In this document: one piece after another, positions 1 to 64,000 of the stretch
Position numbering within the stretch: the first letter of the stretch is position 1
Layout: every line of letters starts with the position of its first letter
DNA from: Neobacillus paridis
Lineage (GTDB): Bacteria > Bacillota > Bacilli > Bacillales > Cytobacillaceae
DNA: 64,000 nucleotides
Direction: 5' to 3'
Assembly: GCF_016765675.1 (NCBI RefSeq)
Contig: NZ_JAESWB010000181.1
Span: forward strand, 62,001-126,000
Program-made: the position numbers and the translations under genes
The notes under the pieces: model-generated
The model's input: the letters and a program-made list of their open reading frames with translations, nothing else
Databases searched by the model: none
What the model was told of the DNA's origin: nothing

Positions 1-272
1 TCATCCGCGCGGTGGAAAAAATGCCCGCTGCCGCAAGGCCGACCGTACACTGTGTTGCATTCTCCAACGATTGTGTCGAAAAGCTTGGAGAAGCTGATAT
101 TATCAATAACATAACACCGGTGAATGAACTGAAGCTGGCCGCGATCAAGGCGCACCGCTCACAGACCGAGGCAACGCTCGCTGACATGGAGGAAAAATTG
201 AAAAATCAGGATCCACAAGTGATGGTCTGGCTCAACAATGAGCGGTTCTGGACCTATAAATTTGATAAGTGA
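1..272 (+). CDS. bshB2: Bacillithiol biosynthesis deacetylase BshB2, C-terminal part
   Basis: This is the C-terminal ~90 residues of a PIG-L/LmbE-family deacetylase. The reading frame is open from base 3 through the left edge, so the true start lies outside the window. The tail contains the family-typical segment HCVAFSNDCVEKLG followed by IKAHRSQT and ends with RFWTYKF, which resembles my recollection of Bacillus BshB2 (YojG). In this family the enzyme removes the acetyl group from N-acetylglucosaminyl-malate during bacillithiol synthesis in the cytoplasm. The zinc ligands would be mostly in the missing N-terminal half, so catalytic competence cannot be judged. A bidirectional terminator follows at 391-429. 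Confidence 0.72.
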   Translation, partial: IRAVEKMPAAARPTVHCVAFSNDCVEKLGEADIINNITPVNELKLAAIKAHRSQTEATLADMEEKLKNQDPQVMVWLNNERFWTYKFDK

Positions 273-390
273 AAATTCGCCGACTGGCGATTCCGTAAGG
301 ACGGATCATGAGGCGCAGTTGAACTTATGCTTTCCCATTAGTCCATCATGCAGCGCAAAGAATGAAAATAGTTATACTTTCATGGTAGTT
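270..390. repeat. Dispersed intergenic element, copy 1 (rearranged)
   Basis: Begins with the family start GAAAATTCGCCGACTGGCGA and continues with a GAGGCGCAGTTGAACTTATGC block. Its right half (356-388) is a 33-nt exact inverted match to 38624-38656 in another copy, so part of the element is in opposite orientation here. No coding potential is seen. Confidence 0.6.
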
Positions 391-429
391 AAAAAATGAC
401 GCGTGCCGATTTCGCACACGTCATTTTTT
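391..429. terminator. Bidirectional intrinsic terminator
   Basis: A-tract, stem AAATGACG with pairing CGTCATTT, inner GTGC/GCAC pairing, then a T-tract. It lies between the end of bshB2 and the 21-nt array downstream of the convergent regulator gene. Confidence 0.8.
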
Positions 430-460
430 CTTCGCTGTAGAAAGGTATCTTCACTAATTT

Positions 461-590
461 TGGCGATATCTACACTGTTTGTGACGATATCTACACTATT
501 TGACCAGATAGCTACACTTTTTGTGACAATATCTACACTTTCTGGCCAGATATCTACACTTTTGCAGCGGATAGTTACAATCCACTGTTC
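461..590. repeat. 21-nt tandem array, core ATCTACACT
   Basis: The core ATCTACACT, or a close variant, starts at 468, 489, 510, 531, 552 and 573, an exact 21-nt pitch. The linker between cores varies (TTTGTGACGAT, TTTGACCAGAT, TTCTGGCCAGAT). It sits in the convergent gap between bshB2 and the Fnr-like gene. Open frames through it are by-products of the 21-nt (multiple of three) period. Confidence 0.85.
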
Positions 591-611
591 CAGCCGTCGC
601 AACAAATTACC

Positions 612-1355
612 TCAATACCCGTGATGCGCCAATGTGCACAGCTTGCACCAGTCGAGGATGACAATTTTTCGTGATTTCATCTCAATCAATTCATCCTTGC
701 GCAGCTTCGAAAATACGCGGCTGACGCTTTCCCGGGTCGTCCCCACCACCGTTGCAAACTCCTGGACCGTCAAGGGGATTTCAATCCCCCAGCGCTTCCC
801 GTCAGTATTAAATTTAGCCCCTAAGCGCTGCAGCGTTTTCACCGTTTTCGCATACACATCGAGCAAGGCCACATCGCGCAGCTGTCCGGTCATTTCCCTT
901 AAGGCATCGCTCATATAGCGGACCAGTTGCAGCGCCAGTTCCGGATAATCAGCAAGATCTTTCTCCAGCTCCTGCTTGTCCAAAAACAAAATCTTACCGT
1001 TCTCCAGCATCGTTGCCGTGGCCGGATAGCACTCAGCATTATTGGTAAACAGACAGGCCTCGGCAAAAATGTCGCCCTGCTGCTTCATACAAACAATAAT
1101 TTCATTGCCGTTTTCATCCCGCTTCGTCAGCTTGACCGCTCCGGAAAAAATGAAATAAACCCCTTTTGCCACTTCATCCTCGGCAATAATCTGCGTTCCC
1201 TTTTTGAACTCAAAGGTTTGAATCCGCCTTTCAATGACCGCAAGCGAAGCAGCTGATAACTCTTTAAAAATTACAATCTTGCGCAGCAAATCCGCTTTAT
1301 TCAGCTCCCGATAAACTGCCAAATTCTCGTCCTGCAAGTAGTTGATTTGGACCAA
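612..1355 (-). CDS. Crp/Fnr-family transcriptional regulator, Fnr-like with C-terminal CxxCx4H
   Basis: Cyclic-nucleotide-binding-type beta barrel in the N-terminal half, a long dimerisation helix near LVRYMSDALREMTGQL, and a C-terminal winged helix with the recognition segment VVGTTRESVSRVFSKLR. I place the start at TTG 1355 (247 aa) because it follows a strong AAAGGTGGTGG site at 5-6 nt; ATG codons at 1394 and 1388 are in frame but lack a ribosome site. B. subtilis Fnr binds a 4Fe-4S cluster with three C-terminal cysteines (C-x2-C-x4-C) plus an Asp. Here the tail WCKLCTLAHH has the same spacing with Cys, Cys and His (about C237, C240, H245). It lies divergent to the nos operon and has an Fnr box in its own promoter, so it is probably the anaerobic activator of nos and autoregulated. 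Binding of an Fe-S cluster is inferred. Confidence 0.85.
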   Translation of the reverse strand: MVQINYLQDENLAVYRELNKADLLRKIVIFKELSAASLAVIERRIQTFEFKKGTQIIAEDEVAKGVYFIFSGAVKLTKRDENGNEIIVCMKQQGDIFAEACLFTNNAECYPATATMLENGKILFLDKQELEKDLADYPELALQLVRYMSDALREMTGQLRDVALLDVYAKTVKTLQRLGAKFNTDGKRWGIEIPLTVQEFATVVGTTRESVSRVFSKLRKDELIEMKSRKIVILDWCKLCTLAHHGY

Positions 1356-1417
1356 AATTGCCACCACCTTTTCAAAAGAAATCCTCATTATCACTAAAAC
1401 ACTTTAGATTAGCCTCT

Positions 1418-1459
1418 ATTATAATGACCTGTCTCCAAAAATGAGTGACATAGCTCACA
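1418..1459 (-). promoter_or_regulatory. Promoter of the Fnr-like gene with Fnr box
   Basis: Read on the minus strand, 1459-1444 is TGTGA-GCTATG-TCACT, which fits the Bacillus Fnr consensus TGTGA-N6-TCACT. A perfect -10 TATAAT (minus strand) lies at 1418-1423, about 31 nt from the box centre, as expected for activation from -41.5. This suggests autoregulation. Confidence 0.7.
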
Positions 1460-1576
1460 AAAAGGAATCCTCCCTACATAAATATACATTTCAAAAAAAG
1501 TTCATTTTTTCAAACCAGCTTTGTTAATAATTTTTTCATAGCCCCTTCACAAAATTTTCATAAATACCAGAACTAG

Positions 1577-1619
1577 TGTGATTCCCATCACACTTCACCG
1601 GAATAGCGAAGTCTAGGAT
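1577..1619 (+). promoter_or_regulatory. nos operon promoter with perfect Fnr/Crp-type palindrome
   Basis: TGTGA-TTCCCA-TCACA at 1577-1592 is a perfect palindrome. A -10-like TAGGAT lies at 1614-1619, where a class II Fnr-dependent promoter with the box at -41.5 would put it. The predicted start near 1626 leaves a short leader before the GTG start of nosC at 1654. Confidence 0.75.
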
Positions 1620-1653
1620 GAAAATGTTCATACCTAGAAAAGGAGGGGAAAAG

Positions 1654-2103
1654 GTGAAAAAATCAATTATTAGTTTTGTGATTAGTTTAGTCATTGGCTT
1701 TGGGCTTGGCTACCTCGTCTTTGATGTCCTGATTGGGAACTCCAGTCATGAAGCACAGACAGCACAAACCGGTCCAAAAGACAAAGCAGCCACAACTGAA
1801 AAAAGCAGCACCTCGACGGAACCAGCCGCCAAAACCGTTGCCGCTGACGAGGACAACATCCTAAATAAAAAGGGCTGCCTAGGCTGTCACAGCGTGGAAT
1901 CCCTTAATCTACAAGGCGGGCAAGTAGGTCCCGACCTATCCAAGGCTTATGTCAATGTGGAAGGGAAACACGGCAAGCCGATTGAAGAATTCCTGAAAAA
2001 ACCAACTACAGAGGTGATGTCAGGAGTTATCGGCAAAAATCCATTAACCGACCAAGAACGCAAGCAAGTATTGGAATTACTGAAAAAAGCATCTGAAAAA
2101 TAA
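1654..2103 (+). CDS. nosC: Membrane-anchored c-type cytochrome NosC
   Basis: A 149-residue mono-haem cytochrome. After a hydrophobic N-terminal anchor (about residues 4-27) comes a low-complexity Thr/Ala/Lys linker and then a haem c domain with the site CLGCH. A Met in EVMSGVIGK is a candidate distal ligand. The GTG start at 1654 is preferred over the in-frame ATG at 1618 because AAGGAGGGG lies just upstream. It is the first gene of the nos operon, 20 nt before nosZ. In Gram-positive and other clade II clusters a small cytochrome c at this position is thought to deliver electrons from quinol to N2O reductase on the outer face of the membrane; that role is inferred from family and position. 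Confidence 0.85.
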   Translation: MKKSIISFVISLVIGFGLGYLVFDVLIGNSSHEAQTAQTGPKDKAATTEKSSTSTEPAAKTVAADEDNILNKKGCLGCHSVESLNLQGGQVGPDLSKAYVNVEGKHGKPIEEFLKKPTTEVMSGVIGKNPLTDQERKQVLELLKKASEK

Positions 2104-2123
2104 TACAAAGAGAGGTGTACTGA

Positions 2124-3989
2124 ATGAAAAAATGGATTCCGATCGCATCGGGCCTGCTGGCTGGTTTTATCGCGGCAACGATTACCTTTGCCGACTTCTC
2201 ATTTCCAAAATCCGAAACCGCTTCCGCCAGCAACAAGACCGATGCTCAAAAGGTTTATGTGCCATTTGGCAAAAAAGATGACTATTATCTGTTTGCATCT
2301 GGCGGCCACTCCGGACAAATGTTTATTTACGGTGTGCCCTCGATGCGCAAAATCAGAACGATCCCGGTCTTCTCGCCGGACTCCGCTACTGGTTATGGCT
2401 TTGACGAACATTCGAAAAAGCTGATGGGCGGTTATACATGGGGCGACCTGCACCACCCGGCCCTATCGGAAACAAATGGCGATTATGACGGCAAATGGAT
2501 GTTTGCCACTGATGTTGGCAATGCCCGCGCCGCCGTTGTTGACCTAAAAACATTCACCACCAAAGACATTATCAAAGTGCCTAACACAGCCGGCCCGCAC
2601 TGTGCCGCGTTTGTAACGGAAAATACCGAGTACTTGTTTTTACCAACAAGATTCGCTGTTCCGCTTGGGCAAAAATACGAATCGCTTGACAACTACAGCC
2701 AGAAATACCGCGGCGTGATGTCAGCGGTAACTTTTGATGACAAAAAGGAAAAGCTTCACATCGCCTATCAAGTGGCGCTGCCGCCATGGTCTTATGACCT
2801 TTCCGATGCCGGTAAGAAAATATCCAAAGATTGGGCCGTAATGACCACTTACAATACTGAAGAAGCAACTACAACAATGGAAGTAAAAGCATCCCAGGCT
2901 GACCGTGACTACATCGTCCTGTTCAACTGGAAAGAGCTTGCCCAAATGGTTAAGGAAGGCAAATATGAAAATGTTGGCGGGCAAAAAATGATTTTCCCGG
3001 AAAAACAAAAAGGCGGCATTTATTTAGTCCCTGTTGCCAAATCCCCGCATGGTGTAGACGTAACACCAGACGGCAAACGATTCATCGCTTCCGGCAAGCT
3101 GGCCCCGGCGATGACGGTATTCTCGTTTGAAAAAGCCTTCAAGGCGATTAAAAATAAAGATTTTGCTGGCAAACGCAATGGTATTCCGATTTTAAACTAT
3201 AAATCGGTCATGGAACGCGAAGTCAACCCGGAAAATGCCCTTGGACCGCTACATACACAATTTGATGATAAAGGCATGGCTTACACCACGATGTTCATTT
3301 CATCAGAAATTGTCAAGTGGGATCCAAATACCGGTAAAACATTAGACCGCGTACCAGTTCAATATTCACCAGGACACGCAGTTTCCGCTGAAGGAGACAC
3401 GGTATCGCCCGACGGAAAATGGATTATCGCGCTGAATAAACTCGCGAAGGATTCCTACCTATCAGTTGGACCTTCTCACCCAGAATCAATGCAATTAATC
3501 GATCTCAGCGGCAAGAAAATGAAGATCGTTCAATCGGTACCGGTTGATCCGGAGCCGCACTATGCCCAAATGATCAAGGCGGACAAAATCAAGACGATTA
3601 ACGTCTATCCAAAGGATTCGAAAAACAAGGATGCCGTCTACACCCAAAAAGATACTAAAATTGTCCGCAAAGGCAACGAAGTCCATGTCTACGGGATTGC
3701 GATGCGTTCAAGATTTGTATTTGATTCCAAAGCAAAACGTCCTGACGTGATTGAGGTGAACCAAGGCGACCATGTCTTCATCCATTTAACGAACATCGAC
3801 TTCGATGAGGACATTACCCACGGTTTCGCGATCAATGACTATGACTTGAACATGGAAGTCCAGCCGGGACAAACCAATACAATGGAATTTACCGCCGATA
3901 AAGCCGGTACCTTCCCGCTCTATTGCACAAACTTCTGCTCTGCCCTGCACCAGGAAATGAACGGCTACTTCCTTGTCAAACCGAAATAG
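2124..3989 (+). CDS. nosZ: Nitrous oxide reductase NosZ, clade II, Sec-type
   Basis: Reduces N2O to N2 outside the cytoplasmic membrane. The protein has 621 residues. The N-terminus is a plain Sec-type hydrophobic signal with no twin arginine, as in clade II (atypical) enzymes. An N-terminal beta-propeller carries the seven histidine motifs of the CuZ site: DLHHP (about 110-111), GPHC (about 159), then SPHG, PLHT, PGHA and EPHY. The C-terminal cupredoxin domain has the CuA motif CTNFCSALHQEM (C601, C605, H609, M612). All key ligands I can check are present, so the enzyme looks intact. A good AGAGAGG ribosome site precedes the start. The operon continues to nosBDYF after a gap of about 320 nt containing repeats. 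Confidence 0.96.
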   Translation: MKKWIPIASGLLAGFIAATITFADFSFPKSETASASNKTDAQKVYVPFGKKDDYYLFASGGHSGQMFIYGVPSMRKIRTIPVFSPDSATGYGFDEHSKKLMGGYTWGDLHHPALSETNGDYDGKWMFATDVGNARAAVVDLKTFTTKDIIKVPNTAGPHCAAFVTENTEYLFLPTRFAVPLGQKYESLDNYSQKYRGVMSAVTFDDKKEKLHIAYQVALPPWSYDLSDAGKKISKDWAVMTTYNTEEATTTMEVKASQADRDYIVLFNWKELAQMVKEGKYENVGGQKMIFPEKQKGGIYLVPVAKSPHGVDVTPDGKRFIASGKLAPAMTVFSFEKAFKAIKNKDFAGKRNGIPILNYKSVMEREVNPENALGPLHTQFDDKGMAYTTMFISSEIVKWDPNTGKTLDRVPVQYSPGHAVSAEGDTVSPDGKWIIALNKLAKDSYLSVGPSHPESMQLIDLSGKKMKIVQSVPVDPEPHYAQMIKADKIKTINVYPKDSKNKDAVYTQKDTKIVRKGNEVHVYGIAMRSRFVFDSKAKRPDVIEVNQGDHVFIHLTNIDFDEDITHGFAINDYDLNMEVQPGQTNTMEFTADKAGTFPLYCTNFCSALHQEMNGYFLVKPK

Positions 3990-4245
3990 AAAAGCGGAAG
4001 CGCCTTGTTTATGCTGCCGTAGCGTTCCTTGTGGAGCTGGACAATTCTCAATTTTGAACGATATAAATTCTGATATTATAAAGAGAACTCGCCGACTGGC
4101 AAACCCACAAGGCGAGGACAGAGACAGGGTTGGCTCAAAAGCAACATGTTTGTGCCGCGATGCCAATGCTTTGTGCACTTTGTAATTAGCCCAGCTTAAT
4201 CGGCCACCCTAGCCGTCTTAAGCCTGGCAGTCTTTTTTGGCGGGG
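3990..4245. repeat. Two intergenic repeat elements between nosZ and nosB
   Basis: 3990-4060 starts AAAAGCGGAAGCGCC and ends near GGAGCTGGACA; the same family occurs inverted at 20058-20125. From about 4078 a copy of the GAGAACTCGCCGACTGGC element follows, running through GAGGACAGAGACAGGG and TTTGTGCACTTTG to about 4200. A further pairing, GCC(A)CCCTAGCCG...CCTGGCAG, ends in a T-tract near 4232-4238. The repeats separate nosCZ from nosBDYF and could attenuate downstream expression. Confidence 0.55.
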
Positions 4246-4309
4246 GGATCAATTGAACAATTGGTACCCTCCCCATTACAAAGATTACACCATAATAGGA
4301 GTGGTTATC

Positions 4310-4885
4310 TTGAATGATCAAAAGAAAGGGAAATTATCACTTGGTTCAGCTTTATTAATTGGACTTTCCGCTATTCTCATTGTGATTTCGATGTTTTTCC
4401 CTTGGTGGAGAATGCTCTTCTATGCGCCACAATACCCAGAAGGCCTAAATATCATCGTCTATCCGAATAAACTAGCAGGCGAAATTGACATCATTAACGG
4501 GCTCAACCATTATATTGGGATGTCCAATTTCAGCGAGAAAAATTTCCCGGAATTATCCTACTTAATCTACATTGTTGGCGGCTTGGCGGTCCTGACCCTG
4601 ATTACCGCGGTGCTGCGCAAAAAATCCATACTTTACGGGTTAATCTCGCTATTCGTCATTGGCGGTTTAGCTGGAGTGTTAGACCTTTATGCAGCGTTAA
4701 AAAAATACGGCACCAATTTGGACCCGCATGCGCCCATCCACATGGACCCATTCGTCCCGCCGATTATCGGAGCCAATAAAGTGGCCAACTTTACAACCCA
4801 CAGCTTGTTAGGCACAGGTGTCTACATCGTGATTATCGCATTCATTTTATTACTGATTCCGCTATGGAAGGATCGAAAAAGATGA
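4310..4885 (+). CDS. nosB: NosB-like polytopic membrane protein of clade II nos cluster
   Basis: A 191-residue protein with about four membrane segments: LSLGSALLIGLSAILIVI, the segment around LIYIVGGLAVLTLITAV, SILYGLISLFVIGGLAGVL, and a C-terminal GTGVYIVIIAFILLLIPL. The extracytoplasmic loop after FFPWWRM contains the distinctive GLNHYIGM. A protein of this type directly downstream of nosZ is a hallmark of clade II nos clusters and is called NosB; its role in electron supply or maturation is unproven. I chose the TTG at 4310 because TAGGAGTGG lies 7 nt upstream; a longer in-frame start at 4253 would add 19 non-hydrophobic residues. It overlaps nosD by ATGA. Confidence 0.7.
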   Translation: MNDQKKGKLSLGSALLIGLSAILIVISMFFPWWRMLFYAPQYPEGLNIIVYPNKLAGEIDIINGLNHYIGMSNFSEKNFPELSYLIYIVGGLAVLTLITAVLRKKSILYGLISLFVIGGLAGVLDLYAALKKYGTNLDPHAPIHMDPFVPPIIGANKVANFTTHSLLGTGVYIVIIAFILLLIPLWKDRKR

Positions 4886-6231
4886 AAAAAATATCGCTCC
4901 TACTTGTTGTTTTTTCTCTCCTGTTTTTGATAAAACCGGAAAAAAATATGGCAGCCGAGAATTTGCAAGCGAAAATCGACTCCATGAAAGCAGGAGCGGT
5001 TTTGAAGCTTGAGAACAAAACATATCAAGGCAATATCGTCATTAACAAACCGCTGACACTCGTCGGCCAAAAACATACCGTGATTAAGGGCGACAGCACC
5101 GGCAACGTCATCAGTGTGAAGGCACCGCAGGTAACCTTAAGCCATTTCACGGTGGAAGGCAGCAGCATGAATCGCAACTCTGCCGAAGAATATGCCGCGG
5201 TCAAGGTCTACACGAACCACAATGTGATCGAGCATATCCGGGTCCGCGATTCCTTCCACGGCATTTATTTAAGCAAAGCCTTCCACAACACCGTTCGTTA
5301 CTGCAACATAAAGGGACTTGGCAAGGGAGAAATCGCCGCCCAAGGCAACGGGCTTCATATTTGGTATGCCGAGGACAATCTCCTCTCTCATAACACGATT
5401 GAAGGCACCCGTGACGGGATGTTCTTCGACTATGCCAACCACAACCAAAGCTATGACAATCATATCAGCAATACCCGCTACGGGCTGCATTATATGTACT
5501 CCGACGGCAATATGTTTAAAGGCAATACGTTTACCATGAACGAAGGCGGCGCCGCCGTCATGAACTCGAATCATCTGACTCTAAAAGACAATCAATTTAT
5601 CATCAACTATGGCAATCAATCATTCGGCCTCCTCTTGCTGCAGGCCAATGATAACAGAATCGAAGATAATACGTTTTATATGAACCAGCGCGGCTTGTAC
5701 ATTGACCAAGCCACGAGGAATTTTTTCAAAAATAACCGCATTGTCCAAAATCAAATTGGAATTGAGCTGTGGGCTAGTTCCAATGATGAAATATTTACCT
5801 TAAACCGAATTTCCGAAAACACCATTCCCGCTGTCACGATTGGCGGCAAAGGCGAGCGCAATGTCTGGAGCAAGAAAGGCTTCGGCAACGACTGGGGCAG
5901 ATCGTTTCCGCTCACCGACTTAAATCAGGACGGCATCGGGGATTTTCCGATAACTTACTATTCCAGCCTCCACCAACTAATGGAGGATCAGGAATTAACG
6001 ACGTTATTTTTAAAAAGCCCGGCGATTAAAATCTATGAAAAAATCAACGCCACTCTGAACGAAAATGAAGTCATGTTTCGAGATTCGCACCCGCTCGTTT
6101 CGAAAAATAACAGCCATCATGTGGTCGTCTGGATCGTCATCGGACTTGCGGCGGCGGTGTTGATCTTCATAAAGGGGAGACGAAAATATGCATTACATTT
6201 GGAAGGAATGGAAGGAAAACATAAGGGGTAA
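4882..6231 (+). CDS. nosD: NosD, copper-site maturation beta-helix protein
   Basis: A 449-residue exported protein with an N-terminal signal (LLLVVFSLLFLI), a right-handed parallel beta-helix built from many N-rich turns (for example NHNVIEHIRVRDSFHGIYL, DNLLSHNTIEGTRDG, NRIEDNTFYMNQRGLYID), and a C-terminal hydrophobic segment VVWIVIGLAAAVLIFI followed by basic residues. NosD works with the NosFY ABC transporter in assembly of the CuZ centre of NosZ. The start overlaps the nosB stop (ATGA), which favours ATG 4882 over 4864. The extra C-terminal membrane anchor would keep the protein on the outer face of the membrane, fitting a Gram-positive cell. Confidence 0.92.
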   Translation: MKKISLLLVVFSLLFLIKPEKNMAAENLQAKIDSMKAGAVLKLENKTYQGNIVINKPLTLVGQKHTVIKGDSTGNVISVKAPQVTLSHFTVEGSSMNRNSAEEYAAVKVYTNHNVIEHIRVRDSFHGIYLSKAFHNTVRYCNIKGLGKGEIAAQGNGLHIWYAEDNLLSHNTIEGTRDGMFFDYANHNQSYDNHISNTRYGLHYMYSDGNMFKGNTFTMNEGGAAVMNSNHLTLKDNQFIINYGNQSFGLLLLQANDNRIEDNTFYMNQRGLYIDQATRNFFKNNRIVQNQIGIELWASSNDEIFTLNRISENTIPAVTIGGKGERNVWSKKGFGNDWGRSFPLTDLNQDGIGDFPITYYSSLHQLMEDQELTTLFLKSPAIKIYEKINATLNENEVMFRDSHPLVSKNNSHHVVVWIVIGLAAAVLIFIKGRRKYALHLEGMEGKHKG

Positions 6232-6985
6232 GGGGCTTTGGCTTTCTTTGAGCATCATTGGGCTGATTTCAGTCAGCATCCTGTTTCGTTCCACGGCCCT
6301 TTCATTTGACAAAGGCTTTTACATTCTACTGATCAATTTGTTTGATGCCATCATTTATTTTATTCCGATCCTTTGCCTGTTCATCGGTGCCTTTTCGATT
6401 TTTCAAGAAAAAGAGCAAAAGACGCTGATCATGCTGCTGACGAAAAAAGACAGCTTTGCCAGCTTCCTGCTGCGGAAAAGCCTCGCGCTCTATGCGGTAG
6501 TGTTAGTGCCTTTGCTCGTGTGGTTTTTCATCTACCTGTTACTGTTGAAGTTTCAATTCCAGCTTGATCTTAAGTCGTATGTGATTTTTCTGCTTTCGAT
6601 CATGTCGATGGCACTGGTATTTATGCAGATGGGCACGGCAATCGGCAGTTTTTCCCGCTCACGGATGCAGATTATCGGAAGCGCGATTTTTGTCTGGTTT
6701 TACTTTTTCTTTTTGCATGATTTCATCCTGTTGTCGTTCCTGCCGAAGGTTAGCTATGAATCTGTGAAACTATTTTCCATATGTTACTTTTTAAATCCGC
6801 TTGCGGCCGTGCGAATGTTTCTCGAAACCGGCATCGGAGTTTATTCCTTCGGTCACATGTCGCGGCTGCTGCAGGCCTTCATGTGGACGAAGCCGGTGTT
6901 CTTTTTACTGGGGAATCTGGTGGTCTGGCTTGCCGCTTCCATAGGCATAGCGATTGCCTTCAACCGCAAGGAGGGGGTTGAATAA
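6188..6985 (+). CDS. nosY: NosY, ABC transporter permease for NosZ maturation
   Basis: A 265-residue ABC-2-type permease with about six hydrophobic segments, the first at LSIIGLISVSILF. The cytoplasmic loop IFQEKEQKTLIMLLTKK is typical of NosY and related permeases. It pairs with NosF and NosD to supply what the CuZ centre needs, probably sulfur or a sulfur-containing species (family knowledge). The start overlaps the end of nosD by 44 nt and is preceded by AAGGGGAGA; the stop overlaps the nosF start (TAATG), so expression of nosDYF is tightly coupled. Confidence 0.9.
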   Translation: MHYIWKEWKENIRGKGLWLSLSIIGLISVSILFRSTALSFDKGFYILLINLFDAIIYFIPILCLFIGAFSIFQEKEQKTLIMLLTKKDSFASFLLRKSLALYAVVLVPLLVWFFIYLLLLKFQFQLDLKSYVIFLLSIMSMALVFMQMGTAIGSFSRSRMQIIGSAIFVWFYFFFLHDFILLSFLPKVSYESVKLFSICYFLNPLAAVRMFLETGIGVYSFGHMSRLLQAFMWTKPVFFLLGNLVVWLAASIGIAIAFNRKEGVE

Positions 6986-7662
6986 TGATTAAAGTCGAAC
7001 AATTGAGCCAATCCTACGGAAAAAAACGGGTCCTCGACGCTATCTCCGTGGAAATCGGCAAAACTGAAATTTGCGCCCTTGTTGGTAGAAACGGCGCCGG
7101 CAAATCTACTTTTATTAACAGCCTGTTGGGGCTTCTACCGGTGAAGCAAGGAAAAATTACAATTAATGACATTGAAGTCATAAAGAAAAATGTCAAGTGG
7201 AAAAAAGCGATTGCCTATCTGCCGGAAAAATTCATGCTCTACCCCAGCTTGACCGGGCTTGAAAATATGACATTTTTTGCCGAGGCGGTTGTGGGTTCGG
7301 CGGATCTTGGGCGGATGGAACAGATACTGCAGTCGGTGCGCCTCTGGGATGACCGCGATGTCCAAGTGAAGAAGTACTCAAAAGGAATGCTGCAGCGGTT
7401 AGGTCTGGCGATTACGCTCTATCAGGATGCCGATATTTTGATTCTTGATGAGCCGACGAGCGGCATCGATCCGTTGGGGCGCAAGGAAATCTTAGAGGTA
7501 TTAAAGTCGTTGCATGGTAAAACAATCCTCCTCTCCTCGCACCATCTCGATGAAATCCGCCAAGTGTGCACCCATGTTGCCTATTTAGACGATGGAAAAA
7601 TGACAAAATACACGGTTGAAGAATTTTTGGAAACACATCATTTGGGAGGTTATCAGGAATGA
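6985..7662 (+). CDS. nosF: NosF, ABC transporter ATPase for NosZ maturation
   Basis: A 225-residue ATPase with Walker A GRNGAGKS (about residues 35-42), signature YSKGMLQRLGLA, Walker B DILILDEPTSGID and switch His in LLSSHHLDE. All catalytic residues are intact. It energises NosY. The length is on the short side for NosF. Its last codons overlap the start of the downstream lipoprotein gene (ATGA), showing that the latter belongs to the same operon. Confidence 0.92.
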   Translation: MIKVEQLSQSYGKKRVLDAISVEIGKTEICALVGRNGAGKSTFINSLLGLLPVKQGKITINDIEVIKKNVKWKKAIAYLPEKFMLYPSLTGLENMTFFAEAVVGSADLGRMEQILQSVRLWDDRDVQVKKYSKGMLQRLGLAITLYQDADILILDEPTSGIDPLGRKEILEVLKSLHGKTILLSSHHLDEIRQVCTHVAYLDDGKMTKYTVEEFLETHHLGGYQE

Positions 7663-8558
7663 AACGGATTTTGTTTGTAGTGCTGCTGGCCGCCGCGGTG
7701 CTGGCCGGCTGCAGTTCAAGCCCCGATTATACGGTTAAAATCACAAATAAGCCTTATTTTCAACAAGATAAGGCGTCACCCATTGAGGTGAAGGTAACCG
7801 AAGGCGATAAGGCGGTTACGGGCTTAACTGTGACGGCAGAATTATCAATGGCCAATATGGATCACGGCACTGCTCAAATAACATTTACCGAGGGGAAGAA
7901 GGGCATCTATTCCGGCAAGGTGCAGCTGCCGATGACCGGAAAATATGAGGCGGCCTTCACCCTTGAGAAAGACGGCAAAAAGACCGAAAAGGTTATGAAT
8001 TTGAATGTGGAAAAACCAAAGGGAGTTGCCAAAATTAACGGCGAGTGGATTACCGCTGACGACCTTGCTTTTTATAAATTCATCAACCAGCTTCAGCTTG
8101 CGATTAACCGCGAGGCGGCGAAAAAGCAATATAGCGGCAAACAGTTAGAGGAGGAATTAACCTATTTAGATTCACAGTCGAAACTAGCTGAAGATCGGAA
8201 TCAGCTGCTGACGCAAATGATCCGTTTGCACGCGATGGCGCTGCTTGCTGAAGAGAAGGGCCATAAAGCTGCTGATGCCGAGGTTACCCAGGCGGTTACC
8301 CGAGCTCGCGGGCAATATCGCGAATATGGTTCGGCAATGAAATTGATCAAGGCTTACGGTGAGAAGAAATTTTGGACAATGGAAAAACAGCAGTACAAGC
8401 TGATTGTCCTCGCCTCGAAAGTTCAAGAGGATGTAAAGGCGCAAGTTAAACAGGAAAATCCTAAGGCCGGCGAGCAGGATCTCCTCTACCTGGCACAGCA
8501 AAAATACGAAGACCTCGTCGTTTCCGAGGTGAATTCGCTAAAGATTGAGATTTTGTAA
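7659..8558 (+). CDS. Lipoprotein with YtkA-like domain and SurA/PrsA-type helical region
   Basis: 299 residues. Signal peptide with lipobox LAGC (Cys about 18). Residues ~25-120 look like a YtkA/FixH-type beta-sandwich with the Met/His-rich stretch LSMANMDHG, a plausible copper-binding motif. Residues ~125-299 start with KINGEWITADDLAFYKFINQ and continue as charged amphipathic helices, as in the N-terminal chaperone region of SurA/PrsA-type foldases, but no parvulin domain follows. It is translationally coupled to nosF. No NosL copper chaperone is present in this window, so a role in copper delivery to or folding of NosZ is a reasonable inference, not shown. Confidence 0.7.
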   Translation: MKRILFVVLLAAAVLAGCSSSPDYTVKITNKPYFQQDKASPIEVKVTEGDKAVTGLTVTAELSMANMDHGTAQITFTEGKKGIYSGKVQLPMTGKYEAAFTLEKDGKKTEKVMNLNVEKPKGVAKINGEWITADDLAFYKFINQLQLAINREAAKKQYSGKQLEEELTYLDSQSKLAEDRNQLLTQMIRLHAMALLAEEKGHKAADAEVTQAVTRARGQYREYGSAMKLIKAYGEKKFWTMEKQQYKLIVLASKVQEDVKAQVKQENPKAGEQDLLYLAQQKYEDLVVSEVNSLKIEIL

Positions 8559-8734
8559 GTTTGTTGCTAGTTATCTGCTACCTATCGTTTATCACATAAC
8601 CGCTGGAGTTGAAGACGGTAGCCTTGGGAACAGGTTTGAAGTTTTGTTAAACCTTTTAAGGACAGTATGGTTGATTTTACGGGGAATTTTGTCCTTAAGA
8701 GGCTTTATTAAAGACAGTTTGACTGGTTTCTTCG

Positions 8735-8915
8735 ATCGGTTTGTCCTATAGGTCCTCCTATGGGACAGTTCGACTCTTTTTTCACCCGCTTGTGTCCCAT
8801 AGAGCTTTGCTATGGGACACTTCTACTCTTTTTCCACACAGTTTTGTCCCATAGGATTTCCCTATGGGACAGTTCGATACATTTGCTGAATCGTTTTGTC
8901 TGATAGACATTCCGC
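8735..8915. repeat. 52-nt tandem array of TGTCCCATAG hairpins
   Basis: Units start TGTCC(C/T)ATAG at 8743, 8794 and 8846, with a degenerate TGTCTGATAG at 8898 (steps 51, 52, 52). The first three contain a palindrome TGTCCCATAG-N6/7-CTATGGGACA, followed by a spacer near GTTCGACTCTTTTT. The array fills the convergent gap between the nos lipoprotein and the sugar dehydrogenase. It could act as a multi-hairpin transcription stop. Confidence 0.85.
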
Positions 8916-8922
8916 CAAAATC

Positions 8923-10029
8923 TTAATTACCATTTTTCAACAATACCCGATATAATTTATCATCAGTTTCATCAGGATTTCCGCGGCCATCAGTATTGTT
9001 GCTGATAAAATACAGATACTCACCATCTACAAAAATATCGCGGATTCTTCCTAAACCCGTTATCACCGGTTTCATCCGCATCCGTGCTAAATCAAACCTA
9101 AATACCGCATTGCCCCTTAGTGCTGCGACGTAAAGCTTACCATTGGATGCAGCCATCCCGGAAGGCGCCCAGGTTTTCTCACCTGATTGAAACAACGGCG
9201 TCACCATCCCCGCTTTCTTAGCCTGCCCTTGAATGACTGGCCAGCCGTAATTCATACCTGATTTGATCATATTAATTTCATCATGCGCCGACTGCCCATG
9301 CTCACTGGCATACAACCTCGAACCAAGCCAAGCCAGGCCCTGTGGATTACGGTGACCGTAGCTAAAAACAGATGACCCTGGAAATGGATTATCCGCGGGA
9401 ATCGAACCATCCAAATTCATTCGCAAAACTTTTCCATTTAACGACTTTACATTCTGGGCTAAATCCGGTTCAGTAGCATCTCCTGTTGTAATGTATAGTT
9501 TGCGGTCCGGACCTATTTTTAACCTGCCGCCGTGGTGATAAGCGGCGCTTGGAATCCTGTCAAGAAGGATGGCGGCTTCTGTCCACTCGTTGCCATTCGT
9601 CCTCAAGACAACGACACGATTAAACTGTCCCTTCTTTTCATCCCGATAAGTATAGTACGCATAGGCCTTGTGATTTTCGGAAAACTGCGGGTCTAATACA
9701 AAGCCAAGCAAACCGGCCTCTGCCGCTTCAGCCAATGGTTTTTCCAAGTGTACACGCTGCCGTTCGATTTTGCGGTTAGTAATTTTGACAATACTTCCCG
9801 TCCGCTCACTGATGTAGAAAGTTTGATTTACTCGATCAATAGACCAGGGAACCGATAAATTTTCTGCCAACACTTCCACTTCCTGTTGGACATCAACCGC
9901 GTCTCTATCAGGCTCCTGTGTCTGCTTTTTTTCGAAAAAAGAACAACCGGACAATAGCAAAACCAGCGTTAGAAAAATAGACCCGATCCGCCCCAACAAC
10001 AGATACCCCCTTTTCTTTATGAAGGACAT
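8923..10029 (-). CDS. PQQ-dependent sugar dehydrogenase-type lipoprotein
   Basis: 368 residues with a lipoprotein signal ending LLLSGC and a six-bladed beta-propeller of the glucose/sorbosone dehydrogenase family. Recognisable motifs are PWSID near the start, AGLLGFVLDPQF, AYYTYRDE, YHHGGRLKIGPDRKLYITTGDA, GSVFSYGHRNPQGLAW and ASEHGQSAHDEINMI. The family typically uses pyrroloquinoline quinone and calcium to oxidise aldose sugars, on the outer face of the membrane here. No PQQ biosynthesis gene lies in the window, so the cofactor and substrate are uncertain. The gene is flanked on both sides by arrays with a 52-nt pitch. Confidence 0.85.
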   Translation of the reverse strand: MSFIKKRGYLLLGRIGSIFLTLVLLLSGCSFFEKKQTQEPDRDAVDVQQEVEVLAENLSVPWSIDRVNQTFYISERTGSIVKITNRKIERQRVHLEKPLAEAAEAGLLGFVLDPQFSENHKAYAYYTYRDEKKGQFNRVVVLRTNGNEWTEAAILLDRIPSAAYHHGGRLKIGPDRKLYITTGDATEPDLAQNVKSLNGKVLRMNLDGSIPADNPFPGSSVFSYGHRNPQGLAWLGSRLYASEHGQSAHDEINMIKSGMNYGWPVIQGQAKKAGMVTPLFQSGEKTWAPSGMAASNGKLYVAALRGNAVFRFDLARMRMKPVITGLGRIRDIFVDGEYLYFISNNTDGRGNPDETDDKLYRVLLKNGN

Positions 10030-10320
10030 CCCCTACAATTTCCAAGCTCCTTTAATACTTCATCCGCCTGGTGAAGGACATTTCCCCTATATTTTATGAT
10101 TCTTTTGTCCTTCATCCACCTGATGAAAGACATTTCCCCTAATTTCCAAGCTCCTTTTGTCCTTCATCCACCCGATGAAAGACATTTCCCCTAATTTCCA
10201 AGCTCCTTTTGTCCTTCATCCACCCGATGAAAGACATTTCCCCCAAATTCCAAGACCGTTTTGTCCTTTATTCTTCTTAAAAAAGACTATAATCGGTTTG
10301 TCCTTCATTCTTTGAAATTC
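10030..10320. repeat. 52-nt tandem array of GTCCTTCATC hairpins
   Basis: TGTCC cores start at 10106, 10158, 10210 and 10262 (exact 52-nt steps). A degenerate unit (TAATACTTCATCC) lies one step earlier at about 10053, and a last core at 10299. Each unit has the palindrome GTCCTTCATC-cacc-GATGAAAGAC and then TTTCCCCTAATTTCCAAGC. The array lies upstream of the sugar dehydrogenase start and downstream of the HAD gene end. Confidence 0.85.
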
Positions 10321-10342
10321 CGAGCTCGATTTCTCCCTCAAC

Positions 10343-11200
10343 CTACAACACTTCAAGAATTGCCTTGCCCACGCCGCTGTTCTCATTGGTGTCGGTAACA
10401 ACATCGCAAAGCGCTTTAATTTCATCACTGGCATTGCCCATTGCCACCGCGCGGCCGGCCTTTTCCAGCATCGAAATATCATTAAAATTATCACCGATGG
10501 CCATCGTATCCGCTAAGGCAATGTCCATCGCCTTCGTAAACGCCTCGAGGGCCACCCCCTTCTGCGCCTTTTTATAGGTAATTTCAATATTTTCATAACC
10601 TGATTTAGTGACCTCTAACTCATCATATACTGCAAGGGCGGTGCTGGCTGCCTTCAGTCTGCCAGGGTCCTCAAAGGAATAAGCGAGAAATTTATAAATC
10701 ATCTTCTCGTCATCGACAAATAGCTGCTCATAGTCCTCTACCATGTGGATCAAGCCGTCGCGCACCCTTGCCCCCGCCGCAACAGTAATTTCATCACGAT
10801 CCGCTTCGGGGTTAGCGCTCATCACAATATCAACAAGAGTAGAAACAGCTTTATCGGCATCTGTCGAGTAGGCACCATGATTGGTATAAACTTCGAAATA
10901 AATATCATTCTCCGACAGTTTCGCCGCTGTCTCGCGGGCCAGTTGTTTCGGAATCGGGTTGGCCGAAATCACATCCCCTTCCTTAGAGCGGACCTCAGCG
11001 CCATTCACACAAATCACCGGGCAGCTCAAGCCAGCGGCATGCAGGACATAGGTGGCCTCCTGATAGGATCGGCCCGTTGCCACAACCACCTCAACCCCTT
11101 GGGATTGTGCTTTTAGAATCGCCTGTTTATTTCCCTCGGGTATTTCCTGCATCGAATTTAACAAGGTTCCATCCATATCGATAGCAATACATTTTATCAT
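10343..11200 (-). CDS. Cof-type HAD-superfamily phosphatase
   Basis: 285 residues. HAD motif I is DMDGTLLNS at the N-terminus, motif II is in VVATGRSYQEA, and the C-terminal motif IV is MAIGDNFNDISML, with a type C2 cap between. These are the signatures of the Cof/YidA subfamily, Mg-dependent phosphatases acting on sugar phosphates, flavin mononucleotide or similar small phosphates in the cytoplasm. The exact substrate cannot be inferred from sequence. It is monocistronic; the start has a weak upstream site (AGGGTGAAACAG). Confidence 0.88.
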   Translation of the reverse strand: MIKCIAIDMDGTLLNSMQEIPEGNKQAILKAQSQGVEVVVATGRSYQEATYVLHAAGLSCPVICVNGAEVRSKEGDVISANPIPKQLARETAAKLSENDIYFEVYTNHGAYSTDADKAVSTLVDIVMSANPEADRDEITVAAGARVRDGLIHMVEDYEQLFVDDEKMIYKFLAYSFEDPGRLKAASTALAVYDELEVTKSGYENIEITYKKAQKGVALEAFTKAMDIALADTMAIGDNFNDISMLEKAGRAVAMGNASDEIKALCDVVTDTNENSGVGKAILEVL

Positions 11201-11271
11201 TCTGTTTCACCCTTTAAATAAATAATACCGGTATTTTACCATTTTTCTCCGAATTGTTCCTGCATCGAGCC

Positions 11272-11940
11272 TCAAGACAAATACTTGCTGCCTTCCCTCA
11301 CACTCAGCGGAGCTAAACGACTCCCCTCGATAAATCCCTTAACAGACAGCGGATTTGTCTTGGAATACTCCCTTAATGCCCAGCCAATCGCCTTTTGGAT
11401 AAAAAATTCCTTGCTGGCGGCATTTAATCGGATGTATTGATACAACCTCTCTTCATTTGTCGCTTGTTTATATTTTAATTGAAAAAGAATTGCCGTCCGC
11501 CGTAGCCACATATTGTCATGAGTCGCCCAGCCATCAATCGTCTCATCGACAACTTCCGGGAACTTTTGCGCAATGTTTCCAACTGGCTTTGCAGCAAGGG
11601 CATCAACCGTATCCCACCAAGATTTTGTTGTAATCAAAGTTTCCATCAGTGCTACATCACTTTTTTGCAGCTTACTTAATGATTTTTCAATATAGGTTAA
11701 AGCCGCATATTGATATTCCCGTTGTTGCATTTGCCAAAGTTCCAGGACTAATTCATGATGAAACGGCTCTTTTACTATTCCCGTCTCTTGAAAAAATCGC
11801 TTTTCAATCTCTCTTCGTTGTGGCGTCTTAATTCCAAAGAAGGGAAAGCGGTTCTTCATATATCGTTCCATTTGTTCGGCATTGGCCGGGTTTTGGTTTG
11901 CCTTAAAAAGACTTGTTAACGGGGCAATGTTAATTGGCAT
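11272..11940 (-). CDS. AlkD-like DNA alkylation repair protein
   Basis: 222 residues built almost entirely of HEAT-like helical repeats. The segment FPFFGIKTPQRREIEKRFF near the N-terminus and the SWWDTVDALAAKPVG and FIQKAIGWALREYSK regions match the AlkD family of DNA glycosylases that remove alkylated purines without base flipping. The catalytic-type Asp/Trp region (WWDTVD) is present. It is monocistronic. Confidence 0.85.
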   Translation of the reverse strand: MPINIAPLTSLFKANQNPANAEQMERYMKNRFPFFGIKTPQRREIEKRFFQETGIVKEPFHHELVLELWQMQQREYQYAALTYIEKSLSKLQKSDVALMETLITTKSWWDTVDALAAKPVGNIAQKFPEVVDETIDGWATHDNMWLRRTAILFQLKYKQATNEERLYQYIRLNAASKEFFIQKAIGWALREYSKTNPLSVKGFIEGSRLAPLSVREGSKYLS

Positions 11941-12075
11941 GATCGATCAGTCCTTTATAAAAAATAGCATATTAAAGTATTCTCTTTTTTCCTAAAATAA
12001 CCTTTTTAATTGGAGAATAAAGCAGACAATAGCCGCCAAACTATCAATAGCAATTAATCGAAAGGAGCAATCAGG

Positions 12076-12231
12076 ATGACCAAGAAATTCAACAAAGGCA
12101 GCCGCAATCAAAATTCACCGCAGGCAGGACAGATGGGAGAGGAATTTACCGCTGAATTTGTCAGCGGGGACAACAGCAAAGGCAACAAACGCAACAAGAG
12201 CCAGCAAAGCAAAACCAATCCGCATAAGTAA
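12076..12231 (+). CDS. Small hydrophilic protein, possibly gamma-SASP-like spore protein
   Basis: A 51-residue ORF starting ATG 12076 after AAAGGAG at 12061-12067. It is rich in Asn, Gln, Lys, Ser and Gly, with no hydrophobic segment. The stretch MGEEFTAEFVSGDN recalls the QFGTEFASETN repeat of gamma-type small acid-soluble spore proteins, and the K/N/Q-rich composition fits, but it is a single repeat and far shorter than SspE. A spore role is inferred. A TGTCAGGCAC palindrome follows immediately and may terminate it. Confidence 0.55.
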   Translation: MTKKFNKGSRNQNSPQAGQMGEEFTAEFVSGDNSKGNKRNKSQQSKTNPHK

Positions 12232-12235
12232 AAAG

Positions 12236-12284
12236 GGTGTCAGGCACTATGTGAATTTTTCACATGGTGCCTGACACCGGACTA
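12236..12284. terminator. Long perfect palindrome with TGTCAGGCAC arms
   Basis: GGTGTCAGGCACTATGTGAA and its mirrored arm TTCACATGGTGCCTGACACC form a hairpin of about 20 bp. Related arms occur at 40301-40336 (GTCAGGC...GCCTGAC) and 57671-57685 (GGTGTCAGGCACC). It probably ends transcription of the preceding small gene, though there is no long T-tract. Confidence 0.6.
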
Positions 12285-12448
12285 ATAAGTATATTAAAAA
12301 TGGTGAAATCGATTTTTCCCTATTACCCTTTTAGTTTAAATTGCCTTTTTTACAGAAATTAAAAAAATGCTTTATTCGTATAAAAACGCTGAAACTTTCG
12401 GGTAATTTTTCCGTATATGGTATTATAGGGAAAAGAGGAGGTTGATTT

Positions 12449-12655
12449 ATGGGCAAGATCTTTCTTTATCTTTTGTTATTCTTATTAGGTGTAACAATTA
12501 TTAGTTTTATTTTAGGGTATCATATCTTTGCTTATAGTGTAGGTTCCATTTTGGGTACTGCTGCAATTGGGGTAAGTTTTGTTTATTCAGCAAGAGATGA
12601 TGATCGGTTCAGACCCAATTATTTGAATAACAATATAGGTGATAAGAAGAAATAA
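12449..12655 (+). CDS. Small two-helix membrane protein
   Basis: 68 residues. Two adjacent hydrophobic helices, IFLYLLLFLLGVTIISFIL and FAYSVGSILGTAAIGVSFVY, are followed by a charged tail RDDDRFRPN. A good AGAGGAGG site precedes the ATG. The pattern resembles short Bacillus membrane proteins of the DUF5316 type, but I do not recognise it securely and assign no function. It ends in the terminator at 12654-12688. Confidence 0.65.
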   Translation: MGKIFLYLLLFLLGVTIISFILGYHIFAYSVGSILGTAAIGVSFVYSARDDDRFRPNYLNNNIGDKKK

Positions 12656-12688
12656 AAACGCAACTGGTGAAAATCCAGTTGCGTTTTT
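12654..12688. terminator. Bidirectional intrinsic terminator
   Basis: AAAAACGCAACTGG-tgaaaat-CCAGTTGCGTTTTT, a 12+ bp stem with A and T tracts, between the convergent small membrane protein gene and the double P-loop ATPase gene. Confidence 0.88.
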
Positions 12689-12691
12689 AAA

Positions 12692-13786
12692 TTAGTCTTT
12701 CGCGATTTCCTCTATCTCGGCTTCAATTTTTCGCTGGATTTGTTCGACAACCGAAAAGTCCATGGCGGCAACATAGATGGCTTCGAGTTCGTCATGAAGT
12801 TCTTTGGCTTTGGCGAGGTATGAGGTGGCCTCGGCCATTTTCCTTTTATATTGCGCGGAGATTTTGCTGATAATGTCGGCAAAAATATCGTCGGTTCCCG
12901 GCTCGATCAAAATTTCGTACATATCGATAATTTCATCGCCATCGCGGCTCGGAAAATATTCATGGGGGGCGGTGCTGTCAAAAATGGCAATGCCTAATTC
13001 CCGGAAAATCAGCATATCCAAGCTGTTCGGATCAAAGCCGCAATGATAAATTTCCACATCGATGCCGCGCTCCTCGGCTGCAGCTGCCAGCTTTTTCAGC
13101 AGGGTGGATTTCCCTGAACCGGGACGTCCCTTTATAAAGTAACGCTTGGGGATGTCTTCGGTTAAGTTCGGGACAAAATCCACTGCTCCCATTGGAGTCG
13201 CTGCCCCTAAAAAGCGGTGACGGACATCGGATGGTTTATTCAGCTTCATTTTTCCAAAAAACGACTCGATTAATTTGTTCGTCAACTGATCCGCTTTTTG
13301 AAAGTCCATACTGTTAATATAGATTTTTTCCCAATCATCATGCACTTCTAACGCCTGTTTAAAGGTCGCATAAGCCTGTTCAAACGACTCGCCGATTTGC
13401 TTGCTCAGCTTTTCAATTGCCTTTTTCCGGGCAGCAAGTGCCTTGGCATCCCAGGCTTCGCCTAAATTAATGTACTCTTCCACGGCCCCCGGTGCTTTCG
13501 GCTCAATCACATGCGGTGCAGTGCCGTCAACAATACCGACCTTTAGTGCAGGAATCAGCACCCCATCAATCGAGTTATTATCGGAGGAGCAATGTAATAA
13601 TTCAATATCATAGCCCTTTTCCAGCCACTCTTTAGCGATGTTTTTCATCAGCGAGGACTTTCCCGTTCCCGGCCCGCCTTTTAAAATAAAGATCCGATTC
13701 AACCCTTGAAGATTGGAATCATACAAATTGTGGAAGCCTCTGGCTGTATTACCGCCTGCAAAATAATTTTTGATTTTTCCTGGCAT
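12692..13786 (-). CDS. Protein with two tandem P-loop ATPase domains
   Basis: 364 residues made of two related halves. The first has Walker A KGGPGTGKSSLM (about residues 36-47) and the second KGRPGSGKSTLL (about 219-230). After each P-loop the same pattern follows: EKGYDIELLHCSSDNNSIDG and ERGIDVEIYHCGFDPNSLDM. Both halves end with DDWEKIYINSMDFQKAD or HDELEAIYVAAMDFSVVE, so the gene arose by internal duplication. It belongs to an uncharacterised Firmicutes family (PRK06851-like in my recollection). The cellular role is unknown. Minus-strand start ATG 13786 is preceded by AAAGGGAGTG. Confidence 0.8.
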   Translation of the reverse strand: MPGKIKNYFAGGNTARGFHNLYDSNLQGLNRIFILKGGPGTGKSSLMKNIAKEWLEKGYDIELLHCSSDNNSIDGVLIPALKVGIVDGTAPHVIEPKAPGAVEEYINLGEAWDAKALAARKKAIEKLSKQIGESFEQAYATFKQALEVHDDWEKIYINSMDFQKADQLTNKLIESFFGKMKLNKPSDVRHRFLGAATPMGAVDFVPNLTEDIPKRYFIKGRPGSGKSTLLKKLAAAAEERGIDVEIYHCGFDPNSLDMLIFRELGIAIFDSTAPHEYFPSRDGDEIIDMYEILIEPGTDDIFADIISKISAQYKRKMAEATSYLAKAKELHDELEAIYVAAMDFSVVEQIQRKIEAEIEEIAKD

Positions 13787-13893
13787 TCGTCGACACTCCC
13801 TTTGTTAACAAATATCTGCATAGATGAGAACCTCAATGATTTTTCACCCTATCTTATGCAGGAGTTTCTTATAGGTGAAGCCCAGAAAATTTT

Positions 13894-14370
13894 TCATTTC
13901 GTCAAATTAACAATTTCCGCTCCGGTGATTTCCTTCAGTTGACCGGGCCCCAGCACCACCTGCATGCCGATTTTTCCGGCGCTGACAACGATCGAGTCGA
14001 GCGGCAGGCAGCTTTCATCGATAAAGGTGCGGTACTGTTTCTTCATCCCGATCGGTGAACAGCCGCCGCGGATATAGCCGGTCCATTTTTGAATATCCTT
14101 GACCGGCACCATTTCCATGTTTTTCTCACCAGCTGCTTTGGCAGCCTTTTTCAAATCCAATTCCTCCGCCACCGGAATGACAAACACATAAATATTCCTG
14201 CTTGCCCCTTGGGCGACGAGCGTTTTATAGACCTCTTTTGGATCCTTGCCAATTTTTGCAGCCACAGAAATCCCATCAATTTTTTCATCCTTATGATCAT
14301 ATATCAGGACCTCATAGCTGATTTTGTGTGTATCGAGCAGCCGCATTGCGTTAGTTTTTGCATGTGCCAT
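13894..14370 (-). CDS. ybaK: Cys-tRNA(Pro)/Cys-tRNA(Cys) deacylase YbaK
   Basis: 158 residues of the YbaK/ProX editing domain. Family landmarks are AVAAKIG-type [17 protein letters not shown], the conserved Lys in [10 protein letters not shown], and [21 protein letters not shown] near the C-terminus. YbaK enzymes hydrolyse Cys wrongly attached to tRNA(Pro) in the cytoplasm. It is a single gene without obvious operon partners. Confidence 0.9.
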
Positions 14371-14609
14371 TTTGCCTCATCCTTTTGTTCAAAAAATTAC
14401 TTTTTATTATAGCAGTATTTTGCCGGCCCCTTCTAGTCATGCAAGAACCAGCCGAATCCCCGGCAAATTTCCACAAATTCACCGCTATTTTGTCACCCAT
14501 TTGTCACTTTATCAAACAATGATTATAGTAAACTTATATTAATTGGAATCAAGGACCATTTTTCCCAACGAAGTTACAGTTATTAACCTGTAAATAGTTG
14601 ATTCCTATT

Positions 14610-14625
14610 TGTGAAAGGCGTCACA
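14610..14625 (+). promoter_or_regulatory. Fnr/Crp-type box upstream of the B12/radical SAM gene
   Basis: TTGTGA-AAGGCG-TCACAA (core TGTGA-N6-TCACA at 14610-14625) is a perfect palindrome ending 38 nt before the ATG. It matches the boxes at the nos and regulator promoters. The nearest -10-like sequence (TATATA at 14642-14647) is 2-4 nt closer than ideal, so activation or repression cannot be decided. Confidence 0.6.
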
Positions 14626-14662
14626 AGTGGATTATTCATAATATATAGGAGTGTTGTTGCAA

Positions 14663-16471
14663 ATGAGCTATGATTTAGTACTGCTGCATGCGCCAAGTGT
14701 CTACGACTTTCGGAAAAGTTCTGTACTGGCTGGTCCGATCAGCGATGTCGTGCCGTCATCGCCAGTATTTGAAATGTATCCGATCGGACTAACAAGCATC
14801 GCAGATTATTTGGAGCGGTACGGACTGCGGGTAAAAATTATTAATATCGCCAACCGGATGCTGATGAGCCGGGATTTCAATGTCGAAAAAAAATTAAAAA
14901 ACATCAAGACCCGGGCATTCGGGATTGACCTCCACTGGCTGCCGCATGCGCACGGCAGCATCGAGCTGGCAAAAATCGTGAAACAACTGCATCCTGAGAC
15001 ACCGATTATTTTTGGCGGCTTATCCGCCACTTACTACCATAAAGACTTAATCGAGTATCCGTTTATCGACTTTGTCATGCGCGGCGATTCAACGGAAAAG
15101 CTGATGCTGTTGTTGATGAATAAATTAGAAATGGGCAACACCTATTATGCCGATATTCCCAATTTAACCTGGAAGAAGGGCGGTCAAATCGGCTATAATC
15201 CGTTGACCTATGTACCTAAGGACCTGGATGATATCGATATTCCTGGCTACCGCTACACGATCCGCTCGGTGTTTAAATACCGCAACATCCTTGATCCGCT
15301 GCCATACAATGGCTGGCTGCACTATCCCAACACCGCGCTGTTAACCGCGCGCGGCTGTACCCAGAACTGCCTGATCTGCGGCGGTTCGCGAGAGGCCTAT
15401 CAGCAAAACTGCCAGCGGCAATCACTGGCCTTGCGGTCACCGGAGAAACTCGCCAGTGACATTCAGTTTATTTCCCGGTTTAGCCGGGCACCAATTTTCA
15501 TTCTTCATGACTTACGGCAGGGGGGCCGCAAGTATGTCGAAGAGTTTTTCAGCCGGGTCAAACAGCTTCATTTGAAAAATGAAATTGTGTTTGAATTATT
15601 CCAGTACGCGGATGAGGACTATTTCAAGCTGATCGAAGACAGCGTGCCAAAATACAGCATTGAAATCACCCTGGAAACACATGATGAAAACATTCGCCGC
15701 TATAACGGGAAATTCAGCTGTACAAACGCCAAAGTGATCGAAACCTTAAATTTCGCTTTAAAGCATAACTGTAAAAAAATTGATCTGTTCTTCATGGTCG
15801 GAATCCCGCGGCAGACGTACGAAAGTGCAATCGCCAATATTGATTTCTGTGAAAAAATTCACCTTGCCTGCCACGAGGACCGGCGAATCTATTACTTTAT
15901 CGCTCCGCTCGCGCCGTTTTTGGACCCGGCGAGCCCGGCGTTTGAGCATCCGGAAATGTACGGCTACAAAAAGCTGTGCCACAGCTTGGAGGACCACCGC
16001 AAGGCGATTACCCAGCCGTCATGGAAGCATATGCTAAGCTATGAAACAAATGAAATGACCCGTGATGATATCGTCAATGCGACGTATGAAGCGGCGGCAA
16101 AGCTGAACGAATTTAAACGAAACTATCAGCTGATTGACCAAGCCAGCTACGAAGAAATTCAATGGAAAATCGCCAAATCACAGGAATACATTGAAAAAAT
16201 CGACCACATTCTCGTGCTCCCCGAGGCCGACCAGGCAGGAGCACTGGCAGAGCTACGCAAGGAAATCGAACAGCTCAACAACTACAGCATTTGCGGTAAA
16301 AATGAACTGAAATGGGAAGTACAGAAGAATTACGCCAACATCTTTTCACTGACAATGGTTGGCTTGGAGCAACTTTTACAAGAATATGCCAATAAAATTC
16401 AATCCCAGCTGCACCAGGAGCAGCGCCATCAATTTAAGCTGAAACCAGAACAGCGGAAGGCCAAACTGTAA
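14663..16471 (+). CDS. B12-binding-domain radical SAM protein
   Basis: 602 residues. The N-terminal ~170 residues resemble a cobalamin-binding Rossmann domain (GLTSIADYLERYGLRVKII, FGIDLHWLPHAHGSIELAK, PIIFGGLSATYYH). The radical SAM domain has the cluster motif CTQNCLIC (C-x3-C-x2-C) followed by GG. The C-terminal 150 residues are charged helices. It resembles the TIGR04190-type B12/radical SAM family of unknown substrate. I chose ATG 14663 behind TAGGAG; GTG 14651 is in frame. The gene stands alone behind an Fnr-type box, which suggests use under oxygen limitation. The substrate is unknown. Confidence 0.85.
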   Translation: MSYDLVLLHAPSVYDFRKSSVLAGPISDVVPSSPVFEMYPIGLTSIADYLERYGLRVKIINIANRMLMSRDFNVEKKLKNIKTRAFGIDLHWLPHAHGSIELAKIVKQLHPETPIIFGGLSATYYHKDLIEYPFIDFVMRGDSTEKLMLLLMNKLEMGNTYYADIPNLTWKKGGQIGYNPLTYVPKDLDDIDIPGYRYTIRSVFKYRNILDPLPYNGWLHYPNTALLTARGCTQNCLICGGSREAYQQNCQRQSLALRSPEKLASDIQFISRFSRAPIFILHDLRQGGRKYVEEFFSRVKQLHLKNEIVFELFQYADEDYFKLIEDSVPKYSIEITLETHDENIRRYNGKFSCTNAKVIETLNFALKHNCKKIDLFFMVGIPRQTYESAIANIDFCEKIHLACHEDRRIYYFIAPLAPFLDPASPAFEHPEMYGYKKLCHSLEDHRKAITQPSWKHMLSYETNEMTRDDIVNATYEAAAKLNEFKRNYQLIDQASYEEIQWKIAKSQEYIEKIDHILVLPEADQAGALAELRKEIEQLNNYSICGKNELKWEVQKNYANIFSLTMVGLEQLLQEYANKIQSQLHQEQRHQFKLKPEQRKAKL

Positions 16472-16472
16472 A

Positions 16473-16612
16473 AAAGAAAACTCGCCGATTGGCGAGCCTT
16501 TAAGGCAGAGGCGCAGTTCGCCCAAAGGTTTTGGGCTGCGGTGTCTTTGCTCACGAAGCTTTCCATTGTGTGCTTATACCCAATAGGAAAGTTAATGCTT
16601 TCCTTTTCGGCT
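16473..16612. repeat. Dispersed intergenic element, well-preserved copy
   Basis: Starts with the hairpin CTCGCCGATTGGCGAG. It continues with AGGCAGAGGCGCAGTTCGCC, then CCAAAGGTTTTGGGCTGCG (pairing CGCAG...CTGCG), TCACGAAGCTTTCC and AATAGGAAAGTTAATGCTTTCC. Several segments are mutually complementary (GGAAAG with CTTTCC), giving a multi-hairpin RNA if transcribed. It sits in the convergent gap after the radical SAM gene. Confidence 0.65.
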
Positions 16613-16651
16613 AAAAAAAAGGTATCGGAGAGAATCCCGATACCTTTTTCA
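16613..16651 (-). terminator. Terminator of the liv operon
   Basis: Stem GGTATCGG-agagaat-CCCGATACC flanked by A and T tracts, overlapping the last codons of livF. A-tract on the plus side makes it act on minus-strand transcription, and possibly in both directions. Confidence 0.82.
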
Positions 16652-17356
16652 ATGTCCGCCCAAATAAGCTTTCCTGATTTGATCACTCTCACCCAGCTCT
16701 GCCGCGGTTCCGGCAGCAACAATTTTTCCAGTCTCAATGACATACGCACGGTTGGCAATCGATAAGGCCATATTGGCGTTTTGCTCAACCAAAAGAATCG
16801 TGGTACCCGTTTGATTGATTTCTTCAATGATGCGAAAAATCGTTTTAACCAAGAGCGGTGCCAGACCCATTGACGGTTCGTCCAATAGCAGCAGCCGTGG
16901 CCGTGCCATCAACGCCCGGCCCATTGCCAGCATTTGCTGCTCACCGCCTGACAATGTCCCTGATAGCTGTTTGCGGCGTTCCTGGAGGCGCGGGAACAAC
17001 TGATACACCTTTTCAAAATCCTCGCGAATGCCGTTTTTATCTTTACGCAAATAAGCGCCTAACTCCAGGTTTTCCTCGACCGACATATTGGCAAACACAC
17101 GGCGGCCTTCAGGGACGTGGGAAATCCCGCGCTTGACAATTAACTGTGGCACTTTCCCGGCGACATGCTCGTCCTCAAGCAAAATCTCCCCGCTCTTCGG
17201 CTTTAATAAACCGGAGATCGTCTTTAACAGGGTACTTTTTCCGGCACCGTTCGCACCAATCAAGGTCACAATTTCACCGGGATGGATCTCGAGAGTTACT
17301 CCTTTCAATGCATGGATATTGCCATAATAAACATTGATATCATTCACTTTCAGCAT
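16649..17356 (-). CDS. livF: LivF, branched-chain amino acid ABC transporter ATPase
   Basis: 235 residues with Walker A GANGAGKS, signature LSGGEQQMLAMGRALM, Walker B RLLLLDEPSMGLAP and switch His region replaced by the usual LivF form LLVEQNANMAL. It is one of two ATPases of the LivHMGF importer. It is the last gene of the operon, starting immediately after the livG stop with no gap. Confidence 0.93.
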   Translation of the reverse strand: MLKVNDINVYYGNIHALKGVTLEIHPGEIVTLIGANGAGKSTLLKTISGLLKPKSGEILLEDEHVAGKVPQLIVKRGISHVPEGRRVFANMSVEENLELGAYLRKDKNGIREDFEKVYQLFPRLQERRKQLSGTLSGGEQQMLAMGRALMARPRLLLLDEPSMGLAPLLVKTIFRIIEEINQTGTTILLVEQNANMALSIANRAYVIETGKIVAAGTAAELGESDQIRKAYLGGH

Positions 17357-18136
17357 TTAAGAGACCTCCTCGCCGAGATAGGCTTCGATGACTTTTGGAT
17401 TGTTTCGGATTTCTACCGGCGTGCCTTGCGCAATCAACTGGCCGTGGTCGAGGACATAGATTCGCTCACAAACCCCCATGACTAGGTTCATATCGTGCTC
17501 AATCAATAAAATCGTTAAATCAAACTTCTCGCGGATCAAGGCGATTAAATTCATCAGTTCCTCTGTTTCCTGCGGGTTCATCCCGGCCGCAGGTTCATCG
17601 AGAAGCAACAGCTTCGGCCCTGCCGCCAGCGCCCGGGCAATTTCCAGGCGGCGCTGCTGTCCGTAGGGCAGGTTCTTCGCCTGCTCATACAGCACATCAT
17701 CCAAATTAAAAATTTTTAAAAAGTCGATGGCCTTTTCCTCCATTTCGCGCTCACCGGCAAAATGGGATGGGAGGCGGAGAATCGAGCTGACAATGGAATG
17801 CTTCGCCTGCGTGTGATAAGCAATCTTGACATTGTCAAGCACAGACAAGTCATTGAACAATCGAATGTTTTGGAACGTCCGGCTGATCCCTTTTTTGGTA
17901 ATTTTATGGGGAGCCATACCGTTTAATTTTTCCCCGTCAAGCAAAATGCTGCCTTCCGTCGGCACATAGACGCCCGTTAACAGGTTGAAAAAAGTCGTCT
18001 TCCCGGCACCGTTTGGCCCAATCAAACCGACCAATTCGCCTTTAAGGAGCTCAAGGTTGACTTCAGAAACGGCCTTCAGTCCGCCAAATCGAATCCCAGC
18101 ATTGTCTACTTTAAGCAATGGTTTGTTTGTTGACAT
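17357..18136 (-). CDS. livG: LivG, branched-chain amino acid ABC transporter ATPase
   Basis: 259 residues with Walker A GPNGAGKT, the LivG-specific insert before the signature (YHTQAKHS...), signature LPYGQQRRLEIARAL, Walker B LLLLDEPAAGMNP and switch region LLIEHDMNLVM. The start lies inside the end of livM (26-nt overlap), so translation is probably coupled. Confidence 0.93.
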   Translation of the reverse strand: MSTNKPLLKVDNAGIRFGGLKAVSEVNLELLKGELVGLIGPNGAGKTTFFNLLTGVYVPTEGSILLDGEKLNGMAPHKITKKGISRTFQNIRLFNDLSVLDNVKIAYHTQAKHSIVSSILRLPSHFAGEREMEEKAIDFLKIFNLDDVLYEQAKNLPYGQQRRLEIARALAAGPKLLLLDEPAAGMNPQETEELMNLIALIREKFDLTILLIEHDMNLVMGVCERIYVLDHGQLIAQGTPVEIRNNPKVIEAYLGEEVS

Positions 18137-19085
18137 CTTGAGAACCTCCTTTAGCGCCTTTGCCGATTTTTAAGAGGTCGGTAAATTCTTTCGTACCCAT
18201 TAATCCTTGTGGACGGAACAGCATCATCACAATCAGCACAAGGCTGTAAATGAGCATCCGAACCTCAGGATAATTGGATAGGAATGTGGAAATAATTGTT
18301 AACAAAATTGCCGCGATAACCGAACCGGACATGCTGCCCAAGCCGCCGAGAACGACCAAAATCAAAATATCAAAGGACTTTAAAAAGCCGAAGTTGGCTG
18401 GCTGAATAATATAAAAATTATGAGCATGCAGCGCACCGGCAACGCCGGCAAAAAACGCACCGATGACAAACGCCATTACTTTATAATACGTCGTATTAAT
18501 CCCCATCGCATCGGCGGCAATTTCATTCTCACGAATCGAGAGGCAGGCCCTTCCATGGGTAGAATTGGTAAAGTTTATAATCACGACAATGGTAATCAGG
18601 ACACACGCCATTAACCACGGCCATGTTGTCAGGTGAGACACCGTCATTCCACTGGCGCCGCCGACATAATCAATATTTAAGAAAACAATTTTCATAATCT
18701 CGCCGAAACCGAGCGTGGCAATCGCCAAATAGTCACCGCGCAAACGTAACGTCGGAATCCCGATCACCAGCCCGGCAAACGCCGCTGCAATCCCGCCGAC
18801 AAGCAAGGCTAATGGAAACGGCAACGCCAATTTCATCGTGATAATCGCCGACGCATAGGCACCGACGGCAAGGAAGCCGGCATGTCCAATCGAAAACTGC
18901 CCGGTAATGCCGATGATTAAATGCAAGCTGACTGCTAGAATAATATTAATCCCAATTGAAAACAGCGTGTTAACATAAAATGAATTTAACGTTCCCCCGG
19001 TAATAAGGAATTGAATCACAACGGAAAAAATAATGGCTAAAACGATTGAGAGCCAAAAACCTTTTACATGTTTCATTGATTTCAT
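18111..19085 (-). CDS. livM: LivM, branched-chain amino acid ABC transporter permease
   Basis: 324 residues with about nine or ten hydrophobic segments and the permease signature GHAGFLAVGAYASA and TLGFGEIMKIVFLN typical of LivM. With LivH it forms the membrane channel for leucine, isoleucine and valine. It follows livH by 15 nt. Confidence 0.93.
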   Translation of the reverse strand: MKSMKHVKGFWLSIVLAIIFSVVIQFLITGGTLNSFYVNTLFSIGINIILAVSLHLIIGITGQFSIGHAGFLAVGAYASAIITMKLALPFPLALLVGGIAAAFAGLVIGIPTLRLRGDYLAIATLGFGEIMKIVFLNIDYVGGASGMTVSHLTTWPWLMACVLITIVVIINFTNSTHGRACLSIRENEIAADAMGINTTYYKVMAFVIGAFFAGVAGALHAHNFYIIQPANFGFLKSFDILILVVLGGLGSMSGSVIAAILLTIISTFLSNYPEVRMLIYSLVLIVMMLFRPQGLMGTKEFTDLLKIGKGAKGGSQDVNKQTIA

Positions 19086-19100
19086 CGCTTAAGCCACCCC

Positions 19101-19982
19101 CTAGACCTTTTCCCTGACATTTTTTCCAAATAATCCGGCAGGACGGAAAATTAAAATCACAATTAATACGACAAACGCCACTCCATCACGCCATAGCGAG
19201 AAACCTGCGGCGCTGACGAGCGCTTCAATCACACCCAACAATAAACCGCCGACCATCGCCCCCGGGATAATTCCGATTCCGCCTAAAACGGCGGCAACAA
19301 AAGCCTTTAACCCCGGGATGATCCCCATCAACGGTTCGATTTTTGTATAGTAAATCCCAAACACAACGCCGGCTGCCCCGGCAAGCGCCGAGCCAATCGC
19401 AAACGTTGCGGAAATGGTATTATCGACATTAATGCCCATCAATCTTGCGGCATCCTGATCATGGGAAACAGCCCGCATCGCCTTGCCGATTTTTGTTTTA
19501 TGGACAATATATTGCAGTAAAATCATTAACACAATCGCAACGCCCAGAATTAACAACGACTGGCCGCTGATACTGACGCCAAAAAGATCAATACTCTTGA
19601 GCGGAACTATCCCGTCTGGATAAGCTTCCGGCTGTGCTCCGCGGATATAAATCGTGCCATATTCAATAAACAGCGAAACCCCAATCGCCGTAATTAAAGC
19701 GGCAATCCTGGTCGCGTTTCGCAGCGGTTTATAAGCAATCCGCTCAATCAGGACACCGAACAGGGCACAGGCCGCCATTGAAACAAGCAATGCTGGAAAA
19801 ATACCTAAATCCATAACTGTAATCGAATAAAAACCGATAAATGCGCCGACCATGAAGACATCCCCATGGGCGAAGTTGATGAGCTTGACGATTCCGTATA
19901 CCATTGTATAACCGAGAGCAATTAGTGCATAAATACTTCCTAAGGAAATGCCGTTTACCAGCTGCTGTATAAGTTGTTCCAT
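19101..19982 (-). CDS. livH: LivH, branched-chain amino acid ABC transporter permease
   Basis: 293 residues from the ATG at 19982, which follows AAAGGGAGTTG; the 14 codons upstream in the same frame lack a ribosome site. Typical motifs are MEQLIQQLVNGISLGSIYAL, ALGYTMVYGIVKLINFAHGD and AAVLGGIGIIPGAMVGGLLLG. It is a permease subunit partnering LivM. Confidence 0.93.
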   Translation of the reverse strand: MEQLIQQLVNGISLGSIYALIALGYTMVYGIVKLINFAHGDVFMVGAFIGFYSITVMDLGIFPALLVSMAACALFGVLIERIAYKPLRNATRIAALITAIGVSLFIEYGTIYIRGAQPEAYPDGIVPLKSIDLFGVSISGQSLLILGVAIVLMILLQYIVHKTKIGKAMRAVSHDQDAARLMGINVDNTISATFAIGSALAGAAGVVFGIYYTKIEPLMGIIPGLKAFVAAVLGGIGIIPGAMVGGLLLGVIEALVSAAGFSLWRDGVAFVVLIVILIFRPAGLFGKNVREKV

Positions 19983-20039
19983 GAAAGCAACTCCCTTTCT
20001 AAAGGGAATAGGGAACATCGACATGCTCCCTATTCATTT

Positions 20040-20128
20040 AAAAATTATAAATTTGTCTAGCTCCAGTCCCTAGCGACTAGCGTCCTACCTTGGCCGTACG
20101 TCGCTAAACGGTAACTTCCGCTTTTCTT
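20040..20128. repeat. Intergenic palindromic repeat (AGCGGAAG family)
   Basis: TCTAGCTCCAGTCCCTAGCG ... CGGTAACTTCCGCTTTT, the inverted counterpart of 3990-4060 after nosZ. It lies between livJ and livH and could fold to lower transcription of the membrane and ATPase genes relative to the binding protein. Confidence 0.5.
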
Positions 20129-21316
20129 TTATGGATTAACTTTTGTTTTGAATTTTTGTTCGCCGTTTACATATTCCAGAATAACAGCAGATTTGATTGG
20201 GTTGTGCTTATCGTCAAGTTTCATTTTTCCGGTTACCAGGTCAAGGCCGTCCGTTTCAGCAAGTGCCTTTTGAATTTTCTCCGGATCGGCGCTGCCGGCA
20301 CGCTTAATGGCATCGGCAATAAAGTAAGCGGAGTCATAACCTAAAGCATTAAAGGCATCAGGAGACTTGTCGCTGTATTTTGCCTTAAAGGCTTTCACAA
20401 ACTCTTGTACCTTTGGATCAGAATCGCCAGAAGAATAGTGGTTGGTAATAAATGTATTGTTTAATGCTGCTTTTCCAGCAAGTTTAATCAGCTTCGGAGA
20501 ATCCCAGCCGTCAGCCCCCATCATTGGTGCGGTAATGCCTAACTCACGAGCTTGTTTCACGATTAGACCAACTTCTTCGTAATAACCTGGAATAAAGACG
20601 AATTCAGGTTTTGCCCCTTTAATATTGGTTAACTGTGCATGGAAGTCAGTATCCTTAGCAACATAAGCTTCTTCCTTGACAATTTTTCCGCCATCCTTTG
20701 TGAATAATTCTTTAAAGGATGCCGCTAAGCCTTTCGAATAGTCGCTGGAGCTGTCGATGAAAATAGCAGCTGTCTTAACCTTTAACTCATTAAGCGCAAA
20801 GTTTGCTGCTACCGTCCCTTGGAATGGATCGATGAAGCAGGTACGAAAGACGAAATCATTCAGCTTGCCGTTTTTAAATGTTACATCCTCTGCCGTTCCG
20901 GTCGGTGTTAACAGCGGTACTTTATTGCTTTGGGCAATTTCAATCTGTGCTTTTGTATTTCCGCTTGTAGCTGCCCCGATGATCGCTGCAACTTTATCCT
21001 GGCTGGTTAACTTCGTTGCCCCGGTAATCGCCTCCGGTGCATCAGACTTGTTGTCATACGGAACAAGCTTCAGTTTTTTGCCGTTGACACCTTCTTTGTT
21101 GATTTCTTCAAACGCTAATTCGATCCCCTCTTTAATCGACTGGCCGTAAGAAGCAACCCCGCCGGATAACTCAAGGTTCGCACCGATTTTAATCTCGCCG
21201 CCCTTGTCCGCTTCTTTGCTATCTCCTCCACCGCTTGTACTAGAGTTACAACCTGCCATTACCCCTGCCGCTAGCATCAATGATGCAAAAATGCCGGCTA
21301 CCTTTTTCTTTCTCAT
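20129..21316 (-). CDS. livJ: LivJ-type branched-chain amino acid binding lipoprotein
   Basis: 395 residues. Lipoprotein signal with lipobox VMAGC (Cys about 23), then a periplasmic-binding-protein type I fold: IGANLELSGGVASYGQSIKEG, GATSGNTKAQIEIAQ, IDSSSDYSKGLAASF, GADGWDSPKLI, NALGYDSAYFIADAI. It captures leucine/isoleucine/valine, or possibly other amides, outside the membrane and feeds LivHMGF. It is the first gene of the operon, with GGGGGT 7 nt before the ATG. Exact ligand specificity is not predictable. Confidence 0.92.
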   Translation of the reverse strand: MRKKKVAGIFASLMLAAGVMAGCNSSTSGGGDSKEADKGGEIKIGANLELSGGVASYGQSIKEGIELAFEEINKEGVNGKKLKLVPYDNKSDAPEAITGATKLTSQDKVAAIIGAATSGNTKAQIEIAQSNKVPLLTPTGTAEDVTFKNGKLNDFVFRTCFIDPFQGTVAANFALNELKVKTAAIFIDSSSDYSKGLAASFKELFTKDGGKIVKEEAYVAKDTDFHAQLTNIKGAKPEFVFIPGYYEEVGLIVKQARELGITAPMMGADGWDSPKLIKLAGKAALNNTFITNHYSSGDSDPKVQEFVKAFKAKYSDKSPDAFNALGYDSAYFIADAIKRAGSADPEKIQKALAETDGLDLVTGKMKLDDKHNPIKSAVILEYVNGEQKFKTKVNP

Positions 21317-21578
21317 TGTTTTACCCCCATTTTTTAATATTTTCCCAAGTTAGTAATCGAAGTCTTGGCAAAAAAGATAATATTCTGAAAACATTGTACA
21401 TAATAATTTTACGTTCGTCTAGTATTAATATTTGTTTTTTTGAAATAATTTAAAAAATGCCAACAGTCTGGATTATTATTGATTCTATCGCTTTACTCAG
21501 TTAAAAACTAAAAACAATATATTTTTATAAATAGGATAAAAATATTTTGTCTAAATATGATTTTTTTTGAATAAATAG
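21317..21578. other. AT-rich gap upstream of livJ
   Basis: About 260 nt with no gene. Strongly A+T-rich, likely holding the livJ promoter (several TATAAT-like and TTGNNN-like strings on the minus strand). I see no riboswitch, T-box or clear CodY/other operator. Confidence 0.4.
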
Positions 21579-21611
21579 GAAAAAAGAGACTCCCATAAAA
21601 AGGAATCCCTT
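21579..21611 (-). terminator. Terminator of the MFS transporter gene
   Basis: Read on the minus strand: AGGGATTCC-tttttat-GGGAGTCTCT followed by TTTTTT; the stem closes with a few G-U pairs. Confidence 0.7.
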
Positions 21612-21621
21612 CAAAATAACA

Positions 21622-22875
21622 TTAGATGAGGTCCTGCTGCTTCGTTTCTTTTCCCAAAATAAACACGGCTAGTGCTCCGATCAAGATGGAAACACAGAAA
21701 ATAGTGAAAATCATGGCCACAGAAATCTTTTGGGCAACGAGATAGCCGACCAATAATGGACCCAGCACTCCGCCAATTCGTCCGACGGCCGCTGCCATGC
21801 CGGCGCCAGTTCCTCGAATCAGCGTTGGATATTGCTCAGGGGTATAGGCATACAGCCCGCCCCAGGCACCAAGGTTGAAAAATGATAACAGGATTCCTGA
21901 TGTCATTAACAACGCTGTTGAATCGGCCGTCCCAAAAAAGTAGGCACTCACCGCCGTCCCAATGAGATAAACAATCAGGACAAACTTACGGCCAAATTTT
22001 TCAATAAACCAAGCCGCGGTAAAATAGCCTGGCAGCTGTGCCAATGTCATGATCAGCACGTACTCAAAGCTTTTAATTAAACTGAAGCCTTTCATCACCA
22101 TCACACTTGGAAGCCAGAGGAACATGCCATAGTAAGAAAACACGACACAGAACCAGACAATCCATAGCATTGCCGTCTGCCTTACATGCTGTTTCGACCA
22201 TATTTTTGCGAGATTTTCAAACACAGAAACCGTCTTTTTGGCTTGGGCGGCAGCGAATTTTGGTGAATCCGGCAGTCCGAGCCGCAGGTAAATGACATAA
22301 AGTGCAGGCAAGGCACTAATAATCAAGGCAGTCTGCCAGCCGTAAGCCGGAATCACAAAATAGGAAATAACCGCTGCAACCAGCCAGCCTACGGCCCAAA
22401 AGCTTTCCAACAGGACAACCGTGCTGCCGCGTTTCTCCACCGGAACACTTTCCGAGACAAGCGTTGAGGCCACCGGAAGCTCGCCGCCCAAGCCGGCGCC
22501 AATAATAAACCGGAGCACTAAAAAGATGGCCAAACTGCTCGTAAACGCAGAGGCGCCGCTCGCAAGTGAAAAAAGTAACAAAGTAATCATAAACACAGTT
22601 TTGCGGCCAACTTTGTCGGCCATTAAACCAAAGACAAGCGCGCCGACAGCCATGCCAATGGAGTTGACGCTGCCAATCCAGCCCATCTGTCCCGGGGTTA
22701 ACTGCCATTCTGCCTGCAGCGCCGCAATAATAAAGCTTAGCATCCCGACATCCATGGCATCAAACATCCAGGCCGTCCCGGCAATACCAAGCAGCTTACG
22801 GCTGGAAATACCGTCGCTGTTATTTACCTTCATTCCAAGCGGCCGTGCGCCTGAAATCCCCCTTGTATTGCTCAT
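21622..22875 (-). CDS. MFS transporter, NiaP/YceI-like
   Basis: 417 residues, twelve predicted helices. The N-terminal motif MFDAMDVGMLSFIIAAL, the loop GLMADKVGRKTVFM and ESFWAVGWLVAAVISYFV resemble the Bacillus niacin carrier NiaP (YceI) and related aromatic-acid/sugar MFS carriers. Substrate niacin is a guess from similarity. The start is ATG 22875, correctly spaced from GGAGGG; longer in-frame starts at 22920 and 22881 are poorly placed. No NAD-biosynthesis neighbours. Confidence 0.75.
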   Translation of the reverse strand: MSNTRGISGARPLGMKVNNSDGISSRKLLGIAGTAWMFDAMDVGMLSFIIAALQAEWQLTPGQMGWIGSVNSIGMAVGALVFGLMADKVGRKTVFMITLLLFSLASGASAFTSSLAIFLVLRFIIGAGLGGELPVASTLVSESVPVEKRGSTVVLLESFWAVGWLVAAVISYFVIPAYGWQTALIISALPALYVIYLRLGLPDSPKFAAAQAKKTVSVFENLAKIWSKQHVRQTAMLWIVWFCVVFSYYGMFLWLPSVMVMKGFSLIKSFEYVLIMTLAQLPGYFTAAWFIEKFGRKFVLIVYLIGTAVSAYFFGTADSTALLMTSGILLSFFNLGAWGGLYAYTPEQYPTLIRGTGAGMAAAVGRIGGVLGPLLVGYLVAQKISVAMIFTIFCVSILIGALAVFILGKETKQQDLI

Positions 22876-22984
22876 TTTCATCCCTCCATGTTTTTTAAAT
22901 AGTATGTTGAAACAATACATGTATTTTAACAGCTGTCTTTACACTTGTCACCAATTTATTTCCTACTTGAGCCTTTTGTAACTA

Positions 22985-23062
22985 GCTTTTGAAAAATCGC
23001 CGATATTCTTGCACAGTTTTGCAGATATAATTTAAAAAATTGCAGAGATCCAGCACGGAAAA
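22985..23062. repeat. Weak 21-nt array (TGCAGATA)
   Basis: Related motifs CGCCGATA, TGCAGATA and TGCAGAGA start at about 22999, 23020 and 23041 (21-nt steps). It is degenerate and short; I include it because the pitch equals that of the large arrays. Confidence 0.35.
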
Positions 23063-23094
23063 TAAAGAAAAATTTGCAGCTCATTTTTCCAAGT

Positions 23095-23125
23095 CAAAAA
23101 AAGCGAGGGATGATCCGTCCCTCAC
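23095..23125 (-). terminator. Terminator of the yfiBC operon
   Basis: Minus strand: GAGGGACGG-atc-ATCCCTC then GCTTTTTTT. The stem includes the stop codon region of yfiC. Confidence 0.8.
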
Positions 23126-24981
23126 TCATTTAGCGCGCTTTCGACATTTTTAAATTGGTTGAAAAACATTTGATAATAGCGGCCTTGTTTTTTCATTAAT
23201 TCCTCATGGCTGCCTTTTTCAATGATTTCGCCGTGATCAATGACCATGATCATATCAGCGTCACGAATCGTGTTAAGGCGGTGGGCAATAATGAAGCTCG
23301 TGCGATTCTCCATCAGCGCTAACAATGCTTTCTGAATATGAAGCTCAGTCCGGGTGTCAATGCTGCTGGTCGCCTCATCCAAAATCAACAGTGCCGGTTT
23401 CGCCAGCATCACCCGGGCGATTGCTAACAGCTGCCGCTCGCCTTGGCTCAAGTTGCCGCCGTTTTCCGCAAGCACTGTCTCATATTGCTGCGGCAGGCGT
23501 TTAATAAACCCGGCGGCACCCGCCATCCGGGCCGCTTTTTCCACCTCTTCATCGGTCGCATCCGGCTTACCGTATTTAATATTTTCCTTTACCGTCCCGG
23601 AAAATAAGTACGTATCCTGGAGCACAAAACCAAAGCAGCGCCGCAGCGAATCTCTCGTATATTCGCGGATATCGCGGCCATCTAACAAGATCCTGCCGCT
23701 GGTGACATCATAAAACCTCGTCAACAGATTGACGACCGTTGTTTTTCCCGCACCGGTCGGCCCGACAAGCGCAATGCTGGTGCCAACCTCAGCTTCAAAG
23801 CTGACATTTTTCAAAATCGGCACATCGGAGCGATAGCCGAAGCTGACGTTATCAAAGACGACATGACCCTGCGGATGCTGAAGCGGCACCGCGTTCGCCA
23901 GGTCGACGGATTCCTCCTCTTCATCCATCATTTCAAATACCCGCTCGGCACCGGCAACACCCGACTGAAGGATGTTAAAGATGTTGGCAATGTCATTAAG
24001 CGGGCGGACGAATTGCCTTGAATAAGTAATGAAGCTGGCGATCGCACCAATCGTGATCTGACCTTTGACAGCAAGGACACCACCGACCATTGCGACAATT
24101 GCCAGGCCCAGATTGTTAATGACGTTCATAATCGGCATCAGAAACCCCGACCAAATCTGCGCCTTAAGGCCGACCTCACGGAGTCTGGCATTGACGCTGT
24201 CAAACTCTTCGACTACTTTATCCTCATGGTTAAAGGCTTTCACGACCTCGATCCCGGAAATCGTCTCCTCGATCTGTCCGTTTAACTGGCCAAGCTCGAC
24301 CTGCTGCTGTTTAAACAAGACGCTGGTGCGCTTGGCAATCGTCCGCGTCAGCAAATAGACAAGCGGAATCGTGATCATGCTGGCCAAGGTTAACAACGGG
24401 CTTAAGTAAAGCATCATCAGGAAGGAACCGGTCAGAACAACGAGCCCCGACATTAATTGCGTCGTCGACTGCGAGATGGTGTTGCTGACATTGTCAACGT
24501 CATTGGACAGCCGGCTCATCAGCTCCCCATGTGTGCGGGAATCGAAAAAAGCGACCGGGAGCTTTTGCAGCTTGTGAAAAATGGCATCGCGCAAATTTTT
24601 CACAATCCTTCCAGCTACGCCCGCCATCAGCCAGCCTTGCATCAGCGTAAGCACAGCATCAGCGATATAGGCGATTGCCAGTACCAGGATCATTACTTCC
24701 AAAAGCGCGAAATCAACTTTTCCATGTTTCAACGTCATTGCATCAATCGCCTTCCCAATCAGGAATGGGTTGAGCAACATCAGCACCGCGTCAATCAGAA
24801 TAAAGCTGAAAATCAGCGTGAGCATCTTTCTCTCCTTGCCGATATAATCCCAAAGCCGTTTCAGGGTGCCGCTGAAGTTTTTCGGCTTGACAACCGGGCC
24901 ACGGCGATGATGGGCCCCGCCCGGTCTTAATGGTGGAGGCGTGACCGGATTATTCTGCTGCTGTGTGGTTGTTTTCGCCAT
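23122..24981 (-). CDS. yfiC: YfiC-like subunit of heterodimeric ABC exporter
   Basis: 619 residues: a poorly conserved N-terminal extension rich in Pro/Gly/His (PPPLRPGGAHHRRGP), six transmembrane helices, and an ATPase with Walker A GPTGAGKT, signature NLSQGERQLLAIARVM, Walker B LLILDEATSSID and IIAHRLNTI. The catalytic Glu after Walker B is intact. The partner gene has Asp there, so the pair forms an asymmetric heterodimer with one canonical and one degenerate ATP site, as in BmrCD and TM287/288. The likely role is export of lipophilic drugs or lipids. The start overlaps the end of yfiB by 32 nt. Confidence 0.88.
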   Translation of the reverse strand: MAKTTTQQQNNPVTPPPLRPGGAHHRRGPVVKPKNFSGTLKRLWDYIGKERKMLTLIFSFILIDAVLMLLNPFLIGKAIDAMTLKHGKVDFALLEVMILVLAIAYIADAVLTLMQGWLMAGVAGRIVKNLRDAIFHKLQKLPVAFFDSRTHGELMSRLSNDVDNVSNTISQSTTQLMSGLVVLTGSFLMMLYLSPLLTLASMITIPLVYLLTRTIAKRTSVLFKQQQVELGQLNGQIEETISGIEVVKAFNHEDKVVEEFDSVNARLREVGLKAQIWSGFLMPIMNVINNLGLAIVAMVGGVLAVKGQITIGAIASFITYSRQFVRPLNDIANIFNILQSGVAGAERVFEMMDEEEESVDLANAVPLQHPQGHVVFDNVSFGYRSDVPILKNVSFEAEVGTSIALVGPTGAGKTTVVNLLTRFYDVTSGRILLDGRDIREYTRDSLRRCFGFVLQDTYLFSGTVKENIKYGKPDATDEEVEKAARMAGAAGFIKRLPQQYETVLAENGGNLSQGERQLLAIARVMLAKPALLILDEATSSIDTRTELHIQKALLALMENRTSFIIAHRLNTIRDADMIMVIDHGEIIEKGSHEELMKKQGRYYQMFFNQFKNVESALNE

Positions 24982-26713
24982 CTACGGACACCTCCTTGCC
25001 AATTTGCGAGCGGTAAATTTCTTGATAAACGCGACAATTTTTCAATAATTCCTGATGCGTTCCCACCCCGGCGATTTCACCATGGTCGAGAACGACGATT
25101 TTATCAGCATCCAGCATGGAGGTGATCCGCTGGGCAATGATGATACAGGTCAGCCCCTTGGCATATTGTTTTAAGGCCTGTTTGATTTTGGCCTCAGTGT
25201 TGACATCAACGGCACTTGTGCTGTCATCGAGGATCAGAATTTCCGGTTTTTTCACCAATGCCCTGGCAATTGCCAGCCGCTGCTTTTGGCCGCCGGAAAA
25301 ATTAACCCCGCCTTGGCCGATCGCGGTCCCATAACCTTCCGGCGTGGCGCTGATAAACTTATGCGCCCCGGCAATCCTGGCCGCTTCGACGATTTCTTCC
25401 TGTGTCGCATTTTCTTTCCCCCAGCGAATATTTTCAGCAACACTGCCGGTAAATAAAGTATTCTTTTGCGGTACGAAGGCAATTTTTTTCCGAAGTGCTC
25501 TCGGGCTTACGGTCGCAACATCTACCCCGCCCACCTTTACTGTACCGGATGTGGCATCATAGAAGCGGGGAATTAGCCCGACTAGGGTACTTTTGCCGGA
25601 CCCGGTTGAGCCGATGATGCCCACCGTTTCCCCCGGGAGGATCGTCAGGCTGATATCTTTTAGCACCGGCTCAGCTCCTTCTGTCTCATAAGAGAAACTG
25701 ACGTGTTCAAAATCAATCCGGCCTGTTTGCGTACCGCTCTGTGCTAGCGTGTTCTTGCTCCATGTCTGTTTGCTTTCTTCGGAAAAAACGTCGCCGATTC
25801 TTCCCGCCGACGCCTTCGCGCGGACAAACATATTAAACACCATTGTGATCATCATCAATGATGTTAAAATTTGTGTCATATAATTGATAAACGCCACAAT
25901 ATGGCCGACCTGGATGCTGCCATTATCAACGCCCAAGCCGCCGATCCAAATGACGACAACAATCCCGAGATTGACGGTCAGCATGATCGCCGGGCTGAAA
26001 ATCGACATCAGTCGGCTGGCGGCAATCGAGCGACTTTTAAACTCATCGTTTACCCTAGTAAACTTGTTGATTTCCACCTCGAAACGATTAAACGCCTTAA
26101 CGACGCGGACTCCTGATAAATATTCGCGCATCACCAGGTTCACTCCGTCCAACGCCTGTTGCACTTTGGAAAATAACGGGAAGCCCAACCTAAGGTTGAT
26201 GATGATCAGAATGGCGACAAGCGGCACAACGACCGCCAGGACAACCGAGAGTTGCAGATTCAGCCGGGTAGCCATCACCAGCCCGCCAAGTGCAAGCAGC
26301 GGTGCCTTGACAAAGATGCGCATTAATCCGTTGACAAAAATCTGCACCTGGGTGACATCATTGGTCAGCCTAGTGATGAGCGACGCGCGGTCAAATTGAT
26401 CGAGATTTTTAAATGCCAGGGATTGAATTTTTTTATACAAATCGGATCTTAATTCGGCGCCAAAATTTTGTGAAACGATGCTGGCTAGGATACTCCGCGT
26501 TGACGCGGCGACCGCTCCAAATGCGGTAACGAGCAGCATCACCCCACCCATTTTCAATACGTAGTGGATGTCATTATGGGCCACGCCCTCGTCGATTACC
26601 TTGGCAATAATCGTCGGCTGCAGTAAATCACAAATCGCCTCTAACGTAAGAAAAAACACGGCAATGCTGAAAGACAGCCAATATTTTTTGATGTATTTTC
26701 CTAAATAACTCAT
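24950..26713 (-). CDS. yfiB: YfiB-like subunit of heterodimeric ABC exporter
   Basis: 587 residues: six transmembrane helices then an ATPase with Walker A GSTGSGKS, signature NFSGGQKQRLAIARAL, and Walker B ILILDDSTSAVD in which the catalytic Glu is replaced by Asp; the switch His is changed to Gln (IIIAQRITSML). These two changes mark the degenerate half of a heterodimeric exporter. It is the first gene of the operon. Confidence 0.88.
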   Translation of the reverse strand: MSYLGKYIKKYWLSFSIAVFFLTLEAICDLLQPTIIAKVIDEGVAHNDIHYVLKMGGVMLLVTAFGAVAASTRSILASIVSQNFGAELRSDLYKKIQSLAFKNLDQFDRASLITRLTNDVTQVQIFVNGLMRIFVKAPLLALGGLVMATRLNLQLSVVLAVVVPLVAILIIINLRLGFPLFSKVQQALDGVNLVMREYLSGVRVVKAFNRFEVEINKFTRVNDEFKSRSIAASRLMSIFSPAIMLTVNLGIVVVIWIGGLGVDNGSIQVGHIVAFINYMTQILTSLMMITMVFNMFVRAKASAGRIGDVFSEESKQTWSKNTLAQSGTQTGRIDFEHVSFSYETEGAEPVLKDISLTILPGETVGIIGSTGSGKSTLVGLIPRFYDATSGTVKVGGVDVATVSPRALRKKIAFVPQKNTLFTGSVAENIRWGKENATQEEIVEAARIAGAHKFISATPEGYGTAIGQGGVNFSGGQKQRLAIARALVKKPEILILDDSTSAVDVNTEAKIKQALKQYAKGLTCIIIAQRITSMLDADKIVVLDHGEIAGVGTHQELLKNCRVYQEIYRSQIGKEVSVDGENNHTAAE

Positions 26714-26929
26714 AGAGTTTCTCTCCTCAAAAAGTCTTTCAACATTTCATGAAGTGGAACCTCAATCAGTGGAGTACGCCTTATACCCCACCAAAACTTT
26801 GTTTAACGAAAGTTTTGCGGTGAGGGCTACACTCCCGGAAAAAGGGATAAAGCTATTATAATGATGTTTTTTGGTGATATACAAATATTTGAGCCGATTA
26901 TGTGGGGCCACATATAGCTGTGTTACTTG

Positions 26930-27310
26930 CGGATACACTCTCTAATTGGCAGGTAACCGGTTTCAATCGACGATATAGCCATCTCAATTGGCGGAAGGCG
27001 CTCTCCTATTGGCGACATTGCCAATTCAACTGGCGTTATAGCTGCTTCAATTGGCGATTGGCGCACTTTAATTGGCGCAAACTCATTCAACTGGCGAAAA
27101 GCCCTCTCCTATTGGCGACATTGCCAATTCAACTGGCGACATAGCTGCTTCAATTGGCGATAGACGCACTTCAATTGGCGCAAACTCATTCAACTGGCGA
27201 AAAGCCCTCTCCTATTGGCGACATTGCCAATTCAACTGGCGACATAGCTGCTTCAATTGGCGCAAACTCATTCAATTGGCGGGATAACATCCTCAATTGG
27301 CGATTGATGG
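26930..27310. repeat. Large 21-nt array, core CAATTGGCG, with 103-nt superperiod
   Basis: About 17 cores (AATTGGC, AACTGGC or TATTGGC) start at 26944, 26965, 26986, 27007, 27028, 27049, 27070, 27089, 27110, 27131, 27152, 27173, 27192, 27213, 27234, 27255, 27274 and 27295. Steps are 21 nt except three of 19 nt, always after GCGCAAACTCATTC. Four 21s plus one 19 give a 103-nt superperiod visible as near-identical copies (27077 vs 27180). The array lies between yfiB and the ASCH gene. Open frames here are period artefacts. Confidence 0.9.
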
Positions 27311-27349
27311 CTTTTTTCTAGCGGCTGTCATGTTTACAGTAGCCCCGCC

Positions 27350-27387
27350 ATAAAAAATCAAGTCCACAGTGCAAAGATCTGTGGACT
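27350..27387 (-). terminator. Terminator of the ASCH gene
   Basis: AGTCCACAG-N9-CTGTGGACT stem with TTGATTTTTTA following on the minus strand. Confidence 0.75.
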
Positions 27388-27402
27388 AACCGAACCCTTC
27401 TA

Positions 27403-27744
27403 TTAAACTGCGCTAAATTCATGCACCCAGACTCTCATTTGCGGCAGCCATGGCATACCTGGATGAATTGCGAGGATTGACTGTTTATATTCCTCTACAG
27501 AAGCAAAGCCCTCGCGGCGCGCATCATCCTCTGTCAGCTCACCCAAGCTTTGGGAATACACCTTATCAACAACAAACTGACGTCCCTCCAGGGTCATGAT
27601 TTCTCCCGGGTCGGCATAGCGGCCATTGCGGCGGGTGGCTGTTTTTTCCCCGGCAAGCACTTTCTTGACATCCTTTTCTAACGTCACTAAGCGCTCAATT
27701 GTACACGTTTTTGGCGGCAACGATTGATGATTATTTTGCGACAT
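27403..27744 (-). CDS. ASCH-domain protein
   Basis: 113 residues. The ASCH fold signature is seen in KKVLAGEKTATRRNGRYADPG (basic, substrate-facing) and VDKVYSQSLGELTEDDARREGF. ASCH domains resemble PUA domains and may bind RNA or modified nucleosides; some small members hydrolyse N4-acetylcytidine. The ATG follows GGGAGGAATTTAGG. It is a single gene; the function here is unknown. Confidence 0.82.
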   Translation of the reverse strand: MSQNNHQSLPPKTCTIERLVTLEKDVKKVLAGEKTATRRNGRYADPGEIMTLEGRQFVVDKVYSQSLGELTEDDARREGFASVEEYKQSILAIHPGMPWLPQMRVWVHEFSAV

Positions 27745-27866
27745 CCTAAATTCCTCCCTTTTCCAACCTATTTATATATTATATTAACACTATTATTAAT
27801 GTATTAAACACTATTAATATGTATAAAAAATCCTGTTTATTCCCATCAAGTTGTTGCCCCCGGAAC

Positions 27867-27904
27867 CAAAAAAGAAGGATGCCTACCACTTAGGAGCATC
27901 CTTC
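27867..27904 (-). terminator. Terminator of the TetR/ABC-2 operon
   Basis: GAAGGATGC-N13-GCATCCTTC then TTTTTT on the minus strand, 87 nt after the last permease gene. Confidence 0.85.
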
Positions 27905-27990
27905 AACTTCTAATCCATCCCAGCCAACAAGCCCACCACATCATCACAATATAGAAGTTTTCTAACATTACTGCTGCTTCATTTTTGTGA

Positions 27991-28797
27991 TTATATTTGC
28001 AAATCTCGTTTTTGATAAAAATGGTAAGTAATGGCAATTAGAATCGTAACCACTACAATGGTGATCGCAACAAACGTAGTTTCCAGCGTACCGTCCGCCA
28101 AGACCCTTTTTGCTTCAAAATATTTAAATGGCGTTACATATTGCAGCCATTCAATTTTTTCATTCAAATCGACGGCGATGGAGAGGAGATACGTTAGTAG
28201 CAGTAGTACCGTTCCCAGTGCGGCCGCACGCTTCGGCCGTTTTCCCACCGCCGCAATCACCGCGCCAACTGCCAGAAAAATGAGCTGCACTAGAAACATC
28301 CCCGCCATTAATAAGTAAATATCATCAAGCTGTTCCCCGGTTTGCTGATAATGACTCACCATTGCCAGCGATAGAACTAAGGTTACCAGATTAAAGATGA
28401 CCACATTTACCAAAGCCGCCAGCAGCTTTGAACTGATAATCCGGGTACGTGAGATTGGCTTTGCCATCAGAAATTCCGCTGTTTTGTCGCGCTCTTCCTT
28501 GGCAATAATATTAGCGCCCAGCATCAACGCATGAATTGCCGCCATCAGCAACAAGTAGTAAAACAGCATGCCGTAAAACCCGATAGCTGTCGACAAATCC
28601 AAGTCTCCCGTCCCAATAATTGCCTGGAGCGACTTCGGCATCTGCGAAATCAATTCGTTAATCGATTGACCCGATGAACTGTATCCTTCATATTTCGCCA
28701 TTCCGGCGACCACCATGAACAGAAGCCCGATTCCCCAAATGATTAACGACTTCCGATTCGCCTTCATTTCCCGCCAAAATAGATTCACTGTCCACAC
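27991..28797 (-). CDS. ABC-2 type permease (second of pair)
   Basis: 268 residues with six hydrophobic segments. It begins NLFWREMKANRKSLIIWGIG and carries the loop ANIIAKEERDKTAEFLMAKPISRTRII shared with the neighbouring permease, showing common origin. It exports an unknown substrate with the ATPase gene upstream. It is separated from that permease gene by only 3 nt. Confidence 0.85.
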   Translation of the reverse strand: MWTVNLFWREMKANRKSLIIWGIGLLFMVVAGMAKYEGYSSSGQSINELISQMPKSLQAIIGTGDLDLSTAIGFYGMLFYYLLLMAAIHALMLGANIIAKEERDKTAEFLMAKPISRTRIISSKLLAALVNVVIFNLVTLVLSLAMVSHYQQTGEQLDDIYLLMAGMFLVQLIFLAVGAVIAAVGKRPKRAAALGTVLLLLTYLLSIAVDLNEKIEWLQYVTPFKYFEAKRVLADGTLETTFVAITIVVVTILIAITYHFYQKRDLQI

Positions 28798-28800
28798 CCC

Positions 28801-29598
28801 CTACACCGCATGAATATCTTTTTTCGCATAAATGAAATAGCTTGCCGTGACCGCGACAATGATAAAAATAACTTCAATGACGATAAACCGAATTTCATAG
28901 GTTTGATGTTTGCTAATATAACCCGGATCATAATACTTAAACGGTGTCAGATAGCGCACCGCCTTATCACCAATGACCGATCCGAACATATTGAGAATGA
29001 AAAAACCAAACACCGTTCCCAGTGACAGCGGCAACACCGATTTTATTTTTGGAACAAGGACGGAGATGAGGATGCCAAGTGCCAAAAACATGCATTCAAC
29101 GAAAAACGCCGTCAGCGAAATCAACAGGAATGCCTTGGTGTCAAATGACCTCTCGCTGACCGCCTGCGCCGCTACTAACGCGGCCATGATAACTACCAGA
29201 TTGGACAAAATGAGCGAAACGACAGCCGCGAGCAGCTTCGCGGTAACAATTTGCGTTCGCGTGACCGGCTTGGTTAGCAGGAAATCCGCCGTTTTCTCAC
29301 GGGTTTCTTTGGATAGCATCGAGACTCCCAGATTCATTGCCTGAATCGCACCACATAACACCACATAGGTGAAAACATACGAGTAAAATCCTAACAGTGA
29401 GGTGATCGAATCAAGTGACATCCCGATGGCTTTGCGCAAGGATTCTGGATAGTTTTCCAGCACCTTTTTAAACGCCTCCGAATCCTTGGCGATGGACGGA
29501 AACAGAGCCATAAACAGGACGACAACCGCCACTAATGACAGCGTCCAAATGATCGTCGACTTGCGATTATCCTTTAATTCATGGAGAAATATATTCAT
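28801..29598 (-). CDS. ABC-2 type permease (first of pair)
   Basis: 265 residues, about six membrane segments, starting NIFLHELKDNRKSTIIWTLS. It has the loop SMLSKETREKTADFLLTKPVTRTQI. Paralogue of the next gene; together they probably form a heterodimeric membrane unit. It starts 3 nt after the ATPase gene, so is operonic. Confidence 0.85.
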   Translation of the reverse strand: MNIFLHELKDNRKSTIIWTLSLVAVVVLFMALFPSIAKDSEAFKKVLENYPESLRKAIGMSLDSITSLLGFYSYVFTYVVLCGAIQAMNLGVSMLSKETREKTADFLLTKPVTRTQIVTAKLLAAVVSLILSNLVVIMAALVAAQAVSERSFDTKAFLLISLTAFFVECMFLALGILISVLVPKIKSVLPLSLGTVFGFFILNMFGSVIGDKAVRYLTPFKYYDPGYISKHQTYEIRFIVIEVIFIIVAVTASYFIYAKKDIHAV

Positions 29599-29601
29599 CG
29601 C

Positions 29602-30486
29602 TCAATTCCCCTTTTCATAGTAATGCATGAAAATCTCCTCTAAATCCGGTTCCTCAATCCACAGGTTTAACAGCTCCAGCTGCGCCAATTTTTGCAGCAT
29701 TAAATTGATATTGCCGCTGTAAAGAAAGCTTACGTGCAGGCCATCAATTTCCAAATTCTGCACCCCAGCAATTTGTAAAAAGCCCTGCGGCATGGGCGCC
29801 TTCGTCTCCAGCTTAAAGCGTTTATGGTTGTTTTCCTTTAATGTACTGATTTTTTCGACCTTGACGAGTTCGCCTTCCTTAATAATCGCCACGCGGTCGC
29901 ACATTTTCTGCACCTCGCTTAAGATATGGGAGGAAAAGAGAATCGTCGTCCCTTTCTTATTTTCCTCTTTTAACAGATCGAAAAATTTCTGCTGCATCAG
30001 CGGGTCGAGACCGCTCGTCGGCTCATCAAGAATGATCAGCTTCGGCTCATGGAGCAGTCCTTGAACGATACCCACTTTCTTCTTGTTGCCAAACGACAAG
30101 TCGTCAATTTTTTTGTTGAGGTCAAGGTCGAGCAGCTCCGCCAATTGTTTGATCCGCTGACTGCAATCCTTTTTATAAAAACTGCCTGAATATTTCAGCA
30201 GGTCCTTAACTTTCATGTTGTCATAATAGAACACTTCCGACGGCAGGTAGCCGATTTCCTTTTTGATTTCCGGGGCAAACTTGACCGAGTCCTTGCCAAA
30301 AATCGTTGCGCTGCCGCTTGTCGGATAAATCAGCGACAGCATCGTGCGGATCGTCGTTGACTTGCCAGCGCCATTCGGGCCGATAAAACCAAAAATCTCG
30401 CCTTCCTCCACCGTAAAGCTGATGTTGGAAATCCCTCTTGCCTTGCCATACGTTTTTGTCAGATTATTTAACTCAATCACATTCAT
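29602..30486 (-). CDS. ABC transporter ATPase
   Basis: 294 residues. Walker A GPNGAGKS, signature LSFGNKKKVGIVQGLL, Walker B LIILDEPTSGLDP and switch His in LFSSHILSE, with a C-terminal extension of about 80 residues typical of drug or bacteriocin exporters (CcmA/BcrA-like). It energises the two permeases downstream and follows the TetR gene by about 15 nt. Confidence 0.88.
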   Translation of the reverse strand: MNVIELNNLTKTYGKARGISNISFTVEEGEIFGFIGPNGAGKSTTIRTMLSLIYPTSGSATIFGKDSVKFAPEIKKEIGYLPSEVFYYDNMKVKDLLKYSGSFYKKDCSQRIKQLAELLDLDLNKKIDDLSFGNKKKVGIVQGLLHEPKLIILDEPTSGLDPLMQQKFFDLLKEENKKGTTILFSSHILSEVQKMCDRVAIIKEGELVKVEKISTLKENNHKRFKLETKAPMPQGFLQIAGVQNLEIDGLHVSFLYSGNINLMLQKLAQLELLNLWIEEPDLEEIFMHYYEKGN

Positions 30487-30501
30487 CGCCGGGAGCCCCC
30501 C

Positions 30502-31125
30502 TTATTTATAGAAAACTTTAATTAATACTTCAAAATACTGTTCTGCCTTCATGCTGACCTGTTGATAATCAATTTCATGCGTTGGTAAAAACTTGGCTTT
30601 GTTTAGCTCCTCATCACTTAATTTTTCAAACGTCCAGGTAATGATTTTTAAGATTTTTTCCAAATCAATATCATCGCGGAATTTCGTGATATCAATATTT
30701 TCGTACATTTTGGCGAAGTTGGTTTCCAGCAGTTGCTGATACTTTTCGGCAAACTCCGCTTTAATTTCACGGGAATCCTCTATATAGACCGCTTGGAGAA
30801 AATGGAAAAGAGCCGGATAAACAGAGAGCAGCTCCATTTTAATGGTTACCGCCGCGCGCATTCTTTTGAAAAAATCAGTCTCGGATAAATCAATTTTTTG
30901 ATAAAACTCCGTAGCAATCAGCTCATAGCAATAGTCAAACAGAAATAAATATAATTGCTTTTTGTTCTGAAAATAGTGAAACAAGAGCCCTTTTGAGATC
31001 CCCGCTTCTTTGACAATTTCATTCGTCGAGGCACTATCATATCCTTTCTGGGCAAACTCCTTAATCGCCGCGTTAATGATGCGGTCTTGTTTTTCCTTAT
31101 CTAAGTTGAGAAATTTCGAAAACAC
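30502..31125 (-). CDS. TetR-family repressor of the ABC-2 operon
   Basis: 207 residues from the GTG at 31125, which follows AGGAGGAGTGCCGAG. N-terminal HTH: IINAAIKEFAQKGYDSAS, TNEIVKEAGISKGLLFHYFQNKKQLY. The C-terminal ligand domain is unassigned. First gene of the operon with the ABC-2 transporter; two matched palindromes lie in its promoter, so it probably represses its own operon until an inducer, likely the exported compound, binds. Confidence 0.88.
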   Translation of the reverse strand: MFSKFLNLDKEKQDRIINAAIKEFAQKGYDSASTNEIVKEAGISKGLLFHYFQNKKQLYLFLFDYCYELIATEFYQKIDLSETDFFKRMRAAVTIKMELLSVYPALFHFLQAVYIEDSREIKAEFAEKYQQLLETNFAKMYENIDITKFRDDIDLEKILKIITWTFEKLSDEELNKAKFLPTHEIDYQQVSMKAEQYFEVLIKVFYK

Positions 31126-31140
31126 CTCGGCACTCCTCCT

Positions 31141-31191
31141 TTGACCACAACGGTCAATTGTAGTATATTCTCGATTGACTCCACTGGTCAA
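31141..31191. promoter_or_regulatory. Twin TetR operators TTGACY-N5-GGTCAA
   Basis: TTGACC-ACAAC-GGTCAA at 31141-31157 and TTGACT-CCACT-GGTCAA at 31175-31191: same half-sites, same spacer length, 34 bp centre to centre. They lie directly upstream of the GTG start of the TetR gene. Confidence 0.8.
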
Positions 31192-31280
31192 TAGATAGTT
31201 AAGGATATTTTTTACAAAATCATGAACGATATAGTTTAGACTTCGGGAATATGCTACGATGCAAGGTGGAGGTGATTGAC

Positions 31281-32249
31281 ATTATTATTAAAAATCGCGA
31301 TTTTTCCTTAAAATTAGCAGGGTTAGCTGCCGCGCGACACCGCTTATCCGCCGAGCATCCGATTCTGCCCGTGTTAGCAGCAAAGCAAGCGGCCATGGAA
31401 GCCGGGATCGGCGGCGAGGATCGGGTGGCAGAGGTCTTGTCCCAATTTTCATTTCCCTTCGACATCCACATTTTTCACGATTTATCCCCTTCAGCCGATG
31501 AAAAATTCCAAACGGACACACATTGTTTAACCCCATGGTATGGCTTGGTGTTAGAGGTGAAAAATATCAGCGGGATTCTGGAATTTAACGAAAATCCACC
31601 GCAATTAATCAGTACCAAGGAGGATGGCTGTCAATATGGCTACGAAAGCCCCGTTAGTCAATTACAACGCAATTGCGAGTTTTTACGTGAATGGTTTTTG
31701 CACCGTGGCATCCAACTCCCGATTTATGGCGCAGTCGTCCTTGCATACCCGAAACAAATTGTGAAAACTGCCCCACCCCGGACGAAACTGTTATTCCCCA
31801 ACATGATTCCCACTTATCTAAAATCGATCCCGCAGCAGGGGCAAAAATTAACTCCCGAAACGTTTAACTGGCTGTCTGCCGAGCTGCTTAAGAGTCATCA
31901 ACGCTATCTTCCCAAGCCTATTTGTGAAACCTATAAACTTCGTTGGAGCGACTTTCGAACAGGCGTAGGATGTATAACGTGTGGCAGGCTGGGAATGATT
32001 AAGCAGCCGAGAACATGGGTATGCCCTTTTTGCCAGGCAACCGATCCCCTGGCACATCAACGAGCCTTGCTCGAATGGTATTTGATTTTTAAGAGAACGA
32101 TCACCAATCGCGAGTGCCGGGAGTTTTTGCATGTGAATGATATTCATATAGCAAAACGGATTTTGCAAAATATGAGCTTTAAAAGTGAGGGGGATTATCG
32201 TTACCGGAAGTATATTATGAATATCAAAAACTTTAACCTATTTGATTGA
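31281..32249 (+). CDS. NERD-domain protein with C-terminal zinc ribbon
   Basis: About 323 residues if it starts near 31281. NERD (nuclease-related) domain: AGIGGEDRVAEVLSQF, IFHDLSPSADEKFQTDTHCL, GLVLEVKNISGILEF, matching the restriction-endonuclease-like core (E, D and E-x-K). A zinc ribbon C-ITCGRL...CPFCQ follows at about residue 235-265, then a helical tail. The ribosome site AAGGTGGAGGTG (31263-31274) is followed by no ATG, GTG or TTG at a usable distance, but by ATT codons encoding the IIIKNR start that matches the MIIKKR start I recall for relatives. A rare ATT start at 31281-31287 is possible; GTG 31266/31272 or ATG 31251 are alternatives. Confidence 0.75.
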   Translation: MIIKNRDFSLKLAGLAAARHRLSAEHPILPVLAAKQAAMEAGIGGEDRVAEVLSQFSFPFDIHIFHDLSPSADEKFQTDTHCLTPWYGLVLEVKNISGILEFNENPPQLISTKEDGCQYGYESPVSQLQRNCEFLREWFLHRGIQLPIYGAVVLAYPKQIVKTAPPRTKLLFPNMIPTYLKSIPQQGQKLTPETFNWLSAELLKSHQRYLPKPICETYKLRWSDFRTGVGCITCGRLGMIKQPRTWVCPFCQATDPLAHQRALLEWYLIFKRTITNRECREFLHVNDIHIAKRILQNMSFKSEGDYRYRKYIMNIKNFNLFD

Positions 32250-32261
32250 TAAAAATTAGCT

Positions 32262-32890
32262 GCGCCAATTGGAGGGGGGTCTCGCCAGTTGATTTACTTC
32301 CCGCCAATTGGAGGGCAGCTTTCGCCAATTGATGATACTTTCTCGCCAGTTGGAGAGGGATTTGCGCCAGTTGGAGCCCACTTCCCGCCAATTGATTTAC
32401 TTCGCGCCAATTGGAGGGCGACTTTCGCCAATTGATGATGCTTTCTCGCCAGTTGGAGCCCGCTTTGCACCAGTTGATTTACCTCCCACCAATTGGAGGG
32501 CAGCTTTCGCCAATTGATGATACTTTCTCGCCAGTTGGAGAGGGATTTGCGCCAATTGGAGCCCACTTTGCGCCAGTTGATTTACTTCCCGCCAATTGGA
32601 GGGCGACTTTCGCCAATTGATGATGCTTTCTCGCCAGTTGGAGAGGGATTTGCGCCAGTTGGAGCCCACTTTGCGCCAGTTGATTTACTTCCCGCCAATT
32701 GGAGGGCGACTTTCGCTAATTGATGATGCTTTCTCGCCAGTTGGAGAGGACTTTGCGCCAGTTGGAGCCCGCTTTGCACCAGTTGATTTACTTCCCACCA
32801 ATTGGAGGGCAGCTTTCGCCAATTGATGATACTTTCTCGCCAGTTGGAGAGGGCTTTGCGCCAATTGGAGCCCACTTCTCGCCAATTGAT
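32262..32890. repeat. Largest 21-nt array, core CGCCAATTGG, 103-nt superperiod
   Basis: About 30 cores CGCC(A/G)(A/G)TTG(G/A) between 32267 and 32890. Checked positions 32306, 32327, 32348, 32369, 32390 step by 21, with 19-nt steps into 32306 and 32409 after the TTGATTTACTTC unit. Near-identical blocks recur at 103 nt (e.g. 32308/32411, 32493/32596). Unit types alternate: GGAGGGCAGCTTT, GATGATACTTTCT, GGAGAGGGATTTG, GGAGCCCACTT. It lies between the NERD gene and pepT. Confidence 0.9.
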
Positions 32891-32992
32891 AACACGCGCC
32901 CCTGTGTCAACACGTATTCCAAAAAATGTGTATCCGCTCCCTTAAAGTGATATGATAATCATGTACATAACTTAGTAAGGGAGTGCTGCACA

Positions 32993-34228
32993 TTGAAAGA
33001 TGAACTGATCAAAAGATTTACCTCGTATGTGAAGGTGGATACGCAGTCTAATGAAGACAGTGAAACTTGTCCGTCAACCGAGGGCCAGTGGACGCTGCTT
33101 CGGATGCTGGTGGATGAATTAAAGGAAATTGGCATGGAAGAGGTGACGATTGACGACAACGGTTATGTGATGGCGACCTTGCCAGCGAACACGGACAGAA
33201 ACGTGCCCACCATCGGCTTCCTCGCCCATGTTGACACGGCGACCGACTTCACTGGAAAAAATGTCAACCCGCAAATTCATGAAAATTACGATGGCGGCGA
33301 CATTACCTTAAACGAGGGATTAAATGTCATCCTGTCACCAAAGGATTTTCCGAACCTTAAAAACTACAAAGGTCATACGCTGATCACAACTGACGGCACG
33401 ACGCTACTGGGCGCGGATAACAAGGCTGGGGTAACGGAAATCATGACCGCGATGCACTATCTGATTCAGCACCCGGAAATCAAGCACGGCAAGGTGCGCG
33501 TGGCCTTCACGCCGGATGAGGAAATTGGCCGCGGGCCGCATAAGTTTGACGTTGCAGCGTTCAATGCCAAGTTTGCCTATACGGTTGACGGCGGACCGCT
33601 CGGGGAGCTGGAATATGAAAGCTTTAACGCGGCAGCGGCAAAAATCACCATCAAGGGAAACAATATTCACCCGGGTTCAGCCAAGGATAAAATGGTGAAC
33701 TCGATGAAAATTGGAATGGAGCTACACAGCCAACTGCCAGAACAAGAGGCGCCAGAGCATACGGAAAATTATGAAGGCTTCTACCACCTGATTTCATTCA
33801 ACGGCGATGTCGAACAGACAAAGCTTTATTATATTATCCGCGACCATGACCGCGAGAATTTTAACAATAGAAAAGTAACGATCGAAAACATCGTCAATGA
33901 TTTAAGGAAAAAATATGGTGCTGACAATATTCAGCTTGAACTGAAAGATCAATATTACAACATGCGTGAAAAAATCGAACCGGTAAAGGAAATCGTTGAA
34001 ATCGCGCAGCAGGCAATGGAAAACCTTGATATCAAGCCAATCATTCAGCCAATCCGCGGCGGTACGGACGGCTCACAATTATCATTCATGGGGCTGCCGA
34101 CACCGAATATCTTCACCGGCGGGGAAAATTTCCACGGTAAATATGAATTTGCTTCCGTCGAAAATATGATCAAAGCCACTCAAACTATCATTGAAATTAT
34201 CAAACTATTTGAACAAAGAGCAAACTAA
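32993..34228 (+). CDS. pepT: Peptidase T (tripeptide aminopeptidase)
   Basis: 411 residues, M20 metallopeptidase. Zinc-site motifs are [45 protein letters not shown] and the C-terminal [21 protein letters not shown] and [13 protein letters not shown]. It releases the N-terminal residue from tripeptides in the cytoplasm. TTG start at 32993 follows AAGGGAGTG. In some bacteria pepT is Fnr-dependent, but no Fnr box is seen here. Confidence 0.95.
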
Positions 34229-34238
34229 GCGCAGCAGC

Positions 34239-34271
34239 AAAAAGCTAACCTGCAACTCAGGTTAGCTTTTT
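34239..34271. terminator. Terminator between convergent pepT and kinase genes
   Basis: AAAAAGCTAACCTG-caact-CAGGTTAGCTTTTT; strong stem with A and T tracts, bidirectional. Confidence 0.88.
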
Positions 34272-35187
34272 AACATGCACGCTGACACAGCTGTTCTAAA
34301 CATCCAATGGTCTCCAATCGCTGCCTTTCCAGCTGTTCTTTGGACCAGTTTCCCGCATCGGCCTGCAGATCACGCCCAATCAATAACAGCATCCATAATG
34401 AAAACACTGCGGCGAACAGGTAATATTCCTTTTTAAAAACCTCCCTGTCAACCGGCTGATCAAGCTGATCAAGATAACAATCGAGGGCCGCTTCCCGCAG
34501 TTTGCAGGTCATCTTTTTCGAAAAAACAGGGTGCGCCATATCGATGACATGAAATAGATCCCAATAAGGCAGGTTCACATGGGCATGCTCCCAGTCAAGC
34601 ACGATCAAGCGACCGCCGGCAAGGGCAAAATTGCCTTGATGCAGGTCCCCGTGGGATACCACCGGCTTCATGGTAAACTCGAAATCATCAATGAGCCGGA
34701 GCTGCTTTTGGGAAAACAACTTCCGGCTCGCCCAGACTTCCACGGCCATTTCTTCAATTCCCGGCTTTATCCCGGTTACCGGAATATCCGGAAAGCCATC
34801 CAAAGAAAGCGAGTGCCACAGTGCGGCCGACCGCACCGCAGCCAGCAAGCTTTCCTCGCGAAACTCATGAGACAGCGGACCGAGGTCCTCGAGAATTAAC
34901 CAGCTGTACTGAGGGTTATCGCTAATCCGATAGGCAATCATTTTAGGAAAAACGACGGGAAAATGGGGGAGAATCTGTTCATACACCCACACTTCCCGAC
35001 CTAATTGTGCATTGTTCGTTAACGGTTTAAAGATGTACGATTCCCCTGCAGGCATAAAAAACCTTTCCACCGAGCGGCCGTTGTTGCCGCGGTAAAGGAT
35101 TTCTCTTCCGGCAATCAGTCCCCTATTCAAAGTACCATCTTCTAGTACAATTGCCGCTGGCAGCCGCTCGGTCCCACTCTCAGTCAT
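34270..35187 (-). CDS. APH/choline-kinase-family phosphotransferase
   Basis: 305 residues from ATG 35187, spaced 9 nt from GGCGGAGG. Kinase core: a lysine-type segment SYIFKPL, catalytic loop VSHGDLHQGNFAL (HGDxHxxN) and metal site LIVLDWEHAH. The family includes aminoglycoside and homoserine or choline kinases; nothing here sets the substrate, so resistance should not be assumed. The start overlaps the end of a 36-codon upstream ORF. Confidence 0.78.
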   Translation of the reverse strand: MTESGTERLPAAIVLEDGTLNRGLIAGREILYRGNNGRSVERFFMPAGESYIFKPLTNNAQLGREVWVYEQILPHFPVVFPKMIAYRISDNPQYSWLILEDLGPLSHEFREESLLAAVRSAALWHSLSLDGFPDIPVTGIKPGIEEMAVEVWASRKLFSQKQLRLIDDFEFTMKPVVSHGDLHQGNFALAGGRLIVLDWEHAHVNLPYWDLFHVIDMAHPVFSKKMTCKLREAALDCYLDQLDQPVDREVFKKEYYLFAAVFSLWMLLLIGRDLQADAGNWSKEQLERQRLETIGCLEQLCQRAC

Positions 35188-35290
35188 CACCGCAAGCCTC
35201 CGCCAAAGCGCCGGCAGGGGAAACCGCCCAGATAGCAACCCCATGTAACTGCGGGCCGCCTTCGCAGCGTTTTAAATTCATCAAGATCAT
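35180..35290 (-). CDS. Candidate 36-residue leader peptide upstream of the kinase gene
   Basis: ATG 35290 follows GGGGGAG at 5 nt, a stronger ribosome site than many in the window. The frame encodes 36 residues with RCEGGPQLHG and AVSPAGALAEACGDD. Its stop overlaps the kinase start by 8 nt, an arrangement that would couple translation. No family is recognised; it may also mark the remains of a longer N-terminus lost by frameshift. Confidence 0.35.
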   Translation of the reverse strand: MILMNLKRCEGGPQLHGVAIWAVSPAGALAEACGDD

Positions 35291-35399
35291 ACAAACTCCC
35301 CCTTTTCGTGAGGTTTCAAGAGCCGACAAAGATAGAAGGGTGATAACCCTCCTTTCATACATATGTATGTTGGAAAGGTTTATATCCTCAAGCAGCAAA

Positions 35400-35580
35400 T
35401 TTTAATGCAGTCAAAACCTATCTTCAAGCCAGTAATTTTTTTTGCGAACCGAATCCTTCCTTCAAGCCAGTAATTTTTTTGCGGATCGACCCCTTTCTTC
35501 ATTGCCAGTAATTTTTAAAAGCGGTCGTCAATCCCTTTTTCAAAAAACCTGCTTTTTAAAAGCCAGCATCAATCAAAAAA
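35400..35580. repeat. Short 38-nt array, core GCCAGTAATTTTT
   Basis: GCCAGTAATTTTT starts at 35428, 35466 and 35504 (38-nt steps), with degenerate copies further right. It lies in the gap between the kinase start and the gltC end. Confidence 0.6.
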
Positions 35581-36486
35581 CTAATTTTTATAGCGGTCGA
35601 GAATGCTAAAGAATTCTTTAAGAAACTCATAAAATAACATTTCTGCCGGCAGCAGGGAGCGGTCTGCCGGAATAATCACCCCGACCGTGCGGCTGACATC
35701 AGGCTCGGTAATCGGAATTTTGACGGTCGAGCGCGGCAGACCGTCAATCAGCGTAATTTCAGGGATCAGCGTCACCCCGAGACCAGCCGAGACTAATCCT
35801 TTAATTGCATCAATATCTTCTCCCTCAAAGGCAACCTGTGGGGCAAACCCCAGCTGGGCGCAGGCATCGACGATTATTTCCCGCAAAATATAGCCGTCCG
35901 GAAATAACACAAAGGCGGCGTCCCGCAATTCGTTTAACTTCAGGAGCCGCTTATCGGCAAGAGGGTGAGACTGCGGCAGCAGAGCGACCATTTTTTCCGT
36001 AAACAGGGTTCGGCCTTTAATCTTTTTTTCCCTTTTCGGCACCGGGCCAAGGAGCGCCAAATTGAAATCACCTCTAGCCACACCAGCAATTAAGTTGGCG
36101 TAAGAGCTCTGGTTCAGCTTAAATTTAACCTGAGGGTAGCGTTCACGAAAGGCCGAAATGGCGGTGGGCAAGGTATAAGCGGCAAGACTGCTTGGGAAGC
36201 CCACACGGATCGTCCCTTTTTCGGGATCAATCTGTTCCTCCACTTCCCGTTTGGCATTTTCAATCAGCTTCATGGCCTGCTCCATCTGTCCTAAAAACAT
36301 TTCCCCAATCGGGGTTAGCTTAACATTCCTTCCTTCGCGGAAAAACAAGCTGACCCCCAGCTCTTCTTCCAAATTAAAAATTTGCCTGCTGACAGCAGAT
36401 TGTGCAACATGCAGGGCATGGGCAGCCTCGGTTACATGCTCTCTTTTGGCCACCTCTATGAAATATTGAATCTGTCTCAACTCCAT
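35581..36486 (-). CDS. gltC: LysR-family regulator, GltC-like
   Basis: 301 residues. N-terminal HTH MELRQIQYFIEVAKREHVTE and AQSAVSRQIFNLEEELGV, then the effector domain with GFPSSLAAYTLPTAISAF, DFNLALLGPVP, FVLFPDGYILRE and EGEDIDAIKGLVSAGLGVTL, matching B. subtilis GltC throughout as I recall it. GltC activates glutamate synthase genes and interacts with glutamate dehydrogenase. Here it is divergent from gdhA, not gltAB, so it may control glutamate dehydrogenase directly. The name is by similarity. Confidence 0.75.
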   Translation of the reverse strand: MELRQIQYFIEVAKREHVTEAAHALHVAQSAVSRQIFNLEEELGVSLFFREGRNVKLTPIGEMFLGQMEQAMKLIENAKREVEEQIDPEKGTIRVGFPSSLAAYTLPTAISAFRERYPQVKFKLNQSSYANLIAGVARGDFNLALLGPVPKREKKIKGRTLFTEKMVALLPQSHPLADKRLLKLNELRDAAFVLFPDGYILREIIVDACAQLGFAPQVAFEGEDIDAIKGLVSAGLGVTLIPEITLIDGLPRSTVKIPITEPDVSRTVGVIIPADRSLLPAEMLFYEFLKEFFSILDRYKN

Positions 36487-36549
36487 CTGCCCGCCACTCC
36501 TTTCTGGAAAATAACCCTCGGTTCCTTTAAGCTAGCTTGAAACAAAATG

Positions 36550-36695
36550 TTTTCATTCCTTATGATGTGATGCAGCGTTGATTTTTGCGCTGCATGGTGG
36601 ACTACAAAAAAGGAAAAAATTTTACCAACGTCACATCCATTCCACTACGCCTTATGAACCACCCTAACGGACTCGCCAATCGGCGAGTTATCACT
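36550..36695 (-). repeat. Dispersed intergenic element, inverted copy in the gltC-gdhA gap
   Basis: Read on the minus strand it starts GATAACTCGCCGATTGGCGA and continues GTCCGTTAGGGTGG, TTCATAAGGCGTAGTGG. The far end carries the hairpin ATGCAGCG-N10-CGCTGCAT (36570-36595), whose counterpart at 38659-38683 has GTGCAGCGC/GCGCTGCAC; the closing pair covaries (A-T versus G-C). It occupies the shared gltC/gdhA promoter region. Confidence 0.6.
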
Positions 36696-36801
36696 TATCT
36701 CATTTCGGCATTAAACCTATCTATTATTCATATTGCTTAGATTATTCATCCATTATAAAATAAATCGACGCCAATAAAAAGAATTTTCAGTAAACATTTA
36801 A

Positions 36802-38214
<1,413 letters not shown>

Positions 38215-38250
38215 ATCAGCATTGACGCCATGGTCGTTGCATTCGTTTGT

Positions 38251-38280
38251 AAAAATCTCCCCAAAAGGGAGATTTTTTTT
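38251..38280 (+). terminator. Terminator of gdhA
   Basis: AAAAATCTCCC-caaaa-GGGAGATTTTTTTT. Confidence 0.88.
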
Positions 38281-38320
38281 GCCTGGATGGTAACACTATG
38301 ACTGGTAAAGGAGGGCTGAC

Positions 38321-38449
38321 ATGATGGAACAAGGAAGCACACATGAGTTTGTCGAAAAATTGCACGAAAAGCAAGAAAAAAACAGAAAAAATCAGCATAG
38401 ACAGGGCGACAATGCCCCAAGTAAAAGATTACCGAATAAAGAACATTAA
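38321..38449 (+). CDS. Small DUF4023-like protein
   Basis: 42 residues from ATG 38321 after AAAGGAGGG. The segment STHEFVEKLHEKQEKN and the C-terminal RLPNKEH match the short DUF4023 proteins of Bacillus as I recall them. It is highly charged, with no signal or membrane segment; function unknown. The second ATG (38324) is an equally possible start. Confidence 0.65.
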   Translation: MMEQGSTHEFVEKLHEKQEKNRKNQHRQGDNAPSKRLPNKEH

Positions 38450-38451
38450 AT

Positions 38452-38535
38452 GAAAACTCCACCGATTGGCAAGTCCGTTAGAGCGGTTCATGAGGCGTTG
38501 TTGAGTTTATACAACATAGGAAAGCCTAAAATTGG
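38452..38535 (+). repeat. Dispersed intergenic element, short copy
   Basis: GAAAACTCCACCGATTGGCA, AGTCCGTTAGAGCGGTTCAT, GAGGCGTTGTTGAGTTTATA, ending near ACATAGGAAAGCC. It closely parallels 51525-51605 and the minus-strand reading of 36550-36695. Confidence 0.6.
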
Positions 38536-38570
38536 GTAGAATTTTATACTCCTATTAGGATAAAGAAAAC

Positions 38571-38715
38571 TCCCCGATTGGCGAACCTTTATGGCGAAGA
38601 CAGAGGCGTAGTTACACTTATGCCTACCATGAAAGTATAACTATTTTCATTCTTTGTGGTGCAGCGCTGATTTTGCGCTGCACGGTGGACTGATAGGAAA
38701 GTTTTTCCTATCGGC
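38571..38715 (+). repeat. Dispersed intergenic element, long copy with 9-bp hairpin
   Basis: Starts GAAAACTCCCCGATTGGCGA, continues CGAAGACAGAGGCGTAGTTA, contains the 33-nt block shared inverted with 356-388, then the perfect hairpin GTGCAGCGC-tgatttt-GCGCTGCAC (38659-38683), ending GATAGGAAAGTTTTTCCTATC. Confidence 0.65.
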
Positions 38716-38719
38716 CAAA

Positions 38720-38750
38720 AACAAGCCGCGGTCAGCTTCCGCGGCTTTTA
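38720..38750 (-). terminator. Terminator of the L,D-transpeptidase gene
   Basis: AAAGCCGCGG-aagctgac-CCGCGGCTT on the minus strand, followed by GTTTTTGG. Confidence 0.82.
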
Positions 38751-38753
38751 TCG

Positions 38754-39971
38754 CTATGAGGAGGCAATCGCAATCGTTGTCATGCTGCCGCGGTCCAGTT
38801 TTGCGATCGTTTCCATATCTTTACTCACAGCAAGATAGTACCATTTATCCTCATATTTTAACCAGCTTGTCACTGTCGCCGATTGACTGTCAAGGTAATA
38901 TCTATCTCCGGATAGGGTTAACCAGCCGGTTTTTACCGCGTCATTCTTTTCTGCTAAACCTGGGCGATTATTCGTGCTGAACCAAGTATTTTCAATAAAC
39001 CCGTCTGCCTTTAGGTAGTACCATTTTCCCTCAGAATTGATCCAGCCAGTCTGCATTTCGCCGTTTACAGCAAAATAGTGCCATTTATTTTCCTTCTCCA
39101 GCCAGCCGGTTTTCATCGCTCCGGTTTGATCGAAAAAGTACTTTTTGCCATCCTCCTCCAACCAGCCCTTTTTCATCATTCCATCCTTGGCAAAATAATA
39201 GCGTTTGCCTCCATCGGCCAACCAGCCAGTTTTAGCCGCTCCTGTTTGGTCAAAGTAATAACGTTTGCCCTGCTGGTTCAACCACCCGGTTTTGGCCACG
39301 CCATTTGAATCAAAATAATATTTTTTACCACCGCTCTCTTGCCAGCCAGTCTGCATAACCCCTGCTTCGTTAAAGAAATATTTTTTTCCATTGATAGTCT
39401 GCAAGCCGGTCTTCTTCACGCCATTAGCTAAATAATACTTCTGGCCGCTAAATTCCTGCCAGCCGTTTAAATGGGCTTTGGCAATCGCCTCAAAGCTGTT
39501 GCTGGAATAGGTAATCACAACAGGAGTGTAATTTTTTACTTGGTTAAACAGCCAGCGCACCTCTGCATTATGCATCCGGATGCAGCCGCCGCTGACATAG
39601 CGGCCAATCGAATATTCATTGCTATTGCCATGAATCGCATAAGTGTCCCCATATGTACCTCGTGCGTTCAATCCCATCCAACGGTTGCCCAAAGGGTTAC
39701 GCGGGTCTCCCCCGGGGATTTTTTCTTTGTAATAAGGGCGATTGACAATCTTCGTCACAATCATAAATTTTCCTTCAGGAGTTAAATCCCTCGTCCGCCC
39801 TGTAGCAACTTTAAATGTCCGCACCAGCTTACCACTATCATAAAAAGCCAAGGTATTAATCTTCTTATTAATAATCAATAATTGCGATGTACCGCTCCCG
39901 CTCGCTTCTGAATGACCAGCAAAGAAAAATAGTCCAAATAAGACAACAAAAATAGCAGATAATTTCTTCAT
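38754..39971 (-). CDS. L,D-transpeptidase with C-terminal cell-wall-binding repeats
   Basis: 405 residues: signal peptide (1-23), YkuD catalytic domain (about 28-157), then about ten 20-residue wall-binding repeats of the form TGW-x6-K-x-YYF (GKKYYFDSNGVAKTGW, GKRYYFDQTGAAKTGW). The catalytic motif is complete: H114 in YAIHGNSNEYSIG and C130 in SGGCIRMHN. The enzyme cross-links peptidoglycan stem peptides outside the cell; the repeats resemble choline/glucan-binding repeats of streptococci and clostridia and should tether it to wall polymers. Monocistronic with its own terminator. Confidence 0.92.
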   Translation of the reverse strand: MKKLSAIFVVLFGLFFFAGHSEASGSGTSQLLIINKKINTLAFYDSGKLVRTFKVATGRTRDLTPEGKFMIVTKIVNRPYYKEKIPGGDPRNPLGNRWMGLNARGTYGDTYAIHGNSNEYSIGRYVSGGCIRMHNAEVRWLFNQVKNYTPVVITYSSNSFEAIAKAHLNGWQEFSGQKYYLANGVKKTGLQTINGKKYFFNEAGVMQTGWQESGGKKYYFDSNGVAKTGWLNQQGKRYYFDQTGAAKTGWLADGGKRYYFAKDGMMKKGWLEEDGKKYFFDQTGAMKTGWLEKENKWHYFAVNGEMQTGWINSEGKWYYLKADGFIENTWFSTNNRPGLAEKNDAVKTGWLTLSGDRYYLDSQSATVTSWLKYEDKWYYLAVSKDMETIAKLDRGSMTTIAIASS

Positions 39972-40119
39972 ATCAATCTCTCCAATTTAGTAGTTACTAC
40001 TAAAATAGCACGAGATATCTGAATATTTTGTCAAAATTTATCACCAATTTAAAAAAAAATAGATTGCTAGATAAAATGAGGAAAAAAGCCCTATATGTCT
40101 CTGCTACGTTGTCGGATAA

Positions 40120-40290
40120 TGGACTCCAATTGGCAGAAGGCACTTTTCAATTGGCGAATCAGTAGCTTCAATTGGCGTTAAGCCCTCTCCTATTGGCGGG
40201 AAACCCTCTTCTATTGGCGAAAAGCGTCCTCCTACTGGCGGGAAACCCTCTCCTATTGGCGCTAAACCCTCCCCAATTGGCGGAATGGCT
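40120..40290. repeat. 21-nt array, core YATTGGCG, eight exact units
   Basis: Cores AATTGGC/TATTGGC/TACTGGC start at 40128, 40149, 40170, 40191, 40212, 40233, 40254 and 40275, all exactly 21 nt apart. The linkers are variants of GGAAACCCTCTC. It lies between the start of the transpeptidase gene and the end of the RCC1 gene. Confidence 0.92.
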
Positions 40291-40300
40291 GTCTGAAAAG

Positions 40301-40336
40301 ACGTCAGGCACTACCATAAGGCAGCGCCTGACACTA
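40301..40336 (-). terminator. TGTCAGGC palindrome after the RCC1 gene
   Basis: GTCAGGC-N20-GCCTGAC-type arms (ACGTCAGGCACTACC, AGCGCCTGACAC). Same arm family as 12236-12284. Possible terminator for the minus-strand RCC1 gene. Confidence 0.5.
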
Positions 40337-40347
40337 AAACACCATTG

Positions 40348-42264
40348 TTATTTTGCATTCATAACTTTAACCGGTGCATTCCTTTGGCGGTATTTACTTC
40401 CAATTCCCAATTGACCATATCCGTTTGAGCCCCATGCCAAGACTGTTCCATCCGACCTTAATGCAACAGTGTGGTCGGTGCCAGCTTCAACCGCGACTAC
40501 TTTTGTAATCGGAACCTTGACAGGGTAGGGTGCGTTCGTTGCTTTATTATTTCCTAATTTCCCGTAACGGTTTTCACCCCATGCATAGGTTGTTCCATTG
40601 TTTGCCACTGCCACCGTATGACGGTATCCGCCATCAATCTGTTTCATTTGCTGCAGATAGCCCCCGCCGTTTTCTCCTCTAATTTGGGCGGGTCTATTTT
40701 GAATCATGTTATTATAAGGAAGGCCCAATTGTCGTTGATCATTATGCCCCCAGGACCAAGCCGTTCCGTCTGCTTTAACTGCAAGGCTGTAGTAAGTTCC
40801 TCCAGTAACTTTTTTTACCTTCGTGATCAAAGGAATTTTATACGGCTTGAGGACATTGTCCATGAGATCAAAGCCGCTTTTCCCGTTGCCGATCTGGCCC
40901 CTTTCGTTATTTCCCCATGCATACACCGAGCCACCGCTCCTTACGGCTAACGAGTGGAAGCGTCCGACACCGATCGAGACTACCTTCGTTAATCCCAGCA
41001 CTTTCACGGGCCTTTCAATGGTTGCCGGGGATGTCCTGCCAATTCCCCCCTGGCCATAGGAATTATTTCCCCAGCTCCAAACCGTTCCATCCTTGCGCAG
41101 CGCCATCATATGCTCCTCTCCGGCGGCGATTGCGACAATGTTTTTCAACGATTGAATTTGGTAAGGAAACGGTCGCGGTCCGTCAATTAAGGCGAAGGGA
41201 CTGCCCCACATCCATACCGTTCCATCCTTCTTTAAAGCAAGGGAAAAATTATACCCGGCGGCAATCGCTTTTACATTTTTTAACCCTATCACTTGAACAG
41301 GTTTGGATTGATTGGTGGTATTTCCATTCCCTAATTGTCCTGTTTGATTCCAGCCAAAACTCCATACGGTTCCGTTCCTCTTCAGTACAAGCGTATGGTC
41401 AGAGCCTGCGGCAATCGCCGTTCCAGTTATCCCTTTGATTGGCTTTACCGGTTTCATAGTACCGGTCACATTGACCCAAAAAGTTTTCTTCAGACCTCGA
41501 TATTCAGCGGTTATCACGGCTTCCCCCGGTGAAATCCCTTGAATTTTCCCCTTCGAGACTGTTGCAACATGCGGATACTGGGATTTCCAGTTTGCCTCAG
41601 CGGTAACATCTTTCTTTGTTTTATTGGAATATAGCGCGATAAGCAAAACAGATCTAGCCGCTCCCGTCTTTACAGAGATGTTTTGTTGTGGCGCGGTTAA
41701 ATCAATTATCGTTACAGTGCCCTTTGGCGGTTGCGTCCCGTCGGTTGGCGGCGGGGTCTCGTCATCGTCCTCCGGCGGCTCCGCTGTTTGTAAAACAAAG
41801 CTGAATGTTACCTTCGTCGACGAAGACTGATCAATTCTTAACTTGGCATACTGACCATTATCCATTTCAATTAAATAGAGACCATTGGCTTTTAATTTGA
41901 GGGATAGTAACGGGTAACCAAGCCCATCTGTTGGAAAGGTAATCTTGTCTAAGTTCACCGGATCTGTTAACGCTTGCTGAGGAAGCTCGGCAATCCTTCT
42001 TGCCCCAATATCGCCATACTGATTAATGACAACATCTGCGGTATTTTTATCTGTCGTTACGGTCATCGTATCGAGGTCAAATCCGCCATACTTTAAGACA
42101 TCCCCGGACCATTCCAATGTGTATGCAAGCAGTGGTTCATACACGCCCTTATCTTCCTCGGACCAATACAGCATTTCACCGGCGGCACGGGCTCCGGACT
42201 GCGGAATCCACGAGGCCAATACGAAAAAAGCAACAAGCAACAACAATAGCGGTTTTTTCTTCAT
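40348..42264 (-). CDS. Secreted RCC1-repeat beta-propeller protein with Big2-like domain
   Basis: 638 residues from ATG 42264 after GGGGAGATGG. Signal peptide, an N-terminal unassigned region (about 25-150), a Pro/Thr/Asp linker, a Big2-like Ig domain (about 170-255, KDVTAEANWKSQYPHVATVSKG), then seven RCC1 repeats (for example ALKRNGTVWSFGWNQTGQLG, ALRSDGTVLAWGSNGYGQLG). Seven repeats make a full propeller. Exported RCC1 proteins are common in Bacillales and Paenibacillus; the ligand is unknown. Confidence 0.88.
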   Translation of the reverse strand: MKKKPLLLLLVAFFVLASWIPQSGARAAGEMLYWSEEDKGVYEPLLAYTLEWSGDVLKYGGFDLDTMTVTTDKNTADVVINQYGDIGARRIAELPQQALTDPVNLDKITFPTDGLGYPLLSLKLKANGLYLIEMDNGQYAKLRIDQSSSTKVTFSFVLQTAEPPEDDDETPPPTDGTQPPKGTVTIIDLTAPQQNISVKTGAARSVLLIALYSNKTKKDVTAEANWKSQYPHVATVSKGKIQGISPGEAVITAEYRGLKKTFWVNVTGTMKPVKPIKGITGTAIAAGSDHTLVLKRNGTVWSFGWNQTGQLGNGNTTNQSKPVQVIGLKNVKAIAAGYNFSLALKKDGTVWMWGSPFALIDGPRPFPYQIQSLKNIVAIAAGEEHMMALRKDGTVWSWGNNSYGQGGIGRTSPATIERPVKVLGLTKVVSIGVGRFHSLAVRSGGSVYAWGNNERGQIGNGKSGFDLMDNVLKPYKIPLITKVKKVTGGTYYSLAVKADGTAWSWGHNDQRQLGLPYNNMIQNRPAQIRGENGGGYLQQMKQIDGGYRHTVAVANNGTTYAWGENRYGKLGNNKATNAPYPVKVPITKVVAVEAGTDHTVALRSDGTVLAWGSNGYGQLGIGSKYRQRNAPVKVMNAK

Positions 42265-42479
42265 TTTCCATCTCCCCATCATTTTTTTAGTTGGAAATCT
42301 CTATTTTGAAAACAACTGATTCTAAATAAGGAATTTGACCAGTCGACAATTGATATGCTGACACATTACCAGTCGCAGGCCGCAGGATAACCACTTTATT
42401 TCCTAGCGTTCAAATTTATGAAAAAAGACTTGGCGCTTTATGTATATTCATTCTAACTTTTTAAATGAGCAGATTTTCC

Positions 42480-42640
42480 CAGAGTATCAAAAAGCGGCTG
42501 GCGATCCCCAAAAGGTGAAGACAGAGGCGCAGTTCGCCCAAAAGCATAACTTTTGAACGGCATGGCCTAAACTAACGAAGCTTTCCTTTGTGCACGTATG
42601 CGCTAAGAAGGGGTTGGAAAGAGGTTTCTAAGTTGGGTAC
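42480..42640 (+). repeat. Dispersed intergenic element, diverged copy
   Basis: GGTGAAGACAGAGGCGCAGT, TCGCCCAAAAGCATAACTTT, TGAACGGCATGGCC, AACGAAGCTTTCCTTTGTGC, ACGTATGC. Matches the copies at 16473 and 51596. The remainder of the 42.3-43.0 kb gap shows no supported gene. Confidence 0.6.
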
Positions 42641-43025
42641 ATTTGGTTTTATCACCAATTATATCATGGATTCCCGATAACAGGAAGCCATTATTAGCAG
42701 TAGCTTGCAAGCTTAATAGAGTGACAGATGGACCGATTTTTAATAGATGGCAGGAGTGGCAAAGTCCAAATTTTACCCTTCATCCATTCCTGCGCGCGTA
42801 ATCCCGAGACTTTTTCGACAAGTAATTTCGAAAAAAGTTGAAAAGAAAGTTGTTATCATCAAAACAAAATATGCCAAATCGGTTGAAGAGCGGGTTACCA
42901 CCGCGGAAACTGCGATTAAGCGGATCACGGAATCGATTAACAAATACTTCCAAGTAGATACAAATGAAGTTGCTCAAAAGAAACTAACTAAGCGGGCAGC
43001 TGCCATCCGGAAGATCTGCTACGTA

Positions 43026-43065
43026 AAAACTCTGCTGAGACTTCTCTCGGCAGAGTTTTTCTTTT
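43026..43065. terminator. Intrinsic terminator
   Basis: AAAACTCTGCTGAGA-ctt-CTCTCGGCAGAGTTTTTCTTTT (stem with one G-U pair). It points along the plus strand and also lies just beyond the end of the minus-strand glycosidase gene. Confidence 0.75.
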
Positions 43066-43098
43066 CCTATCACTAAAAGGGCGGCATGGAAGCCCTGC

Positions 43099-45315
43099 TC
43101 ACTTCAATCCATAGAATACTTGCAGCTGGTCAAAGTACAGCGTCCCTTTGCTTTTTAATTCCTGGTGCGGTTGAACCACGTAGATTTGTTTGAGTTTAAT
43201 TGGTAAAGCCACATCCTTCGGAATGGCTGCTTTAACAAACTTCCAGCCCTGCCACGATAGACCCATATCTTTTGTAAAATCAATTGTCCGGCTTTTCCCT
43301 TTTCCATCGGTTAAAGTGGCCCTTAACCAGTTGTTCTTCCCGTCACCATACACATACACGCCAATAGCATTCGGCCTGCTTGTAAACACAAGGCTTTTTG
43401 CTGCGTTTAAATAAGCGGCGGATGTATTTGATTTGCTTACGGTGAAGTCATAGTTGAATTTCAAAGCGGCTTTACCTTCTTTAACCGGCTCCTTTTTCGT
43501 ACTGCTCTGGCTAAATGCCGTCGCTCGAATGCTGGAAACTGTCCAATTCGTTAATTGATCAAAAGTGTCCAACACCTCTTGGTCAGGGCCGATGTTAACC
43601 GCGACAACTGCCTTTGTTTTTCCATAGGCTGCCGTGATTTGTCCGCTGCCCTTTGTCCCCGTTACGGTAAAGGTGCCGTCTTTGGAAATGGTCCCCAGTT
43701 TTCCAGTGACCGACCACTGGATCGCATTTGGCGCCATCAGGACGGTTCTCCCCTTACGGTCGTAGCCTTTGACCGATAGCTTCACCGTATCCCCGTTGCG
43801 CACCAGCAAATTGCTCTTGGAGATCGTCAGTTTAGCAAGCTGATCAACGATTTCGACAGGGAGAGAGGTGGCTGCCTGGCTATATTTTACAGTAAGCGTC
43901 CCTTTTCCTGCCTTAGCTGCGGTAAACGCCGTTCCTTTTGCCGTCCCCAATTTACTCGTTATCGACAAATTTTTCGTGGAGGCTTTTACCGGATTATAAT
44001 ATTGATCCAGCACGTAATCTAGTAAAATCTTAATCGACGATCCTTTTAAAAGAACACTAGTATTCGATTTATGTGCTTTTATGTATGTTGGCTGCCCATT
44101 AGGCGCTGTTGAGACCGCCATTAACGTGGTAGAAATATATCTTTCGAAGCCGTCTGCCGGGGAATTGGCCAGTTTCACAACGGAATCACCGGGATACCTG
44201 ACGCCCATTGCCGTCGATCCTCCTCCATCGAGATTCAGCGCTTGGTAGGCACCGATACTGACAAGGAACTGCGCGAACTCCGTTAAATTCATTCCAGTGC
44301 TATAGCCCGGCTGTCTTCCATCAACCGTCACAAAGAATACATTTCGGCCGGTCTTATCAACAGCCACAGCCGTATGCGGTGCCCTTGTGATAGCATTGGG
44401 ACTTTTCGGATCCATCGATAAGTCCACTTTTCCTTTATTGACAAGCATTGGCCCGCTGCCCAACATAAAATCTGCACCTTGCCAAAGGGTATCGATATCT
44501 ACCGCTAGAGAAATTGAATCGCCTATTTGAATGTTCTTTAAGGCAGCCTTACTTGTTCCTGTCGCTGATAAAACAAAGCCATCCTTCGGAATCTGCGTTT
44601 TCGTTTTGTCCCCATAATCGCGAATCTTGGTAACCATTCCTGTAACCGTTGAACCGAAAGTAAGATCAAGCGGGGCATCGAGCTTCTCAACGACAACTTC
44701 GATTCCTTTCTCGCTTGTATCCGTATATTTGCTTGGATTTTTGGCAGTATAGAGAATCAGCTGATTTGTCGCTCTCGCCTTATTGGAAGCCGTAATTGGG
44801 GTTGACTTGCCGTTATGTACAAAATGTAGGTCTAAATTATAATGAGCAATGATCCCTTTCCCGTCCTTCATCCCAAAAGCAATCGGCTCATTCGCATATT
44901 CCGTTTTTCCAACCGGAAGCTTTCCGGCATTAATGAGCTGGTTATTTTCAGCAATCAAATACACAGGCAGCCCTGTCGGCCCAAAAAAGGAAGCATTAAT
45001 GGTACCAACAACTTGATGCCTCGGCGCATAATACGTCAACGCTCTAGCAATGGTCTTGGATAATTTATTTAACGGATCGGGAATACCCACCTTAATTTGT
45101 GTATAAGGGTCGCTCAAATTCGCCTTTAACACACGAACGGCCTGATTGCGGGCAGATGTATTAATTCGATAATCCTGGTACGTCACCCCCGCCGATGCTT
45201 TAAATTCTTGTTTAATCGACGTGGCAGCTTGGACCGGCTTGATCGCCATACATACAAAACCCAACAACATCAGCACAAAAATAAACCAAAAACCTTTCAA
45301 AAATCTCCCCTGCAT
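43099..45315 (-). CDS. Secreted phosphodiester glycosidase-family protein with Big2-like and C-terminal domains
   Basis: 738 residues. Signal peptide (to about VQA 30), then a NAGPA-type phosphodiester glycosidase domain (about 60-390) with GTINASFFGPTG, LILYTAKNPSK, FVTVDGRQPGYSTGMNLTEF, and ALNLDGGGSTAMGV. Two Big-like segments follow (about 400-560), then a C-terminal beta-sandwich region (about 575-738, GWKFVKAAIPKDVALPIKLK) resembling carbohydrate-binding modules. The family cleaves or processes sugar phosphodiester linkages such as those in exopolysaccharide or teichoic-type polymers; the substrate is unknown. Confidence 0.87.
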   Translation of the reverse strand: MQGRFLKGFWFIFVLMLLGFVCMAIKPVQAATSIKQEFKASAGVTYQDYRINTSARNQAVRVLKANLSDPYTQIKVGIPDPLNKLSKTIARALTYYAPRHQVVGTINASFFGPTGLPVYLIAENNQLINAGKLPVGKTEYANEPIAFGMKDGKGIIAHYNLDLHFVHNGKSTPITASNKARATNQLILYTAKNPSKYTDTSEKGIEVVVEKLDAPLDLTFGSTVTGMVTKIRDYGDKTKTQIPKDGFVLSATGTSKAALKNIQIGDSISLAVDIDTLWQGADFMLGSGPMLVNKGKVDLSMDPKSPNAITRAPHTAVAVDKTGRNVFFVTVDGRQPGYSTGMNLTEFAQFLVSIGAYQALNLDGGGSTAMGVRYPGDSVVKLANSPADGFERYISTTLMAVSTAPNGQPTYIKAHKSNTSVLLKGSSIKILLDYVLDQYYNPVKASTKNLSITSKLGTAKGTAFTAAKAGKGTLTVKYSQAATSLPVEIVDQLAKLTISKSNLLVRNGDTVKLSVKGYDRKGRTVLMAPNAIQWSVTGKLGTISKDGTFTVTGTKGSGQITAAYGKTKAVVAVNIGPDQEVLDTFDQLTNWTVSSIRATAFSQSSTKKEPVKEGKAALKFNYDFTVSKSNTSAAYLNAAKSLVFTSRPNAIGVYVYGDGKNNWLRATLTDGKGKSRTIDFTKDMGLSWQGWKFVKAAIPKDVALPIKLKQIYVVQPHQELKSKGTLYFDQLQVFYGLK

Positions 45316-45439
45316 TACAAAAAGAGTCTCCTTATCTATTTATTTGCCAATCTATGACTATTATAGACTCTTATTCTAGGAAAACCAATGTTAAAAATGG
45401 AAACTGTATCCTGTTATTGGGGGAGCGCGACTGACGGGG

Positions 45440-45560
45440 GACGTTGATTCGGCAATTGGAGCAGGGGTGCCGCCAATTGATTTGCTTTAGTAAAAGGTTA
45501 TTCGCAAGTAACGCCACTCTGTTCGCAAGTAACACTGCTCCATCCGTAAGTAAAATCGGC
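45440..45560. repeat. 21-nt array, core CGCAAGTAAC
   Basis: TTGCTTTAGTAA, TCGCAAGTAAC, TCGCAAGTAAC and CCGTAAGTAA occur at steps of 21 nt (about 45482, 45503, 45524, 45545). Two CAATTGG cores (45454 and 45474) precede it. Confidence 0.75.
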
Positions 45561-45587
45561 ATTAACGACTATAGCTTCCCACCCAAT

Positions 45588-45616
45588 AGAAAAGCGCGGC
45601 AGAAGCCGCGCTTTCT
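45588..45616 (-). terminator. Terminator of the pspA-ydjGHI operon
   Basis: AAAGCGCGGC-agaa-GCCGCGCTTT with T-tract, at the stop codon of ydjI. Confidence 0.85.
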
Positions 45617-46647
45617 TATACAAGTTTTTGTCCGCAGTTGGAGCAAAAGTTTCCTCCAGTGGTTTTTGTGCCGCAATTTGGGCAGAAGTTCGGTCTGGAT
45701 TGGGATGGCGCCGGCTGATTGGGTTGAGACTGATTTGGCGCCGGCTGATTTGATGACGGCTGGCCAGATGCAGACTGGTCAGCCGCCCCCTGGTTTGGTG
45801 TTGATTGATTCATTTGTTTCATCATTTGATTGGCGATATTCATTCCCATCATCATTCCGGCCATATCGGACGCCGCTCCGCCGCCAGTCATTTTTCCTGA
45901 GGCCATGCCATCGGTCAGCTCAATTTGCTGGTAGCGGCCGATATCGCTTACCATTCCATGGGAAGCATTTTTGTTAATCATGTCTTGAATTTCCTTTGGA
46001 TAGCTGAAACTCATGACATTAAACCCGGTAATGGAAATGCCGCTATTCATCATTTGCATATCTAAATCCTCTTGAATCCCTTTGGAAATGTCGAAGGAGT
46101 TGGCCTGCAGATTGAACATATCTTTTCCTTCCTTCGTAATCCATTTCATCAGGAGCTGGTCGAGGACAGCGGTAATCCGAATTTTCACATCATCGACAAA
46201 ATATTCGTCACGCACACCAGCAATTTGGTCAATCAAGGCAATGTAATCATCGACTTTAAAGGTAAACGTTCCATTAGCGCGAACCGGCATTCCCCCTGGA
46301 AGCCCCGGCGCCGGAATATTAATCGCATTTTTCGTGCCCCATTTGACAACGAAATCCTTCGTGTTGACGAACAGCACTTCGACCCGCATGCCGCTGTTAA
46401 AGCCAAACTTAAATCCCTTTAACGTCGACAGGAACGGAATAATCTGCGACTCGATATCATAATCACCTTCGTCGCGAAACACCCCTTCAATTTTTCCATT
46501 GTTTAAAAAAATCGCATCCTGCCCCGGGCGAATAATCAACCGGCTTCCCTTTTTGATTTCACGATTGCTCCATTTATAAAAAATCATGTCATCTCTGAAT
46601 TCCTGCCACTCTACCACATTAGCAAATTGATTGCGAAAAAAAGACAT
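45616..46647 (-). CDS. ydjI: YdjI-like SPFH-domain protein with zinc ribbon
   Basis: 343 residues. N-terminal SPFH/virion-core-like domain (about 25-250: KKGSRLIIRPGQDAIFLNNG, ITAVLDQLLMKWITKEG), a Met/Gly-rich stretch (DMAGMMMGMNIANQMMKQMN), a Gln/Pro/Ser/Asn repeat linker and a C-terminal zinc ribbon CPNCGT...CSNCG. It matches B. subtilis YdjI, the last gene of pspA-ydjGHI, implicated in membrane stress with PspA; YdjI helps place PspA at the membrane. Confidence 0.88.
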   Translation of the reverse strand: MSFFRNQFANVVEWQEFRDDMIFYKWSNREIKKGSRLIIRPGQDAIFLNNGKIEGVFRDEGDYDIESQIIPFLSTLKGFKFGFNSGMRVEVLFVNTKDFVVKWGTKNAINIPAPGLPGGMPVRANGTFTFKVDDYIALIDQIAGVRDEYFVDDVKIRITAVLDQLLMKWITKEGKDMFNLQANSFDISKGIQEDLDMQMMNSGISITGFNVMSFSYPKEIQDMINKNASHGMVSDIGRYQQIELTDGMASGKMTGGGAASDMAGMMMGMNIANQMMKQMNQSTPNQGAADQSASGQPSSNQPAPNQSQPNQPAPSQSRPNFCPNCGTKTTGGNFCSNCGQKLV

Positions 46648-46664
46648 TCTTCAATTGCTCCCTT

Positions 46665-46760
46665 CCATTTTGATTCGCTGATAAAAATTAAAAATCGCTA
46701 ATATATTCATGCGATTCGCTAATAAAACTTAAAAATCGCTGATATAATAGTACGGATCGG
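46665..46760. repeat. Short array of TCGCTAATA units, ~20/41-nt pitch
   Basis: ATTCGCT(G/A)ATAAAA starts at 46673 and 46714, AAATCGCT(A/G)ATATA at 46692 and 46733; the pair repeats at exactly 41 nt. It sits between ydjI and ydjH inside the operon. Confidence 0.65.
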
Positions 46761-46785
46761 CAATATTCCGCCTAATCCCGGCGCT

Positions 46786-47574
46786 TTAAAACTTGCCGCC
46801 GCTGCCGCTGTGGGAGTGGCCGCCGCTCGAGATTCCACCGCCGCTGCTTGAATTATTGGACGGTTTTTTCACCTTCGTCACGATGGTTCTTATATAATTA
46901 TCGTAATGGCTCAAAACTCTTGATTGATCGTGATTCAGGTAGGTTCCCGCGTTAACAGTTACCCGGCCGCCGGAGCGATAGGCCATCAGCCCCACAACCA
47001 CACCGGCCACTACAAGAGCTGCAGCCAATTGGAACCACCATTTAAACAAGATATTTTCCGGATTGACCCCTGGTTTATAGTTCATATACTCATCGGAGGT
47101 ATTTAAAAATGCCGAAAAGGCTTGAAAATAGTTGCCATCAGACAGATCAGGGGTGATTTTTTCGCGAATCTGATCCAGCCGGCTGTCATCCAAATACTTC
47201 TCCGCCTTTTGAAAACCGGCCAAATAGACATTCCGCTTCTGCATGTCGATGGCCAGAATCGCCGTATTCCCATGCGGCTGATCATAGCCCGGGGCATATT
47301 TATCATAGAAATCCTCGACATAACGCTTCAGCGTTTTTCCATCGGTTCCATTGACCGTCACAACAATAAATGCCGTATTTCTTTTCTTGCCAAGCTGACT
47401 CGCCTGCGATTGCAGGTTAGCTTTTTCCTTTGCCGTCAGCAACTGGGCCTCATCATAAATATACTGATTCCTGTCAAAACTTTGCCCCTTGGCTACCGTC
47501 CCGAAAGGCAGCAGCAGCAGGAAAACGAAGAAACAGCAAAAGAGACTTTGATTTTGCAGCCATTTTTCGACCAT
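46786..47574 (-). CDS. ydjH: YdjH-like TPM-domain membrane protein
   Basis: 262 residues from ATG 47574, whose A overlaps the TGA of ydjG (TGATG) with AGGAGGTGG upstream. Signal or anchor helix SLFCCFFVFLLLLPFGTV, then a TPM domain (YIYDEAQLLTAKEKANLQSQ, DGKTLKRYVEDFYDKYAPG), a second membrane helix (WWFQLAAALVVAGVVVGLMA) and a Gly/Ser/His-rich tail. TPM proteins are membrane-associated, with roles in photosystem repair and stress; here it is a partner in the PspA operon. Confidence 0.86.
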   Translation of the reverse strand: MVEKWLQNQSLFCCFFVFLLLLPFGTVAKGQSFDRNQYIYDEAQLLTAKEKANLQSQASQLGKKRNTAFIVVTVNGTDGKTLKRYVEDFYDKYAPGYDQPHGNTAILAIDMQKRNVYLAGFQKAEKYLDDSRLDQIREKITPDLSDGNYFQAFSAFLNTSDEYMNYKPGVNPENILFKWWFQLAAALVVAGVVVGLMAYRSGGRVTVNAGTYLNHDQSRVLSHYDNYIRTIVTKVKKPSNNSSSGGGISSGGHSHSGSGGKF

Positions 47575-48608
47575 CACCAAAAGCCACCTCCTAACATAAA
47601 GGAGACACATTTTAAAGCGAAGAAAGTCCCGGCAGCAATACCGCTAAACCAGGCAGCCACTTTCCCCATGCTGATTGGCGGTTTGCCGACAACCTTTCCC
47701 GTCTGGCCATTCATCGCAAACGTGTGCTCCGAATGGTTGTAATCATAGCTGACCATCCAAACAGGCAGCAGGACATAATTGCTGTTCACATTTTTCGTAT
47801 CAATCTGTTTATTTTTATAAAAAACAGAATGGTAACCTGCAAATGTGGAGCTAATATAAGACTCAATATAGCTGCTGATTTTATCCTTCGCCCGCGGCAA
47901 AAGCTCGTCATCGGAATAATTGTATTTCTCCGCCAAAAAGCCAGCCAAATACGGAGTTTTAAAATCCTTTAATTGGTCGTACGGGTAAGGCTCCAATCGA
48001 TCCATCAGCTCGTCATTCATTTTTTCCGAGGCATCGACCGGGATTTTAACATAATCAAGGTTAATATCACGGAAAGCATCATAATACTTGGTTTCAGTGT
48101 AAATGTAATCTCCCTGTGTATAGGTCCGGACCTTGGTACATTCGGCACTCACCTGCACCTTGCTGTTCAAATCGAACAGCCAAAAGGGGACATACATCCC
48201 GGTAATGCTTTTGATGCGGTCGGCGTTCATAAAGCCCCTTGGCGTAAGCAACCCTTTTCGGCACCATTTTTTAAATGCATCAATTGCTTCTTCTTTACTA
48301 ATCGTAAACGGAATCACCTTCGCCGGAGCAAGCTGCCCCGACAAGCGGTCGGCGATGACGACGCCCGCACCGCAGAAACTGCAGTTTGTCGCCGTCGTGT
48401 CGGCGGTTGTCAGCAAAATGGCGCCGCAATTCTCACAATGATACTCCTTCGTCTCAACATCATTAGCAGAAGATGTCTGCAGCTCTTCCTGATAATTTTC
48501 GATTTTTTCATGTCTGCCGCAGCTCGGACAGGACAGGTCGCCGGTTTCGGAATCAAAACTCATGTCACTGCCACAGCTTGGGCATTTATAATGAAGGATC
48601 ATCTTCAC
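47574..48608 (-). CDS. ydjG: YdjG-like protein with two zinc ribbons
   Basis: 344 residues. Two N-terminal zinc ribbons: CPSCGSDMSFDSETGDLSCP and CENCGAILLT...CSFCG. A central region of about 200 residues with GMYVPFWLFDLNS and VLLPVWMVSYDY, and a C-terminal hydrophobic segment (AAWFSGIAAGTFFAL). It matches YdjG of the B. subtilis pspA-ydjGHI operon, where YdjG and YdjH recruit YdjI to the membrane. Confidence 0.87.
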   Translation of the reverse strand: MKMILHYKCPSCGSDMSFDSETGDLSCPSCGRHEKIENYQEELQTSSANDVETKEYHCENCGAILLTTADTTATNCSFCGAGVVIADRLSGQLAPAKVIPFTISKEEAIDAFKKWCRKGLLTPRGFMNADRIKSITGMYVPFWLFDLNSKVQVSAECTKVRTYTQGDYIYTETKYYDAFRDINLDYVKIPVDASEKMNDELMDRLEPYPYDQLKDFKTPYLAGFLAEKYNYSDDELLPRAKDKISSYIESYISSTFAGYHSVFYKNKQIDTKNVNSNYVLLPVWMVSYDYNHSEHTFAMNGQTGKVVGKPPISMGKVAAWFSGIAAGTFFALKCVSFMLGGGFW

Positions 48609-48742
48609 ATCACCCTCTGGTCTATAAGTGTAGTAAAATTAGTCCTCGATAGCAGCCTAATACTTGACCTCAAAATTGGATTTTTCCGCTTTTGAGGGCA
48701 GATTGACCAACTCTATTTGTCCTCTAACGTCCTTTTCCTGCT

Positions 48743-49165
48743 TTAAAAGGTGTCGTCTTGGGCCGCTTCCACTGCGCTAATTTCAGCAGCCAGTTTATCA
48801 TGCATTTGTTTCATTTTTTGGGAATTGGCAGCCGCTAAATGATAAGCCTCCTGCAATTCCGCTAATTGCGCAGACAAAGCTGTTTTCCTTTCCAAAAACC
48901 GCCGAGCGTCCCTTTCGTTGCCGGACTCCGTTGCCTTGGCCGCATAGCGTTCCATCTTGGCTATTGTCTCCTCGCATTCAGCAACCGCCCGCTTAGCGCG
49001 CTGTTCTTCCATCATCACGGTTGCTGTTTCCGACTTAATCTTCCCTAAATCCTTTTTCAACTTCTGTAAATACAGGGCAATCATTTTCTCGGGATCATCG
49101 GCCTTCTCCAATAAGGCATTCAAGTTACGATCCATGATCTCCCGGAATCTTCCTATCATGCTCAT
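48743..49165 (-). CDS. pspA: Truncated PspA/IM30-family protein
   Basis: 140 residues from ATG 49165 after GAGGAG. It aligns with PspA from MIGRFREIMDRNLNALLEKA to KMHDKLAAEISAVEA, i.e. helices 0-3, and then stops after AQDDTF. Usual PspA proteins are about 220 residues; the last ~80 residues (helices 4-5) are absent, and the other frames downstream do not encode them. PspA coats damaged membrane and forms large assemblies through those missing helices, so a changed assembly is expected. It heads the ydjGHI operon. Confidence 0.85.
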   Translation of the reverse strand: MSMIGRFREIMDRNLNALLEKADDPEKMIALYLQKLKKDLGKIKSETATVMMEEQRAKRAVAECEETIAKMERYAAKATESGNERDARRFLERKTALSAQLAELQEAYHLAAANSQKMKQMHDKLAAEISAVEAAQDDTF

Positions 49166-49195
49166 ACTAGCACTCCTCGCTAAATACATCACTAC

Positions 49196-49226
49196 ATTAT
49201 ACTGGTTCATTTTAAAAAAAGTTTCA
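49196..49226 (-). promoter_or_regulatory. Possible ECF (sigma-W-like) promoter of pspA
   Basis: On the minus strand TGAAAC (49226-49221) is a perfect sigma-W -35, followed after 16-17 nt by CAGTATAAT rather than the expected CGTA. A sigma-A reading with -10 TATAAT is also possible. The B. subtilis pspA operon is in the sigma-W regulon, which is why I note it. Confidence 0.4.
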
Positions 49227-49284
49227 TTTCTTCTAAGCTAAATAGTAACGGTTATCATTAGCGGATAACCTTCTAAAATTGACG

Positions 49285-49460
49285 AGTGACCCCCTTCAAT
49301 TAGCAGGATCCCTTCTCCTATTGGCGAGTTACTCTCCCCAATTGGCGAAAAACCCACTTCTATTGGCGAAAACAGCACCCCAATTGGCGAAAAACCTTCT
49401 CCTATTGGCGATAACAACACCCCAATTGGCGAAAACCCCTCTCCTATTGGTGGGCGGATA
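49285..49460. repeat. 21-nt array, core YATTGGCG, eight exact units
   Basis: Cores start at 49298, 49319, 49340, 49361, 49382, 49403, 49424 and 49445, all 21 nt apart, alternating CCTATTGGCG and CCCAATTGGCG with AAAAC linkers. It lies between pspA and the GH25 gene. Confidence 0.92.
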
Positions 49461-49502
49461 CCTCACTCAGTCAGGCCGCCTCTACTAAGCCGTATAATAC
49501 AA

Positions 49503-49552
49503 AAGAGGCTGTCCCAAAAGTATGATGTCAAGCACCATTTGGGACAGCCCCC
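49503..49552. terminator. GGCTGTCCCAAA palindrome
   Basis: GAGGCTGTCCCAAA...TTTGGGACAGCCCC, arms of 12 bp around a 19-nt loop. Common intergenic hairpin form; it may terminate, or be a relic of a mobile-element end. Confidence 0.5.
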
Positions 49553-49686
49553 TAATAATTGATATTTGAATTTAGCAATGGGATACTGAAGTTCACATCC
49601 CTCTTATTCGAGCGGTACCTGGCACCTAAATTAATCTGGCGGGCCAGTTGCACCTATCCTGAGGACGCAACGGACTGCCACCCTCA

Positions 49687-51183
49687 TCAAGAAATCTTCT
49701 GAACGTAGCTTTTACTAGCCGTTATATAGGTCCCGTTTGATGTCTTTAATCTTGGAGTACCTGATGCCGTGTAAGCAATACCGCTAATCGTAACGACCTT
49801 GTTTTTCTGCAATCCCCTGATCCGGTTTGCGGTTGTGAAGTTCGTGCTTTTGTATTCATACAAGCCTTTTGTAATCTTCACCTTTTTGGGTGCAGTGGTA
49901 TAGTACTGATCAATAGTGGCAATTACCTTCAAAACGTAGTCTTTACTAGCCGTTATATAGGTCCCGCTTGATGTCTTTAATCTCGGGGTGCCTGATGCTG
50001 TATAAGCAATACCGCTAATCGTAACGATTTTGTTTTTCTGCAAACCTCTAATCCGGTTCGCGGTTATGAAGTTTGTGCTTTTGTATTCATACAATCCTTT
50101 TTTAATGACCACCTTTTTGGGTACAGTGGTATAGTACTGATCAATAGTGGCAATTACCTTCAAAACATAGTCTTTATTGGCGGTAATATAATATCCATTA
50201 GACAGCTTTAAACGAGGGATACCATTAGTTGAATAAGCAACACCTGTTACGGACACGATGTGATTGGCTGTTAATGCGGTTTTTACAGTATCCCGCGTAC
50301 AATTCGGATTCTCGTACTGATAAACTTTCTTTAAAATGACTACCTTTTTCGGATTGACCGTATAGTAGTTTGCTTTAATTAGGGAATCTTCCGTATAATT
50401 TGGATTACCCTTATCATTTGGATCATCGGTGAAAAACCCGAGTGTTAAATCAGGATGGAGACGGTTTAAGTCCACATATGTATTGATTCCTTTGACGATT
50501 CCTTTATCGGTATATTGCCATAGATCATAATCATACTTCGGGGGAGTGTTGGTATTGTTATATCTAGGAATCCAAACAAAATCAAATTTAGATGTATCAA
50601 TATTCAGATCTTCATATAAATGATGGGCAATGTACACGCCAATTTTTTTATCCGTATATTTCCGTAATTCGGTTACATACGAATTGATAATCGCGCGCAT
50701 ACTTTCTCCTGATTTACTCGTCTTTTCCTCAACATCGACAACATAAAATAGCGCATTTTTATTGGCCCGGTTGTAAAAATCCTTCGCTTCCGTTTTGGCA
50801 TCGGTGGTCGAAATCGACCGGTTATAGGCGTATACACCAAATGGAACCTTATATTGAATCGCACCGTTCTCGTAGGTCTTATGTAAAGGATCCTCATAAC
50901 TGCTTCCATCTTGCGTGCGAATAATCACTAAATCCAAATAGTTACTAGCCGTTTTCCAGTCGATCGTTCCTTGCCACTTCGAAATATCAGCAATCACCGG
51001 TTCATCAACGGAAGAACGTAATAATGATCGAGCGCTAAAATTTGTTTCATTTGAGTCCGTCTCCCATTTCGTCGTACTATCCGGATTGGCCGGTGCCATG
51101 TCTGCATATGCGGCCTCCTGAACACTCAATATGGCCAAAATACTAATCCCCAATAATACTGCAAGCAAATAAAACTTTTTCAA
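49687..51183 (-). CDS. GH25 lysozyme with three DUF5776-type wall repeats (paralogue 1)
   Basis: 498 residues. Signal peptide, then a GH25 muramidase domain (about 65-265) with DISKWQGTIDW, the acidic pair in FYVVDVEE, and WQYTDKGIVKGINTYVDLNR. A linker and three ~75-residue repeats follow, each of the form YYTT-PKKV-IKKGLYEYKS-NRIR-GIAYTASGTPRLKT and YITASKDYV. These match DUF5776 repeats best known from Lactobacillales surface proteins. It cuts peptidoglycan glycan strands. About 630 nt downstream of its paralogue; both have a related leader RNA. Confidence 0.88.
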   Translation of the reverse strand: MKKFYLLAVLLGISILAILSVQEAAYADMAPANPDSTTKWETDSNETNFSARSLLRSSVDEPVIADISKWQGTIDWKTASNYLDLVIIRTQDGSSYEDPLHKTYENGAIQYKVPFGVYAYNRSISTTDAKTEAKDFYNRANKNALFYVVDVEEKTSKSGESMRAIINSYVTELRKYTDKKIGVYIAHHLYEDLNIDTSKFDFVWIPRYNNTNTPPKYDYDLWQYTDKGIVKGINTYVDLNRLHPDLTLGFFTDDPNDKGNPNYTEDSLIKANYYTVNPKKVVILKKVYQYENPNCTRDTVKTALTANHIVSVTGVAYSTNGIPRLKLSNGYYITANKDYVLKVIATIDQYYTTVPKKVVIKKGLYEYKSTNFITANRIRGLQKNKIVTISGIAYTASGTPRLKTSSGTYITASKDYVLKVIATIDQYYTTAPKKVKITKGLYEYKSTNFTTANRIRGLQKNKVVTISGIAYTASGTPRLKTSNGTYITASKSYVQKIS

Positions 51184-51189
51184 TTTTAC

Positions 51190-51395
51190 TTTCTCTCCTC
51201 CCTTGACACTAAACGCTATTAAACAATAGATTTTGTCGAATCATCTACTCAGCTGCCATAGCAATAGAATAATATCCTTTGGGGCATACCCAGTAATGTC
51301 GAAAAACTGTTCGAAATAGGCAGGCAATGAGGATCCATTGACTTTCAATACCTCCTTTCGTTATCTGCTATTACAAAATCTATTATTCTTCCCAT
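51190..51395 (-). ncRNA. Structured 5' leader of GH25 gene 1
   Basis: On the minus strand AATAGATTTTGT (about 51388-51377) can pair with ACAAAATCTATT (about 51236-51225), closing ~150 nt that include TCATTGCCTGCCTATTT and TTGCTATGGCAGCTGAGTAG. The same blocks recur in the leader of GH25 gene 2. TTGCTATGGCAG is also found in the c-di-GMP aptamer at 60268-60347, but GGCAAACC and GACGCAAAGC are absent. Confidence 0.45.
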
Positions 51396-51524
51396 ATTAA
51401 TTTAGTATAAATATGACATCTATCTACGAATTTTGACAAACCTACACCCCTAATTCTACCAATATGGGAGGGGCATTTCCAGTAGGGCAAATTTCCTATT
51501 TAATAGACATTCCTATCCGGTTAT

Positions 51525-51605
51525 TGTAAAAAACTCGGCGATTGGCGGGCCCTTTAGGGCAGTTTATAGGGATAGTTGAATTTATGCGACATAGGAAAGC
51601 CGCTG
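51525..51605 (+). repeat. Dispersed intergenic element, short copy
   Basis: AAAAAACTCGGCGATTGGCG, GGCCCTTTAGGGC, GATAGTTGAATTTATGCGAC, ATAGGAAAGCC; same plan as 38452-38535. It runs directly into a long copy. Confidence 0.6.
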
Positions 51606-51727
51606 ATTGGCGAGCCGTAAAGGTCAAAGACAGTGGCGTAGTTCACCCCAAAAGAATCACTTTGGGCTGCGCTGCCTAGTCTCACAAATATTCCCTTGTA
51701 CACTTAGGCCAAGCAGCTTCTCTCGGC
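51596..51727 (+). repeat. Dispersed intergenic element, long copy
   Basis: GAAAGCCGCTGATTGGCGAG, AAAGACAGTGGCGTAGTTCA, CCCCAAAAGAATCACTTTGG, GCTGCGCTGCC, TCTCACAAATATTCCCTTGT, TTAGGCC. CCCAAA pairs with TTTGGG, as in the other long copies. Confidence 0.65.
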
Positions 51728-51752
51728 CAAAAAAATTCCCCGGGGAGAATCC
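51727..51752 (-). terminator. Terminator of GH25 gene 2
   Basis: ATTCTCC-ccgg-GGAATTTTTTT on the minus strand, short stem with a T-tract. Confidence 0.6.
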
Positions 51753-51816
51753 TCTCCACAGGGCCATTCCAAACCTAATTTCCTGTTAAACTTCGACAAA
51801 ATCCGAGTGGTATCAA

Positions 51817-53448
51817 TCAAGCAAGCTTCTGAACGTAGCTTTTATTAGCCGAAATATAGGTACCTTTTGATGTCTTTAATATCGGCGTGCCTGACGCTGT
51901 ATAAACAATACCGGTAATCGGAACAACTGTGTTTTTCTTCACTGCTCTAATCCGGTTCGCGGTTGTGCAGTTTGTGCTTTTGTATTCATACAATCCTTTT
52001 GTAATCTTCACTTTTTTGGGTACCGTTGTATAGTAATGATCAATATTCGCTGTCATCTTCAAAACATAGTCTTTATGAGCGGTAATATAGGTGCCTCTTG
52101 ATGTCTTTAGCTTCGGCGTGCCTGTTGCTGAATAAACGATACCGGTAATCGGAACAACTGTGTTTTTCTGCAATGCCCTGATCCGGTTCGCAGTTATATT
52201 TAACATACTTCTGTATTCATATAATCCCTTTTTCACCACCACTTTTTTCGGTGCCGTTGTATAGTACTTCCCAATATCCGCTGTCACCTTTAAAACATAG
52301 TCTTTAGCGGCACTTATGTAATACCCATTAGATAGCCTTAAACAAGGAGTGCCTTTAGATGAGAAAGCTACGCCTGTTACAGACACGATACTATTGGCCG
52401 TTAAGGCTGTTTTTTTAGCATCTTGCGTTAAATTCGGATTCGCATACTGATAAATGGTCTTTAAAATGACTACCTTTTTGGGATTAGCAGTATAGTACTT
52501 TGCTAGATCCAGCAATTCCCCCGCATAATTTGGATCACTGGTATCGTTTTTTTCACCGGAATTAGTTTTATCGCCAGGACTAGTTTTATCACCGGCATCA
52601 GTTTTTTCACCAGGATTAGTTTTATCACCGAGATCAGTTGTGCCGCCGGTATCACTTGGATCGCCAGCATCTACTGAATCATTACTATCATCGGTGAAAA
52701 ACTCGAGTGTTACATCAGGATGGAGACGGTTTAAGTCCACATATGTATTGATTCCTTTGACGATTCCTTTATCGGTATATTGCCATAGATCATAATCATA
52801 ATTCGGAGGAGTGTTGGTATTGTTGTATCTAGGAATCCACACAAAATCAAATTTTGAAGTATCAATATTCAAACTTTTGTATAAATGATGGGCAATGTAT
52901 ACGCCAATTTTTTTATCTGTATATTTCCGTAATTCGGTTACATACGAATTGATGATCGTGCGCATACTCTCTCCTGATTTACTCGTATTCTCTTCAACAT
53001 CGACAACATAAAATAGCGTATTTTTATTGGCCCGGTTGTAAAAATCCTTCGCTTCCGCTTTGGCATCGGCGGATGAAATCGACTTATTATAGGCATAAAC
53101 ACCAAATGGAACTTTATATTGAATTGCGGCGTTTTCGTTCACTTTATGCAGAGGATCCTCATAACTGCTTCCAGCTTGCGTGCGAATAATCACTAAATCC
53201 AAATAGTTACTAGCCGTTTTCCAGTCGATCGTTCCCTGCCACTTCGAAATATCCGCAATTACCGGCTCATCAACGGACGAACGTAATAATGATTGAGTCC
53301 TGAGATTTGTTCCATTTGAGTCCGTCTCCCATTTCGTCGTACTATCCGGATTGGCCGGTGCCATGTCCGCATATGCAGCATTCTGAACACCCAACATGGC
53401 CAAAATACTAATCCCCAATAACACTGCAAGCAAATAAAACTTCTTCAA
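51817..53448 (-). CDS. GH25 lysozyme with three DUF5776-type wall repeats (paralogue 2)
   Basis: 543 residues, same architecture as the neighbour: signal peptide, GH25 domain with DISKWQGTIDW and WQYTDKGIVKGINTYVDLNR, then three wall repeats. Unlike paralogue 1 it has a ~45-residue linker of tandem Gly/Asp/Lys/Thr units (GDKTNPGEKTDAGDKTSPGD) between the catalytic and wall domains. The signal peptide and GH25 domain are nearly identical to paralogue 1, while the repeats are more diverged, pointing to a duplication followed by repeat turnover or gene conversion. Confidence 0.88.
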   Translation of the reverse strand: MKKFYLLAVLLGISILAMLGVQNAAYADMAPANPDSTTKWETDSNGTNLRTQSLLRSSVDEPVIADISKWQGTIDWKTASNYLDLVIIRTQAGSSYEDPLHKVNENAAIQYKVPFGVYAYNKSISSADAKAEAKDFYNRANKNTLFYVVDVEENTSKSGESMRTIINSYVTELRKYTDKKIGVYIAHHLYKSLNIDTSKFDFVWIPRYNNTNTPPNYDYDLWQYTDKGIVKGINTYVDLNRLHPDVTLEFFTDDSNDSVDAGDPSDTGGTTDLGDKTNPGEKTDAGDKTSPGDKTNSGEKNDTSDPNYAGELLDLAKYYTANPKKVVILKTIYQYANPNLTQDAKKTALTANSIVSVTGVAFSSKGTPCLRLSNGYYISAAKDYVLKVTADIGKYYTTAPKKVVVKKGLYEYRSMLNITANRIRALQKNTVVPITGIVYSATGTPKLKTSRGTYITAHKDYVLKMTANIDHYYTTVPKKVKITKGLYEYKSTNCTTANRIRAVKKNTVVPITGIVYTASGTPILKTSKGTYISANKSYVQKLA

Positions 53449-53675
53449 TTTTACTTCCTCTCCTCCTCGATACTAAACGTAAATTTTGACTGTTAGGTAA
53501 TAGATTCTGCCACACCATCTACTTATCTGCCAATATATAACCTTATTTGATAGAATATTATCTTTTCAGGCTTTAATAGCGGTTTTGAACGAAGCTTTTC
53601 AAATATGCAGGCAATGAAGATTAATCGACTTTTAACCCCTCATTCGCCATCATCACCGATAAAATCTATTATTCC
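53449..53675 (-). ncRNA. Structured 5' leader of GH25 gene 2
   Basis: AATAGATTTT (about 53671-53662, minus strand) can pair with AGAATCTATT (about 53509-53500). Between them lie AAAGTCGATTAATCTTCATT, GCCTGCATATTTG, GATAATATTCTAT and TTGGCAGATAAGTAGATG, each matching the leader of GH25 gene 1. Sequence identity falls between these blocks. Confidence 0.45.
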
Positions 53676-54037
53676 TTTCTACTATAGTAATGCTATGACA
53701 TTAATCTATAAATTTTGACAAACCTCCACCCTCCTAATTTTACCAAAATAATAGCAACCTTTCTAGAAGTGATTTCTTAAAGATTAGTGAAACATAACCA
53801 CATTGAAGAGATATTTCAAACGAAACAAGCTATTTTGGAAATTAATTTCCTGCAATTCCCGCTATTATTTTCACCCTAAGGGTAATAGAATCTATTTGTT
53901 ATGGAAAAAAGGGGTGAAAAATCGAGCAGCATTAGCACATGTTATGCGGTGGGGAAATGGTGTTGTAATCATCTATCACAACAAGGAAATTTTTCCGCCA
54001 TAAAAAAGATATAGAAATGTTTGAAGGGGGAACTTTC

Positions 54038-57000
54038 ATGAATAAGATAACTAAATCATTCCTGGTGGCAGGCTCCACGTTAGCATTATTAACGGGATCG
54101 TTTGCCCCATCTTTAGCGGTACCGCTTGCATACGCTGATACTGTCTCATCTGCTTATAGCAACGGTACTGATACTGGCGCTGCTAAATTACCAGCTGCCA
54201 TCAATAAAGTATCCACTGTTACAGAGGATACGATTCGTGGTGTAGATTTAACACCATACCAAGCTGAATTGGCCGCCGGTGTTAAATACAAAGATTTTAA
54301 CGGCCAAACGCTGGATGAAAATGGGTTTATGAATCTATTAAAAGAATCTGGCATCAATTATATCAATCTTAAGGTTGCGGTTAATCCTAAAAATGATTCA
54401 GGAGCATCCTACGGCGGCGGAAATCCGACTCTAGATAATGCTATTAAAACGGCAAAAGCTGCCAAGGCTGCAGGATTAAAGGTTAATATTAACTTCTTAT
54501 TCTCGGACTTTTATACATTTAAAGACAACCAAAAGCTGCCCAAAAATTGGTCAACCGATAACTTGAAGCAGACCGCCGTTCAATATATTCATAACGCCTT
54601 AAATGAATTGAAAGGCAACAACGTTACACCTGAGATCATCACAATTGGAAGTAATATGGCTCAGAATTTCCTAAACCAAGATTTAGCAACTGGTAATGAA
54701 ATTCTGGCGGCTGTTACCCATGAAATTCGAACCATCAACAGCAGCAGCAAAATCGCATTAGGAAATGCTGGTTCCGGATCAGGCTGGTTTACAACCATTG
54801 CAAACAATCTTAAAAGTGCCCATGTCGATTATGACATTTTAGGTGCCAATGTATATGCAGCATGGGATAAAATGTCGGATATACAAGGGGCCAAGGAAGC
54901 GGCTAATAACGCTGGTAAAAAGTTTGCCATATTAAGTGTCAGCTACCCCTTTACCGATCAAGATTCAGATGGACAAAGTAATGGCTCAACAGCCGGGGAT
55001 ATTGTCAGCCAAGGTATCGGGGCAGTAAGCCCACAAGGCCAAGCGACATATCTGCGCAAACTTTACAGTGCGATCACAACTGACGGTAACAATACGGCCG
55101 ACGCTGGTGTCTTTTATGACAATGCGGTGTGGATTGCTGTAGAAGCTGGCAATAGCGGTGCCCATTGGCAAGCCAATAAAGCGGCAGCGGAACAATATGG
55201 AACCGGTTGGGCAACAACCGCTGCTGCTGGCTATGTAGATGGTGCTGATCAATGGGCAGGTGCCAGCTCAGTGGATAACCAAGCCTTATTTGATGACTTG
55301 GGGAATCCGCTCCAATCTCTTACAACATTTAAGCAATTATTGTCCGGTACAGAAGATAACAACGATAGCAGCGAGACAAATAATGATATTCCGCAAGCGG
55401 ATCCTTATCAAACCGGGGCTGATACCGGCTTAAAGGATCAGTCCGTTACAATTAAAAAGATTTCAACCATGTCCCCTGATACCATTCGTGGCGTGGATAT
55501 TTCATCATATGAAGCGTTGAAGCAAGCGGGCGTAAAATATTACGATTACGAAGGTAAGGAGCAAAGTCTGTTAAAGATCCTTCATGATAATGGTGTTAAC
55601 TATATCAGATTACGCATTTGGAATGATCCCAAAAATGCCGATGGTGCAATCTATGGTGGCGGACAGTCTGATGTGGAGCATGAACTAAAAATTGCCGAAG
55701 AAGCTGCCAAGTATGGAATAAAAGTATTACTTGATTTCCACTATTCAGATTTCTGGGCAGACCCTGCGCAGCAAATATTGCCGAAGGCTTGGCAAGGTCA
55801 TAGCGACTCACAATTGCAACAGGATGTTTACAACTTTACCAGTGACACCATTAAAAAGTTCCAAGCAGTAGGTGCCGATGTTGGAATGGTCCAAGTTGGT
55901 AATGAGATTACCAATGGCATGATGGGTGTGACGACCAACCGTGATAAAGGGGAATCATACGCTGGTGTTTGGAACGATAAAATAAAATCTGCACGTGTTA
56001 ATGGTTATTTAAAGGCTGGTGTCAAGGCTGTTCGTGATATGGCGCCAAATGCTTTAGTAACTTTACACATCGAAACCCCTAATGTTAAAAAGTATACAGA
56101 TATTATGAATGCTTGGAAGCGTGATGGAGTCGACTATGATGTACTTGGATCGTCATACTATCCTTATTGGTCAGTAACGGCAAAGTCCAATACACCTGAT
56201 ACCTTAACTAAAGTGGAAAAACTGGCTGCCAGTTATGGTAAGCTATTTGCCGTTATGGAAACAGCTTGGACAAACAGCTTGAAAGACTCCGATGGGACAC
56301 CCAATTCAATCGGTGAAGAACAAAGTGATTGGCAAAATACGAATGCCTTCCCAGTTGGATCACAGGGTCAAGTAGATGCTATGACAAGTCTATACAGTAC
56401 AATGATGAGTCAATCAAACGGCCTGGGTGCATTCTATTGGGAGCCAGCTTGGATTCCTGTTCATCCTGGTTGGACCAATTGGAAAGCTAATAAAGAAATA
56501 GCTGAAAAGTTCGGAACCGGTTGGGCAAGTTCAGGTGCCGTCGGTTATTTTCCGGACAGTAAATTGTATTGGAATGGTCAACCAGCTTGGGGCGGTTCAT
56601 CATGGGATAACCAAACCTTATTTGATAATCACGGTTATGCTTTACAATCACTGAAGTTTTATAAGGACTCTATTGGCGAGAGCTCAACCCAAACAACAGT
56701 GTTTAAATATGTTGATGCTAAGACAGGTAAATCAATTACAACTAATACCATTGTTAGGGGAACTGTTGGTCAGACAATGAAAGTTACTTTACCAGCTGTA
56801 AAGTATTACATCCCCTCTTCCAAGTCATATACCTATACACTCAAACCAAATACAGAGGGTGTTAAAACTATCACAGTAAAGTATGACTCGAATCCACAAG
56901 GGAATGCGGTTAAATATGGTAAGTATGTTACTGTAACAAACAAAAACTATACCGTATGGAAAAACTTCAGCTGGGAAAAGAAGAATGCCACTGCAGTCAA

Positions 57001-57355
57001 TAAAACCTACCTTGCTAAGTATGTTTACAATCATAGTAACGGATCAAAATATTTTTCGCTTTATGATGACAAGGGCAAATGGGTAGGTTATATCAATGCC
57101 AAAGCTGTTAAAGCAGGTAACGGTAAGCAAGGCTACCCGCTGAAGTACGGCAAGTATGTCACTGTAAAAAGTAAGCACTACAACGTATTTCAAAGCTTCA
57201 GTTGGAAGAAAAAGAATGTCAAAGTAATCAATAAAACCTACCTTGCTAAGTATGTTTATTATCATAGTAACGGATCAAAATATCTATCTCTTTATGATGG
57301 CAAGGGGAAATGGATCGGCTATATCAATGCCAAAGCTATAACCAATAAAAGGTAA
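54038..57355 (+). CDS. Tandem GH53 endo-beta-1,4-galactanase; first module lacks catalytic residues
   Basis: 1105 residues from ATG 54038 after AAGGGGGAA. Signal peptide; GH53-like module 1 (about 60-430); GH53 module 2 (about 475-870); a MucBP-like domain (about 888-955, VFKYVDAKTGKSITTN); two wall repeats of the KYGKYVTV...YVYNHSNGSKYFSLY type. Module 2 has both catalytic Glu: VGNEI (E623) and VMETAW (E741). In module 1 these positions are IGSNM (N206) and ILSVSYP (S300), and RIWNDPKN is LKVAVNPKN, so it should be inactive and perhaps binds polysaccharide. The C-terminal modules are typical of Lactobacillales, suggesting transfer. Substrate: type I arabinogalactan/pectic galactan. Confidence 0.9.
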   Translation: MNKITKSFLVAGSTLALLTGSFAPSLAVPLAYADTVSSAYSNGTDTGAAKLPAAINKVSTVTEDTIRGVDLTPYQAELAAGVKYKDFNGQTLDENGFMNLLKESGINYINLKVAVNPKNDSGASYGGGNPTLDNAIKTAKAAKAAGLKVNINFLFSDFYTFKDNQKLPKNWSTDNLKQTAVQYIHNALNELKGNNVTPEIITIGSNMAQNFLNQDLATGNEILAAVTHEIRTINSSSKIALGNAGSGSGWFTTIANNLKSAHVDYDILGANVYAAWDKMSDIQGAKEAANNAGKKFAILSVSYPFTDQDSDGQSNGSTAGDIVSQGIGAVSPQGQATYLRKLYSAITTDGNNTADAGVFYDNAVWIAVEAGNSGAHWQANKAAAEQYGTGWATTAAAGYVDGADQWAGASSVDNQALFDDLGNPLQSLTTFKQLLSGTEDNNDSSETNNDIPQADPYQTGADTGLKDQSVTIKKISTMSPDTIRGVDISSYEALKQAGVKYYDYEGKEQSLLKILHDNGVNYIRLRIWNDPKNADGAIYGGGQSDVEHELKIAEEAAKYGIKVLLDFHYSDFWADPAQQILPKAWQGHSDSQLQQDVYNFTSDTIKKFQAVGADVGMVQVGNEITNGMMGVTTNRDKGESYAGVWNDKIKSARVNGYLKAGVKAVRDMAPNALVTLHIETPNVKKYTDIMNAWKRDGVDYDVLGSSYYPYWSVTAKSNTPDTLTKVEKLAASYGKLFAVMETAWTNSLKDSDGTPNSIGEEQSDWQNTNAFPVGSQGQVDAMTSLYSTMMSQSNGLGAFYWEPAWIPVHPGWTNWKANKEIAEKFGTGWASSGAVGYFPDSKLYWNGQPAWGGSSWDNQTLFDNHGYALQSLKFYKDSIGESSTQTTVFKYVDAKTGKSITTNTIVRGTVGQTMKVTLPAVKYYIPSSKSYTYTLKPNTEGVKTITVKYDSNPQGNAVKYGKYVTVTNKNYTVWKNFSWEKKNATAVNKTYLAKYVYNHSNGSKYFSLYDDKGKWVGYINAKAVKAGNGKQGYPLKYGKYVTVKSKHYNVFQSFSWKKKNVKVINKTYLAKYVYYHSNGSKYLSLYDGKGKWIGYINAKAITNKR

Positions 57356-57400
57356 GTATTTTACCAGCAAGCACATAAAACTAAATAAAATATAACATAC

Positions 57401-57436
57401 AAGCAGGGTGCGAAATTGGTTTCGCACCCTGCTTTG
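57401..57436 (+). terminator. Terminator of the galactanase gene
   Basis: AAGCAGGGTGCGAAA-ttg-GTTTCGCACCCTGCTTT (stem about 15 bp). Confidence 0.9.
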
Positions 57437-57700
57437 TGTTTTAAGAACAATCATTTGCTTTTACAATTTCCTATACACGTCCAACCCTCATTCCCGAACC
57501 ATTACATAAAGAAGTAGGTTAACCCGACTGTGCTGCCATGAAGGAGAATCTATCATTTCAACTGTACTAGGTGACCGAAGGAAGGTTGGGTTGCCCCGGT
57601 GATTGGGGAAAGTAGAACCGCTCTAAACGACCCAAAGTTGGATTACTCTAATGCTTGAGGAAAAATCACGCGGTGTCAGGCACCGTTTATAGATACAAAG
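57437..57700. other. Gap with no supported gene
   Basis: Contains scattered complementary strings (GTAGGTTAACCCGACTG, GGTTGGGTTGCCCC) and a GGTGTCAGGCACCG repeat arm at 57671-57685. I see no coding frame and no known RNA. Confidence 0.4.
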
Positions 57701-57736
57701 GAATCCCCCGGTTGATAACAAACCGGGGGATTTTCT
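57701..57736 (-). terminator. Terminator of the PPC-domain protein gene
   Basis: AATCCCCCGGTT-gataac-AAACCGGGGGATT, with TTCCTTTG following on the minus strand. Confidence 0.75.
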
Positions 57737-57767
57737 TGAGGAAGCATCAGACTCTATGCCTATCTTT

Positions 57768-59393
57768 CTACTTAACCTTTATGGTTTTATATGAACTTTT
57801 GTTGCCGGCTTTATCGAGCGCGGCTACCTTAATAAAGGTACCCTTCTTTCTTGGGGTCATTTTTATTTTGTATTTTCCGTATTTATCTGCTTTGGCGGAG
57901 CCGATTTTATGATTACCGATCGTAGCGACCACGGTTGAATATGGTTCCGCTTTTCCGGTAATATATTTTGATTTGCTGTTAATTGAGTAAACAACCGGCG
58001 TCGTTGGCGGGATTCGATCGACAACGGTGACCGTCATCTTTTTACTGCCGTATTTGTTGGCAGCTGTGACCTCAATTTTTGCCCCGGCTTGTTGCTTCGC
58101 AATCGTTTGTTTGTATTCGCCCTTACTGTTAACGGAAGCATGGTAGGTTTTAGAACCGACTTTAACATAAACCGTGCTGTCTTTACTTGTTTTTCCAGTT
58201 ACCGTTGTACTTTTGTTGCTAACCGTGTTCACGCTAAGAGCCGGCAGCAGGAACGGCGCATCTACACGTAAGCTGTATTTCCCCGTGGAGCTGCTATATT
58301 GGTGGACTCTAATATAGTAGGTGCCCGCAGACAGGGTTTCTGTGTCGAACCATTTTTTCGGATTATTGAAAGCACCGTAGTAGATATCCTTATTGCTCCA
58401 TATCTTATTGCCATGATTATCGATCAGGTCTAGATAAGTATCATAGATATAGGAATCCATCCGGACTGTAATCGTGCCGGCTTTCGGCAATGTGAATTTA
58501 TAGTAATCCTCATCGTCATTCCAGCTGATAAAACCGGTTGCCTTTTGCGTGTTCAATGCTAGTGTTTGCGCTTGCGGGGTGCCGTTGTTGGGCTCTTTAT
58601 CGGTATTATTGGCTTGATTAAAGGCCGCGGAAAGGACATATTTCCCGGTTGAATTGTTATACTGATGGACCTTAATATAGTAGGTGCCTGGCTCCAGGTC
58701 CTCCCAATCGGACCATTTTTTCGGGTCATCCGTACGGCCGTAGTAGATATCTTCGTTATGCCAGACGTAATTTCCTTGATCATCGATTAAATCAAGATAA
58801 GTTTCATCCATATACGAGTCCAGATTAACAGTAATCCTGCCAGCCTTATCCAGGTGAATTTTATAATAGTCGGTATCGTCATTCCAGCTGATAAAACCAG
58901 TTACTTTTTGCGTATTTAAGGTGAGCTCTTGGGCTTGCAGGGTGCCATTGTTCGGCTCTTTATCCGTATTATAGGCTTGGTCATAGGTAACTGATAAATC
59001 GTATTTTCCCGTACTACTGTTGTATTGGTGGACTCTTATGTAGTAGGTGCCTGGCTCTAAGTCCTCCCAACCCGACCATTTTTTCGGGTCATCCGTACGG
59101 CCATAGTAGATATCTTCGTTATGCCAGACGTAATTTCCTTGATCATCGATTAAATCAAGATAGGTTTCATCCATATAAGAATCTAGGTTGACGGTAATTC
59201 TGCCCGCGCCGTTTAAGACGATCTTATACATTTGTTCCGGGTCAGAATCGGTAATATTTCCGGTCGTTTTCGTTCCAAACGGTAAGTCCTGCGTTGTGCT
59301 TGCTGAAGCTTGATTGCTTTGGAACGTCATCAAAGGAAGGATGATGATGAAAGCAATCAAGAAAAATACCACTTTTTTAGCCAATTTGTTCAT
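57768..59393 (-). CDS. Secreted protein with three PPC domains and two Ig-like domains
   Basis: 541 residues from ATG 59393 after GGGGGAAAAAGC. Signal peptide (AFIIILPLMTF...ASA), three bacterial pre-peptidase C-terminal (PPC) domains of about 120 residues (each with RITVNLDSYMDETYLDLID or a variant and TYYI(R/K)VHQYNSSTGKY), then two Big-type Ig-like domains (STVYVKVGSKTYHASVNSKG, STVVATIGNHKIGSAKADKY). The first two PPC copies are nearly identical, indicating recent duplication. There is no catalytic domain. Probably a wall- or matrix-associated protein; ligand unknown. Confidence 0.85.
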   Translation of the reverse strand: MNKLAKKVVFFLIAFIIILPLMTFQSNQASASTTQDLPFGTKTTGNITDSDPEQMYKIVLNGAGRITVNLDSYMDETYLDLIDDQGNYVWHNEDIYYGRTDDPKKWSGWEDLEPGTYYIRVHQYNSSTGKYDLSVTYDQAYNTDKEPNNGTLQAQELTLNTQKVTGFISWNDDTDYYKIHLDKAGRITVNLDSYMDETYLDLIDDQGNYVWHNEDIYYGRTDDPKKWSDWEDLEPGTYYIKVHQYNNSTGKYVLSAAFNQANNTDKEPNNGTPQAQTLALNTQKATGFISWNDDEDYYKFTLPKAGTITVRMDSYIYDTYLDLIDNHGNKIWSNKDIYYGAFNNPKKWFDTETLSAGTYYIRVHQYSSSTGKYSLRVDAPFLLPALSVNTVSNKSTTVTGKTSKDSTVYVKVGSKTYHASVNSKGEYKQTIAKQQAGAKIEVTAANKYGSKKMTVTVVDRIPPTTPVVYSINSKSKYITGKAEPYSTVVATIGNHKIGSAKADKYGKYKIKMTPRKKGTFIKVAALDKAGNKSSYKTIKVK

Positions 59394-59564
59394 GCTTTTT
59401 CCCCCATTGATAGTATAGTAATGATACAGTCTTTGTTGATGAATAAGTTGAACGGAAAAATCCCCCAAAAAATCTAGTACCTCTCCTCAAGTCACTATAA
59501 TTGAGAAGAAAATCTTAAGGAATTAATATTTTTTCAATCTTGTAGTCTCCTTATTCGTGTTCGT

Positions 59565-60176
59565 TTAGAGTCCATGTTTTATGTACTTTTTCACAAGTTT
59601 CAGGTGTCCTGTTGTCGAAATGGTATATTCCTTGACATCCCAAATGCCTGAATGTCTGGCTGCATTGGGCTCTCTGGATGGATCCCAATTTTTCTTTACT
59701 CTTTCAATGGCCACTTTCACTTTATTTGAAGCGAGGAACTTAACCTCTAATCCTGCCCCACTGCCAAAATTCTTTTTGAAAAATACTTTCCCGTTTTGAT
59801 GGACACCAACCAATGTTGTCATTTCCCCGCCAGTTGCCCCGGAATAATACGAAAGGAACGTATCACGATTGCTGGTAACGGTAAATTGAGTCTGTCCACC
59901 ACCATCGATAATGGATTGTTTGGCAGCACTCCAGACTTTCTTTTTTCCTTTTAAAATGGTAGGTACATAGGAATAACCACCCCATTTTTCCTTTCCAATG
60001 GTTAACCCATTTGGCAGCTTCTTTGGAAATTTACCCGCATCCCCGTTGAAGTCATAAGCCGGATAAACTTTTGAACTACTCTTTGCAGCTACAGGTATAT
60101 TGCAAAAACTGCTCACTGACAAAATACAAATGAAGATCGCTGCTAATAATTTGAAGTACTTTCCCTTCAAGCTCAC
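59565..60176 (-). CDS. Secreted protein of unknown function under c-di-GMP riboswitch control
   Basis: 203 residues from GTG 60176, preceded by AGGAGGGGGACAT; the 20 codons before it in the same frame overlap the terminator of the riboswitch and are not likely translated. Signal peptide FKLLAAIFICILSVSSFCNI with cleavage near VAA-KSS. The mature protein has YPAYDFNGDAGKFPKKLPNG, DGGGQTQFTVTSNRDTFLSY and RHSGIWDVKEYTIST; it looks all-beta. I do not recognise a family. Its control by c-di-GMP suggests a part in attachment, matrix or motility switching. Confidence 0.8.
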   Translation of the reverse strand: MSLKGKYFKLLAAIFICILSVSSFCNIPVAAKSSSKVYPAYDFNGDAGKFPKKLPNGLTIGKEKWGGYSYVPTILKGKKKVWSAAKQSIIDGGGQTQFTVTSNRDTFLSYYSGATGGEMTTLVGVHQNGKVFFKKNFGSGAGLEVKFLASNKVKVAIERVKKNWDPSREPNAARHSGIWDVKEYTISTTGHLKLVKKYIKHGL

Positions 60177-60201
60177 ATGTCCCCCTCCTAAAATAGTATA
60201 T

Positions 60202-60234
60202 AAAAAGCCCTGCAATCTTATTTGACCGCAGGGC
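60202..60234 (-). terminator. Expression-platform terminator of the riboswitch
   Basis: GCCCTGC-ggtcaaataagatt-GCAGGGC then TTTTT on the minus strand, between the aptamer and the ribosome site at about 60188-60180. Confidence 0.88.
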
Positions 60235-60267
60235 AAAGATAACGATATAGAATCTATCAGTTATTAT

Positions 60268-60347
60268 GCAACCCGACTGCCATAGCAATACTGCTTTAGG
60301 CTCGTAGCTTTGCGTCCCCATCTTTCAATGGGTTTGCCCTGGTTGTA
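60268..60347 (-). ncRNA. Cyclic di-GMP-I (GEMM) riboswitch aptamer
   Basis: Minus-strand reading: P1 CAACC pairs with GGTTG; then AGGGCAAACCCATT, GAAA tetraloop, GATGGGGACGCAAAGC, TACGAGCCTAAAGC, AGTATTGCTATGGCAGTCGG. The conserved GCAAACC, GAAA loop, GGGACGCAAAGC and ATGGCAG segments are all present in order. It senses the second messenger c-di-GMP in the nascent mRNA and acts on the terminator at 60202-60234, controlling the secreted protein gene starting at 60176. Confidence 0.93.
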
Positions 60348-60647
60348 GGTAAAATATCATAGGTGTTATAGATTTATTTTAGGGTCTAAAGTTGGATGAA
60401 TCAATATATTTTTCTATTTTCCCCCTGAACTTTTTGAATAATCCATATTTCGATAGCTTTTGTAGTGTATGCAAGGATCGAAATTGTCGATGAATACGAA
60501 AAGATAGAATCTCAGCAAATTCATATGAATCAAGGAGAAGAAAGCAACAATCTTTTAGAAGACTACACCCAAACTCTTAATTTCCGTTTCATTTCAGTTG
60601 CTTCCTATCATAGGTTCATGGTATTTTTTTATAAAAATTGGCTGCCT

Positions 60648-61361
60648 TTATTTATATACTTGGCTCGGAATTTTGACCGTCGGGGTACCACTTGAGTATG
60701 GACCTACTTCATACTCCTGGAATACTAGGATAATTCCCCCGCTAGTAAAATAAAACTGGGTTTTACTATTAATTTTTAGATTATCTTTTAATTCTTCTAC
60801 AAAAAATAGATTCGGGCGTTTGGCCATATAGTTATATGTATAGTTATACACCTTTTGAAGCTTGGCCTTCGTTTTGACAACATCCGTCAGCTTATATTGT
60901 TTGCCGCTCTTTAAGTTGAAGTTGTAAACGGTAACAGCACTATTGCCATGGGCACCGCCGGAAAACTGATAATCCGATATACGAATGCTTAGCTTACCGC
61001 TCATATTGTATTGAACCTTATAAGAAACGTTATACTCATAGCTGCAGCTAGACGGATACTGCTTACAAATAGGGTCGCTCTGGAATTCCTCCATAGACTT
61101 TTTCAAGTCCGTATATCCCTTATAGGATCGCTTGATATGGCTATATAACACCTTATTTATTTTGGCCTGGGCCGATTTGCTAACGCCTCCTGAAACCTGC
61201 GGATACTTAAGGAACTTTTTCCCTTTGTAAATTTTCGTGATGACCTTAGCTTTAGCTGATGCTGCCTCAACTTGACTCGTGCTGCTTTCAAAGGAAAAAA
61301 CAGCAGCACCTAAAAGCAGCAAACTCAAAACAATTTTTCCAATTGCAAGTATTCTTTTCAT
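60648..61361 (-). CDS. Secreted DUF4163/DUF3298-type protein
   Basis: 237 residues with a signal peptide (to about VEAAS 35). The mature part has KFLKYPQVSGGVSKSAQAKI (DUF4163-like) and SIRISDYQFSGGAHGN, YNFNLKSGKQYKLTDV, GGIILVFQEYEVGPYSSGTP (DUF3298-like). Two Cys (CKQYPSSC) may form a disulfide. The same domain pair forms the extracellular part of the anti-sigma factor RsiV, which binds lysozyme; here there is no membrane or anti-sigma segment, so it is a free secreted form. Function unknown. Confidence 0.85.
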   Translation of the reverse strand: MKRILAIGKIVLSLLLLGAAVFSFESSTSQVEAASAKAKVITKIYKGKKFLKYPQVSGGVSKSAQAKINKVLYSHIKRSYKGYTDLKKSMEEFQSDPICKQYPSSCSYEYNVSYKVQYNMSGKLSIRISDYQFSGGAHGNSAVTVYNFNLKSGKQYKLTDVVKTKAKLQKVYNYTYNYMAKRPNLFFVEELKDNLKINSKTQFYFTSGGIILVFQEYEVGPYSSGTPTVKIPSQVYK

Positions 61362-61609
61362 TGTTTAACCCCCATTTTTATATTTCACCTATTTATTATA
61401 GTAGGAAAGGGTCTAAGAATGAAAGCTAGATTTCAGGAATGTAGTAAGAAAGGTATGTTGGTCGTATTCCCCGTCTTCCCAGGGGTAAATTTATTTGTGT
61501 GAACTTTTTAAATATTATGTTAAAATAGGCCTTATTTGAGATACGAGGGGATCGATATGAACTTTTTGTCGGTTATTTCTTTTTTGGGGTTTGACCGAAA
61601 TGATAATAA

Positions 61610-61920
61610 AATGTGCGGTTCGGGCAACTAGACGGCCTCTACTTGACTAAAATGTTGATAATATCTTCGGTTCAGGCAACTAGACCGCTCCTACTGGACC
61701 GAAACTTTGAAAATATCTTCAGTTCGAGCAACTAGACCGCTCCTACTGGACCGAAATGTTGATAATATCTTCGGTTCAGGCAACTAGACCGCTCCTACTG
61801 GACTGAAATGATGAAAATATCTTCGGTTCGGGCAACTAGACCGCCTCTACTTGACCGAAATGATGAAAATATCTTCAGTTCGGGCAGCTAGACCGCTCCT
61901 ACCGAACCAAGATGATCGAA
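61610..61920. repeat. 52-nt tandem array, core GGTTCRGGCAACTAGACCG
   Basis: GCAACTAGAC (GCAGCTAGAC in the last) starts at 61624, 61676, 61728, 61780, 61832 and 61884, all exactly 52 nt apart. Each unit has an imperfect palindrome TTCGGTTCAG-N16-CTGGACCGAA and a linker ATGTTGATAATATC. Located between the divergent DUF3298 and acyltransferase genes. Confidence 0.92.
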
Positions 61921-61979
61921 TTGACGACAAAGCACCTACATGCTTTCTCAGTAATATACCGTGCTAAACTTTAACTACC

Positions 61980-62262
61980 TGTCTGACAGTAATTACAGCT
62001 TATTCGTCAGTAATACCCCTTCTCTTTACGGAAGGAAGACTACAACCGACCACCTTAACTTTGCAAGGATTGATAAAGCAGCGCCAAAGATACATAATAG
62101 ACATATAAGAAACTTCTAAAACGGTCGATGTAACCAGAAAACGAAGACGAGTGTCAGACTAAGGGGAAAACTTGAGTGTCTCAATAGGTAGAAGGCAACT
62201 GACTGCAATGGTGCTTTTCTACAATTCGAAACGAGGGAGAACCCCGTTTTTTATTGTTTTTT
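61980..62262 (+). promoter_or_regulatory. Possible attenuated leader of the acyltransferase gene
   Basis: A long gene-free region ends in an intrinsic terminator (AAACG-aGGG-agaa-CCC-CGTTTTTT, 62229-62254) only ~30 nt before the acyltransferase start. Upstream AAGGGGAAAAC (62161-62171) could pair with the CCCCGTTTT arm as an antiterminator. No known riboswitch class fits the sequence between (GTGTCTCAATAGGTAGAAGG, CTGACTGCAATGG). Confidence 0.4.
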
Positions 62263-62291
62263 AAATAGTTTGGACATCGGAGGCGATCATT

Positions 62292-63290
62292 ATGAATACA
62301 CACATTATGAAGCTAAGGTTTTGGGCAATACTGGCTGTTATTATGATACATTCAACAGCCCCATTTCTTTATAAACCGATAGGAAATGAATTTCTTGCAG
62401 GAAACATTTTTGACAGTTTATCAAGATTTGCTGTGCCACTTTTTCTACTAATCAGCGGCGCCCTCTTGTTACATAAAGATGAACCATTATCCGTTTTTTT
62501 AAAGAAGAGAGCTGCGAAAATTATAATTCCATTTTTAGTTTGGAGTTTTATTTATTATTTGTACAAAAGAAATATCCTGTTTACACTCGATTTTGAAAAA
62601 TTCCATATTAGAGATTTCTTAAAACTATTTATTACAGGAAATGTTTATTATCATTTATGGTATATTTATTTGATCGTTTTTGTTTACTTATTTATTCCCG
62701 TTTTAAGAAAGGTGGTTCAAAATACACCAACTAACATTCTTTTGTATTACGTCATTCTTTCTTTTATATTAGAAAACGGCTATCTCATCGGTACAAGTTA
62801 TTTACATATTAGTCCTAAAATTTATTTTTCTGGTTTTTCTGGCTATGTTTCTTATTTAATTTTAGGTTATTTGATTTTTCACAGGGATTTATTTTTAAAT
62901 AAACGGGGGATGATTTACACTTTAGGGATTTTATCTTTAATTGTGACATTTACCGGAACCTACCTTAGCACCCTTTCATTCGGTAGATATCATCCCTATT
63001 TTTATAAATATTTGTCGTTTAACGTTTTAATTTATACCATTTTCATCGTAGTCCTTATCTCTCATACAAATAAAAACATATTTAAAATCACGAGAAGCAT
63101 CTCTGAAGTCAGTTTTACGATGTATTTTGTCCATATTATCTTTTCGAAATATTTCCAGCAATATTTAAATGCTTTCGATTTACAGCCGTCTCTTTATATT
63201 ATTGCTTTATTTGGATTGACAGTTATAGCTTCCTATCTTTTTTCACTGTTGATTAGTAAAATTCCGATTGTAAGAAAAGTCCTTAGTTAA
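62292..63290 (+). CDS. Acyltransferase family 3 membrane protein
   Basis: 332 residues, about ten hydrophobic helices, beginning MKLRFWAILAVIMIHSTAP with the conserved His of the acyltransferase-3 family (VIMIHS) and continuing VPLFLLISGALLLHKDE and IPFLVWSFIYYLY. Such enzymes O-acetylate or succinylate surface sugars, from the membrane. The gene is A+T-rich compared with its neighbours. TCGGAGGCGATC precedes the ATG. Target polymer unknown. Confidence 0.87.
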   Translation: MNTHIMKLRFWAILAVIMIHSTAPFLYKPIGNEFLAGNIFDSLSRFAVPLFLLISGALLLHKDEPLSVFLKKRAAKIIIPFLVWSFIYYLYKRNILFTLDFEKFHIRDFLKLFITGNVYYHLWYIYLIVFVYLFIPVLRKVVQNTPTNILLYYVILSFILENGYLIGTSYLHISPKIYFSGFSGYVSYLILGYLIFHRDLFLNKRGMIYTLGILSLIVTFTGTYLSTLSFGRYHPYFYKYLSFNVLIYTIFIVVLISHTNKNIFKITRSISEVSFTMYFVHIIFSKYFQQYLNAFDLQPSLYIIALFGLTVIASYLFSLLISKIPIVRKVLS

Positions 63291-63571
63291 AAATAGTGGT
63301 GCGAGGGGCCGGGAGTATTAACTCCCTCCCGCTCGAAGGAAAACTCTTTCAAAAAAATCAACCGTAATATCAGCAAGTTACTCTTGTGGAATGCGGACAC
63401 CCATACTATTCCCCCATTTGCCGACCAATTTTCCCACTTTTCACTGTTTTAATATAGATAAGAAGTATTTGTGAAAAAGTGAACAATGCTAATGAATAGT
63501 TTCTCACATGAACTATAATTAAGCATAAGAAATCCGCTAAAATACTTTGCATTGTGAAAGGGATGTTTATT
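63291..63571. other. Gap upstream of the flavin oxidoreductase gene
   Basis: Contains GGGAGTATTAACTCCC (63314-63329), a weak palindrome that may end the acyltransferase transcript. No gene seen. Confidence 0.35.
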
Positions 63572-64000
63572 ATGGTCAATCGTTTTCCTGCGTTATTCTC
63601 CCCGATTAAAATTGGCAATATGGAAGTAAAAAACCGGATCGCCATGATGGCAATGGGGGTGTTCTCTCCTCGACTTATGGGTCCGAATGGTGCTTATACG
63701 AAGGATGGCGCCGATTATTACATTGAACGAGCAAAAGGCGGTACAGGTTTAATCGTTACCGGACTGCTCCCGGTTAGCTGGTTCCCTAAAGGTCAGGGAC
63801 CTGGTGACCGTGGTGAGGGCTTTTATAAATATATCCAGCAGCAAAAGTATTTAGCAGAGGGAATTCATAAATACGGCGCAAAGGTGATAGTTCAAATCAC
63901 GGCATTATCCGGGCGATCCAGTATTCACTCCGAAGATCCGGCACCTAGTGCGCTTCCAAATGTGTGGGACCCTACCAAAACAAACAGAGAAATGACCAAG
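63572..64000 (+). CDS. Old Yellow Enzyme-family flavin oxidoreductase, N-terminal part
   Basis: First 143 residues of a gene that continues past the right edge. Start ATG 63572 follows AAAGGGA. The N-terminus MVNRFPALFSPIKIGNMEVK and NRIAMMAMG is the usual FMN-binding entry of NADH:flavin oxidoreductase/2,4-dienoyl-CoA reductase-type proteins, followed by DYYIERAKGGTGLIVTGLLP and VIVQITALSGRSS. Whether it carries the C-terminal Fe-S/FAD-NAD domains of dienoyl-CoA reductases cannot be seen. Confidence 0.87.
   Translation, partial: MVNRFPALFSPIKIGNMEVKNRIAMMAMGVFSPRLMGPNGAYTKDGADYYIERAKGGTGLIVTGLLPVSWFPKGQGPGDRGEGFYKYIQQQKYLAEGIHKYGAKVIVQITALSGRSSIHSEDPAPSALPNVWDPTKTNREMTK

Follow-up and report, generated by a model that had tools for sequence, protein, structure and literature searches.

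The REP and BIME elements are dispersed short extragenic repeats associated with RAYT (REP-associated tyrosine) transposases, and plasmid iterons with their Rep protein, like the parS/ParB clusters, are direct repeats placed beside the gene of their binding protein. In Bacillus, Subirana and Messeguer described in 2021 two classes of tandem repeats, of 20-21 nt and 52 nt, that keep a constant size (PMC8161180). The available text of their paper terms these repeats of constant size and variable sequence enigmatic, only guesses at a partner and states, for the 52-nt class, that there is no evidence for a Cas-like one (PMC8161180); transcription of the latter class, from RNA-seq of B. coagulans, is reported in the available part of a further paper (PMC8625621). 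SmdA of Staphylococcus aureus, which has the NERD domain in common with the protein described below, is described as a cell morphology determinant, and the available text of the report on it mentions no repeat arrays (PMC9040797). The literature searched shows no trace of a NERD domain paired with tandem repeats.

The window analysed here, a 64,000-nt stretch of a Neobacillus paridis contig, codes for a 332-aa NERD-domain protein (31251-32249, + strand; PF08378, E=3e-11) whose stop codon lies 13 nt before the start of an array of 31 short cores at a 21-nt pitch (array B, 32263-32888, + strand), which we propose as its cognate array. The downstream neighbour pepT (32993-34228, + strand) marks the orthologous locus in other species. 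Array B belongs to the published class of tandem repeats of 20-21 nt with constant size and variable sequence, which is defined by at least four direct repeats, at least 60% of them of equal length to within 1 nt: 24 of its 30 steps measure 20-21 nt, it is non-coding and its short core is common to several arrays of the genome. With the repeats of Subirana and Messeguer, as the available text describes them, it shares the sizes, the short conserved core, the non-coding nature, the many loci per genome and the turnover between strains; it departs from their account, which in that text names no partner protein, in that NERD genes here appear linked to both classes and a candidate residue-base code to the 21-nt class. 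As with REP/BIME elements and RAYTs, the repeats are dispersed and extragenic, none in our sample lies between divergent genes, and the gene of a protein predicted to act on DNA is flanked by repeats, NERD paralogs often having arrays on both sides. Unlike in that system, the 21-nt units are direct and phased, and the protein is of the NERD type with a putative nuclease motif rather than a tyrosine transposase. Direct repeats at about two helical turns, adjoining the gene of the proposed binder, are also reminiscent of iterons and parS clusters, from which the NERD arrays differ in being chromosomal, multi-copy and dispersed, and in the protein family involved; no replication or partition gene was recognised by eye among the ORFs around array B. 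The constant core, variable spacer, fixed pitch and nuclease-type gene alongside recall CRISPR arrays; however, the core is of 9 nt, the 12-nt linkers recur in blocks and the arrays are scattered over many loci, and no cas genes were recognised by eye among the ORFs at 24000-37000. The arrays themselves are of a known kind, and it is the paired NERD-array system that appears new.

The cores of array B and their spacing are far beyond chance. Twenty-six of the 31 cores read CGCCA(A/G)TTG, four read CACCA(A/G)TTG and one CGCTAATTG, and the 30 steps measure 21 nt in 23 cases, 19 nt in six and 20 nt in one, as anticipated by a preliminary description of the array as 21-nt steps interspersed with 19-nt ones. 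All the 19-nt units follow the pattern C(G/A)CCA(A/G)TTGATTTAC(C/T)TC(C/G); the final G of the CGCCAATTGG named in that description varies. Pairs of the CGCCAAT(A/T)G core at 21-nt spacing occur 52 times in the N. paridis genome, with no match in the reversed control, and are present in 10 of 61 genus genomes, where the reversed control gives two matches in G001. From one 19-nt unit to the next the distance is 103, 82, 103, 103 and 103 nt. The 103-nt superperiod claimed earlier therefore holds in four of the five intervals and breaks in the one of 82 nt; Tandem Repeats Finder reports a period of 103 (5.7 copies, 83% match, 32302-32890). The linkers repeat in block order, what was duplicated being sets of four or five units that each include one 19-nt unit; we infer that both this unit and the 103-nt period are an inherited structure of the locus, copied via block duplication.

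A dispersed array of the same core class (array A, 26985-27302, − strand) lies in the ASCH-ABC gap and comprises 16 cores, again with 19-nt steps (Tandem Repeats Finder: period 103, 2.9 copies, 92%, 26984-27281). The "opposite-orientation core" by which array B had been set apart from it proves to be a difference of strand only, both arrays using the same core. With the 19-nt units in register, the linkers of the two match at 27 of the 50 positions scored, a value that 10 of the 120 unit orders reach or exceed (the true order counted), and random units from other arrays of the same genome give a mean agreement of 21 (5-95% range 16-27); this amounts to neither clear block homology nor clear independence. 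What survives of the suggested shared plan is the 19-nt step, which 25 of the 28 readable species have at the orthologous NERD locus. The figure of 103 is not special, because some species have 82-nt blocks at this locus (G014 and G009, by eye).

The NERD protein scores 44.2 bits against the PF08378 profile (cut-off 22.1) over residues 52-164, which places it within the family. Codons 56-104 (31416-31562, + strand) contain a putative nuclease-type motif of the PD-(D/E)xK kind, E56, D89 and E102-x-K104; in 68 homologs E56, D89 and K104 are present throughout, and position 102 is acidic in 67. Cysteines 258 and 261 are found in all 68, 241 in 64 and 244 in 65, and probably form a zinc ribbon. 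Further on, codons 298-303 (32142-32159, + strand) specify I298 H299 I300 A301 K302 R303; within this C-terminus, which probably reads DNA, we propose 298, 299 and 302 as the residues that recognise the bases. The AlphaFold model of the protein is poor (mean pLDDT 35, two sequences), and at this low confidence it displays a helix at 295-306 and, after it, two strands, an arrangement like that of a winged helix; we regard such a fold as suggested by this weak secondary structure. A known defence system or named family was considered and rejected: PADLOC and NCBIfam give nothing for the protein, the PADLOC models yielding no family at E up to 1, and a sequence search against solved structures returned nothing meaningful.

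Across species, the NERD-pepT locus was sampled through the 30 best NERD matches among 60 genomes, 28 of them readable (G001 and G002 were left out). An array of at least four units is present in all 28, and pepT is seen in 26, the sequence of G016 and G031 stopping before it. In Neobacillus rhizosphaerae (L039), the NERD-pepT gap contains an array of similar pitch whose core is CGACAGTAA. By bases 3-4 of the core, the 28 orthologs fall into the classes CT (seven), CA (six), CC, AC and AG (five each). A looser two-core pattern, TATCCGNNARTN10TATCCGNNART, occurs in 39 of 60 genus genomes and in none of the reversed controls, the N. paridis genome itself having no match; a three-core version is found in 39 of 193 genomes of the family, belonging to 3 of 25 genera, with reversed-control matches in a single genome (G178).

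The association extends to NERD paralogs. Forty of these, taken from NERD matches in the genus genomes, were compared with 252 control genes that code for 250-420 aa and lie in forty regions of 20 kb; half of these regions are spaced evenly along G014, and the rest are arbitrary stretches, one from each of several other contigs. All genes were called by simple ORF calling. A detector requiring a fixed CG core initially picked up arrays at 21 of the 40, and at none of the 40 in reversed sequence. Because other paralogs read by eye had other cores, a core-agnostic detector was used (8-mer, one mismatch, steps of 19-22, at least four units). With it, an array lies within 400 nt upstream of 34 of the 40 paralogs vs 0 of 252 controls (Fisher 1e-38) and within 300 nt downstream of 22 of 40 vs 1 of 252 (Fisher 4e-21); an upstream array of at least four units is absent in six of the 40. 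Most flanking arrays have the orientation of the gene, and often the core is the same on both sides; the upstream and downstream cores differ in 6 of the 21 paralogs whose core is of the CGnnnnT form. In other genera of the family, such a NERD protein is present in 39 of 43 chosen genomes, and arrays of at least four units occur at 22 of 30 NERD loci (16 upstream, 8 downstream, 2 both).

The cores of these arrays vary in step with the protein. In the sequences compared, core bases 3, 4 and 5 co-vary with residues 299, 302 and 298, respectively, of the predicted C-terminal helix. For base 4, the top column of 191 variable ones in 27 orthologs is residue 302 (z 9.6), and for base 3 it is residue 299 (z 5.4). 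Class CA goes with Y299 N302 in six of six orthologs and class AC with Q299 K302 in five of five; class AG has H299 with T302 (four) or I302 (one), class CC has K302 with H299 (four) or D299 (one), class CT is mixed at both residues, and H299 is present with three core classes. The 15 paralogs used for training, a set without the 19 of 40 lacking a CGnnnnT core by the detector and without six with differing flank cores, by themselves place residue 298 first of 211 columns for base 5 and residue 302 only tenth of 211 for base 4. In the orthologs and these paralogs pooled, where bases 3, 5 and 6 are confounded with subfamily, residue 302 comes first of 263 for base 4. For base 6, no helix column ranks top. 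Relatedness explains part of this covariation and not all of it, because whole-sequence nearest proteins have the same core class in 11 of 28 cases, against an average of 4.9 with shuffled labels; in one tree from which the helix was left out, base 4 switches between purine and pyrimidine at least eight times.

Rules for bases 4 and 5 were fixed before 20 further NERD loci were taken. In the 42 training loci, K302 accompanies a pyrimidine at base 4 in 25 and a residue other than lysine accompanies a purine in 14, leaving three exceptions (G005, G015 and L125). Twelve of the 20 held-out loci were eligible (six had no R303, one no CGnnnnT core and one fewer than three units, this last requirement having been introduced at scoring), and they were scored by eye on the downstream array, as stated beforehand. 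The base-4 rule is correct in 12 of these 12 loci, which are partly orthologs of one another or of training loci and so are not all independent. The base-5 rule, which relied on residue 299, is correct in 8 of 12 and was rejected, the four failures all being I298 D299 G302 with CGCAAAT; a post hoc reading of base 5 by residue 298 alone (I with A, R with C, others with G) fits all 12. In the 12 held-out loci alone, residues 302 (base 4) and 298 (base 5) each rank first of 165 columns, and in the 27 training and held-out paralogs together each ranks first of 205 (z 10.8 and 9.4). The upstream arrays of two held-out loci, L180 and L183, do not fit their protein.

Arrays with the array-B core are also dispersed over the genome. 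In the window, two further ones lie at 40127-40282 (8 cores, − strand) and 49318-49452 (7 cores, − strand), and four of the five window arrays with a 21-nt period and more than two copies have this core. The parts of the N. paridis genome that were examined hold 14 arrays of at least three cores, located by means of the array-B core, so that to call their core the same would be circular. In 16 genomes, 31 of the 64 dispersed arrays listed match the NERD-pepT array of their species at bases 3-4, where 9.5 are expected, and 33 do not; a mixed array was scored by its main or first core, and the CGCCAATAG arrays of G026, found with another pattern, stand outside the 64 and would not match. None of 20,000 species permutations of the dispersed-array classes reaches 31. 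An idea that each species has a single core was rejected, several core classes occurring within one genome: G026 has CGAGAGT at its NERD-pepT locus, yet many CGCCAATAG arrays elsewhere. In this genome, two CGCCAATAG arrays lie on either side of a broken NERD gene with one internal TGA (L057, 4461-5762), and arrays may thus outlive their partner gene. An intact NERD gene adjoins only 2 of 37 CGCCAAT arrays from three genomes, the broken gene at L057 coming in addition (the profile behind this count contained pepT sequence from one mis-picked ORF, and its two pepT rows are false). The association is strong in the direction from NERD gene to array.

Because NERD genes and arrays co-occur and the core co-varies with the helix, we take the NERD protein to be the likely partner of the arrays: array B is very probably a series of phased sites at which the NERD-domain protein of the gene just upstream binds. 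The earlier suggestion that arrays A and B share a ligand gains support, since the core co-varies with residues of the adjacent NERD protein and array A has the same core. That another protein binds the arrays, such as a nucleoid protein as Subirana and Messeguer supposed in the available text (PMC8161180), with NERD merely linked, seems improbable. The 21-bp phasing would suit many DNA-binding proteins, as would the lack of any of the 37 arrays in the gaps between divergent genes. Such gaps make up 22.9% of intergenic bases in an 800-kb sample, and 0 of 37 has P 7e-5 on the assumption that arrays are independent, though a few share one gap and gap types come from simple ORF calling. What tells against another binder is that the best covarying NERD columns fall within five residues of one predicted helix, and that a second NERD subfamily pairs with a second repeat class (see below).

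We attach a similarly small probability to the arrays acting as RNA (a small RNA, a sponge or a 3' UTR structure), on the lines of what is in print for the 52-nt class, whose repeats appear in the B. coagulans RNA-seq as far as the available text goes (PMC8625621). In many species the NERD gene is followed by its array without an obvious terminator (by eye), as an RNA role would have it. Against this, the orientation of the 37 arrays relative to neighbouring genes is variable, a terminator-like hairpin precedes many dispersed arrays (by eye), the folding of 298 nt of array B is unremarkable (z -1.3), Rfam gives no match at its gathering score in the window between 26500 and 33100, and the helix residues track the core; on these grounds an RNA element was rejected.

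About as improbable are neutral minisatellites, produced by replication slippage and unequal exchange and lying near NERD genes for an unrelated reason. Block duplication is indeed visible, edge units of arrays look decayed (by eye), and the available text of PMC8161180 has repeat length and presence differing between strains. Unlinked arrays, however, have the same pitch and core with different linkers, and 48 units sampled from the other N. paridis arrays show an almost invariant core, with variation in most linker columns. The adjacency of arrays to NERD paralogs as opposed to control genes, and the 12 of 12 held-out loci on the covariation, speak further against neutrality. That the 21-nt units encode a 7-residue peptide repeat has a probability close to nil and was rejected: reverse-strand ORFs of 90-97 aa do cross array B, but the frame is lost at the six 19-nt steps and the one 20-nt step, and 19-nt steps recur in most species at the orthologous locus.

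How might the NERD protein act on its array? We propose that it would use a winged helix to bind double-stranded DNA, each 21-bp unit taking up one protomer. As 21 bp are two helix turns, the protomers would all lie on one face of the DNA. The protein could then also bind dispersed arrays of the same core in trans, for example that at 26985-27302, and, less surely, might be an active, sequence-specific nuclease. Two roles for such a protein can be envisaged. In one, it would nick or cut the arrays, and repair would amplify and spread them; in the other, the arrays would serve as docking sites where a dangerous nuclease is safely held, or would control its gene. Gain and loss of dispersed copies at orthologous sites, by which RAYT/REP systems were compared, was found at the one site tested (site A): among 28 readable of 30 species loci, an array is present in three, each with a different core, and none was detected in the other 25. 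Arrays come and go at site A and the array beside the NERD gene stays, as the occupancy of 3 of 28 against 28 of 28 indicates. Amplification by repair fits because of this gain and loss and of the block duplication, and docking or control fits because the position beside the gene is stable; we lean slightly towards amplification.

A second NERD subfamily, whose C-terminus reads KITTN..., KITAN... or KITTQ..., is accompanied by repeats of 52-nt period. Read by eye, these lie directly behind the gene in seven of seven cases, with 2 to about 11 units. On scoring by self-identity (at least 70% at a shift of 49-55), 52-nt arrays are found downstream of 25 of 30 genus loci vs 3 of 262 control genes; the five misses are four loci scored on a wrong short reading frame (L215, L220, L232 and L234) and L222, which reached 0.68. 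When the L215 gene is read as in L203, an array of 52-nt period is present. A class-wide sample of 151 genomes yields a match to the second subfamily in 15, and 13 of 27 loci outside the N. paridis genome pass the 52-nt test. Both published size classes, 20-21 and 52 nt, may be NERD-linked, to judge from these sequences. Eight distant NERD loci in other families have arrays behind the gene with periods of 61-62 nt (L251, L252, L265 and L266) or 40-42 nt (L253, L267, L271 and L272), near three or two times 20-21 nt; the control genes cover the 52-nt period.

Taken further, NERD proteins could represent a large family of nucleases whose sequence specificity follows an evolving residue-base code, and which write, spread and maintain their own target arrays, probably as a self-propagating two-part system, and which repeatedly change specificity and account for both the 20-21-nt and the 52-nt classes. 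We offer this wider reading tentatively, the chances being somewhat against it. We know of no sequence-specific role for the NERD domain, and it would gain one if this were true. A residue-base code obtained from sequence makes the question of the enigmatic repeats' partner directly testable; the specificity switches would offer a natural series for the study of protein-DNA recognition, and there would be a reason for the fixed repeat size despite the drifting sequence.

Several minor observations concern the surroundings of the NERD genes. In many paralogs (e.g. L102, L109 and L116), a stretch like ATTTCGNTAAAATTCGGCAGGA is conserved between the upstream array and the ribosome-binding site (by eye), and it is common to paralogs with different cores. 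At L109, L116, L130 and L137, in four species, an array-flanked NERD gene lies behind the same conserved gene end, which resembles that of pheT, with the core classes CGCTAAT, CGCCGAT, CGCTGAT and CGCTGAT, respectively; this site is a second stable NERD locus. In the window, an array at 446-564 has 21-nt units with a different core (GATATCTACACT), the reverse complement of which is similar to the TTGTAGATATC units that precede a NERD gene of another species (L208); none of the three NERD matches of N. paridis is of the L208 type. Arrays of 52-nt period lie in the window at 8742-8877, 10037-10268 and 61593-61916. The first has a palindromic core, TGTCCCATAG/CTATGGGACA, and the second has the core GTCCTTCAT...ATGAA(A/G)GACATTT, which by eye it shares with the repeats behind one of the second-subfamily NERD genes of N. 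paridis (L203).
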